This document shows positions 1-37,001 of a DNA stretch of 37,001 nt, one piece after another. Positions within the stretch are counted from its first letter, which is position 1, and each line of letters starts with the position of its first letter. The notes under the pieces were generated by a model that did no database searches, was not told where the DNA came from, and saw nothing but the letters and a program-made list of their open reading frames with translations. Origin of the DNA: Hungatella sp. (GTDB taxonomy: Bacteria > Bacillota > Clostridia > Lachnospirales > Lachnospiraceae); the NCBI GenBank assembly GCA_022796015.1, contig JAAWHU010000030.1, forward strand, positions 1-37,001, in the 5' to 3' direction. The position numbers and the translations under genes were made by a program.

Positions 1-125
1 TTGGGACCCGCAAAAACATGAAAAAGTAGCCCGATAGGGCGGATTTTGAATGTTTTTAGGATTGCGGGAGCATGAAATGCGGAGCAATCCGTAGGCATCG
101 GGGGTCAAAAAAACCTTTTGACCCC
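1..125. other. Structured intergenic element with nested hairpins
   Basis: Non-coding stretch with several arms that pair. CCCGCA (7-12) pairs with TGCGGG (63-68), AAAAACAT (12-19) with ATGTTTTT (50-57), and GCCC (29-32) with GGGC (37-40) around a GATA loop. GGATTGC (59-65) can instead pair with GCAATCC (84-90), enclosing GCAT/ATGC (70-73/77-80). A perfect 10-bp hairpin follows, GGGGTCAAAA (101-110) with TTTTGACCCC (116-125), without a clear T-tract. It may be the 3' end of an upstream transcript, an intergenic repeat or a structured RNA. The strand cannot be decided from the sequence. Confidence 0.5.
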
Positions 126-171
126 AACAAACATCTTTGTATCTGTCTATTATAGAGTTAGCTGTCCTTAT

Positions 172-200
172 TTGTCAACAGAAAAACCTGCAGTTACAAA
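172..200 (+). promoter_or_regulatory. Possible promoter of the LytTR regulator gene
   Basis: TTGTCA (172-177) is followed after 17 bp by TACAAA (195-200). The -10 is weak, and the 5' leader would be about 85 nt. This is only a candidate; the rest of 126-291 shows no other clear signal. Confidence 0.3.
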
Positions 201-291
201 AAACCGGAGGTACGTCATTGTGTCACCCGATTTCTGTAGAAAAAACGTATAAAATAGAACCAGCAACCACTCAGAAAGGACAGGTGAGGAA

Positions 292-1020
292 ATGTGGTCA
301 ATAGCCATTTGCGATGACAACAGGCGGGAATGTAATGAGATGGAGGAACTGCTGGATACTTATTGTGAAGAGAAGAAGATTGCATTGGAGACAGAATTGT
401 TCTATGATGGGTTTTCTCTGTGTGAAAGAATGGAAGCAGGCAAACGCTATGATCTGATTTTTCTGGATATCCTTATGTGCGGGATGGATGGGATCCAGGT
501 GGGCAGCAGGATCCGTCACGCACTTGATGATGAGGAGGTGGAACTGGTCTATATGTCCTGTGTTATGGGGGATGCAGATCTGCTTCTCCAGAACCGGCCC
601 ATAGGATTTATGGGCAAGCCCATACAAAAGGAAGAGGTGTATCGGACCGTGGACTATGCCAGAAAGCTGGGGGACCGGTTCCGAAAATGGTTTTTATACA
701 AGAAGGACAGAATAAGCTACCAGGTTCCTTATAAAGAAATCCTGTATTTTCAGAGTGTGGGAAGGAAGGTGGAACTTCATACCTTAAGGGGAGTTCATGA
801 ATTTTACGGAAAGCTGTCGGAGATTTTGGAGGAAGGGCTTCCGGAACAGTTTGTTCAGATCCATCAGTCTTATATTATTAATCGAGACTTTGTTGTACGG
901 TTTGATAAAGAAAGGGTATATCTGAAGGGAAAGGAAGGATATTTTTCCATCAGCCAGACCTACCGTCAGTCTGCAGGCCAGTGGCTTTTGGGCCTTCCTT
1001 TGCCGGATTATGTCAAATAA
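292..1020 (+). CDS. LytTR-family response regulator (AgrA/ComE type)
   Basis: Two-domain response regulator of 242 aa. Residues 1-120 form a receiver domain with acidic residues near the N-terminus (ICDDN) and the likely phosphorylated Asp59 in FLDILM. Residues about 145-235 are a LytTR DNA-binding domain, recognisable from YFQSVGRKVELHT and the segment EQFVQIHQSYIINRDFV. The ATG follows GGTGAGG at good spacing. Such proteins are normally paired with a GHKL sensor kinase and often control peptide-signalling or surface genes. No partner kinase is visible here, although one could lie to the left of the window. The gene appears monocistronic and is followed by a candidate small RNA. Family assignment is firm; targets and signal are unknown. 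Confidence 0.9.
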   Translation: MWSIAICDDNRRECNEMEELLDTYCEEKKIALETELFYDGFSLCERMEAGKRYDLIFLDILMCGMDGIQVGSRIRHALDDEEVELVYMSCVMGDADLLLQNRPIGFMGKPIQKEEVYRTVDYARKLGDRFRKWFLYKKDRISYQVPYKEILYFQSVGRKVELHTLRGVHEFYGKLSEILEEGLPEQFVQIHQSYIINRDFVVRFDKERVYLKGKEGYFSISQTYRQSAGQWLLGLPLPDYVK

Positions 1021-1077
1021 CCCTATGAATTATGACATGGAAGAAAAATTTAAAGAAATGTGTGTTACAATAAAGCT

Positions 1078-1178
1078 TGTCTCAGGGCAGCCCTCTCAGG
1101 CGTAGAAAGTGCTCTTTCTGCACACGTTGGCTCTGGGATATGAAAAGTCCGGAATTAGGGGTTTTCCGGACTTTTTTT
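1078..1178 (+). ncRNA. Candidate small structured RNA or orphan leader with terminator
   Basis: An extended -10 element, TGT-TACAAT (1063-1071), would start a transcript of about 100 nt near 1078. The RNA could fold a basal stem CAGGGC/GCTCTG enclosing an 8-bp hairpin GTAGAAAG-tgct-CTTTCTGC. It ends in a textbook intrinsic terminator: a 12-bp stem (1143-1154 with 1164-1175) followed by a run of Ts to 1178. The sulfhydrylase gene downstream has its own promoter after this terminator, so the RNA could be free-standing. It could also be an attenuator-type leader. I do not recognise T-box, SAM, 6S or SRP consensus in it. Confidence 0.5.
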
Positions 1179-1185
1179 GTTGTCC

Positions 1186-1214
1186 TTGATTTTCGGATTG
1201 AGTTTGTGTACAAT
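1186..1214 (+). promoter_or_regulatory. Promoter of the sulfhydrylase operon
   Basis: TTGATT (1186-1191) and TACAAT (1209-1214) are separated by exactly 17 bp. They lie just after the preceding terminator and 35 bp before the start codon. This is a good sigma-A-type match. Confidence 0.65.
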
Positions 1215-1248
1215 GGAAAGAAATCGTTACAACCCAGGAGGATATCAT

Positions 1249-2526
1249 ATGAACCAGAAGCAGTCACAAGACACCATCTGCATACAAGGAGGCTGGGAAC
1301 CGAAAAACGGTCACCCCCGGGTTCTTCCTATCTATCAGAGCACTACCTTTAAATATGAGACCAGCGAACAGATGGGACGTCTGTTTGATCTGGAGGAGAA
1401 CGGATATTTTTATACCAGGCTGGCGAACCCCACCAATGATGCAGTGGCGGACAAGATCTGTAAGCTGGAGGGGGGGACGGCGGCCATGCTGACTTCATCA
1501 GGCCAGGCCGCCAACATGTACGCAGTTTTAAATATCTGTTCCGCAGGTGATCACATTGTCAGTGCAGCCACGATTTATGGGGGGACTTCCAATCTTTTTA
1601 CCGTGACGTTAAAACGGTTTGGAATAGAATGTACTCTGGTGGATCCTGACGCCCCCCGGGAAGAGATCGAAAAGGCTTTCCGCCCCAACACAAAAGCAGT
1701 GTTTGGAGAGACCATAGCCAATCCGGCCTTGGTAGTGCTGGATCTGGAGAAATTCGCTGCACTGGCCCGCAGCCACGGGGTTCCTTTTATTGTAGACAAC
1801 ACCTTTGCGACTCCGATTAACTGCCGTCCCATAGAGTGGGGAGCCCATATTGTGACTCACTCTACTACAAAGTATATGGATGGACATGCCATGGCTGTGG
1901 GGGGCTGTATTGTGGACAGCGGGAATTTTGACTGGGAGGCTCACAAGGACAAATTCCCCGGCCTTACCACGCCTGATGAGTCCTATCATGGGATTGTATA
2001 CACGGAGCGCTTCGGAAAGGGGGCTTATATCACCAAGGCTACGGCTCAGCTCATGAGGGATATGGGGTCCATTCAGTCGCCTCAGAATGCATTTCTTCTG
2101 AATATCGGTCTGGAGACCCTCCACTTGAGAATGCCGCGCCACTGTGAGAATGCTCTGAAGGTAGCCGAGTACTTAAAATCCAGGGAGGATGTGGCATGGG
2201 TAAAATACCCGGGACTGAAGGGAGATGCCCACTATGAATTGGCAAGGAAATATATGCCTCATGGGACCTGCGGAGTCATTTCCTTCGGACTGAAGGGCGG
2301 AAGGGAGGCGGCCGCCGTGTTTATGGACCGCTTAAAGCTGGCGGCCATTGTGACCCATGTGGCGGATGCCAGGACTTCCGTGCTTCATCCTGCCAGCCAT
2401 ACCCATCGTCAGTTAAGCGATGAACAGCTGGTGGAAGCAGGGGTGGATCCGTCCATGATCCGGTTCAGCGTAGGGATCGAGGGAGCGGATGACATTATAG
2501 AGGATATCCGCCAGGCCCTGGAATGA
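1249..2526 (+). CDS. metY: O-acetylhomoserine sulfhydrylase (aminocarboxypropyltransferase)
   Basis: PLP enzyme of the Cys/Met metabolism family, 425 aa. It would make homocysteine from O-acetylhomoserine and sulfide, or cysteine from O-acetylserine, in the cytosol. The start is ATG 1249, 7 nt after AGGAGG (1236-1241); an upstream in-frame start at 1177 falls in the terminator and promoter and is unlikely. The N-terminal TICIQGGWEPKNGHPRVLPIYQSTTF, the YTRLANPT segment and the Schiff-base Lys208 in HSTTKYMDGH are diagnostic, as is the C-terminal RFSVGIEGADDIIEDI. Length matches the family (about 425-430). It opens a tight group with ribU and cls. Cystathionine gamma-lyase or -synthase relatives are shorter, near 380-400 aa, so MetY is preferred. 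Confidence 0.93.
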   Translation: MNQKQSQDTICIQGGWEPKNGHPRVLPIYQSTTFKYETSEQMGRLFDLEENGYFYTRLANPTNDAVADKICKLEGGTAAMLTSSGQAANMYAVLNICSAGDHIVSAATIYGGTSNLFTVTLKRFGIECTLVDPDAPREEIEKAFRPNTKAVFGETIANPALVVLDLEKFAALARSHGVPFIVDNTFATPINCRPIEWGAHIVTHSTTKYMDGHAMAVGGCIVDSGNFDWEAHKDKFPGLTTPDESYHGIVYTERFGKGAYITKATAQLMRDMGSIQSPQNAFLLNIGLETLHLRMPRHCENALKVAEYLKSREDVAWVKYPGLKGDAHYELARKYMPHGTCGVISFGLKGGREAAAVFMDRLKLAAIVTHVADARTSVLHPASHTHRQLSDEQLVEAGVDPSMIRFSVGIEGADDIIEDIRQALE

Positions 2527-2560
2527 GAAGAAAAGGAAAAGGAAAAGGATGAGGTTTAAG

Positions 2561-3157
2561 ATGAACACAAGAAAATTGCTGAATATAAGAAACCTGGTGC
2601 TTATGGGGATGCTGGGGGCCATCGGCGCGGTGCTCATGCTCTTTGAGTTCCCCCTGCCCTTTGTGGCGCCCTCTTTCTATGGTCTGGATCTCAGTGAGAT
2701 TCCGGTGCTGGTGGGAACCTTTGCCATGGGTCCTATGGCAGGAGCCATAATCGAGGGTGTGAAGATTCTGGTAAAGCTGGTGTTAAAGCCTACTTCCACA
2801 GGCTTTGTAGGTGAATTTGCCAACGTGTGCATCGGATGCGCCCTGGTACTGCCGGCAGGTTTGATCTATAAGGTTAAGAAGACAAAAAAAGGAGCCATTG
2901 CCGGTATGGTGGTGGGAACCATATCCATGGCTTTCGTGGGGGCAGTGCTCAATGCCCTGGTGATGCTGCCCTTCTACTCCAATTTTATGCCTTTGGAGTC
3001 TATTTTGGAGGCAGGAGCTGCCATTAATCCGGCCATCAGCAGTGTGTGGACCTTTGTCTTTTTGGCTGTGGCGCCCTTTAACCTGATTAAAGGCGCCTTG
3101 GTGTCCCTCATCACGTCATTGGTGTACAAACGGATCAGTGTGATCATTCACAGATAG
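2561..3157 (+). CDS. ribU: RibU-like riboflavin ECF transporter S-component
   Basis: Integral membrane substrate-binding subunit of an energy-coupling-factor vitamin transporter, 198 aa with about six hydrophobic segments. The segment APSFYGLDLSEIPVLVGTFAMG, followed by GPMAGAIIEGVKILVKLVL, matches the RibU/riboflavin S-component signature, so flavin is the likely ligand. ATG 2561 is chosen because GAGG lies 6 nt upstream; an alternative ATG at 2549 would add MRFK. It begins 34 nt after metY and probably shares its transcript. No FMN riboswitch is seen upstream. The shared EcfA/EcfT energising module is not in the window, as is usual for group II ECF S-components. Substrate is inferred from family resemblance. 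Confidence 0.85.
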   Translation: MNTRKLLNIRNLVLMGMLGAIGAVLMLFEFPLPFVAPSFYGLDLSEIPVLVGTFAMGPMAGAIIEGVKILVKLVLKPTSTGFVGEFANVCIGCALVLPAGLIYKVKKTKKGAIAGMVVGTISMAFVGAVLNALVMLPFYSNFMPLESILEAGAAINPAISSVWTFVFLAVAPFNLIKGALVSLITSLVYKRISVIIHR

Positions 3158-3175
3158 AGAGTTGGTAAGCGACGA

Positions 3176-4744
3176 ATGAAAGAATTTCAAAAGAAACTGA
3201 GAGGGCTTCTGCGCATAGTATTTGGGCGTACCGCATATGTGGTTCTGTTTCTGGCGATCCAAATCGGCTTTTTGTTCGGTGTCATGCGCTGGTTGACAAA
3301 CTATTCCCTGTATGTATATGTGGCCCTGATGGTTTTAGGCGGGATCACCTGCGTGTATATTATCAACAAGCGGGAGAATCCCAGCTTCAAGCTTGGGTGG
3401 ATCGTCCCGATCCTTGTATTTCCCGTGTTCGGAACGTTGTTCTACCTTCTCATTGAAGCGGACCTTGGAAGTCGGATGTATGCAAAGAGAGCCAACGAGC
3501 TTATTGAGGAGACCAGGAAATTTTTAGATCAGGACAGCCAGGTGAAAGAAGCCCTTTTTCAGGCAGACGGACAGACAGCCAATCTGGCAAACTATGTGTG
3601 GGAGAGGGGAGGATTTCCGGTCTATGAGGATACACAGGCCACCTACTTTCCAAGCGGTCAGGAGAAGTTTGAGAGGCTGAAGGAGGAACTTAGGAAGGCC
3701 AGGCATTTTATTTTTCTGGAGTACTTTATTGTAGAGCGGGGAGTCATGTGGGACTCCATCCTTGAGATTTTAGAGGAGAAGGTAAAGGAAGGGGTGGAAG
3801 TCCGCTTCATGTATGATGGCATGTGCTCTCTCATGCTTCTTCCCTACCGATACCCTGATCTCATAGAGAAAAAAGGGATCCACTGTCAGACATTTGCCCC
3901 TATCCGGCCTCTTTTGTCTACCTATCAGAACAACCGGGATCACAGAAAGATTGTGGTGATCGATGGGCATACTGCCTTCACAGGCGGCATTAATCTTGCA
4001 GACGAGTATATTAATGAGAGAAAGCGGTTCGGATACTGGAAAGATACGGCGGTGATGTTGAAAGGCCCGGGCGTGAGAAGCTTTACCGTTATGTTTCTTC
4101 AGAACTGGAATATCTGGAGGAAGACTCCCTGTCCTTACGAAAAATATGTGTCGGCGCAGCCAGAGAGCCAATGGGGTGGGAAGTCCGGATTATCAGAAGG
4201 ATTTGTAATGCCCTACGGGGATACGCCTCTTGACCATGAGCCTGTAGGCAAATATGTATATATGGATATTCTTTACCAGGCAAAGCGCTATGTCCATATT
4301 ATGACGCCATACCTGATTCTGGATGATGAGACCTTAAACGCCCTGAGCTTTGCGGCCAAAAAAGGAGTGGAGGTTATGATTATTATGCCTCACATTCCGG
4401 ACAAGAAGTATGCGTTCTTTCTGGCCCATACTTATTACGAAGAACTTTTGGACGCAGGGGTGCAGATCTATGAATTTACTCCCGGATTCGTCCATGCCAA
4501 AGTATTTACCAGCGATGACGAGAAGGCGGTGGTGGGAACCATCAACCTGGATTTCAGGAGCTTGTATCATCATTTTGAGTGCGCCGCATATTTTTACAGG
4601 AATCCGGTGGTGGCGGACGTGGAGAAGGACTATCAGAAGACCCTGTCCCAGTGCGTGAGAATCACAAAAGAAACCTGCAGGGCCTATCCCTTTTATGAAA
4701 AGCTGGCAGGAAGGGCTCTGCGCCTCATTGCCCCTCTGATGTAG
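3176..4744 (+). CDS. cls: Cardiolipin synthase (phospholipase D family)
   Basis: Membrane-bound enzyme of 522 aa that condenses two phosphatidylglycerol molecules into cardiolipin. The N-terminus has about three hydrophobic segments (residues 15-40, 42-62 and 74-95) of the PLDc_N type. Two complete HKD motifs follow: HRKIVVID (His256, Lys258, Asp263) and HAKVFTSD (His440, Lys442, Asp447). Each continues with a Gly/Asn segment, GGINLADEY and GTINLDFRS. Length is normal for bacterial Cls. The start ATG 3176 has only a weak purine stretch upstream and lies 18 nt after ribU, so translation may be partly coupled. A strong terminator follows, closing the metY-ribU-cls group. Confidence 0.93.
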   Translation: MKEFQKKLRGLLRIVFGRTAYVVLFLAIQIGFLFGVMRWLTNYSLYVYVALMVLGGITCVYIINKRENPSFKLGWIVPILVFPVFGTLFYLLIEADLGSRMYAKRANELIEETRKFLDQDSQVKEALFQADGQTANLANYVWERGGFPVYEDTQATYFPSGQEKFERLKEELRKARHFIFLEYFIVERGVMWDSILEILEEKVKEGVEVRFMYDGMCSLMLLPYRYPDLIEKKGIHCQTFAPIRPLLSTYQNNRDHRKIVVIDGHTAFTGGINLADEYINERKRFGYWKDTAVMLKGPGVRSFTVMFLQNWNIWRKTPCPYEKYVSAQPESQWGGKSGLSEGFVMPYGDTPLDHEPVGKYVYMDILYQAKRYVHIMTPYLILDDETLNALSFAAKKGVEVMIIMPHIPDKKYAFFLAHTYYEELLDAGVQIYEFTPGFVHAKVFTSDDEKAVVGTINLDFRSLYHHFECAAYFYRNPVVADVEKDYQKTLSQCVRITKETCRAYPFYEKLAGRALRLIAPLM

Positions 4745-4761
4745 AACAGCCATAGAGCAGC

Positions 4762-4793
4762 AAAAGAGTCCGTGAAACGGGCTCTTTTGTTTT
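4762..4793 (+). terminator. Intrinsic terminator after cls
   Basis: A 12-bp stem AAAAGAGTCCGT (4762-4773) with ACGGGCTCTTTT (4777-4788), containing one G-U pair, has a GAA loop and is followed by GTTTTT. It is A/T-rich on both flanks and could work in both directions. Confidence 0.8.
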
Positions 4794-4803
4794 TGGAAAG
4801 AAT

Positions 4804-4844
4804 CACAAAATGAACACAAAATGAACACAATTCCCTGATAAAGT
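4804..4844 (+). promoter_or_regulatory. Tandem 11-bp repeats overlapping a weak promoter
   Basis: CACAAAATGAA occurs at 4804-4814 and again at 4815-4825, with a third partial copy CACAA at 4826-4830. A -10-like TAAAGT (4839-4844) follows, but there is no good -35 because that position lies inside the second repeat. Head-to-tail half-sites on an 11-bp period are typical of OmpR/PhoB-family activators. The site is directly upstream of the SLH/exporter operon. Confidence 0.45.
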
Positions 4845-4884
4845 AAATTCAGGAAAAAACAGAAGTCAGAAAGGAACAGGAACT

Positions 4885-5985
4885 ATGAACAGATATGGGG
4901 TGACGGCCTGTGTTACGGCTGCTGCAGTGCTTGCCGTGGGAATACCCTTTACGGCGGAGGCCTCCAGTAATTACGAAATGAGGAGAAAGGTGATAGGGTT
5001 AAGCGGAATCATGAGTATATCAGGGGACCATAATGCCATGGTGACCAGAGGGGAGTATGCCCAGATGCTGGTGAATGCCAGTGTTTGGAAGCAGACGGCT
5101 CTTCAGACCAGCTCCACCGCTGTGTTTTCCGATGTGCCTGCCACAGACCAGCATGCATCAGCCATTCGGACGGCCGCGGAGAAGGGATGGATGAGCGGGT
5201 ATCTGGGAGGTGTGTTCCGCCCGGATCAGCAGATCACCCTTCAGGAAGCCATAAGAGGGCTGCTGGCCCTTTTGGAGTATACGGATGAAGACTTTGCCGG
5301 CAATCAGATCAACGGGCGATGGGCCCAGTACAATTATTTGGAGTTAGGGGAGCATATCGGCAAGGAGCCTTCGGAGGTTCTCACAAGGGCGGACTGCATC
5401 AATCTTTTCTATAATCTGCTATGTGCAGAGACTTCCTCAGGAAAAGATTACTGTACCCTTTTGGGATATGAGCTTTCCTCCGATGGGGAGGTAAATCCTT
5501 TGACGATTACGGACAATGAACTGAAAGGGCCGAAAGTGGTAAAGAGGACTATGAGCCTGGACGACTTTGTTCCCTTCTCCCTGAGCCAGGCCACCTTTTA
5601 TCTGGATGGGCAGATTTCCACCATGGAACGGGTAAAACAGGCTAAATCCAACGGGTTTGTGGTTCTCTATTACAACACCAATACGAAGACTGTCTGGGCT
5701 TACAGCTCCTTAAATGTGGATCAGGAGACAGGCGGAGGCATGGTGGCCATAAAGGGGGAAATCACCGGGATCTACTATTCCTCCAGCAATGTTATGACAC
5801 CCTCCACGGTGATCTTAGATGATGATACAGGAACGCAGTACCAGCTGAAAGACGCAGACGTGCAGTTTGCATTTTCCATATATGGGGAGATGCAGGTGGG
5901 GGACGAGGTGATCCTGATCTGCGAGAAATCGGCAGCAGGCGATGGCGCCGAGTCTTACACCGTAACAGATTATATTGAGTATTAA
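4885..5985 (+). CDS. SLH-domain cell-surface protein
   Basis: Exported protein of 366 aa. Residues 1-27 form a signal peptide (basic start, Ala/Val-rich core, AEASS cleavage region). Residues about 40-200 contain S-layer homology repeats, with the typical TRGEYAQMLVNAS and VFSDVPATDQHASAIRTAAEKGWMSG patterns and FRPDQQITLQEAIRGLL. These modules usually bind secondary cell-wall polymer. The C-terminal part (about 200-366) looks beta-rich and I do not recognise it. It sits 29 nt upstream of a MacAB-type exporter and should share its mRNA. It might anchor or extend that exporter across the wall; that role is inferred. ATG 4885 follows AGGAACAGGAA. Confidence 0.8.
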   Translation: MNRYGVTACVTAAAVLAVGIPFTAEASSNYEMRRKVIGLSGIMSISGDHNAMVTRGEYAQMLVNASVWKQTALQTSSTAVFSDVPATDQHASAIRTAAEKGWMSGYLGGVFRPDQQITLQEAIRGLLALLEYTDEDFAGNQINGRWAQYNYLELGEHIGKEPSEVLTRADCINLFYNLLCAETSSGKDYCTLLGYELSSDGEVNPLTITDNELKGPKVVKRTMSLDDFVPFSLSQATFYLDGQISTMERVKQAKSNGFVVLYYNTNTKTVWAYSSLNVDQETGGGMVAIKGEITGIYYSSSNVMTPSTVILDDDTGTQYQLKDADVQFAFSIYGEMQVGDEVILICEKSAAGDGAESYTVTDYIEY

Positions 5986-6014
5986 AGATTATCTCATAGA
6001 CAGAGGGCGAAACC

Positions 6015-7823
6015 ATGATAAAATTTTTTGGCAGAACCAGGAAGGCAGGGGCGAACACGGAAATAGAGGAGAAGGGCTCTACGGCCGGAGGCACAGGCGG
6101 GAAAAAGAGCAGAAAGGGCCGCAGAGGAAAGGGAAAAAAGGGGGCGGTAAAGGGAGTGGCGCTGGTGGCTGCGGCTGTGGCTGCCGTTATGGGTATCCGG
6201 CATATGATGGATACAAAGGCAGTGTCGGGACCGGACGCAGTGTCCATAAAGACTACTGCAGTCAAGCGGATGAATATTACCTCATCCCTGTCCTCCTCAG
6301 GCAGTCTTTCCCCCAAGGATACCTACAATATCACATCCCTAGTGTCGGGAGATGTGGTGACGGCGGATTTTGAAGAGGGAGATCAGGTGACGGAGGGCCA
6401 GGTCCTCTATGTCATCGATGCTTCCTCCATGGAGACAGAGCTGAATATGGCACAGAACTCTGTAGAGAGGGCCCAGACCACTTATGATCTGGCCTTAGAG
6501 GATTACAACCGGGCCCTTGAGGACTACAGCGGCAATACATACAAATCTACGGAGACCGGATTTATCAAAACCCTTTATGTCAAGGCAGGAGATAAGGTAA
6601 GCGGCAACACGAAGCTGGCAGATATCTACAATGATCAGATTATGAAAATTAAAGTACCTTTTTTATCTACCGACGCAGCGTTCATCGGGCCAGGCAATGA
6701 GGCTGTAATCACCATGTCCAATACAGGAGAACAGATAATAGGAACCGTCACATCAGTGAGCAATATGGAGGGAACCATGACCGGAGGACGGCTGGTGCGG
6801 TATGTGACGGTTCAGGTTGCAAACCCCGGAGGCTTAACAGAGGAATCCTCTGCCACAGTACAGATCGGGGAATTTCTCTGTGCTCAGGAAAGCACCTTTG
6901 AGGCCAGCCTTGACACGGTTATGAGCGCCGACATTTCGGGGACCGTGGAGATTGCCTCCATGCTGGTCAATGAAGGAGATTACGTGGGAAAGGGAAGCTC
7001 CTTTTTCAAGATGACAGACAAGACGGCAGATAATCTCATAAGAACCTACAAAAATGCCATGGATCAGGCTAAGGAATCCTTAGAGTCTTCCCAGAGCAAG
7101 TTGGATTCCACCCAGGACTCCTATGAGAACTATAGGATCACCGCCCCTATCTCCGGCACGGTGATCACCAAGAATACTAAGGCGGGAGACAAGATCAGCT
7201 CCGGCGGCAACGGAGCCGTTACCCTGGCAGTGATCTACGACCTGTCCCAGCTTACCTTCGAGATGTCTGTGGATGAGCTGGATGTGCAGAAGGTGGCTGT
7301 GGGCCAGTCTGTGGAAATCAAAGCCGACGCCTTCGAGGGCCAGACGTTTTCCGGGAAGGTGACCAATATAAGCCTTGCCGGATCCTACTCCAACGGAGTC
7401 ACCAACTATCCGGTAACCGTGACTTTGGAGGATTCGGGGGAACTTTTGCCCGGCATGAATGTGGATGGTACCATTATCTTAGAGGAGGCCCAGGATGTTC
7501 TGGCGATTCCTGTGGACTGCCTCATGAGAGGCAACCGGGTCTATGTGAAGGACGACTCTGTGACGGAGAGCCAGGGCCAGGTTCCCAAGGGCTTTAGGGC
7601 CGTGGAAGTGGAGACAGGCCTTATGAACGACGACTATGTGGAGATCCTTGCGGGATTGTCGGAGGGGGACCAGGTATATGTCTCAGAATCCTCAGTGTCA
7701 GGAGGCTTTGAAATGATGCCGGGCATGGGCGGACCCGGTATGGGAGGCCCTCAGGGCGGCGGCTCCGGCGGGAGACGTCAGGGAGGCTCAGGAGGCATGA
7801 GCGGTCCCGGCGGCCGGCCATAA
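6015..7823 (+). CDS. HlyD/MacA-type adaptor subunit, duplicated lipoyl modules
   Basis: Membrane-fusion (adaptor) protein of 602 aa for the MacB-like exporter encoded next. A Lys/Arg/Gly-rich cytosolic start (1-46) precedes one membrane segment near 47-64. The rest should be outside the membrane. Four half-lipoyl motifs are visible: SGDVVTADFEEGDQVTEGQ, GFIKTLYVKAGDKVSG, SGTVEIASMLVNEGDYVGKG and SGTVITKNTKAGDKISSG. The first two and last two flank helical stretches at about 140-175 and 335-375, so the protein seems to hold two lipoyl/coiled-coil units where MacA usually has one. The last 45 residues are Gly/Met/Pro-rich and low complexity. Length is well above the usual 350-450. It lies 10 nt before the ATPase gene. 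Confidence 0.85.
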   Translation: MIKFFGRTRKAGANTEIEEKGSTAGGTGGKKSRKGRRGKGKKGAVKGVALVAAAVAAVMGIRHMMDTKAVSGPDAVSIKTTAVKRMNITSSLSSSGSLSPKDTYNITSLVSGDVVTADFEEGDQVTEGQVLYVIDASSMETELNMAQNSVERAQTTYDLALEDYNRALEDYSGNTYKSTETGFIKTLYVKAGDKVSGNTKLADIYNDQIMKIKVPFLSTDAAFIGPGNEAVITMSNTGEQIIGTVTSVSNMEGTMTGGRLVRYVTVQVANPGGLTEESSATVQIGEFLCAQESTFEASLDTVMSADISGTVEIASMLVNEGDYVGKGSSFFKMTDKTADNLIRTYKNAMDQAKESLESSQSKLDSTQDSYENYRITAPISGTVITKNTKAGDKISSGGNGAVTLAVIYDLSQLTFEMSVDELDVQKVAVGQSVEIKADAFEGQTFSGKVTNISLAGSYSNGVTNYPVTVTLEDSGELLPGMNVDGTIILEEAQDVLAIPVDCLMRGNRVYVKDDSVTESQGQVPKGFRAVEVETGLMNDDYVEILAGLSEGDQVYVSESSVSGGFEMMPGMGGPGMGGPQGGGSGGRRQGGSGGMSGPGGRP

Positions 7824-7833
7824 GGAGGCAGTT

Positions 7834-8541
7834 ATGGGAGAGACCTTAATTGAGTTACGGGATATTTACAAGATTTATCACATGGGTGATGAAGAGGTGC
7901 GGGCCAGCAACGGGGTCAGCCTGACGATCTGCCGAGGTGAGTTTGTGGCCATTGTAGGAAAGTCAGGAAGCGGAAAATCCACTCTCATGAATATTATCGG
8001 AGCCCTGGATGTGCCTACAGAGGGCGAATATCTTCTGGGGGGAGAGGATACGAGCCTGATGAGTGACGACCAGCTGGCCCATATCCGCAACAAGATGATC
8101 GGTTTTATCTTTCAGCAGTACAATCTTCTGCCTAAATTAAACCTTCTGGAGAATGTGGAGCTGCCTCTCCTCTATGCAGGGGTGGATTCCCGGGAGAGAC
8201 GGCAGAGGGCCATGGAGTCTTTAAAGAGGGTGGGTCTTGACGACAAATGGAAGAATCTGCCCAATCAGCTTTCCGGAGGCCAGCAGCAGAGAGTATCCAT
8301 CGCCAGGGCACTTGCAGGAAGCCCGTCTCTGATTCTGGCCGATGAGCCTACAGGCGCTCTGGATTCCAGAACAAGCAGAGAGGTGCTGGATTTCTTAAAA
8401 CAGCTTAACGAGGAAGGGAATACCATTATTATCATCACCCATGACAGCTCCATTGCGTTGGAGGCAAAGCGGGTGGTGCGGGTTCACGATGGAACGATTA
8501 ATTTTGACGGAGATGTGAAAGAGTATGCTGCAATCCTTTAA
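7834..8541 (+). CDS. MacB/LolD-type ABC transporter ATPase
   Basis: ATP-binding subunit of 235 aa. Walker A is GKSGSGKST (42-50), the Q-loop lies in FIFQQYNLLPKLN, the signature is LSGGQQQR and Walker B is ILADEPTGALD (Asp170, Glu171), with the switch His in IIIITHD. The LADEPTGALD form and the length are typical of the MacB/LolD/FtsE-like export and mechanotransmission class. A strong AAGGAGG precedes ATG 7834. Its 3' end overlaps the permease start by 17 nt, indicating coupled translation. It works with the upstream adaptor and downstream permease. The substrate is unknown; peptides, antibiotics or lipoproteins are possible. Confidence 0.92.
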   Translation: MGETLIELRDIYKIYHMGDEEVRASNGVSLTICRGEFVAIVGKSGSGKSTLMNIIGALDVPTEGEYLLGGEDTSLMSDDQLAHIRNKMIGFIFQQYNLLPKLNLLENVELPLLYAGVDSRERRQRAMESLKRVGLDDKWKNLPNQLSGGQQQRVSIARALAGSPSLILADEPTGALDSRTSREVLDFLKQLNEEGNTIIIITHDSSIALEAKRVVRVHDGTINFDGDVKEYAAIL

Positions 8542-9703
8542 ACTTGCATTAAAAAGCATAAGAAGCAACAAGATGAGGTCTTTTCTCACCATGCTGGGAA
8601 TTATTATCGGGGTTGCGTCGGTAATTATTCTGGTGAGCCTGGTCAACGCCTACATGTCCTATATGACAGAAAGCTTTGCCAGCCTGGGCACCAACCAGAT
8701 CAATGTGAATGTGATTAATCTGTCCTCCCGCTCCGTTTCGCCGGAGGAGATGTATGAGTTCTACGGGGAGCAGGGGGAGATGTTTGACAACATGAGTCCC
8801 ATGGTAAATGTGAGTACCGTGGTGAAGCACGGCAATGACTCCATGTCCTCCACAAGCGTGTCCGGAGTCAGCGAGGATTACTTAAATATCAAGGACTATG
8901 ACTTGGTTCAGGGAAGGAATATCCAGTATTCCGACATTGTGTCCAGGCAGAAGGTGTGCGTGGTAGGCTATTATGTGGCCAGTGAACTCTACGGAAGCCC
9001 GGAGAAGGCTATTGATCAGACCATAAAGGTAGGGGGATACGGGTTTCGGATCATCGGTGTGGCACAAAGGCAGGATGAGGAGAAGCAGACGGATGGAGGA
9101 ACCGATGATTTTCTGTGGATGCCTTACAGCTGCGCCGTGAAGATGGCCAGAAACGCCAATATAAGCAATTATATATTTACTATACGCCAGCTGGATTCGG
9201 CTTCTCAGGCCGTGGATACCATAGAAAATTTTCTTCAGGAGATTTTTAAAAACGAGGATTTGTACACGGTCATGGCCATGAGCGAGATGCTGGATTCCCT
9301 AAATTCCATGATCGCCATGGTGTCCGCAGGGTTAGGGGGCATCGCAGGAATTTCCCTCCTGGTGGCCGGTGTGGGAGTCATGAACATTATGCTGGTGTCC
9401 GTGACGGAGCGCACCAGGGAAATCGGCATCAGGAAGGCTTTGGGAGCCAGAAAATCCGTGATTCTTCAGCAGTTTGTCATAGAAGCCGCGGTTCAGAGCG
9501 CCATGGGAGGTATCTTGGGGATCTTACTTGGAAGCGGGGCCACAACGGCGGTAGGGGCCATAGCGGGACTCAATGCCACACCCACTCCCTCTGCAGTGGC
9601 GATCTCCTTCTCCGTGTCCGTAGCCATTGGTCTGTTCTTCGGCTATACGCCAGCCAGGCGTGCTGCCAATCTTAATCCTATTGACGCTCTCAGGAGTGAG
9701 TAG
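8525..9703 (+). CDS. MacB-type ABC transporter permease (FtsX fold)
   Basis: Membrane subunit of 392 aa with four transmembrane segments in the MacB order. One follows the N-terminal SNKMRSFLTMLGIIIGVASVI, then a large extracytoplasmic domain spans about 45-265. Three segments lie in the C-terminal third (about 270-300, 320-350 and 355-380). The motifs GVGVMNIMLVSVTERTREIGIRKALGA and GYTPARRAANLNPIDALRSE are diagnostic. Separate ATPase and permease chains are usual in Firmicutes, whereas E. coli MacB fuses them. It overlaps the ATPase by 17 nt and ends the four-gene operon. There is no outer-membrane partner, so the SLH protein may be the envelope component. Confidence 0.92.
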   Translation: MLQSFKLALKSIRSNKMRSFLTMLGIIIGVASVIILVSLVNAYMSYMTESFASLGTNQINVNVINLSSRSVSPEEMYEFYGEQGEMFDNMSPMVNVSTVVKHGNDSMSSTSVSGVSEDYLNIKDYDLVQGRNIQYSDIVSRQKVCVVGYYVASELYGSPEKAIDQTIKVGGYGFRIIGVAQRQDEEKQTDGGTDDFLWMPYSCAVKMARNANISNYIFTIRQLDSASQAVDTIENFLQEIFKNEDLYTVMAMSEMLDSLNSMIAMVSAGLGGIAGISLLVAGVGVMNIMLVSVTERTREIGIRKALGARKSVILQQFVIEAAVQSAMGGILGILLGSGATTAVGAIAGLNATPTPSAVAISFSVSVAIGLFFGYTPARRAANLNPIDALRSE

Positions 9704-9705
9704 GC

Positions 9706-9734
9706 TTGACTTTTTGTAAGAAAACGTGTAGAGT
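9706..9734 (+). promoter_or_regulatory. Promoter of the dipeptidase gene
   Basis: TTGACT (9706-9711), 17 bp, then TAGAGT (9729-9734), located 35 bp before the start codon. The -35 is near consensus. No terminator is visible between this site and the exporter operon, so read-through is possible. Confidence 0.5.
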
Positions 9735-9768
9735 CTGCATAGGATAAAAGAAAACTTGGAGGATACCA

Positions 9769-10761
9769 ATGAAAGCAGCTGATATGCACTGTGACACCAT
9801 AGGTGAAATCTATGAGGACAGGAAAAAGGGAGGAAAGGCCTCTTTAAGAAAAAATTCCTTTCACCTGGATCTGGAAAAAATGGAAAAGGGGGACTACGGT
9901 CTTCAGAATTTTGCCATATATGTGAACCTGAAAAACACGGAGAATCCTTTTAGGACTGCCATGGAGATGGTAGATCTGTTTTATCAGGAGACAGAAAGGA
10001 ATCAGGACCTGATCCGTGTGGTACGGTCCTATGAGGAGATTGAGAAGAACTGGAGGGAGGGAAGGATGTCAGCCATGCTGACCATGGAGGAGGGAGGGGT
10101 CTGCCTTGGCGACGTGGGGCTTCTGAGAAATTTTTACAGGCTCGGCGTGCGCATGATGACCCTGACCTGGAACTTTCCCAATGAGCTGGGATATCCCAAC
10201 CTTGTCATAAAAGATGGGCCGAAGAAGGGGTGTTATCCGGACACGGACCATGGACTGACCCAAAAGGGTATGGAATTTCTGGAGGAGATGGAGCGTATGG
10301 GAATGATCATCGACATCTCCCATCTAGGAGACGCCGGGATTCGGGACGTATTCGCCCACACCCGCAGGCCCTTAGTGGCCAGCCACTCCAATGCCAGGGC
10401 CCTGGCCGGCCATCCCCGGAATTTGACAGATGAGATGATACGGGAGTTGGGGGAACGGGGAGGCGTGGCCGGAATCAACTACTTTCCATCCTTTCTCCAT
10501 GACTGGAAAGAAGGAGAACAAAAAAAGAGCTTGATCTGCCACATGATCCGCCATATGAAGCACTTTAAGCAGGTGGGGGGAATCGGCTGCATCGGTCTTG
10601 GATCGGATTTTGACGGTATTGTAGGGGAGCTGGAGATTACCGGAGGCGATAAACTTCCTCTTTTAGCCCAGGAGATGAGCCGTCAGGGATTCCTGCCTTC
10701 GGAGATTGAGGCGGTGTTCCATGGAAATGTGCTGAGAGTGTACAAGGAGATCTTGTCTTAG
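9769..10761 (+). CDS. Membrane dipeptidase (renal dipeptidase family, M19)
   Basis: Zinc-dependent dipeptidase of 330 aa. Zinc ligands His7 and Asp9 lie in ADMHCDT at the N-terminus. The bridging Glu lies in LTMEEGG, further His residues in DISHLGD and ASHSNAR, and the C-terminal GLGSDFDG motif is present. These are the hallmarks of family M19, which cleaves dipeptides, often including D-amino acid dipeptides. No signal peptide is visible, so it should be cytosolic. Length is slightly shorter than mammalian enzymes but normal for bacterial ones. GGAGG precedes ATG 9769. It appears to be a single-gene unit. Confidence 0.92.
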   Translation: MKAADMHCDTIGEIYEDRKKGGKASLRKNSFHLDLEKMEKGDYGLQNFAIYVNLKNTENPFRTAMEMVDLFYQETERNQDLIRVVRSYEEIEKNWREGRMSAMLTMEEGGVCLGDVGLLRNFYRLGVRMMTLTWNFPNELGYPNLVIKDGPKKGCYPDTDHGLTQKGMEFLEEMERMGMIIDISHLGDAGIRDVFAHTRRPLVASHSNARALAGHPRNLTDEMIRELGERGGVAGINYFPSFLHDWKEGEQKKSLICHMIRHMKHFKQVGGIGCIGLGSDFDGIVGELEITGGDKLPLLAQEMSRQGFLPSEIEAVFHGNVLRVYKEILS

Positions 10762-10809
10762 GAAGTGCTTTACCGCGTTGAATTAATGGGAATTTAAAGT
10801 TACATAAGA

Positions 10810-10838
10810 TTGACGTGAAAGAGATTTTGTAGTATGAT
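10810..10838 (+). promoter_or_regulatory. Strong promoter of the ABC importer operon
   Basis: TTGACG (10810-10815), a 17-bp spacer, then TATGAT (10833-10838): each element has one mismatch to consensus. An in-frame ATG at 10834 lies inside the -10 box, which rules it out as the start of the next gene. Confidence 0.7.
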
Positions 10839-10881
10839 ATCACGTGAACGAAAAAACTTTAAAGAAAAAGGGAGTAATATT

Positions 10882-11889
10882 ATGAGAAAGTCATCTGAAT
10901 TAATGTCTGTGATCCTTGCAGGCGCCGTGGCACTTTCTATGGCAGGGTGTTCCGGGACCGGTGCAGGAGAAACCACAGCAGCACAGAGCGGGGGAGCGTC
11001 CCAGGGCGGCGGTGAGACCTACAAGGTGGGAATCTGCCAGCTGGTGCAGCATGAAGCTCTGGATGCAGCTACCAAAGGTTTTATGGATGCCTTAAAGGAG
11101 GAGCTGGGAGATGCCGTCACCTTTGACGAGCAGAATGCCCAGGGCGACTCCAATACCTGTACCACCATTATCAACAACTTTGTGTCCGGCGACGTGGATC
11201 TGATTCTGGCCAACGCCACAGCGGCCCTTCAGGCGGCTCAGGCAGGAACCAATGAGATTCCCGTTCTGGGAACCTCTGTTACGGAGTACGGCGTGGCTTT
11301 GGGAATCGATGATTTTAAGGGTACCGTAGGAGGCAATATCTCAGGAACCTCTGACCTGGCTCCCTTAGACCAGCAGGCGGCTATGCTTAAGGAACTGTTT
11401 CCCGATGCAAAGAAGGTAGGCCTTCTCTACTGTTCCGCAGAGGCCAATTCCCAGTATCAGGTAGATACGGTGAAGGCAGCCCTGGAAGGAATGGGATATA
11501 CCTGTGAGTACTACTCCTTCTCTGATTCCAATGACTTATCTACGGTTGCCACCAAGGCGTCTGCAGACAGCGATGTGCTCTATGTGCCTACAGACAATAC
11601 GGCGGCGGCAGCGGCGGAGACCATCGACAATATCTGCCGTCCCGCAGGCGTTCCCATTATTGCCGGCGAGGAGGGGATCTGTAAGGGCTGCGGTGTTGCC
11701 ACACTTTCCATAAGCTACTATGACTTAGGAGTGGCAACGGGCAAGATGGCGGCAAAGATTTTAAAGGGCGAGGCTGATATTTCCCAGATGCCCATCGAGT
11801 ATGCGCCGCAGTTTACCAGGAAGTACAACAAGAGAATCTGTGACGAGTTGGGGATTCAGATTCCTGAAGGATATACGGCGATTGAGTAA
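10882..11889 (+). CDS. ABC transporter substrate-binding lipoprotein (TrpX-type)
   Basis: Lipoprotein of 335 aa. Residues 1-20 form a lipoprotein signal with SMAGC as lipobox, followed by a Gly/Ser/Thr linker. The mature part (KVGICQLVQHEALDAATKGFMDALKEELG, then NNFVSGDVDLILANATAALQAAQ and IPVLGTSVTEYG) is typical of the ABC_sub_bind family (COG2984), which includes the tryptophan-binding TrpX. The start is ATG 10882, with GGGAG upstream and behind the promoter. It is followed by permease and ATPase genes of the same system. Substrate is not determinable; an aromatic amino acid or nucleobase-like compound is possible. Confidence 0.88.
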   Translation: MRKSSELMSVILAGAVALSMAGCSGTGAGETTAAQSGGASQGGGETYKVGICQLVQHEALDAATKGFMDALKEELGDAVTFDEQNAQGDSNTCTTIINNFVSGDVDLILANATAALQAAQAGTNEIPVLGTSVTEYGVALGIDDFKGTVGGNISGTSDLAPLDQQAAMLKELFPDAKKVGLLYCSAEANSQYQVDTVKAALEGMGYTCEYYSFSDSNDLSTVATKASADSDVLYVPTDNTAAAAAETIDNICRPAGVPIIAGEEGICKGCGVATLSISYYDLGVATGKMAAKILKGEADISQMPIEYAPQFTRKYNKRICDELGIQIPEGYTAIE

Positions 11890-11904
11890 ATATAGGGAAT
11901 GATG

Positions 11905-11934
11905 GGGCAGCGGGGATTTAAATTCCCGCTGTCC
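11905..11934 (+). other. Intra-operon hairpin between binding protein and permease genes
   Basis: The 15-nt arms 11905-11919 and 11920-11934 are complementary with two G-U pairs, centred on TTTAAA, so about 13 bp can form around a small loop. No T-run follows, so it is not a typical terminator. It may protect the upstream mRNA end or cause partial termination, raising the amount of binding protein relative to permease. Confidence 0.55.
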
Positions 11935-11972
11935 TTGTGAAAAGCTACGGCGGACACCTAGGAGATGGAACG

Positions 11973-12893
11973 ATGAATATTATGATTTTAATAAACTCTT
12001 TGCCGGGCGCGGCGGCCCAGGGACTGGTCTGGGGGATTATGGCCATCGGTGTGTACATCACATACCGTATTCTGGATATTGCGGATCTGACTGTAGATGG
12101 CTCCTTTTGTACAGGCGGTGCAGTGTGTATTATGATGCTGCTGAAGGGATACAATGTGTGGCTGTCCATGGCGGCTGCCTTCGGGGCAGGGATGATCGCC
12201 GGCCTGGTCACAGGCCTTCTTCACACCTTTATGGGGATTCCTGTCATACTGTCGGGGATTCTGACTCAGCGTGGGCTGTGGTCCGTGAATTTGAAAATCA
12301 TGGGGAAGGCCAATCAGGCCATTAATGTGGATAAATACGATCTGTTAGTGTCCCTGCGTTTTATTAAAAACGTGCCTTTCTATAAGAATACCATTTTGCT
12401 TGTGGCTCTTGTGACCATAGCCTTGATTCTGGTGCTGTACTGGTTTTTCGGGACAGAGCTGGGGTGTTCCCTGCGGGCCACGGGATGCAACGACAAAATG
12501 GCCCGGGCTCAGGGAATCAATACGGATCTGGGACGGGTGCTGGGCCTTATGATCTCCAACGGCCTGGTGGCCTTTTCAGGAGCCCTTTTAGGACAGTACC
12601 AGGGATTTGCAGATATCAATATGGGCCAGGGAGCCATCGTCATCGGGCTGGCGGCAGTGATCATCGGCGAGGCTGTCTTCGGCCGGGTGTTTTGCAACTT
12701 CGGATTTAAGCTTCTCTCCGTGGCATTGGGCTCCATAATCTACTATCTGGTACTGCAGGTGGTAATCTGGAGAGGAATCGACACGGATCTTCTCAAAATC
12801 CTTCAGGCAGCCGTGGTAGCAGTTTTCCTGGCCATCCCCATATGGCAGGAGCGGTATTTTGCCAGGCCGGTAAAGAAAGGGGGTAACTCCTGA
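11973..12893 (+). CDS. ABC transporter permease (TrpY-type)
   Basis: Integral membrane protein of 306 aa with about eight hydrophobic segments, of the BPD_transp_2 class used by TrpXYZ and branched-chain amino acid importers. The N-terminal GLVWGIMAIGVYITYRILDIADLTVDGS and the internal SLRATGCNDKMARAQGINTD (cytoplasmic coupling region) are characteristic. ATG 11973 is chosen because AGGAG lies 8 nt upstream; a GTG at 11937 would overlap the preceding hairpin. The stop codon overlaps the ATPase start as TGATG, a sign of coupled translation. Confidence 0.88.
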   Translation: MNIMILINSLPGAAAQGLVWGIMAIGVYITYRILDIADLTVDGSFCTGGAVCIMMLLKGYNVWLSMAAAFGAGMIAGLVTGLLHTFMGIPVILSGILTQRGLWSVNLKIMGKANQAINVDKYDLLVSLRFIKNVPFYKNTILLVALVTIALILVLYWFFGTELGCSLRATGCNDKMARAQGINTDLGRVLGLMISNGLVAFSGALLGQYQGFADINMGQGAIVIGLAAVIIGEAVFGRVFCNFGFKLLSVALGSIIYYLVLQVVIWRGIDTDLLKILQAAVVAVFLAIPIWQERYFARPVKKGGNS

Positions 12894-13690
12894 TGCTGGA
12901 AGTAAAGAATATTTCAAAGACCTTTAACCCAGGGACTGTCAATGAAAAGCAAGCCTTAAGGGGACTGAATCTCACCTTAAACGACGGTGATTTTGTCACG
13001 GTCATCGGCGGCAACGGCGCAGGCAAATCCACCCTCCTCAACGCCATCGCCGGTACATGGAAGGTAGATGAAGGCCAGATCCTCATTGACCGGGTTGACG
13101 TCACCAGGTATCCGGAGCATAAGAGGGCGGCATTTTTAGGCCGGGTATTTCAGGATCCCATGAACGGCACTGCCGCAACCATGGGGATTGAAGAGAATCT
13201 TGCCCTTGCCTTAAGGCGGGGAGATAAGAGAACCTTAAAGGCGGGGATTCATGCAAGTGAGAGAAGGCTTTACCGGGATCTTCTGGCAAAGCTGGGCCTG
13301 GGGCTGGAGAACCGCCTTACCACCAAGGTGGGGCTTCTCTCGGGAGGCCAGAGGCAGGCACTCACCCTTCTCATGGCCACCCTTAAAAAGCCGAAGCTTT
13401 TGCTCTTGGATGAGCACACGGCGGCTTTGGACCCTAAGACGGCGGCCAAGGTTCTGGAGACTACCCAGACTATTGTGAATCAGGATAGGCTTACCACCCT
13501 GATGATCACCCACAATATGCGGGATGCCATTCACATCGGCAACCGCCTGATTATGATGGACAACGGACAGATTATCTATGACGTGTCGGGTGAGGAGAAA
13601 AAGAAGCTGACTGTGGAGGACCTTCTCCACAGGTTTGCCCAGGCAAGCGGCGAGGAGCTGGCCAATGACCGCATGATGCTGGCCAGATAG
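12893..13690 (+). CDS. ABC transporter ATPase (TrpZ-type)
   Basis: ATPase of 265 aa. Walker A is GGNGAGKST (39-47), the signature is LSGGQRQAL, and Walker B is LLLLDEHTAALD (Asp173, Glu174), followed by the switch His in MITHNM. The DEHTAALDP variant, with His after the catalytic Glu, is seen in ATPases paired with COG2984 binding proteins. This supports a single importer with the two upstream genes. Translation begins on the TGATG overlap with the permease. The C-terminal stretch after residue 225 lacks a recognisable extra domain. Confidence 0.9.
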   Translation: MLEVKNISKTFNPGTVNEKQALRGLNLTLNDGDFVTVIGGNGAGKSTLLNAIAGTWKVDEGQILIDRVDVTRYPEHKRAAFLGRVFQDPMNGTAATMGIEENLALALRRGDKRTLKAGIHASERRLYRDLLAKLGLGLENRLTTKVGLLSGGQRQALTLLMATLKKPKLLLLDEHTAALDPKTAAKVLETTQTIVNQDRLTTLMITHNMRDAIHIGNRLIMMDNGQIIYDVSGEEKKKLTVEDLLHRFAQASGEELANDRMMLAR

Positions 13691-13719
13691 GGAACATAAG
13701 AAAAGGATTAGATGAGATC

Positions 13720-14310
13720 ATGGGAGAATCAAAGAGGAATCTGGAGTCGGAGCTTATAGAGGAAGCGATCCGTCAGATCAGGGACAACGGCGTGGAGGGC
13801 TTTTCCTCCCGGGCCGTGGCGGAAGCCTGTCATGTGTCCTGCGCTGCTCCGTTTAAATATTTTAAAGGAAGAAGAGAACTGTTTTTAGCTATGTCAAAGC
13901 ATCTGGATCAGGAGCTTTATAAGACCATGGAGGAGATCGAGCTGCGATGGGAGGGGGATTATAAAAGCGCCCACCTGGAGATGAATGTGGCGTATATCCG
14001 GTATCTGTGCCAAAATCCCTTTCTCATCAGCGAATCCTTTTGGAAAACCATAGATGAAAAGCAGGACGGCATCCGCAAGTGGAAAAGCTTTCGGAAGATG
14101 GCAAAGCAGTTTCTCATGTACTGTGAAGCCCATGGGATCTCAAAAGAGATATACAAAAGTTATTATTTTAATTTTCAGACTCTGGCATATGGGGCGGCAT
14201 TCGTTATCACCAACCGGCTTCTTCTGGATGGAAGAGACCCTATGGTGGATGTGGTTGATCTGCAGAACCGCATTTACAGGAATCTGGAGCAGACGACAGG
14301 ACTGGCGTGA
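13720..14310 (+). CDS. TetR-family transcriptional regulator
   Basis: Helix-turn-helix regulator of 196 aa. Residues 8-60 match the TetR_N domain (IEEAIRQIRDNGVEGFSSRAVAEACHV, then APFKYFKGRRELFLAM). The C-terminal ligand domain is divergent, as usual. It lies 29 nt after the ABC ATPase and is probably cotranscribed with the importer. A terminator stem begins inside its last codons. The next gene carries a perfect palindrome at its transcription start, which is a reasonable target for this regulator; the importer promoter carries no copy. DNA target and ligand are inferred only. Confidence 0.85.
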   Translation: MGESKRNLESELIEEAIRQIRDNGVEGFSSRAVAEACHVSCAAPFKYFKGRRELFLAMSKHLDQELYKTMEEIELRWEGDYKSAHLEMNVAYIRYLCQNPFLISESFWKTIDEKQDGIRKWKSFRKMAKQFLMYCEAHGISKEIYKSYYFNFQTLAYGAAFVITNRLLLDGRDPMVDVVDLQNRIYRNLEQTTGLA

Positions 14311-14327
14311 GAGCCGGTCCTTTTTTG
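14298..14327 (+). terminator. Intrinsic terminator of the importer-tetR operon
   Basis: AGGACTGGC (14298-14306) pairs with GCCGGTCCT (14313-14321) with one G-U pair and a 6-nt loop, followed by six Ts. The left arm lies in the last codons of the TetR gene and the loop includes its stop codon. Confidence 0.8.
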
Positions 14328-14428
14328 TTCTATAGAAACATGTGCCTGATCGAACAAAAGGACTGTGAATAATGTGGCTGAAATGTAACTAAATTATAGA
14401 TGAAATATGAAAAAATTGTAAAAAGTGC

Positions 14429-14482
14429 TTGCAATAAGTACAAAGGAGTGATAAAATTTTGACGAGGTTAACAGTGTTAACC
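14429..14482 (+). promoter_or_regulatory. Flavoprotein promoter with palindromic operator
   Basis: TTGCAA (14429-14434), 17 bp, then TAAAAT (14452-14457) form a good promoter. Just downstream, where transcription should start, is the perfect palindrome GGTTAACA-G-TGTTAACC (14466-14482). A repressor bound there would block initiation. The adjacent TetR protein is the closest candidate. Positions 14328-14428 upstream are AT-rich with no other clear feature. Confidence 0.6.
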
Positions 14483-14523
14483 CGTATCATGCATACAAAT
14501 TTATAAAAGGGAGAGATGAAAGC

Positions 14524-17115
14524 ATGAAAAAAAGCAACAGACGTTTAGCTGCCCTTACTATGGCAGCGGCTCTCACGGCTTCCATGACGGCTTGTCAGAG
14601 CCAGCCGGCTGAGACAGCGGCACCGGAGACTACAACAGCGGCGCCGGAGACTACGGAAGCAAAGCCAGAGTCCCTGTACACTGCAGGCACTTATTCCGCC
14701 ACGGAGCAGGGCTTTGGAGGTCCCGTCACTGTAACTCTTACGGTCAGCGACAATGAGATCACCGATGTAACCATTGAGGGTGAGGCAGAGACACCTACTA
14801 TAGGAGGGGCTGCTCTTGACACCTTAAAGCAGGCTGTTTTGGATGCACAATCAGGAGAGATTGACGCCGTAGCCGGCGCTACCATCACTTCAGAAGCCGT
14901 GAAGAAGGCCGTGGCCAATGCCATCGCCCAGGCGAAGGGCGAGGTAAGCGCAGATGCAGAGCTGGCATTTACTCCGGGAACCTACACCGGTGTGGGCGAA
15001 GGCTACAACGGACCTGTGGAGGTCAGCGTAACATTTGACGAGAAGGCGGTTACTGCCATCGAGGTTACCTCCAGCAAAGAGACAGAGCATGTAGGCGATA
15101 TCGCATATGAGATTATGATTCCTCAGATGATTGAAGCCAACGGAACAGGTGTTGATGGAGTTTCCGGCGCTACTTTCTCGAGCCGCGCCTTAAAGGCTGC
15201 TGTCAATGCAGCTGCCGAGGAGGCAGGAGTTACCAATGCATCCCAGTTTGCTGCCAACACCGTTGAGGTGAAGGCTCAGGTTGCCATCGAGGATACCTGG
15301 GACGTGGTTATCGTAGGCGCCGGCGGAGCAGGCATCAGTGCTGCCGCACAGGCCGCACAGGATGGCAACACCGTACTGGTAATCGAGAAGAACGCCGAGG
15401 TGGGCGGCAACACCCTTGTATCCGGCGGTCAGTATCAGAGCGTTATGCCTTACCTGGTATGGGACGAGAAGGATCCCGATGCCACTACAGGAGTAGGTTT
15501 TGATGGCAATACATACAACAAAGTAAAGTCCGTCAACGGATGTATCAATGAATTAAAGATGATCTATGACTGGTCCGAGGAAGAGTTTGACGCGGACTTC
15601 TACAAGGATCACGAGTATGTTGCAGGCGATGCCGCAGAGCTTTCCAAGCACGGTGTTCACGCAGACTATCTGCCCACGCTCCAGGCTTTGAAGAAAGAGA
15701 TCAAGGCATACCTTGACTGGGCACAGCCCAAGCTGGACGCAGGCACTCCCGAGTCTGAACTGACACTGTTCTCCACACTGAACCTTCACATTTTCCAGAC
15801 CTACTACGGCGGACTGCGTCAGAGCGCTGACGGTTCTGAGTGGATCTACGGCAATGTTGACCTGGTTAAGCAGTTCATCGAGGATGGACAGGACATTAAG
15901 CCATGGCTGGAATCCATGGGAGCAACTTTTGTGGAAGACACCCAGCCGACTCTGATCGGTGCTCTGTGGTACAGAGAGAACGAGTTTATCGGCGCCAATG
16001 TTGATGCTGACGGAGACGGAAAGCCAGAGGAATATAAGGGACGCTGGGGTACTTACTTCATGGCTCCTATGACAGAATTCCTTCAGAAGGATGACAAGAA
16101 CCAGATTATGACAAGAACCACAGCAGAGGAGCTGATTGTAGAGGATGGCCGTGTAACCGGCGTGAAGGCAACCATGTACGATGGCACAGAGGTTACGGCA
16201 AAGGCGGCGAAGGGTGTAATTCTTGCAACCGGCGGTTATGCTGCCAATGTTGAGAAGGTTGTTGAGACCAATGATTACTGGTCACCGGAATTTGTAACCA
16301 AAGCTATTAAGACTACCAACCGCAACTCCCTTACCGGAAGCGGTATTGAGATGGCTCAGGAAGTGGGAGCAGACGTAACAGGAGAAGGCTGGACTCAGAT
16401 GATGCCTATCAGCTGGGTTGACAACGGCAACCTGGCATTCGGCGGCGGCAACTATGCCATCTACATTAACCCTACCACAGGCAAGAGATTTGTGGACGAG
16501 GGATCCGAACGTGACGTTCTTTCTCTTGGAGAGTTTGAGAACGGTATTGAGGTAAACGGAACCAAGGGCGTATTCATGGAGATCTACAATGCATCTGAGA
16601 TGATTCCAGGCCCTATCCAGTTAGCTCCCGAAGGAGACTTTGCTGGCAGATACTACAGAAGGAGCGCCAATGAAGAGGAACTGGCTGCCTTGTTTAAGGA
16701 GATCGGTATAGCTGCCGATGCAAAGACCGTTCTTGAGACTATTGAGAAGTATGATATGGCAGTTATGGGTCAGGGAGAGTTCGAGGATGCAGGTAAGGCT
16801 ATTGCCTCCAGAACCATCGGCGACGTGGAGAAGAATGCAGACGGAAGCTACAATGTAGATTCCTACAAGCTGGAGGGCACGGCTCTCACCATCCGTCTCA
16901 TGGCTCCTTCCACCCACCATACCATGGGCGGACTTGTAGTTGATACAGAACGTCATGTACTGGATGAAAGCGGCAACGCCATTCCGGGACTCTATGCAGC
17001 AGGCGAGGTTACCGGCGGAATCCACGGCGGCAACCGTCTTGGCGGCAATGCCATCACCGAGATCATTGTTTCCGGACGTACTGCAGCCAAAGCAATCACA
17101 GCTGACAACCAATAA
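14524..17115 (+). CDS. Exported FMN/FAD fumarate-reductase-like lipoprotein
   Basis: Surface flavoprotein of 863 aa. A signal peptide ends in a lipobox-like MTAC (about residues 20-24), then a Thr/Glu/Ala/Pro linker runs to about 50. Two FMN_bind domains follow (about 55-140 and 150-240), each with a flavinylation-type motif, AGAT (Thr120) and SGAT (Thr217). From about 258 is a FAD_binding_2 reductase domain with VVIVGAGGAGISAAAQA (dinucleotide fold) and the C-terminal STHHTMGGLVVD and HGGNRLGGNAI (Arg838) segments of fumarate reductase and urocanate reductase relatives. It should reduce an external unsaturated carboxylate, with electrons passing FMN to FAD. Covalent FMN would require ApbE, which is not in the window. 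The true acceptor is unknown. It stands alone between a terminator-separated regulator and its own terminators. Confidence 0.9.
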   Translation: MKKSNRRLAALTMAAALTASMTACQSQPAETAAPETTTAAPETTEAKPESLYTAGTYSATEQGFGGPVTVTLTVSDNEITDVTIEGEAETPTIGGAALDTLKQAVLDAQSGEIDAVAGATITSEAVKKAVANAIAQAKGEVSADAELAFTPGTYTGVGEGYNGPVEVSVTFDEKAVTAIEVTSSKETEHVGDIAYEIMIPQMIEANGTGVDGVSGATFSSRALKAAVNAAAEEAGVTNASQFAANTVEVKAQVAIEDTWDVVIVGAGGAGISAAAQAAQDGNTVLVIEKNAEVGGNTLVSGGQYQSVMPYLVWDEKDPDATTGVGFDGNTYNKVKSVNGCINELKMIYDWSEEEFDADFYKDHEYVAGDAAELSKHGVHADYLPTLQALKKEIKAYLDWAQPKLDAGTPESELTLFSTLNLHIFQTYYGGLRQSADGSEWIYGNVDLVKQFIEDGQDIKPWLESMGATFVEDTQPTLIGALWYRENEFIGANVDADGDGKPEEYKGRWGTYFMAPMTEFLQKDDKNQIMTRTTAEELIVEDGRVTGVKATMYDGTEVTAKAAKGVILATGGYAANVEKVVETNDYWSPEFVTKAIKTTNRNSLTGSGIEMAQEVGADVTGEGWTQMMPISWVDNGNLAFGGGNYAIYINPTTGKRFVDEGSERDVLSLGEFENGIEVNGTKGVFMEIYNASEMIPGPIQLAPEGDFAGRYYRRSANEEELAALFKEIGIAADAKTVLETIEKYDMAVMGQGEFEDAGKAIASRTIGDVEKNADGSYNVDSYKLEGTALTIRLMAPSTHHTMGGLVVDTERHVLDESGNAIPGLYAAGEVTGGIHGGNRLGGNAITEIIVSGRTAAKAITADNQ

Positions 17116-17128
17116 TCAAATACAAAGG

Positions 17129-17183
17129 GGGCGGCCTTATGCCGCCCTTAAAAAGCCGGTCACTTCATGGAGGCCGGCTTTTT
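17129..17183 (+). terminator. Tandem hairpins terminating the flavoprotein gene
   Basis: Hairpin 1 is GGGCGGC (17129-17135) with GCCGCCC (17141-17147). Hairpin 2 is AAAAAGCCGG (17150-17159) with CCGGCTTTTT (17174-17183), a standard intrinsic terminator with A- and T-runs on its two sides. Confidence 0.8.
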
Positions 17184-17223
17184 CTTTAGATTTTTTCCAT
17201 AAGGCTTATAGGAAAATTCTATT

Positions 17224-17252
17224 TTGCAAAAATCAAGAAAAGGGAGTATGAT
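17224..17252 (+). promoter_or_regulatory. Promoter of the chromate-transporter pair
   Basis: TTGCAA (17224-17229), 17 bp, then TATGAT (17247-17252), 45 bp upstream of the first start codon. Confidence 0.6.
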
Positions 17253-17297
17253 AATAAAGGCAGATCATAGTTGTCTGCGGGAATCAGGAGGATACCT

Positions 17298-17879
17298 ATG
17301 AAAAAGATTTCAGAAAGCCTTATGGCCCGGACCGGGAGGCTGGCGGCAATGTTCTGGATTATGGCAAAGATCGGCTGCTTTACCTTTGGAGGCGGGTGGA
17401 GCATTATCGGCCAGATGCAGAATGAATTTGTAGATAAGCGGGGATGGATGACAGAAGAACAGATCATTGACTTTATGTCCCTTGCCAAATCGTTTCCGGG
17501 AATCATGATTGTCAATATGTCGGTACTCTGCGGATACGCTATGGAGGGAGTGGCGGGAGCTTTGGCTGCCGCCTTCGGCCTGACGGCTCCGGCCATTGCG
17601 GCCATTGGCCTGGTAGCTTATTTTTACAGTTCTCTGAAAGCCAACCCTTATGTGGAAAAGATACTGGGGGGAGTCCGGTGTGTGGTGATTCCCATAATTC
17701 TTCAGGCAGCCTGGAAATTAAAAGAAAAATCTCTGACATCTAAGTGTTCCTATTTGCTTTTTGCCATCTCCTTTGCTGTGTGTGCTTTTACGAATATAAG
17801 TAAACCTATGGTCATTGCGGCGGGAGCTTTGCTGGGGCTTCTGGTGTGGAGAGGAGGGGAGAAGCATGGTACTGCTTGA
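17298..17879 (+). CDS. Chromate transporter half-protein, N-type (ChrA family)
   Basis: Membrane protein of 193 aa, one half of the split ChrA (CHR) transporter. The N-terminal FWIMAKIGCFTFGGGWSIIGQMQNEFVDKRGWMTEEQ and the LAKSFPGIMIVNMSVLCGYAMEG segment are the classic CHR motifs, followed by hydrophobic helices. ATG 17298 follows AGGAGG (17286-17291); an upstream TTG at 17271 lacks a ribosome site. Single-domain CHR proteins act as pairs of opposite topology, and a partner follows with a 14-nt overlap. Chromate export is a family activity; the physiological substrate in an anaerobe is unclear and may be another anion. Confidence 0.87.
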   Translation: MKKISESLMARTGRLAAMFWIMAKIGCFTFGGGWSIIGQMQNEFVDKRGWMTEEQIIDFMSLAKSFPGIMIVNMSVLCGYAMEGVAGALAAAFGLTAPAIAAIGLVAYFYSSLKANPYVEKILGGVRCVVIPIILQAAWKLKEKSLTSKCSYLLFAISFAVCAFTNISKPMVIAAGALLGLLVWRGGEKHGTA

Positions 17880-18411
17880 ATTGTTTCTTTCTTTTATGAA
17901 AATCGGATTTTTCAGTTTCGGGGGCCTCACCATGATCCCGGTGATCAATGATGAGGTGCTGGTTCATGGCTGGATGACAGCCGATGAGGTCATGGATATT
18001 GTGGCCGTGGCGGAGATGACGCCGGGTTCTCTGGGAATCAACTGCGCTACTTTTGTAGGCCTTAGGACTGCCGGGGTAATAGGCGCTTTTTGCGCCACCC
18101 TGGGAGTTATGATGCCATCTCTCACCCTCTGTATGGCAGCGGCTCATTTCCTTATTAAATTAAAGGGCAGCACCATTATGGAAAGCGCCATGAGCGGGGT
18201 CCGCCCTGTGAGTATGGGGATGCTTCTGGCCGTGGTGGTGACCTTAAGCCAGACTACCTTCTGGGTGGAGGGAGCTGCCCTGGCCTTTGAGAGTATCCGA
18301 TGGAACCTGGTGGTAATAGCTGCTATCTGCGGAATATTCATGTTTCGGTTCAGGCTGACTATTCCAAAGACCATTCTTTTAGCGGCAGTCCTGGGACTTT
18401 TCATGGGTTAG
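17866..18411 (+). CDS. Chromate transporter half-protein, second partner (ChrA family)
   Basis: Membrane protein of 181 aa and the second CHR half. It carries LELFLSFMKIGFFSFGGLTMIPVINDEVLVHGWMTADE and VAEMTPGSLGINCATFVGLRTAG, paralogous to the motifs of the upstream gene. ATG 17866 is set by GAGGAGGGGAG just before it; longer reading upstream only overlaps the partner. The 14-nt overlap implies coupled, roughly equal synthesis. Its last 33 nt overlap the 3' end of the convergent LysR gene, with no terminator between them. Confidence 0.87.
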   Translation: MVLLELFLSFMKIGFFSFGGLTMIPVINDEVLVHGWMTADEVMDIVAVAEMTPGSLGINCATFVGLRTAGVIGAFCATLGVMMPSLTLCMAAAHFLIKLKGSTIMESAMSGVRPVSMGMLLAVVVTLSQTTFWVEGAALAFESIRWNLVVIAAICGIFMFRFRLTIPKTILLAAVLGLFMG

Positions 18412-19338
18412 TCCCGGAAGGCTTTCCTTCATGCAGCGGATAAAAAGCTGATCGGCCTTGGAGAGGAACCTGCCCTCCAAGGTGGCAATGCACATATCCC
18501 ACCAGGCCTCATAGCGGTTGTGGATGGAGAAGAGAAGGGGAGACTCTTCCTGCTCCACGGTTAGACGGGAATACTGAAGAGGAACCATGGTGATGCCTGC
18601 GCCCTTGGCGGCCAGGAGCTGGGCGGTGGTGTGATTTTTTAGGGTCATGACCGTGTTGATCTGGCGGATGCCGGCTTTCTTTAAAACCATATCCGTGACC
18701 TGGCGGATTCTCTGGCCGGGATGGAGGCGGATCATGGGTTCCTTGTCCAAAAGCTTCAGATCCAGAACAGGGTAGGGATATCCTTCCAAGGCCCTGGCTT
18801 TTTCAAGAAGGGGATGGCCCGGTGCTGTCACCAGGATAAAGGGATCTCTCTGAAGAATCTCGTAGCTGATCTTATTGTACTGAGGCTCTGCGGGGGCATG
18901 CATGACTACAAAGTCCAGTTCTCCCATTACCAGCCGCTTTTCTAGGCCATCTGTATTGTCTTCTGTTATCTGCAGCTCTATGAAGGGGCAGATTTCCCGA
19001 AACCGTTTTACCGTCTGGGGAAGGGTGAGAATCCCAAGATGATTGGTAATCCCAAGATGAATCCGTCCTGTCTTTAGGTTGTTCATATCGCTGATCTCGC
19101 TCTCAAAATCCTCATATATTTTTAAAATCTGACCTGCAATGTGGTAATAGCGTTCCCCTGCGTAGGTAAGGTTTAGGCCGGAAGTGGTTCGGTTAAAAAG
19201 GGGAGTTCCAAGCTGTTCCTCCAGCTTCTGAAGAGCCTGGCTCAGGGAGGGTTGGGCGATATAAAGCTTTTTGGCGGCTTTTGAGATGCTGTTTTCTTCG
19301 GCGACGGTTTTTACATAGAGAAGTTCGCGGCTGGTCAT
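18379..19338 (-). CDS. LysR-family transcriptional regulator
   Basis: Regulator of 319 aa. The N-terminal winged helix-turn-helix (1-60) reads TSRELLYVKTVAEENSISKAAKKLYIAQPSLSQALQKLEEQLGTPLFNRT, the standard LysR pattern. Residues about 90-300 form the inducer-binding domain. ATG is at 19338, with AGGAG upstream on the - strand. It is divergent from the aconitase-family hydratase, and the 156-bp region between them carries two LysR boxes. It is therefore very likely the activator of that gene and may repress itself. The inducer is unknown. It converges on the chromate transporter gene with a 33-nt overlap. Confidence 0.92.
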   Translation of the reverse strand: MTSRELLYVKTVAEENSISKAAKKLYIAQPSLSQALQKLEEQLGTPLFNRTTSGLNLTYAGERYYHIAGQILKIYEDFESEISDMNNLKTGRIHLGITNHLGILTLPQTVKRFREICPFIELQITEDNTDGLEKRLVMGELDFVVMHAPAEPQYNKISYEILQRDPFILVTAPGHPLLEKARALEGYPYPVLDLKLLDKEPMIRLHPGQRIRQVTDMVLKKAGIRQINTVMTLKNHTTAQLLAAKGAGITMVPLQYSRLTVEQEESPLLFSIHNRYEAWWDMCIATLEGRFLSKADQLFIRCMKESLPGLTHEKSQDCR

Positions 19339-19369
19339 GGCGGGACAGCTCCTTTTTGAAATTTATTAT

Positions 19370-19435
19370 TAGGCAAAACCTATGAATGATATAAGATACA
19401 TAGTATTTTACTATATTCTATCACGATGATATAAT
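19370..19435 (+). promoter_or_regulatory. LysR-type control region and hydratase promoter
   Basis: TAGGCAAAACCTA (19370-19382) and ATAGTATTTTACTAT (19400-19414) are both inverted repeats and both fit T-N11-A. Their centres lie 31 bp apart, about three helical turns. The promoter is TTTACT (19407-19412), 17 bp, TATAAT (19430-19435). With a start near 19442 the first box is centred about -66 and the second overlaps -35. This is the classical arrangement of recognition and activation sites for a LysR activator. Confidence 0.75.
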
Positions 19436-19494
19436 GAGGTCAATAAGGAACCATACAGGACAGCACAAAATACATAATTATGGAGGGATTTCAC

Positions 19495-21786
19495 ATGGTA
19501 AGGTTGTATGACGGAGGGGTTTATCTGGTAAATGGAAGAGAAATCGTACCAGAGCATGAGGAGGCAAAGGTAAGGTCGCTGACAAGGAAGGAGGTCAGCC
19601 GGGAAGAGGCCAGAAAGGGAACCATCGCTTACAATATTATAAAAGCTCACAATACCACAGAGGATATGGAGCATCTGAAGCTAAGGTTTGATGCTCTGAC
19701 TTCCCATGACATTACGTTTGTAGGCATTATTCAGACGGCGAAAGCCTCAGGGATGACAGAATTTCCCATTCCTTATGTGCTCACCAACTGCCATAATTCC
19801 TTATGTGCAGTGGGAGGCACCATCAATGAGGACGATCACATATTCGGCCTGTCCGCCTGCAAGAAGTACGGCGGAATCTTCGTTCCCCCCCATATTGCCG
19901 TGATTCATCAGTATATGAGGGAGACCATGGCCGGAGGCGGCAAGATGATTCTGGGCTCTGACAGTCACACCCGCTACGGCGCTCTGGGCACTATGGCTGT
20001 AGGAGAAGGCGGCGGTGAGCTGGTGAAGCAGCTTTTAAGGGATACCTATGACGTTGCCTTCCCGGGAGTGGTGGGAGTATACCTGGATGGAAGGGTGAAT
20101 CCTGGAGTGGGGCCTCAGGATATTGCCCTTGCTATTATCGGAGCCGTGTTTAAGTGCGGCTATGTGAAGAATAAGGTCATGGAATTTGTGGGCCCCGGCA
20201 TCTCGGCCATGACCACGGACTTCAGAAACGGCATTGACGTTATGACCACGGAGACCACCTGCTGGACCTCTATCTGGAGAACCGATGAGGACACAAAATC
20301 ATTCTTGGCCCTTCATGGAAGGGAGGATGATTACAGGGAGCTGAACCCGGCAGAGGTGGCTTACTACGATGGCATGGTCTATGTGGATCTGTCCACGGTA
20401 AAGCCCATGATTGCCCTTCCGTTCCATCCAAGCAACACCTACGAGATCGACGAGCTCAACGCAAACCTGGAGGATATCTTGAGAGGCGTGGAGGTGGAGG
20501 CCTTGAGGCTGTCAGGAGATAAGGCCAGCTTAAGTCTTACGGATAAGATTGTGAACGGAAAACTTATGGTGCAGCAGGGAATCATTGCAGGATGTGCAGG
20601 AGGCAACTATACCAACGTTATGGAAGCCGCCCATATCTTGGAGGGCAGAAGCTGCGGCAGCGATGTGTTTAACCTGTCCGTATATCCATCCTCCCAGCCG
20701 GTTTATATGGAATTGGTAAAAAACGGTGCTGTGGCCTCTCTTATGGCGGCCGGAGCTGCCTTAAAGACCGCCTTCTGCGGCCCCTGCTTCGGCGCAGGAG
20801 ATACGCCCGGCAACAACGGCTTAAGTATCCGCCATACCACCAGAAACTTCCCTAACAGAGAAGGCTCCAAGCCGGGAGCGGGCCAGATGTCTGCAGTGGC
20901 GCTTATGGACGCCCGTTCCATCGCCGCCACAGCTGCCAACGGAGGTATCCTTACGCCGGCTGATGCCGTGGCAGACGGATATGAAGTGCCAAAATACCAC
21001 TTTGACGACACCGTGTACCGGAACAGAATCTATCAGGGATATCATGCCGGAGACAAGGCTAAGGAGCTGGTGTATGGGCCGAACATCAAAGACTGGCCTG
21101 AGATGAGCGCTTTGACTGACAATATTCTGTTAAAGGTGTGCTCCAAGATTATGGATGATGTTACCACCACCGATGAGCTGATTCCTTCCGGCGAGACTTC
21201 GTCCTACCGCTCCAATCCTCTGGGGCTTGCAGAGTTTGCCCTGTCCAGGAGAGACCCGGAATACGTGGGACGCTCCAAGGCAGTAGATAAGATAGAGAAG
21301 GCCAGAGAGGCGGGAGTATGTCCCTGTGAGGCGGCGCCGGAGCTTAAGGAGATCTTTGACAAGATCCGCACCATTCCGGGCAGTGAAGAGGTCAAGGCCT
21401 TGGATACGGAGATCGGAAGCATGATCTATGCAGTGAAGCCGGGAGATGGTTCTGCCAGGGAGCAGGCAGCCAGCTGTCAGAGGGTTCTGGGAGGTCTTGC
21501 CAACATTGCAAAGGAGTATGCCACCAAGAGATACCGCTCCAACGTGATGAACTGGGGCATGATTCCCTTCCAGATGGCAGAGGAGCCAGACGCGCTGGAT
21601 GTGGGAAGCTACATCTATGTTCCGGGTATCAGGGCCGCACTGGACGGTGATATGAAGAACATAAAGGCTTATGTAATAGGAGAAGAGATAAAAGAATTAA
21701 ATCTGTACATTGCAGATATGACAGAGGACGAGAAAAAGATTGTGAAGGCAGGATGCCTGATTAACTACAACCGGATCAGACAGTAG
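19495..21786 (+). CDS. Aconitase-superfamily hydratase (YbhJ-like)
   Basis: Protein of 763 aa of the aconitase superfamily, similar in length to E. coli YbhJ. Landmarks are [34 protein letters not shown] (substrate and cluster region), a Cys in [12 protein letters not shown] where aconitases have GSCTN, and CGPCFGAGD matching the aconitase CGPC pair. So three Cys for a [4Fe-4S] cluster are present. The C-terminal swivel domain contains SSYRSNPLG. It should be a cytosolic (de)hydratase of a hydroxy-acid; the substrate is unknown. ATG 19495 has GGAGGG (19482-19487) upstream and is preferred to ATG 19480. It is a single-gene unit controlled by the divergent LysR protein. It is not a canonical AcnA, which is nearer 900 aa. 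Confidence 0.85.
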
Positions 21787-21808
21787 TCCGTCTGTATCAT
21801 GAGAAAAA

Positions 21809-21852
21809 AAACCGTTTTGCACCAAAAGGCCGGTGCAGGACGGTTTCTTTTA
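21809..21852 (+). terminator. Intrinsic terminator after the hydratase gene
   Basis: A 15-bp stem (21809-21823 with 21832-21846, two G-U pairs) with an 8-nt loop, preceded by an A-run and followed by CTTTT. Confidence 0.8.
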
Positions 21853-21993
21853 ATAATTGTAATATTTTGTAAAAAATCGTCAGAAAAAAGTCGGATAATA
21901 TAAGAGTTTGGTAAAGTCTTACCGGGAAATTTTTGCTACAATATGGATAATAGAAAAAAAGTACCAATACCACAGAAGAAAGGGGCAGAGAAT

Positions 21994-22722
21994 ATGAAGA
22001 TGTGTTGGAAGCTGTTAAAGAGAGTTTGTTTACTTATGGCAGTTATTGCAGTCTGTTCCGGGTTCGTGGTTGTGGGAAAGGGTTATACGGTTTACCGGGA
22101 GGCCTTAGAGGACATGAGCCTGAAGGATAAGGTGGCCTCTGTTCAGCTTAAAGATTCCTACACGGAATACGAGGAACTTCCCGAGCTCTATATTCAGGCG
22201 GTGACAGCTGTGGAGGACAAGCGTTTCCTCAGTCACAGGGGAGTGGATTTGATAGCCATATGCAGGGCTGTGATCAATGATGTGCGGGCAAGGGCCTTTG
22301 TGGAAGGCGGCAGTACCATCACCCAGCAGCTGGCCAAGAATCTCTACTTTGGAGGGAATAAAGATCTCACCAGAAAAGTTGCGGAGGTATTCATGGCTTT
22401 TGACCTTGAGAGGAATTACACCAAGGAAGAGATCTTTGAACTGTATGTGAATGTGATCTATTTTGGAGACGGGTATTATGACGTGGCGTCAGCCAGTGAC
22501 GGATATTTTGGAAAAGAGCCGGAGGAGCTGACCGAGTATGAGTGTACGCTCCTTGCAGGGATTCCCAATGCGCCATCCGTATACGCTCCCACGAAGAATC
22601 CGGATCTGGCGGCCAAAAGGCAGCTGAAGGTGCTGGAGAGAATGGAGGCCTGCGGCTATCTTTCCTCAGAGGAGGCAGAGACCGTGGCGGAGACGGCGGC
22701 ACAGCTGCTGCAAGTGAATTAG
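21994..22722 (+). CDS. mtgA: Monofunctional peptidoglycan glycosyltransferase (GT51)
   Basis: Membrane-anchored glycosyltransferase of 242 aa that polymerises lipid II into glycan strands. One N-terminal membrane helix (about 9-28) is followed by the GT51 domain. The catalytic Glu74 lies in AVEDKRFLSHRGVD. The second motif is EGGSTITQQLAKNLYF, with RKVAEVFMAFDLERNYTKEEIFELYVNVIYFGDGYYDV and LLAGIPNAPSVYAP after it. No transpeptidase domain follows, so it is monofunctional rather than a class A PBP. ATG 21994, behind AAAGGGG, is preferred; an upstream ATG at 21943 abuts a -10-like TACAAT (21937-21942). A strong bidirectional terminator follows. Confidence 0.9.
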   Translation: MKMCWKLLKRVCLLMAVIAVCSGFVVVGKGYTVYREALEDMSLKDKVASVQLKDSYTEYEELPELYIQAVTAVEDKRFLSHRGVDLIAICRAVINDVRARAFVEGGSTITQQLAKNLYFGGNKDLTRKVAEVFMAFDLERNYTKEEIFELYVNVIYFGDGYYDVASASDGYFGKEPEELTEYECTLLAGIPNAPSVYAPTKNPDLAAKRQLKVLERMEACGYLSSEEAETVAETAAQLLQVN

Positions 22723-22723
22723 T

Positions 22724-22767
22724 TAGAAAGCAAAAAAGGGCTGTTTACAGCCCTTTTTTGCTTTCTA
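22724..22767. terminator. Bidirectional terminator between convergent genes
   Basis: A perfect 20-bp inverted repeat (22724-22743 with 22748-22767) around the loop TTTA, with A6 and T6 runs inside the arms. It lies 1 nt after the glycosyltransferase gene and 11 nt beyond the end of the - strand hemerythrin gene, so it should terminate both. Confidence 0.85.
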
Positions 22768-22778
22768 GAAACGTACTT

Positions 22779-23681
22779 CTATGTGGTCTTATTGTTCCGG
22801 TTCCTGACTCGAAGACTCCGGTAGCAGAAAATAAAGTACCCCAGCTTACTGCTGAACAAGAGGCTTAAGGGATAGCCCTTCATAAAATCCTTCCGAAAGT
22901 CATCTTTGGTCAGAAGATTCTCTTTCTCAAAATCAGACTCCGCCTCTGCCCGGAACACCTTGCTCATATGTCCAAAAAGCTGTTCAAAGATCTGCAGGGA
23001 GGTCTCGCTGTTCAGCTCGTTCTGATCAATGGTTTTCATCTCCAGCATCCGGCTGACTCCCCGGAGCATGAGAGGTTTTTCCGCTCCAAGAAGAATCTGA
23101 AGCTTGATTCCTCCCTGGGTGGTATAGTCCTGACGGCAATAGAAGGCATTTCCTATATTCTGACCTTTATATTCGGAAGTCACAAGGGTGCTTTCCACCT
23201 GGAATGTCTCCATGGTAGCCCGGTTCACAGCCCTGGACAAAATACCGACCTGGGAAGAAAGATCGTTGTTTCTTCTAGGCACTGCCTTTCCCACAATAGC
23301 CTGGTCCTCCATCATGATATGCTCTGACAGCCAGGTGCCTAAGGTTTCTACAAAGCGCTCGACTGCCGTAGAAGAGTAATTGGACAATTCCAGATCCTTT
23401 TTTAATGCAATTAAAGTTTTATCTCTGAAATTGTCATGAATCCGCTTGTGGTTGGGATATTCCTTATAGCGGATGGAACGCATGTAGGATTCTTCCTCTG
23501 AAAAATGAACCATGGAATAAGTCTCTAAGTACTTTAGCCCCTCTTTATAGATACTTAAAGGTGCGTTGGGCTCTTTGGAGATATCCAGAAGCTTATTGAC
23601 AATCCGAAACAGCTTGGCATGCGCTTTGTCTACGATATCCACACCAATGTTAAACTTTTCATCCCATATTACGTGTTCCAT
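22779..23681 (-). CDS. Bacteriohemerythrin with extra C-terminal domain
   Basis: Protein of 300 aa. Residues 1-130 are a hemerythrin domain with all seven di-iron ligands: His21, His59, Glu63, His78, His82, His121 and Asp126. It should bind O2 or sense oxygen, redox state or NO at a non-heme di-iron site. Residues about 150-285 form a second domain that I do not recognise with confidence; its mixed pattern (GGIKLQILLGAEKPLMLRGV, then ETSLQIFEQLFGHMSKVF) loosely recalls CheC/CheX-like domains. Simple bacteriohemerythrins have about 130-150 aa, so this is a fusion. The start is the ATG at 23681, with GGGAGG upstream; a TTG at 23699 is less likely. It is a single-gene unit with its own promoter. 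Confidence 0.87.
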   Translation of the reverse strand: MEHVIWDEKFNIGVDIVDKAHAKLFRIVNKLLDISKEPNAPLSIYKEGLKYLETYSMVHFSEEESYMRSIRYKEYPNHKRIHDNFRDKTLIALKKDLELSNYSSTAVERFVETLGTWLSEHIMMEDQAIVGKAVPRRNNDLSSQVGILSRAVNRATMETFQVESTLVTSEYKGQNIGNAFYCRQDYTTQGGIKLQILLGAEKPLMLRGVSRMLEMKTIDQNELNSETSLQIFEQLFGHMSKVFRAEAESDFEKENLLTKDDFRKDFMKGYPLSLLFSSKLGYFIFCYRSLRVRNRNNKTT

Positions 23682-23724
23682 AAAAGTACAGCCTCCCAAT
23701 TTCTTTTATCTGTGATCTATTTTT

Positions 23725-23752
23725 ATTATAATACCTTTTTTCTTTTTGTCTA
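23725..23752 (-). promoter_or_regulatory. Promoter of the hemerythrin gene
   Basis: Read on the - strand: TAGACA (23752-23747), 16 bp, TATAAT (23730-23725), the latter a perfect -10, 43 bp upstream of the start codon. Confidence 0.65.
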
Positions 23753-23773
23753 TGGTTTAGGGGGAAAATGTGA

Positions 23774-23837
23774 TATACTGTTGTAATAAAGAGATGAAAA
23801 AGGCAGACCACGGGGGAACTGCCATAGGATTCATCCT
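23774..23837 (+). promoter_or_regulatory. Possible promoter and structured leader of the membrane-protein operon
   Basis: A -10-like TATACT (23774-23779) without a clear -35 would give a leader of about 75 nt. The leader contains two small stems, GGCAG/CTGCC (23802-23806/23819-23823) and AGGAT/ATCCT (23826-23830/23833-23837). I do not recognise a known riboswitch. Confidence 0.3.
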
Positions 23838-23860
23838 GGAGCCTGAGAGGAGTATGAGAG

Positions 23861-24547
23861 ATGAAAGGTAAGAGACGTCAATTAGTCATGGGTATCATAC
23901 TGGTATTTGCCGCTAATGTAATACTGGGTTTGGGGATTGCCCTTTTGCGGCTGTCCGGTTTCGGCACCGATCCCTATACCTGCATGAACCTTGGGATCAG
24001 CGGACGGCTGAATATGAACTTCGGCACCTATCAGATGCTTTTGAATGCCCTGCTGTTCATTCCTGTGTTTATTCTGGATAGAAGGAGCTTTGGGGTGGGA
24101 GCTCTGGTGAATATGTTCCTGTTAGGATATTTTGTGGAATTTTTTATGTATGTGTTCTCCTGTATGGGGATTACCATCGAAGGGCTGGCCGGCAGCCTTG
24201 GGATTCGGATTTTGGTGCTCTTTGCGGGAATCGGTGTAGTATGCTTTGGCATCGCCTTGTATTTGTTCTGCGATCTGGGTGCAGCGCCCTATGACCGCCT
24301 CAGCGTTATTGTGGAGACCTACTCCCATGGAAGGATTCCCTTCCGCTGGGCCAGAGTCTGTCTTGATATATTCAGCGCCGTGGTGGGGATTGCCATGGGG
24401 GCTGTAGTGGGAATCGGCACGGTGATCATCGCCTTTTTCACAGGCCCTGTAGTCAGTTTTTTTAGGGAGAGGGTCATCGAAAAAATGTTTGGAGATCTGA
24501 AAGGGCAGGCCTCAAATAGATCATGGCCAAGCCCACATAATATGTAA
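23861..24547 (+). CDS. YczE/YitT-like integral membrane protein
   Basis: Membrane protein of 228 aa with about five to six hydrophobic segments. The pattern ANVILGLGIALLRLSGFGTDPYTCMNLGIS and its internal counterpart GIALYLFCDLGAAPYDRLSVIV are typical of the YczE family (COG2364). The two similar halves suggest internal duplication. Function is not established; members have been linked loosely to secretion or transport. ATG 23861 follows AGAGGAG. It leads a likely operon with the esterase (13 nt downstream) and tag genes. Confidence 0.75.
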   Translation: MKGKRRQLVMGIILVFAANVILGLGIALLRLSGFGTDPYTCMNLGISGRLNMNFGTYQMLLNALLFIPVFILDRRSFGVGALVNMFLLGYFVEFFMYVFSCMGITIEGLAGSLGIRILVLFAGIGVVCFGIALYLFCDLGAAPYDRLSVIVETYSHGRIPFRWARVCLDIFSAVVGIAMGAVVGIGTVIIAFFTGPVVSFFRERVIEKMFGDLKGQASNRSWPSPHNM

Positions 24548-24560
24548 GGAGGATTTGGAT

Positions 24561-25361
24561 ATGGCTTTGATGCATGTGGACTTTTTTTCCGATGTGCTGG
24601 GAATGTGTGTGAATATGGATGTGATTATCCCTCAGCAGACAAAAGGGCAGATCGGTATGGAGGGCAGGGGAGGAGAGGGGCCCTATAAGACCATGTATCT
24701 TCTCCACGGTATGAGTGACGACCAGACCATCTGGCAGAGAAGGACTTCCATAGAACGGTATGTGAGCAGACTGGGGATTGCGGTGGTAATGCCCACCACC
24801 CATCTGGCATTTTATACGGATACTACCTACGGCATGAGGTACTGGACCTTTATCTCCCAGGAGCTGCCTGAGATCTGCCGGGAGTTCTTCCCGCGCATGT
24901 CCCGCGAAAGGGAGGATACCCTGGCAGCAGGACTGTCCATGGGAGGCTATGGAGCATGGAAGCTGGGCCTGGGCGCCAGTGAGACCTTCGGCGCAGCGGC
25001 CGCTCTGTCAGGGGGACTGGATATTGTGTCAGACAATTTCAGGCATATGAAGGGCGACAAGGCCCAGCTGTTTAACGGGATTTTCGGCAGCCTGGAACAG
25101 CTTAAGGGCTCGGACAATGATCTCTTTGCCTTGGCAGAGAAGCTGAAGGCATCCAAAAAGGAGCTTCCCAGGCTTTATGCGTGGTGCGGCACCGAGGATT
25201 TTCTCTATGAGGGCAATCTAAGGGCCTGGGAGCATGTGAGGAGCTTAGGATTTGATTTGACCTGCAAGGAGTCTACAGGAGATCACCAGTGGAAATACTG
25301 GGATGACAAGATTCAGGATGTGCTTCGCTGGTGGCTGGGGACTCAGGAGGATCTGTTATAA
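24561..25361 (+). CDS. Alpha/beta-hydrolase esterase (esterase D family)
   Basis: Serine esterase of 266 aa of the putative-esterase family (S-formylglutathione hydrolase/tributyrin esterase EstA type). The nucleophile is Ser126 in GLSMGGYG, with likely partners Asp213 in CGTEDFLY and His242 in GDHQWKYW; the oxyanion region is YLLHGMSDD. No signal peptide is seen, so it is cytosolic. ATG 24561 follows AAGGAGG, whose first bases overlap the preceding stop codon. An in-frame TTG at 24555 is too close to that site. Natural substrate is unknown; short-chain acyl esters are typical of the family. Confidence 0.88.
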   Translation: MALMHVDFFSDVLGMCVNMDVIIPQQTKGQIGMEGRGGEGPYKTMYLLHGMSDDQTIWQRRTSIERYVSRLGIAVVMPTTHLAFYTDTTYGMRYWTFISQELPEICREFFPRMSREREDTLAAGLSMGGYGAWKLGLGASETFGAAAALSGGLDIVSDNFRHMKGDKAQLFNGIFGSLEQLKGSDNDLFALAEKLKASKKELPRLYAWCGTEDFLYEGNLRAWEHVRSLGFDLTCKESTGDHQWKYWDDKIQDVLRWWLGTQEDLL

Positions 25362-25398
25362 AATTATTAGGAGCTTATAGGCAAAAGAGGAGTGTTCT

Positions 25399-25965
25399 AT
25401 GGAATGGGAAGATGGAAAGATAAGATGCTGGTGGGCGAATCCGAAGAACGAGAAGTATATCCGATACCATGATGAAGAGTGGGGGATCCCTGTTTATGAT
25501 GATCACAAGCTTTTTGAGATGCTCATATTGGAATCCTTTCAGGCAGGCTTGTCGTGGGAATGTGTGCTGAATAAGCGGGAAGCATTTCGGAAGGCTTTCG
25601 ATGATTTTGATCTGGAGAAGGTCTGCGGCTATGGGGAGGAGAAGCTTCAAAAGCTTAGGGAGAATCCGGAAATTATCCGCAATCAGTTAAAGATTCGGGC
25701 AGCTGTAACCAACGGGAAGATCTTTCGTGAGATTCAGAAGGAGTACGGAAGTTTTTCTAACTATGTGTGGCACTGGACTAAGGGAGAAGTGGTCTATGAG
25801 AAGGGGGAGAGCCGGTCTGAGCTTTCCGACAGAATGTCAGAGGATCTGAAACGGAGAGGCATGAAATTTGTGGGGACTACCATCATATATGCTTATCTCC
25901 AGGCGGTGGGAGTAATCTACTCCCATGATGAGGGGTGTTTTTTGGAGAAGAAGGAACAAGGGTAA
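25399..25965 (+). CDS. tag: DNA-3-methyladenine glycosylase I
   Basis: Base-excision repair enzyme of 188 aa that removes 3-methyladenine from alkylated DNA. The N-terminus IRCWWANPKNEKYIRYHDEEWGIPVYDDHKLFEMLILESFQAGLSW is diagnostic. Zinc-snap ligands would be Cys10, His24, His176 and Cys180, the last two in SHDEGC near the C-terminus, as in E. coli Tag. The C-terminal GMKFVGTTIIYAYLQAVGVI is also conserved. AGAGGAG precedes ATG 25399. It follows the esterase gene after 37 nt without a terminator. The base composition changes just after its stop codon. Confidence 0.93.
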   Translation: MEWEDGKIRCWWANPKNEKYIRYHDEEWGIPVYDDHKLFEMLILESFQAGLSWECVLNKREAFRKAFDDFDLEKVCGYGEEKLQKLRENPEIIRNQLKIRAAVTNGKIFREIQKEYGSFSNYVWHWTKGEVVYEKGESRSELSDRMSEDLKRRGMKFVGTTIIYAYLQAVGVIYSHDEGCFLEKKEQG

Positions 25966-25975
25966 GAGGAGCTCT

Positions 25976-26808
25976 ATGGAAGAAGAAAAAAGATATAAGG
26001 AAGCCTTAGAAACTGCGCAGGAAATAAATATTATTGAGAATGTAATGATACAGACTGTGATTACATAGATGTCATTTACATCCTTAATGAGCGGTCTCGA
26101 GAAAGGCGATTATGTAATACCAAGATTTCAAAGAATGTATCGCTGGAGTGAAACCCAGGCAGAAGAACTGGCGGTTTCTTTGGTGCGCGGGCTGCCGATT
26201 CCCCCTATTTACTGTTACCGCAACCGAGACCAGCAGATGGTTATTTTAGATGGGCAGCAGAGAATTCTAAGCCTGTATCTTTATTATATCGGTAAGTTTT
26301 TGAAGACTAAAAAAAATGCATTTATTGATCTGAAAATTCCCCTAAATGGCGTCTGCTATACAGCGGCAGTCAGAATGCAAAGATGAACAAAGAAAGCAAG
26401 GATGTGGAATTACTATTAAAAATGTGCGCATTTAAGTATTATGTAAAAGGGAATGGGGCAAAATTTACACTAGACCAGTATAAAGGGAAAGTAGGCATAT
26501 TGCTGGATGAATTTTCGGAAAAGGCCATGGATTTTGGCAGTGCTCAGATTGAAGAATACAGACATGCCCTGCTGTCTTTTATGGAATGCCTGGAAGGAAT
26601 CAGAGGAAGCAACAAGGACCTGGCGATGATTAGTCTGTTTGTGGTGTGGGACAGGCTTGACAATCAATTATATATTTCTAAGCAGAAGGTTGCTCGTATT
26701 GTGGAAAATGATGATTACCGCAGTACGATTTTGCAGGGAACAGCAAAACGTGAAAACATAGAAACACGGTTAGGGAGCGTTTATGAACAATTATCAAAAG
26801 ATGATTGA
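25976..26808 (+). pseudogene. Broken DUF262 (GmrSD N-domain-like) gene
   Basis: Remnant of one gene in three readable pieces. Piece 1 (25976-26065, 30 codons) ends at an in-frame TAG (26066-26068), directly followed in the same frame by ATG 26069. Piece 2 (26069-26386) carries the DUF262 landmarks GDYVIPRFQRMYRW and ILDGQQRILSLYLYY (the DGQQR motif). Piece 3 (26383-26808, overlapping as ATGA) reads SKDVELLLKMCAFKYYV onward. Its frame stays open upstream of ATG 26383 and reads PKWRLLYSGSQNAKM, so pieces 2 and 3 were one gene joined by an out-of-frame deletion near 26340. The central part of the fold is missing. DUF262 domains occur in GmrSD and SspE nucleases. The DNA is AT-richer than its neighbours. 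Confidence 0.75.
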
Positions 26809-27745
26809 TGAGATTACGGATATTGTCTGTAATAACGAGGCACAGAGAAAAAGTTATGTCTTAATCGGGGACAACTCTTCAGGTAAATCCGATATTCTGC
26901 GGAATGTGATTCAAAAAAGACTTGAAGGGGCAGTTTATTTTATTGACTCCGTAAACCGATCATTCAATACTGACTTAATCGAATTTGTAAGCAGATCCTA
27001 TGAAGCCATAAGGGCAGATTCTTTTTCTATTGTATCAGAAAGAATTGATCCCTTTTATTTTAATTTAAGAGACACCCTTAAGCCTGCCCCAGAGCAGTTA
27101 TTCCGCAGGTATCATGATGGAATTGAGAGGCTGTGCAAATCGTTTTTAGGTATAGATTTACAGATTAAGAGAGAAAATGTACAGATTGGTACGCCGGAAA
27201 ATAAGGTAATTATAGATGGAAATGAGGTAAAGCTTTCCAGCGGATACCAGGCTGCGGTGCGCCTTTTTTGTGAAATACTGTTTTTTGAAGAGGCTATGAA
27301 GAGAAAGGGATGGAACAGGGGGCTTGCCGTAATTGATGAAATAGACGAATATCTTTCCCCGAAATACAGTGCAGATATTTTAAATTTTCTCCAGAAAGAA
27401 TTTCCGGCAATGGATTTTCTGGTAACCACTCATTCTTTGGATCTGGTAAAGAATATCCATAACACAAACCTGATTATCTTGTATCATGATAAATATGAGA
27501 TATGGGGAGATGCCCAATTAGAAGGCGGCCGGCTGGCGGAGGATATCTTCACAAGCTTGTTTTTTGAAGATAAGATAATTCATAAGTCGGATAATGATGT
27601 GGTAGATGAAGAACTGAGGAGATTGCTGAACCTAAAAATTGCAGAGCTGTGGGATGAAAAGGCCCAAAGAGATTTGGATAAAATAGGTCTGGGGAAATTA
27701 AAGCCTCATCAGAAGATGATATACAGGCAGATTGAGGAGTGGTAA
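26783..27745 (+). CDS. SMC/ABC-like AAA ATPase of a defence-type cassette
   Basis: ATPase of 320 aa, apparently intact. Walker A is GDNSSGKS (residues about 29-36), a signature-like LSSGYQAAVRL lies near 152-162, and Walker B is LAVIDEIDEYLSP near 180-190. The switch His lies in VTTHSLDLVKN. This is the AAA_15/21 (OLD/RecF-like) class found in many anti-phage systems, including PtuA of Septu. No nuclease (TOPRIM) domain is visible. GGGAG precedes ATG 26783, and the gene overlaps the DUF262 remnant by 26 nt and precedes a broken HNH gene. Both neighbours are broken, so it may be a surviving fragment of an inactive system. It is AT-richer than flanking genes. Confidence 0.8.
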   Translation: MNNYQKMIDEITDIVCNNEAQRKSYVLIGDNSSGKSDILRNVIQKRLEGAVYFIDSVNRSFNTDLIEFVSRSYEAIRADSFSIVSERIDPFYFNLRDTLKPAPEQLFRRYHDGIERLCKSFLGIDLQIKRENVQIGTPENKVIIDGNEVKLSSGYQAAVRLFCEILFFEEAMKRKGWNRGLAVIDEIDEYLSPKYSADILNFLQKEFPAMDFLVTTHSLDLVKNIHNTNLIILYHDKYEIWGDAQLEGGRLAEDIFTSLFFEDKIIHKSDNDVVDEELRRLLNLKIAELWDEKAQRDLDKIGLGKLKPHQKMIYRQIEEW

Positions 27746-27749
27746 TAGG

Positions 27750-28404
27750 TTGGAAGATTATTTTACGGTGGATATCCCTGTATTTGTGCCGAAATATGAT
27801 GAAAATACCAAGTACGGGTGGAGTAAGTATAAAGATAATTTATGGGAAGTACTGAGGAAGACAACAGACGGATATTGTATGTATTGCTATGATTCCATAT
27901 GGATTAACGGACAGAGGCGAGGGCAGATTGAACACGGCATTGAGAAGGCAAATTCCAGACAATGAATGCAGAAAATATGATTGCAAGGAACCATGTGAAA
28001 AGTATAAGAAACTGCGCATGAGCTATATACGGAAGGGGAGAATCATGATACAGCCTTTCGGAACAAGAATGTGTGACCAGGGCAATGAACTGCGGATACA
28101 ATATGATCTTCTCAGCCACAAATATATTCCCAGTAAAAATCATGGGGAATACAGTGAGGAAGAGCTGGAGATCATAGAGGGACATATAAAACAATTCGGT
28201 CTTAACACCCCCGAGAGAAAAAACTACGAAATAGGAAGATACTGCAAAAATGTAATCAGCAGTGAATCTCTCATGAAGGGTGTGGAATATAATAATCTGA
28301 TTGTCAATCTATTTAGAGAAAAGCTGGCGGATTTAGATATGACGAAGGTTGTAAAAATATGTATGGTTGTATACAGTAATTCCTTTCAACAATTAGCTAC
28401 ATAA
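27750..28404 (+). pseudogene. Frameshifted HNH endonuclease gene
   Basis: Two frames hold one former gene. The first (27750-27965, TTG start 10 nt after GAGGAG) reads DGYCMYCYDSI and RGQIEHGIEK, the CxxC and EH...K half of a zinc-containing HNH nuclease, then stops. The second, in the +1 frame from about 27950 to 28404, reads IPDNECRKYDCKEPCEKY, RKGRIMIQPFGTRM and LLSHKYIPSKNHGEYSEEELEIIEGHI. The segment expected between them (Asn plus a second CxxC/N zinc knuckle) is absent, which suggests an out-of-frame deletion. The nuclease should be inactive. The ATPase plus HNH order resembles PtuA/PtuB (Septu). An ATG at 27889 opens the second frame but has no clear ribosome site. Confidence 0.7.
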
Positions 28405-28426
28405 AAGCGGACGAGGAAAGATATTA

Positions 28427-30127
28427 ATGACCCACTCACCCCCCAAAGTAAAAACCTTCAAGGAAAACTTAAAACGAACCTTTCTCACCCACTCCCTGGT
28501 TCCGGTGTTTGAACTGATGATCCTGGTGTTTGTCATGATCCTGGTGGTGGGCGGATATTTTATTGCCCACAAGAACCAGGAGACAGGAAAGTCCGTGGCC
28601 CAGGTTATGGAAGGTGCCATCGCCTGGTATGAAGGATTTTTAGAGGAGTTGTGCCAGATCCCGGATCTGGTGGATCCTGCCACCTCTCTCACTAAGAGGC
28701 AGAGAATCGTCAGCCTCCTTTACCGCTGCTCAGTGGAGTGTGGATACGAGGCAGAGCTTTTTATTCTTGACGAGGATGCCAATGTGTGTCTCAGCACGGA
28801 TGAGTCCATCACAGGGAGCCTGAAGGAGGAGAGGGAGAAGCGGTGGAAGATCCTTAAGAAGCTGGAGGAGGAGAAGGAACCCTCTGCCATCTCCTTTGCC
28901 GTAAATTCCGTGGGCAGCGACCGGAAGCTTTACATAGGAAGGAAGGCGGGGAGAGAAGGGGAGAAAACAGGGTATGTGATTCTGACTCTGGATTCCGGGG
29001 AATTTCTGGAACTTTTGTCGGGACATATCCAGAGAAATCTTGTGGTGGACGAAAACGGGTGGGTCTTTGCATCGGATACCTATAATTTTACGGATGCCGT
29101 AGGACGTCTTGATAAGGAAATGCCGGGCAAGGAAGGCTTCTTTACATACAGAGGCGGTTTTTACTATGTTACCAAAAGCCAGGTGGGGCCGGGAATCTTT
29201 ACGATAAGTACGGTAACGGATTTTTCAGACTCTGTTACCATTCTCACTTCCGTGTTTCTCACGGCTCTTCTTGTGTTTGCCATAGTCTTTGGTCTTGCGG
29301 TTATGAGCGCAGAGCACATGGCCTCCCGAAGCACGGCAGATATTATCACTATGAATGAGGCTTTAAAGCAGGTGGTGGCAGGGAACTTAGACGCTTATCT
29401 TGACATTAACAGCAGTACGGAATTTGAGAATATCGGGGCCTGTTACAATGAGATGCTGGACAGCTTAAAGCATCAGATTGCCGCCAACAGAGAATTGGCG
29501 GAGACTGTGGCTTATGCCCAGGTGAAGCAGCTGGAGTCCCAGTTTAACTCTCATTTTCTCTTTAACACCTTGGACAATATCCGGTTTATGTGCAAGATTG
29601 ATGGGGATATGGCGGAGTTTATGACCCTGTCCTTGTCAGAGCTTCTGCGGTATAACACCAGCAATGCCAATGAGAAGGTGACCGTTGAGGAGGACTTAAA
29701 GCATATCGGAACCTACCTGGATATTGTGAAGGTTCGGTTTGGAGACCGTTTCCGCTATGAGATCCAGGCGGAGGAGGAGATTATGGAGTGCCTTATGCCA
29801 AAGCTGCTCCTCCAGCCTATTATTGAAAATTCCATAAAGTACGGGTTTGGGGACAGGGAGAGCCTTTTCCTGCGAGTTCATGGATTTTTCGAGGAGGGCG
29901 TTCTCAAGTTTGTATGCCGGGACGACGGAGTGGGAATGAGCCGGGAGCTTTTGGAGCGGATCTGCCATAACCTGACCCTGCCGGAAAATGAAAGTCCTCA
30001 CCTGGGCCTTTATAATGTTCACCGGCGTCTTCGGCTGATGTATGGGGAGGAATACGGGATTGAGGTGGAGAATCGGGAAGGGGTGAGGATTCAGGTTTCA
30101 TTGCCCTGGGAGAGATCGGAGGGGTAG
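28427..30127 (+). CDS. YesM-type sensor histidine kinase
   Basis: Membrane sensor kinase of 566 aa. One helix lies at about 24-46, an extracellular sensor domain runs to about 265, a second helix spans about 272-295, and a HAMP-like linker follows. The His_kinase domain has phospho-acceptor His376 in FNSHFLFNTLDNIRF, and the ATPase domain has the N-box LLLQPIIENSIKYGFG near 463-476 and DDGVGM. These are YesM/LytS-like kinases that pair with AraC-type response regulators, and such a regulator follows after about 35 nt. GAGGAAAG precedes ATG 28427. The start lies only 22 nt after the broken HNH gene, so its promoter must lie inside or upstream of that remnant. Together with the downstream transporter it probably senses an external nutrient. 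Confidence 0.92.
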   Translation: MTHSPPKVKTFKENLKRTFLTHSLVPVFELMILVFVMILVVGGYFIAHKNQETGKSVAQVMEGAIAWYEGFLEELCQIPDLVDPATSLTKRQRIVSLLYRCSVECGYEAELFILDEDANVCLSTDESITGSLKEEREKRWKILKKLEEEKEPSAISFAVNSVGSDRKLYIGRKAGREGEKTGYVILTLDSGEFLELLSGHIQRNLVVDENGWVFASDTYNFTDAVGRLDKEMPGKEGFFTYRGGFYYVTKSQVGPGIFTISTVTDFSDSVTILTSVFLTALLVFAIVFGLAVMSAEHMASRSTADIITMNEALKQVVAGNLDAYLDINSSTEFENIGACYNEMLDSLKHQIAANRELAETVAYAQVKQLESQFNSHFLFNTLDNIRFMCKIDGDMAEFMTLSLSELLRYNTSNANEKVTVEEDLKHIGTYLDIVKVRFGDRFRYEIQAEEEIMECLMPKLLLQPIIENSIKYGFGDRESLFLRVHGFFEEGVLKFVCRDDGVGMSRELLERICHNLTLPENESPHLGLYNVHRRLRLMYGEEYGIEVENREGVRIQVSLPWERSEG

Positions 30128-30162
30128 GGAGCGTTTGCAGGTTATAGAGGGGAGGTATGAGC

Positions 30163-30918
30163 ATGCTGAGGGTTGTGGTGGTGGAGGACGAATATTATGT
30201 GCGCAAAGGCATTATCCAGACCTTTGATTGGAAAAGCCTGGAGTGTGAGATGGTGGGTGAGGCGGCCAACGGGCGGGAAGGCATCAGGGTTATTGAGGAG
30301 CTAAAGCCCGATGTGGTCATTGCGGATATTGAGATGCCTGTGGTGGATGGTATTGAAATGGTGAGAATCTTAAAAAGTAAGCAGTGCCAGGCCCAGTTTA
30401 TTTTTCTCACGGCCCATCAGAAGTTTACCTATGTTCACAGCGCCTTGAAGCTGGAGGCGGCGGACTATCTTTTAAAGCCCTTCCGCTATGACGAGCTGAA
30501 GGAGTGTATTAGAAAGGTAAGCCTGAAGCTGAACAAGCCTGTAAAAGAAGAGGGAGGGGCCCTGCTTCTTACGGAACAGGAGCCTCAGGCGGAAAACGAG
30601 TACATCAAGAAAGCCATAACCTATGTGAGAGACCACTATCAGGAGGAGGTAAAGGTGACGGATGTGGCGGAGTATCTGGGATTTTCCGAGGCTTATTTCT
30701 GCCGTCTCTTTAAGAAGGAGACAGGGTACACCTTCGGACAGTACCTGACCAATTACCGGATCCATGTGGCGGCAGGGCTTCTGGCTAACTTCCCCATGAA
30801 GGTGGGGGACACAGCGGCTCAGGTGGGATTTTCCGACAGCAATTATTTCAGTATGACGTTTAAGAAAATAATGGGACTTTCCCCCAGCGATTATCAGGAG
30901 GCTAAGGGGAGAGGGTAG
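30163..30918 (+). CDS. YesN-type response regulator with AraC DNA-binding domain
   Basis: Response regulator of 251 aa. The receiver domain (1-120) has the acidic VVVEDEYYVRKG start, phospho-acceptor Asp55 in VIADIEMPVVDG and a Lys in LLKPFRYDEL. The AraC-type double helix-turn-helix (about 145-245) reads VTDVAEYLGFSEAYFCRLFKKETGYTFGQYL and VGFSDSNYFSMTFKKIMGLSPSDY. ATG 30163 is chosen because GGGGAGG ends 7 nt upstream; ATG 30157 lies only 1 nt from that site. It is paired with the upstream kinase and probably activates the transporter operon that starts at 31101, where two direct repeats precede the promoter. Confidence 0.93.
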   Translation: MLRVVVVEDEYYVRKGIIQTFDWKSLECEMVGEAANGREGIRVIEELKPDVVIADIEMPVVDGIEMVRILKSKQCQAQFIFLTAHQKFTYVHSALKLEAADYLLKPFRYDELKECIRKVSLKLNKPVKEEGGALLLTEQEPQAENEYIKKAITYVRDHYQEEVKVTDVAEYLGFSEAYFCRLFKKETGYTFGQYLTNYRIHVAAGLLANFPMKVGDTAAQVGFSDSNYFSMTFKKIMGLSPSDYQEAKGRG

Positions 30919-30993
30919 CAATTCCAACGGTTTATTGGTGTGCTGCGGTCCTTCTTTTACAAACAAAAGTAGATGGCAGCCGGTTCCAAACAG

Positions 30994-31057
30994 GTCAAAA
31001 TATTCAAGGGAAATGTCAAGATTCTTAATTTGCACTGCCTCACATATCCTATAAAAT
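30994..31057 (+). promoter_or_regulatory. Transporter promoter with direct repeats for an AraC-type activator
   Basis: GTCAAAATATTC (30994-31005) and GTCAAGATTC (31015-31024) share GTCAA at a 21-bp spacing, two helical turns, ending just before the -35. The promoter is TTGCAC (31030-31035), 16 bp, TAAAAT (31052-31057). Two-repeat sites upstream of -35 are usual for AraC/YesN-type activators. Confidence 0.5.
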
Positions 31058-31100
31058 AGAGACAGCAGCTAATGTTAATCTATTATATGAGGAGGATATT

Positions 31101-32375
31101 ATGAGAAGGACAAAACGAGGATTGGCTATGGCTATGGCGGCTGCCATGACAGTACTTTTAAGTGCCTGCGGTTCTAAGGAGGCAGCTCCCACGACGGCGC
31201 CTGCCGAGACTACAGCGGCGGGACAGGAGACTAAGGCACCGGAGACCAAGGCTTTGGAGGGCGGGGACGCCAAGGCTCCTGAGACAGATGCGGCGCCCGG
31301 CGGCGATCTGAGCCTTGACGACCTGGTGAAAGCGGCTCAGGACGAGGCGGCGGCTCCAGGGGCGGGAACTTTCATGGTGTATGCACCTACAAGCCGTATT
31401 GCCAAGGCCCTGGATGCTTTTAAAGAGACCTACGGCATTGAAAGCGAGTATTACAATGAGAGTGGACAGGATCTGTATACCAAGCTGACTACAGAGCTGG
31501 AGGCAGGAACCAAGGATACGGCTGACGTAGTGCTGATGCAGGATTCTTATTTGTTCCAGACCCAGCTGGTGAATTATGATTATGTGACAAACTATGTGCC
31601 CGCTTACCTTGAGAAGGATATTATCAAGGAGGATCAGAATCCCCTTGTATGCTATTACTACAATAAGCTGTTTATCTACAACAATACAGACGGTTCATCA
31701 GGTATTACCAATATCTGGCAGCTGACAGAGGATGCCATGAGCGGAAAGCTGTTTATGAAAGATATCAGCAAGGAGTCGGTGAATAAGAACTTTTTAGCCA
31801 TGCTTACGGGAGATGAGTGGTCCGGTAAGATTGAAGCAGCCTACAAGAGCTACTATGGGAAGGATATCGAGCTTGATGAGGACTGTCCCAATGCAGGGTA
31901 TCAGTTTATTAAGGCTCTTCTTAAGAATGTAACCTTTGGTTCCGGTGACGGAGATATTGCCACAGAACTGTCCAATGGTCTCGGCGGCAACATGGGCCTC
32001 TTTGTATACTCCAAGCTCCGCGATGACAGCGTGGATCAGAACAAATTAAATGTAGTCGCTTACGGCGAGCCTCAGGCGGAAGGATTCTCCGGTTTCATGT
32101 ACCCTATGTACCTGCAGATGGTAAGCACCACAGACCGGCCTTACACCGCTCAGCTGTTTATCTATTTCCTGATGACAGAGGATGGGTTTAAGTCCGCATT
32201 CCAGACCAAGGCGGCAGACATCGGAACTTATTCCACCAATACCACCATATCACCCCTTGAGGGCGACAGAGAATTGACCTTCTGGAAGGACTGCCTGGTA
32301 ATCGAAGATCCCACATACCTTCCGGATGCATATGCAGGCGGGGTTCTGGATTTCATTACATACTGTACACAGTAA
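31101..32375 (+). CDS. 'Ferric-type' ABC substrate-binding lipoprotein
   Basis: Lipoprotein of 424 aa. Residues 1-23 are a lipoprotein signal with LSAC as lipobox, then a long Ala/Glu/Thr/Pro linker runs to about 85. The mature domain begins with TFMVYAPTSRIAKALDAFKETYGIESEYYNESGQDLYTKL. This belongs to the FbpA/AfuA/PotD-like cluster of binding proteins. GAGGAGG precedes ATG 31101. Its neighbours are a two-component system upstream and permease plus ATPase downstream. The family name suggests Fe3+, but members such as AfuA and HptA bind sugar phosphates and others bind 2-aminoethylphosphonate, so the ligand is open. Confidence 0.87.
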   Translation: MRRTKRGLAMAMAAAMTVLLSACGSKEAAPTTAPAETTAAGQETKAPETKALEGGDAKAPETDAAPGGDLSLDDLVKAAQDEAAAPGAGTFMVYAPTSRIAKALDAFKETYGIESEYYNESGQDLYTKLTTELEAGTKDTADVVLMQDSYLFQTQLVNYDYVTNYVPAYLEKDIIKEDQNPLVCYYYNKLFIYNNTDGSSGITNIWQLTEDAMSGKLFMKDISKESVNKNFLAMLTGDEWSGKIEAAYKSYYGKDIELDEDCPNAGYQFIKALLKNVTFGSGDGDIATELSNGLGGNMGLFVYSKLRDDSVDQNKLNVVAYGEPQAEGFSGFMYPMYLQMVSTTDRPYTAQLFIYFLMTEDGFKSAFQTKAADIGTYSTNTTISPLEGDRELTFWKDCLVIEDPTYLPDAYAGGVLDFITYCTQ

Positions 32376-32412
32376 GAGCTTATGTCTGATTCCAAGATAA
32401 AGGAGAAACCCT

Positions 32413-34209
32413 ATGAATAAAATCTCCAACCGGGTCAAAGCCTTTTTCTCCAAGCCTGCCAATGTGATTCTGGTGATTTTTGCCCTGCTCTTAGTCCTGC
32501 TCACCTTGTATCCCCTGTGTGAACTGGTTCGCCACACCTTCATTGTCCACGCCACCGATGCCACGGTTCTGCCGGGACTTAAGAAGGGAGAACTCACCAC
32601 AGCCAGCTGGAAGAAGCTTCTGACTACCAGCACCCATAAGTACAGCTGGATTAATTTTTATAAACCGATGGTCAATTCTGTGGTTCTGGCTGCCTTGTCT
32701 GCCTTGTTTGCCCTGGTGTTCGGGGGGACTGTGGCATGGCTGGTAACCCGTTCCAACTTAAAAGCCAAACAATTTATTTCCACTGTATTTATTTTCCCCT
32801 ACATCATGCCTTCCTGGACCCTGGCCTTGTTCTGGCTGAACATGTTTAAGAATCCGGGGGTAGGTACCGGTTCGCCGGGCTTTGTGTATTCCATCACCGG
32901 GCTTTGTGCACCGGAGTGGTTTGTCTATGGGCTTTTGCCTATGGTCATTGTGTCGGGCCTTCACTATGCACCCTTTGCCTATATCTTTATTGGGGGAATC
33001 CTTCGGAATATGGACGCCAATTTAGAGGAGGCGGCGACGATTCTCAAGACCCCCAGATGGAGGATCCTTGTGCGGATCACCCTGCCTATTGTGAAGCCGG
33101 CTATTCTTTCCACCTTTCTGCTGGCCTTTGCAAGTGTTATGGGCTCCTATGCAGTGCCTATTTATCTGGGCTCACCTGTGAATTTTTATGTGCTCACCAC
33201 CAAGATGAAGACCCTGCAGACCACGGCCATCGGCCAGGCTTACATCATCGCCTTGTTTATGGTGATCCTGGGGGCTCTGATCATGATGGCCAACAGCCTT
33301 TTGACGGGAACGAGAAAGTCCTACACCACGGTCACCGGCAAATCCTCTCAGATTTCTCTGGTGGATTTGAAGGCAGGCAACTATGTGATCACCGGGGTTT
33401 TGTGTATGGTGCTGTTTTTTGTGTGTATTATGCCCCTGTTTTCCTTTGCCCTTGAGTCGGTGATCATAAAGGCAGGAGATTATTCTCTTTCCAATATGAC
33501 ACTGAACTACTGGTTCGGCTCCGCCGGTTCCGTGTCCACCACTGTGGGAGACATGGGGATTATGAGGGATCCGGCGATTTGGTCGGCCATGGGGACCTCT
33601 TTAAAGCTGTCCTTGTGCTGTGCACTGATTGCAGGGTCCTGCGGCGTAGTCATCGGATATGCAGTGGTGAGAAGACGGGGAACCAGATTGTCCCAGTGGG
33701 TCAGCGGGCTGTCTTTCTTCCCCTACCTGATTCCGGCCATGGCCTTCGGAGCTATCTACCTGGCCATTGCCTCCAACTTTTCCTTCCTTGCCAACTCGTT
33801 TTTAATCCTGGTTCTGGTGGGATCCGTAAAGTATCTGCCCTTTGCCACCAAGTCGGGAACCAACGCCATGCTTCAGCTGTCTGCGGAGATCGAGGAGGCG
33901 GCTGCGATTTTCGGCATTTCCTGGTGGAAGAGGATGACAAAGATCATTATTCCCATTCAGAAAGCCAGCATTATCTCTGGTTTTCTCCTGCCTTTTACGT
34001 CCTGTATGAGGGAATTGTCTCTGTTTGTCATGCTGGTGAGCTCCAAGACCCAGACCTTGACCACCATGCTTATGACTTACAATGAAAAGGGAGCATCCCA
34101 GTATGGCAATGCCATTAATCTGCTGATTATCGTCCTGGTGCTGACTATTAATTTTGGAGTAAATAAGCTGACAGGGGCGTCGATTGATAAAGGAGTAGGA
34201 GGAAGCTGA
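32413..34209 (+). CDS. Fused two-domain ABC permease (FbpB/AfuB-type)
   Basis: Membrane protein of 598 aa with about twelve hydrophobic segments, two BPD_transp_1 domains fused in one chain. Each half has its own EAA coupling motif: LEEAATILKTPRWRILVRITLPIVKPAI in the first half and IEEAAAIFGISWWKRMTKIIIPIQKASI in the second. This architecture is normal for FbpB/AfuB permeases. AAGGAG precedes ATG 32413, which is 37 nt after the binding-protein gene. The ATPase gene starts 1 nt after the stop codon. It moves the ligand delivered by the upstream lipoprotein across the membrane. Confidence 0.92.
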   Translation: MNKISNRVKAFFSKPANVILVIFALLLVLLTLYPLCELVRHTFIVHATDATVLPGLKKGELTTASWKKLLTTSTHKYSWINFYKPMVNSVVLAALSALFALVFGGTVAWLVTRSNLKAKQFISTVFIFPYIMPSWTLALFWLNMFKNPGVGTGSPGFVYSITGLCAPEWFVYGLLPMVIVSGLHYAPFAYIFIGGILRNMDANLEEAATILKTPRWRILVRITLPIVKPAILSTFLLAFASVMGSYAVPIYLGSPVNFYVLTTKMKTLQTTAIGQAYIIALFMVILGALIMMANSLLTGTRKSYTTVTGKSSQISLVDLKAGNYVITGVLCMVLFFVCIMPLFSFALESVIIKAGDYSLSNMTLNYWFGSAGSVSTTVGDMGIMRDPAIWSAMGTSLKLSLCCALIAGSCGVVIGYAVVRRRGTRLSQWVSGLSFFPYLIPAMAFGAIYLAIASNFSFLANSFLILVLVGSVKYLPFATKSGTNAMLQLSAEIEEAAAIFGISWWKRMTKIIIPIQKASIISGFLLPFTSCMRELSLFVMLVSSKTQTLTTMLMTYNEKGASQYGNAINLLIIVLVLTINFGVNKLTGASIDKGVGGS

Positions 34210-34210
34210 T

Positions 34211-35329
34211 ATGCCGGAGATTGTATTAAAGAATGTGAAAAAAGTGTTTGGCAATCAATTTGTAGCCGTTGACAATCTGAATATGGTCATTGAGGACCGG
34301 TCTTTTATCACGCTCCTTGGTCCCTCCGGGTGCGGCAAGACCACTACCCTGCGGATGATTGCAGGCTTAGAGACGCCTTCCCAGGGACAGATCTTTATTG
34401 ATGGCGTGCCGGTCTACGATGGGGAAAAGGGCATTAACCTGCCGCCGGATAAAAGGGATGTAGGGTTTTTGTTTCAGAATTACGCCCTGTGGCCCCACAT
34501 GACCGTGTATAAGAATATTTCCTTTGGCCTTGAGAATCTGAAATGGACGAAAAAGCAGATTGAGGACCGGGTCAATGAGCTTCTGGACATGTTAAAAATC
34601 CGGCAGTTTGCAGACCGGTATCCCAGCGAGCTTTCCGGAGGCCAGCAGCAGAGAGTAGCCATTGCAAGGACTCTGGCTCCCAAGCCAAAGGTGCTTTTTA
34701 TGGATGAACCATTGTCCAACTTAGATGCCAAGCTTAGGGGGGAGATGAGGACAGAATTAAAGCGTCTTCATGTGGATACCAACTCTACCTTTATCTATGT
34801 GACCCATGACCAGCTGGAGGCTATGACTCTTTCTACCAGAGTGTGCCTCATTGAGTCGGGAGTGCTTCAGCAGTTCGCACCGCCCTTAGAGATCTATCAG
34901 AAGCCGGAAAACCTGTTTGTGGCGGATTTTATGGGTAATCCTGCCATGAACTTCCTGGCGGCAAAGGTAATCGGCAAAGGGCAGGAAGGGCCGGTTCTTG
35001 ACTTTCACGGAAAGAACGTGCAGTTTGTGGGGGAGGATGTGGCTTGCGAACCGGGTATGGAGGTAATTCTGGGCATCAGGCCGGAATACATCGCCATCAC
35101 GGACAAAGGCCGGATTCCTGCATCTGTCTACACCACCCTGCCTACGGGAATGGAAACTACGGTGCGGATTATGATGGATGGAGAGCTGCTTTCTGCCGTA
35201 GTGTTCGGAAGCGTGGATTATCCGGTGGATCAGGAGATTAACATTGATTTTGCAGGGGACAATATTGTGCTGTTCCATAAAGAAAGCACCAGAAGGATCG
35301 GGCTGGGGAGACTGGTGGTGGAAGGGTAG
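34211..35329 (+). CDS. 'Ferric-type' ABC transporter ATPase (FbpC/AfuC-type)
   Basis: ATPase of 372 aa. Walker A is GPSGCGKTT (37-45), the Q-loop is FLFQNYALWPHM, the signature is LSGGQQQR (141-148) and Walker B is VLFMDEPLSNLD (Asp165, Glu166), with the switch His in YVTHDQ. The C-terminal 120 residues (about 245-372) form an OB/TOBE-like regulatory domain with LGIRPEYI, as in the CUT1, polyamine and ferric families. It completes a binding protein-permease-ATPase set. GTAGGAGG precedes ATG 34211 and the upstream stop is adjacent. Confidence 0.92.
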   Translation: MPEIVLKNVKKVFGNQFVAVDNLNMVIEDRSFITLLGPSGCGKTTTLRMIAGLETPSQGQIFIDGVPVYDGEKGINLPPDKRDVGFLFQNYALWPHMTVYKNISFGLENLKWTKKQIEDRVNELLDMLKIRQFADRYPSELSGGQQQRVAIARTLAPKPKVLFMDEPLSNLDAKLRGEMRTELKRLHVDTNSTFIYVTHDQLEAMTLSTRVCLIESGVLQQFAPPLEIYQKPENLFVADFMGNPAMNFLAAKVIGKGQEGPVLDFHGKNVQFVGEDVACEPGMEVILGIRPEYIAITDKGRIPASVYTTLPTGMETTVRIMMDGELLSAVVFGSVDYPVDQEINIDFAGDNIVLFHKESTRRIGLGRLVVEG

Positions 35330-35352
35330 AGAGGTTACTGGCCAGTGGGTTA

Positions 35353-35381
35353 TTGTTTTGCTTTGGATGGTGTGGTATAAT
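35353..35381 (+). promoter_or_regulatory. Promoter of the acetyltransferase gene
   Basis: TTGTTT (35353-35358), 17 bp, TATAAT (35376-35381) with an extended -10 (TGG before TATAAT). An in-frame ATG at 35368 lies inside the promoter and is not the start of the gene. Confidence 0.7.
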
Positions 35382-35418
35382 TCGTCACGGGAAAACAGAT
35401 AACGAAGGAGGAAACCCG

Positions 35419-35877
35419 GTGATAATAAGAACATACCAATCCCCGGACTGCGAATATTTGGCAAACCTGTTCTATGATACCGTCCATACCATCAATGCCA
35501 GAGACTATACCAAGGAGCAGTTAGATGTATGGGCCACAGGCAGCGTGGACTTAAAAGAATGGGATCGCTCCCTGTCCGCCCATGATACTGTAGTGGCAGT
35601 TGAGGACGAACGTATTGTGGGCTTCGGCGACATGGACAAAACAGGGTATCTTGACAGATTATATGTCCATAAAGATTATCAGAATCAGGGAATCGCCACT
35701 GCGATCTGCAGGGAATTGGAGAGGCGGGCCGGCTCGGTTAAGATCAGAGTCCATGTCTCCATCACGGCAAAGCCCTTCTTTCTCTCCAAAGGGTATCAGG
35801 TTATAAAGGAGCAGCAGGTTATGAGGCAGGGGATTCTGCTGACGAATTATGTTATGGAGAAAGTTATTTTCAATTAG
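35419..35877 (+). CDS. GNAT-family N-acetyltransferase
   Basis: Acetyl-CoA-dependent acetyltransferase of 152 aa. The acetyl-CoA binding motif lies in LDRLYVHKDYQNQGIATAICRELERRA (the QNQGIA loop), followed by the beta-strand IRVHVSITAKPFFLSKGYQV. It resembles small YafP/ElaA-type GNAT proteins. The start is taken as GTG 35419, 7 nt after AAGGAGG (35405-35411) and behind the promoter at 35353-35381; no ATG sits at that spacing. Substrate is unknown. A strong hairpin follows the stop codon. Confidence 0.85.
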   Translation: MIIRTYQSPDCEYLANLFYDTVHTINARDYTKEQLDVWATGSVDLKEWDRSLSAHDTVVAVEDERIVGFGDMDKTGYLDRLYVHKDYQNQGIATAICRELERRAGSVKIRVHVSITAKPFFLSKGYQVIKEQQVMRQGILLTNYVMEKVIFN

Positions 35878-35896
35878 AGGGAAGAGATGGTAAAAT

Positions 35897-35928
35897 ATGA
35901 GCCATAGGCAGAGCAGCCTATGGCTCAT
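35897..35928. terminator. Perfect hairpin after the acetyltransferase gene
   Basis: ATGAGCCATAGGC (35897-35909) and GCCTATGGCTCAT (35916-35928) form a perfect 13-bp stem with a 6-nt loop. No T-run follows on the + strand (TGATTCCC), so it may act as a weak terminator or be part of the structured element next to it. Confidence 0.55.
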
Positions 35929-35933
35929 TGATT

Positions 35934-36020
35934 CCCGCGAGCAACGAGCCAAGTGGACATACTTGTATGCACATTTGGCGACTGCCGCGAGGGTCACATA
36001 CCCCGTTGCTTGCAGCGGGG
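35934..36020. repeat. Structured intergenic repeat-like element
   Basis: Non-coding segment closed by a long-range stem: CCCGC (35934-35938) with GCGGG (36015-36019), and AGCAACG (35940-35946) with CGTTGCT (36004-36010). Inside are CATAC-TT-GTATG (35958-35969) and GGG/CCC (35991-35993/36001-36003). The multi-branched fold suggests a dispersed intergenic element or a structured RNA. It contains CCCGCGAGC, a string also found in FMN riboswitches, but the other parts of that riboswitch are absent. Copy number cannot be judged in this window. Confidence 0.45.
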
Positions 36021-36281
36021 GTGTTGACTTGAAAGGGGTTCTTAATGACGGTTTTGTGTGCTCGAAACGTTTCCTGTGCCTGTTTTCAGGCTGTCCGCAG
36101 CGGAATTTACAAGATAGACTTTCACAACCAGACCATGGGTCAGGAGCATATAAGGATCTGGAGGAGACTTGTGCTTCTGCGGAGTTTTACCTGCATATAA
36201 TCCGGTTAAGACATCAGTACCCTGAGAATCAGGTGGAGAGATTTCGAGAAGACTTGTTTTTAAGAAATGGAGGAAATCTCA
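36021..36281. other. Region upstream of recombinase with palindromes, no clear gene
   Basis: No convincing gene is present. An open frame covers much of it, but it has no ribosome site and runs through the structured element. Two small symmetric sequences are visible: the perfect palindrome GAAACGTTTC (36064-36073) and the hairpin GCCTG-TTTT-CAGGC (36078-36091). Either could be a recombinase or regulator site; this is speculative. Confidence 0.35.
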
Positions 36282-36932
36282 ATGAAAACCACAAAAGATG
36301 ACTACGGGGGACTGGTAAACAACGGGATTGACAGGGGGATCTACGGATATATCCGGGTCTCCACAGTCCAGCAGAACGACGACCGTCAGAGAATCGCCAT
36401 GGCAGAGCGGGGAGTGCCCAGGGAAAATATTTTTTCGGACAAGCAATCCGGAAAGGATTTTAACCGCCCGGGATATCGGGCGCTTTTGGATGTGATCCGG
36501 GAGGGGGATCAGATCGTGATTAAGAGTATTGACCGGCTGGGAAGGAATTTCAATGAGATTCTGGAACAGTGGCGGCATATTACCCTGGAGAAGAAATGCG
36601 GTATCGTGGTTTTGGATATGGATATTCTCAATACGGACATGGACCGGGGACTCCTGGACCGCCTGGTGTCGGAGATCATGATGATCGCCCTGTCCTATGT
36701 GGCCCAGACGGAGAGGGAGATGATGCGCCAGAGAGTGTACGAAGGGATTGCGGCGGCCAAGGAGAGAGGCGTTCACTGCGGCCGAAAGCCTAAGGATATC
36801 CCGCCTTTTTTTGCCATGGTCTACGGACTCTGGAGAGAAGGCCAGATCTCCGGAAGAGAGGCCGCCAGGCGTCTGGGGGTGGACAATCATACCTTTAAAA
36901 AATGGATTCGTTTGATGGAGGAGGCAGTGTGA
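36282..36932 (+). CDS. Small serine recombinase (resolvase/invertase family)
   Basis: Site-specific recombinase of 216 aa. The catalytic domain (about 19-155) begins YGYIRVSTVQQNDDRQ with nucleophile Ser27, and contains KSIDRLGRNFNEIL and a long E-helix ending in AQTEREMMRQRVYEGIAAAKERG. The C-terminal helix-turn-helix (about 185-215, ISGREAARRLGVDNHTFKKWI) matches the Hin/Tn3-resolvase type. Length is normal for this class (180-220) rather than large serine integrases. ATG 36282 lies 8 nt after GGAGG (36269-36273) and is preferred to ATG 36267. It may act as a DNA invertase or resolvase; no paired inverted sites are seen in the window. Confidence 0.9.
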   Translation: MKTTKDDYGGLVNNGIDRGIYGYIRVSTVQQNDDRQRIAMAERGVPRENIFSDKQSGKDFNRPGYRALLDVIREGDQIVIKSIDRLGRNFNEILEQWRHITLEKKCGIVVLDMDILNTDMDRGLLDRLVSEIMMIALSYVAQTEREMMRQRVYEGIAAAKERGVHCGRKPKDIPPFFAMVYGLWREGQISGREAARRLGVDNHTFKKWIRLMEEAV

Positions 36933-36977
36933 TGGCGTTAGAAAAGGAGAAATAGAAGGGGATGATAGCAAATAATG

Positions 36978-37001
36978 GGGAAAAACCCATAGGTTTTTCC
37001 C
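36978..37001 (+). terminator. Hairpin terminator after the recombinase
   Basis: GGGAAAAACC (36978-36987) and GGTTTTTCCC (36992-37001) form a perfect 10-bp stem with a CATA loop. The window ends exactly at its right arm, so a T-run cannot be seen. Confidence 0.6.

Follow-up and report, generated by a model that had tools for sequence, protein, structure and literature searches.

Remnant of a probably horizontally acquired DUF262/PtuA-like ATPase/HNH cassette related to Menshen in a Hungatella genome

The window, that is the whole stretch of 37,001 nucleotides analysed here (contig JAAWHU010000030.1 of a Hungatella sp. genome), carries at 25976-28404 on the + strand the remnants of three adjacent genes which code, in this order, for a DUF262 protein, an ATPase and an HNH nuclease. 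A preliminary description had reported three AT-rich genes in this order, set tightly between ordinary genes, and both points were confirmed. The DUF262 gene was recognised by Pfam GmrSD_N, the ATPase gene by alignment with a relative, and the HNH gene by pieces matching an NsnC model of PADLOC, in whose model names Nsn (NsnA, NsnB, NsnC) presumably stands for Menshen. The GC content of this segment is 38.8% compared with 50.0% for the rest of the window, and the lowest value among 297 equally long stretches outside it was 45.1%. According to Pfam the flanks are ordinary genes, a methyladenine glycosylase at 25399-25965 and a histidine kinase from 28427. The following features were assigned:

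25956..28412, + strand: inserted cassette, approximate extent; its neighbours touch at the corresponding site in the same-genus genome G003
25976..26068, + strand: 5' piece of the DUF262 (NsnA-type) gene, ending at the in-frame TAG 26066-26068; open reading frame list, and in tblastn the alignment with the L021 DUF262 protein continues through the TAG
26069..26386, + strand: DUF262 core piece; GmrSD_N, PADLOC NsnA and DNA alignment; frame lost after a deletion of ~328 bp at ~26341
26383..26808, + strand: 3' piece of the DUF262 gene in another frame; tblastn against L021, PADLOC NsnA 4.4e-5 (model 227-379)
26783..27745, + strand: compact PtuA-like ABC/SMC-type ATPase; 320 open codons, 57% identity to L021, in a clade of its own
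27750..27965, + strand: 5' half of the HNH (PADLOC NsnC) gene with CxxC and EH motifs; NsnC PDLC03885 8.1e-25 (model 1-70)
27956..28404, + strand: 3' half of the HNH (PADLOC NsnC) gene in another frame, open from 27889; NsnC 4.1e-38 (model 107-249)

The lesions were measured against L021, a relative with three open genes located in a metagenome-assembled genome of an uncultured Eubacterium sp. In the window GmrSD_N (DUF262) matched 26069-26383 (9.4e-20), the core piece matched PADLOC NsnA (1.8e-19, model 51-131), and the DGQQR codons lie at 26249-26263. The L021 gene reads on where the window has its TAG. The missing ~328 bp, whose loss shifts the frame, cover residues ~127-232 of the 388 in the L021 protein. 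Downstream, the 3' piece is 53% identical to L021 residues 235-390, in a tblastn alignment that is continuous with the final part of the piece before it. DGQQR as well as L201, N202, Q211, E212, R214, N215 and G216 are invariant in all seven rows of a DUF262 alignment, and the stretch holding the latter seven residues fell in the part deleted from the window. The ATPase gene overlaps the DUF262 gene by 26 bases, as in L021, aligns with its L021 counterpart from end to end, and carries GDNSSGKS at 26867-26890. Compared with L021, about 122 bp are missing from the HNH gene at ~27956 with a shift of frame, which removed about residues 70-110 of the 258-residue L021 protein and thereby half of the metal/catalytic motif. 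C43, C46, E61, H62, K66, C76, N79, C84, C87 and N88 were present in every row of an eight-row HNH alignment, and C76, N79, C84, C87 and N88 fall in the missing part. Two of the three genes are thus broken, as had been described, and because the deletions took away part of the DUF262 core and part of the HNH active site, this copy should not work, in line with the earlier view that it is probably dead.

Errors of assembly or strain mixing, with a locus that is intact in the cell, would be conceivable in a genome of 163 contigs which is 88.55% complete. They are nevertheless very unlikely, given three separate lesions, two of them deletions of ~328 and 122 bp in coding sequence, an open ATPase gene in between and open flanks; besides, other loci are also broken, in other ways. 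Alternatively, the pieces could be used as they are, either as separate proteins made from the split DUF262 halves or as a phase-variable locus, since the ATG of the last DUF262 piece overlaps the stop of the preceding one and the ATPase gene is open. However, what the deletions take out is conserved core sequence, both in DUF262 and in the HNH motif, and each protein is one chain in the open relatives, so that we regard such use as extremely improbable.

Open relatives of this decayed copy had been predicted, and seven trios with the order DUF262, ATPase, HNH were indeed found (L021, L043, L044, L045, L046, L049 and L131; in L131 the first two genes were recognised by eye and the HNH gene by search). 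PADLOC model NsnC PDLC03885, which has a length of 255, matched in 17 of 397 genomes of the same family at E <= 0.001. At E <= 1e-10 it was found in the window's genome only among 398 genomes of the phylum, and in the window's genome and one more among 275 genomes of the order. Several searches together yielded 15 HNH-type loci: seven open, six broken and two beyond judging. The lesions of the six broken loci among the 13 judgeable ones differ. L047 has one stop each in the ATPase and HNH genes, L050 a frameshift in the ATPase gene, and L051 a deletion and a frameshift in the DUF262 gene together with an ATPase gene that is mostly missing and an HNH gene reduced to half; L052 shows large deletions near a contig end, L115 frameshifts in the DUF262 gene and, near a contig end, in the HNH gene, and the window copy is broken in its DUF262 and HNH genes. 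The two loci outside this count are G440, which lies at a contig end, and L048, the second copy in the window's genome, in which the ATPase and HNH genes are open and the preceding gene runs off the contig. The earlier proposal was to count as refuted if homologues of the ATPase rarely had both a DUF262 and an HNH neighbour. Such rarity was not seen: NsnA matched on the same contig in 10 of 12 NsnC PDLC03885 loci (E <= 1e-10), and the other two lie at contig ends.

The second set in the window's own genome (G000:C79:33424-35646, corresponding to L048 11425-13647) is divergent, its ATPase being 20% identical to that of the window and its HNH protein 23% to that of L021. The same genome carries, at G000:C153:12979-13905, a match to a PtuA-like ATPase followed by a PtuB match with a short frame of 144 aa, which is perhaps a damaged or contig-cut Septu pair.

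Decay seemed more frequent in HNH-type loci than in related genes. Their DUF262 genes were broken in 4 of 10 cases compared with in-frame stops in 4 of the 45 strongest NsnA rows (Fisher p 0.029; p 0.08 without the window), a comparison in which deletions were counted on one side and stops on the other and the weaker partial rows G347 and G253 were left out. Similarly, HNH-type NsnC loci were broken in 5 of 11 cases (the contig-cut G440 was dropped) compared with stops in 1 of 28 PtuB rows (p 0.004; p 0.012 without the window); on the PtuB side three further short frames stand outside the count, and the 1e-10 limit on a weakly matching model would hide broken genes. As criteria and controls were unequal, we set excess decay aside as a result and keep it as a lead only. 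Repeated breakage of HNH-type trios is a possible sign of a cost to the host.

The corresponding site in G003, a genome of the same genus, is empty. On its contig C17 the glycosylase (304-861) directly precedes the kinase (867-2555; matched spans), and these flanks are 83% and 81% identical to those of the window at the DNA level. Given this empty site, the most likely origin is a bare insertion of ~2.45 kb that brought in the three genes alone. The alternative is a loss of the trio from G003 instead of a gain in the window, and one genome cannot decide between gain and loss. The histidine kinase was detected at E <= 1e-60 in 2 of 26 same-genus genomes, the window's own and G003, and the glycosylase at E <= 1e-50 in 11 of the 26; the site was compared in the window's genome and G003. 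Purine-rich stretches similar to GAGGAAGGA are found at both ends of the insert, and as they look like ribosome-binding sites we do not claim a target-site duplication. The trio of L021 sits between proB and proA, as judged from translations read by eye.

To which known system do these genes belong? PADLOC NsnA matched at E <= 1e-10 in 84 of the 397 family genomes, with bit scores of 74-154 for HNH-type loci and 196-418 for 45 other rows. We examined 20 NsnA loci, comprising 18 of the 45 high rows, the weak row L114 and the HNH-type L115. In 14 of the 18 high rows (L096, L097 and L099-L110) a DUF262 gene is followed by a gene for an ATPase of 358-387 aa whose start is unlike that of the HNH-trio ATPase (in L102 the contig stops within the ATPase gene). 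On contigs that extend far enough, a third gene of 249-337 aa, or 120 aa in L103, comes next. These PADLOC-typical trios of DUF262, ATPase and third gene are referred to as canonical Menshen in the following. In L098 no DUF262 gene was flagged by our script, and L111-L113 have other partners. The DUF262 proteins of three open HNH-type relatives matched NsnA over most of their length (6.4e-45, 5.3e-43 and 2.6e-45), distantly, since two canonical ones reach 2.8e-125 and 1.6e-102. Profile comparison linked the HNH-type DUF262 proteins with canonical NsnA as well (99.4%, E 1.8e-21); among solved structures there was one weak DUF262 match only, at 0.033. By sequence, the DUF262 part of the HNH trio is thus Menshen-like, and its gene likewise comes first, before an ATPase gene and a third gene.

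All five open HNH proteins scanned matched NsnC PDLC03885 nearly over its full length (2.4e-54 to 1.6e-87). In contrast, four canonical third proteins matched NsnC models other than PDLC03885, with three different best models among them, and the two that were scanned with Pfam gave no HNH match. One canonical third protein (L107:2799-3662) has a C-terminal match to Pfam Gp49 (DUF891) at 4.7e-10, which points to a different type of effector. Searches with the HNH protein of L021 gave no match in plasmid and phage collections, a scan of viral contigs with the HNH alignment found none, and solved structures gave no match to the HNH protein at E <= 1. Viral contigs did contain ATPase matches at 14 loci, confined to residues 144-264 with 28-36% identity, which we read as generic ATPases. 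None of seven open proteins scanned was named by NCBIfam above its cut-offs.

The locus might simply be decayed Menshen like any other, with the HNH protein as one of many NsnC variants. We take this as a serious possibility, quite conceivable though not the probable one. The HNH protein has its own NsnC model, the NsnA matches are of the order of 1e-45, the gene order is the same, and NsnC is varied, as seen from the three best models above; moreover, a 2025 paper is named after Menshen domain polymorphism, going by its title in reference lists. Against this stands the ATPase, which is not the NsnB of the canonical trios. The ATPases of three open relatives gave weak matches to only part of the NsnB model (7.1e-11, 4.1e-18 and 4.2e-13), whereas two canonical ATPases matched it over the full length (1.3e-113 and 2e-86). 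Pfam AAA_15 exceeded its cut-off in the two canonical ATPases scanned and stayed below it in the two from HNH trios. Furthermore, in a tree of 26 ATPases the HNH-trio proteins form a clade with 100/99 support, separate from the canonical NsnB clade (100/100). A distinct branch related to Menshen therefore remains our preferred reading of the trio. The set had been called a possibly undescribed defence system, which is too strong because an NsnC model for the HNH protein is already present in PADLOC and NsnA matches the DUF262 protein; what stands is that the match to Menshen is not exact, since the ATPase is not canonical NsnB. No paper on a DUF262-ATPase-HNH trio was found among the matches listed in a literature search of titles and the beginnings of abstracts. 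Li et al. 2025, reportedly on Menshen polymorphism to judge by the title, could well describe the HNH branch.

By profile, the ATPase resembles that of Septu and of the PtuA-PtuB effector pair of retron I-A. In PADLOC the best match of the window ATPase was PtuA (3.1e-17); NsnB matched at 3.8e-12. The profile of HNH-trio ATPases matched the PtuA profile at 99.3% (E 4.1e-20 over 83 columns), confined to the C-terminal ATPase motifs, and the canonical NsnB profile at 80% (E 1.4e-5 over 66 columns). The direct match between PtuA and canonical NsnB (98.0%, E 2.2e-13) is stronger than that of the HNH-trio ATPase with NsnB. Among solved structures, the L021 ATPase had 12 sequence matches at E <= 0.1, all of them PtuA or retron ATPase chains. 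The HNH-trio ATPase appears to be of its own kind and, judged by profiles, nearer to Septu PtuA than to canonical NsnB. The earlier suggestion was that the operon would combine the logics of Septu and of GmrSD/SspE; a combination of two logics is supported, because the ATPase is PtuA-like, the HNH protein weakly PtuB-like and the DUF262 protein NsnA-like.

If the locus were Septu (PtuAB) to which a DUF262 gene has been added, this would account for the PtuA match and for an HNH nuclease gene placed after the ATPase gene. Yet the ATPase clade stands apart from the ten Septu-type ATPases sampled, which split into two groups in a tree for which the tool warned that long branches meet (neighbours were inspected for seven of the ten, by open reading frame list and eye, and all seven have an HNH-like gene next to them), and its members are shorter, with 316-338 aa compared with 411-458 aa. 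The HNH proteins of three open trios likewise matched NsnC at 8e-73 or better in PADLOC, compared with 9e-8 to 3e-5 for PtuB, and the HNH alignment did not match a five-row PtuB alignment by profile (0.3% probability). Such a system is therefore rather unlikely. The trio shares the DUF262 domain with DGQQR and weak SspE matches with the GmrSD, BrxU, SspE and GrwA group (DUF262 plus DUF1524, which in GmrSD usually share one chain), but its proteins are separate chains with an ATPase gene in between; among six proteins of two open trios Pfam gave GmrSD_N only and no DUF1524.

Taken with the Menshen and Septu comparisons, the locus is likely to be a decayed, probably horizontally acquired anti-phage cassette of an NsnA-type DUF262 NTP-switch protein, a compact PtuA-like ABC ATPase and an HNH nuclease filed as NsnC. 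Our best reading places it, as a dead copy, in a distinct HNH/PtuA-like branch that is related to Menshen and has a presumed function in defence. Most likely the cassette came in without accompanying genes, landing between the glycosylase and kinase genes, and at least three later changes inactivated it. As for working copies, their DUF262 protein may sense phage DNA or a DNA-bound state via its NTP pocket, the ATPase would hold and then release the nuclease, and the HNH protein would cut DNA or tRNA and so stop infection, as reported for PtuAB. This succession of sensor, gate and effector is modelled on the literature on Menshen, PtuAB and DUF262. One report presents DUF262 as a likely DNA-modification sensor that uses NTPs (PMC12137116), and according to another, Menshen loses protection without its DUF262 gene, its partner being described as a predicted OLD nuclease (PMC10952713). 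For a Septu of E. coli, it is reported that the Walker motifs of PtuA and H75 or N91 of PtuB are needed and that tRNA-Tyr is cut (PMC13096335). Retron-Eco7 PtuAB leads to tRNA-Tyr degradation and another PtuAB is reported to degrade DNA (PMC11555353). More tentatively, and with a good deal of doubt, the DUF262/PtuA-like ATPase/HNH trio may be a separate putative defence system, a Septu-like module under a Menshen-type DUF262 sensor, which spreads as a bare cassette into sites between host genes and imposes such a cost on the host that it is broken in place again and again.

The dead window copy matters mainly because it points to the open trios. Parts of these carry Menshen names in PADLOC although their ATPase belongs to a different lineage. 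Should open copies prove protective against phage, two distinct ATPase-effector modules would be seen to be driven by one kind of DUF262 sensor, and the question of what such proteins sense could be approached directly. A check for enrichment of such sets in defence islands had been suggested as well. Defence genes lie beside two of the seven open trios, the two whose neighbours were searched with profiles. L049 is accompanied by PglZ and BrxL genes (BREX), a DndA/SspA-like gene and a TOTE-type primase-helicase, and L045 by a TOTE-type gene. In these two genomes, which belong to different genera, the TOTE-type primase-helicase gene of 989 aa adjoins the trio (L045:2624-5593 and L049:8909-11878).
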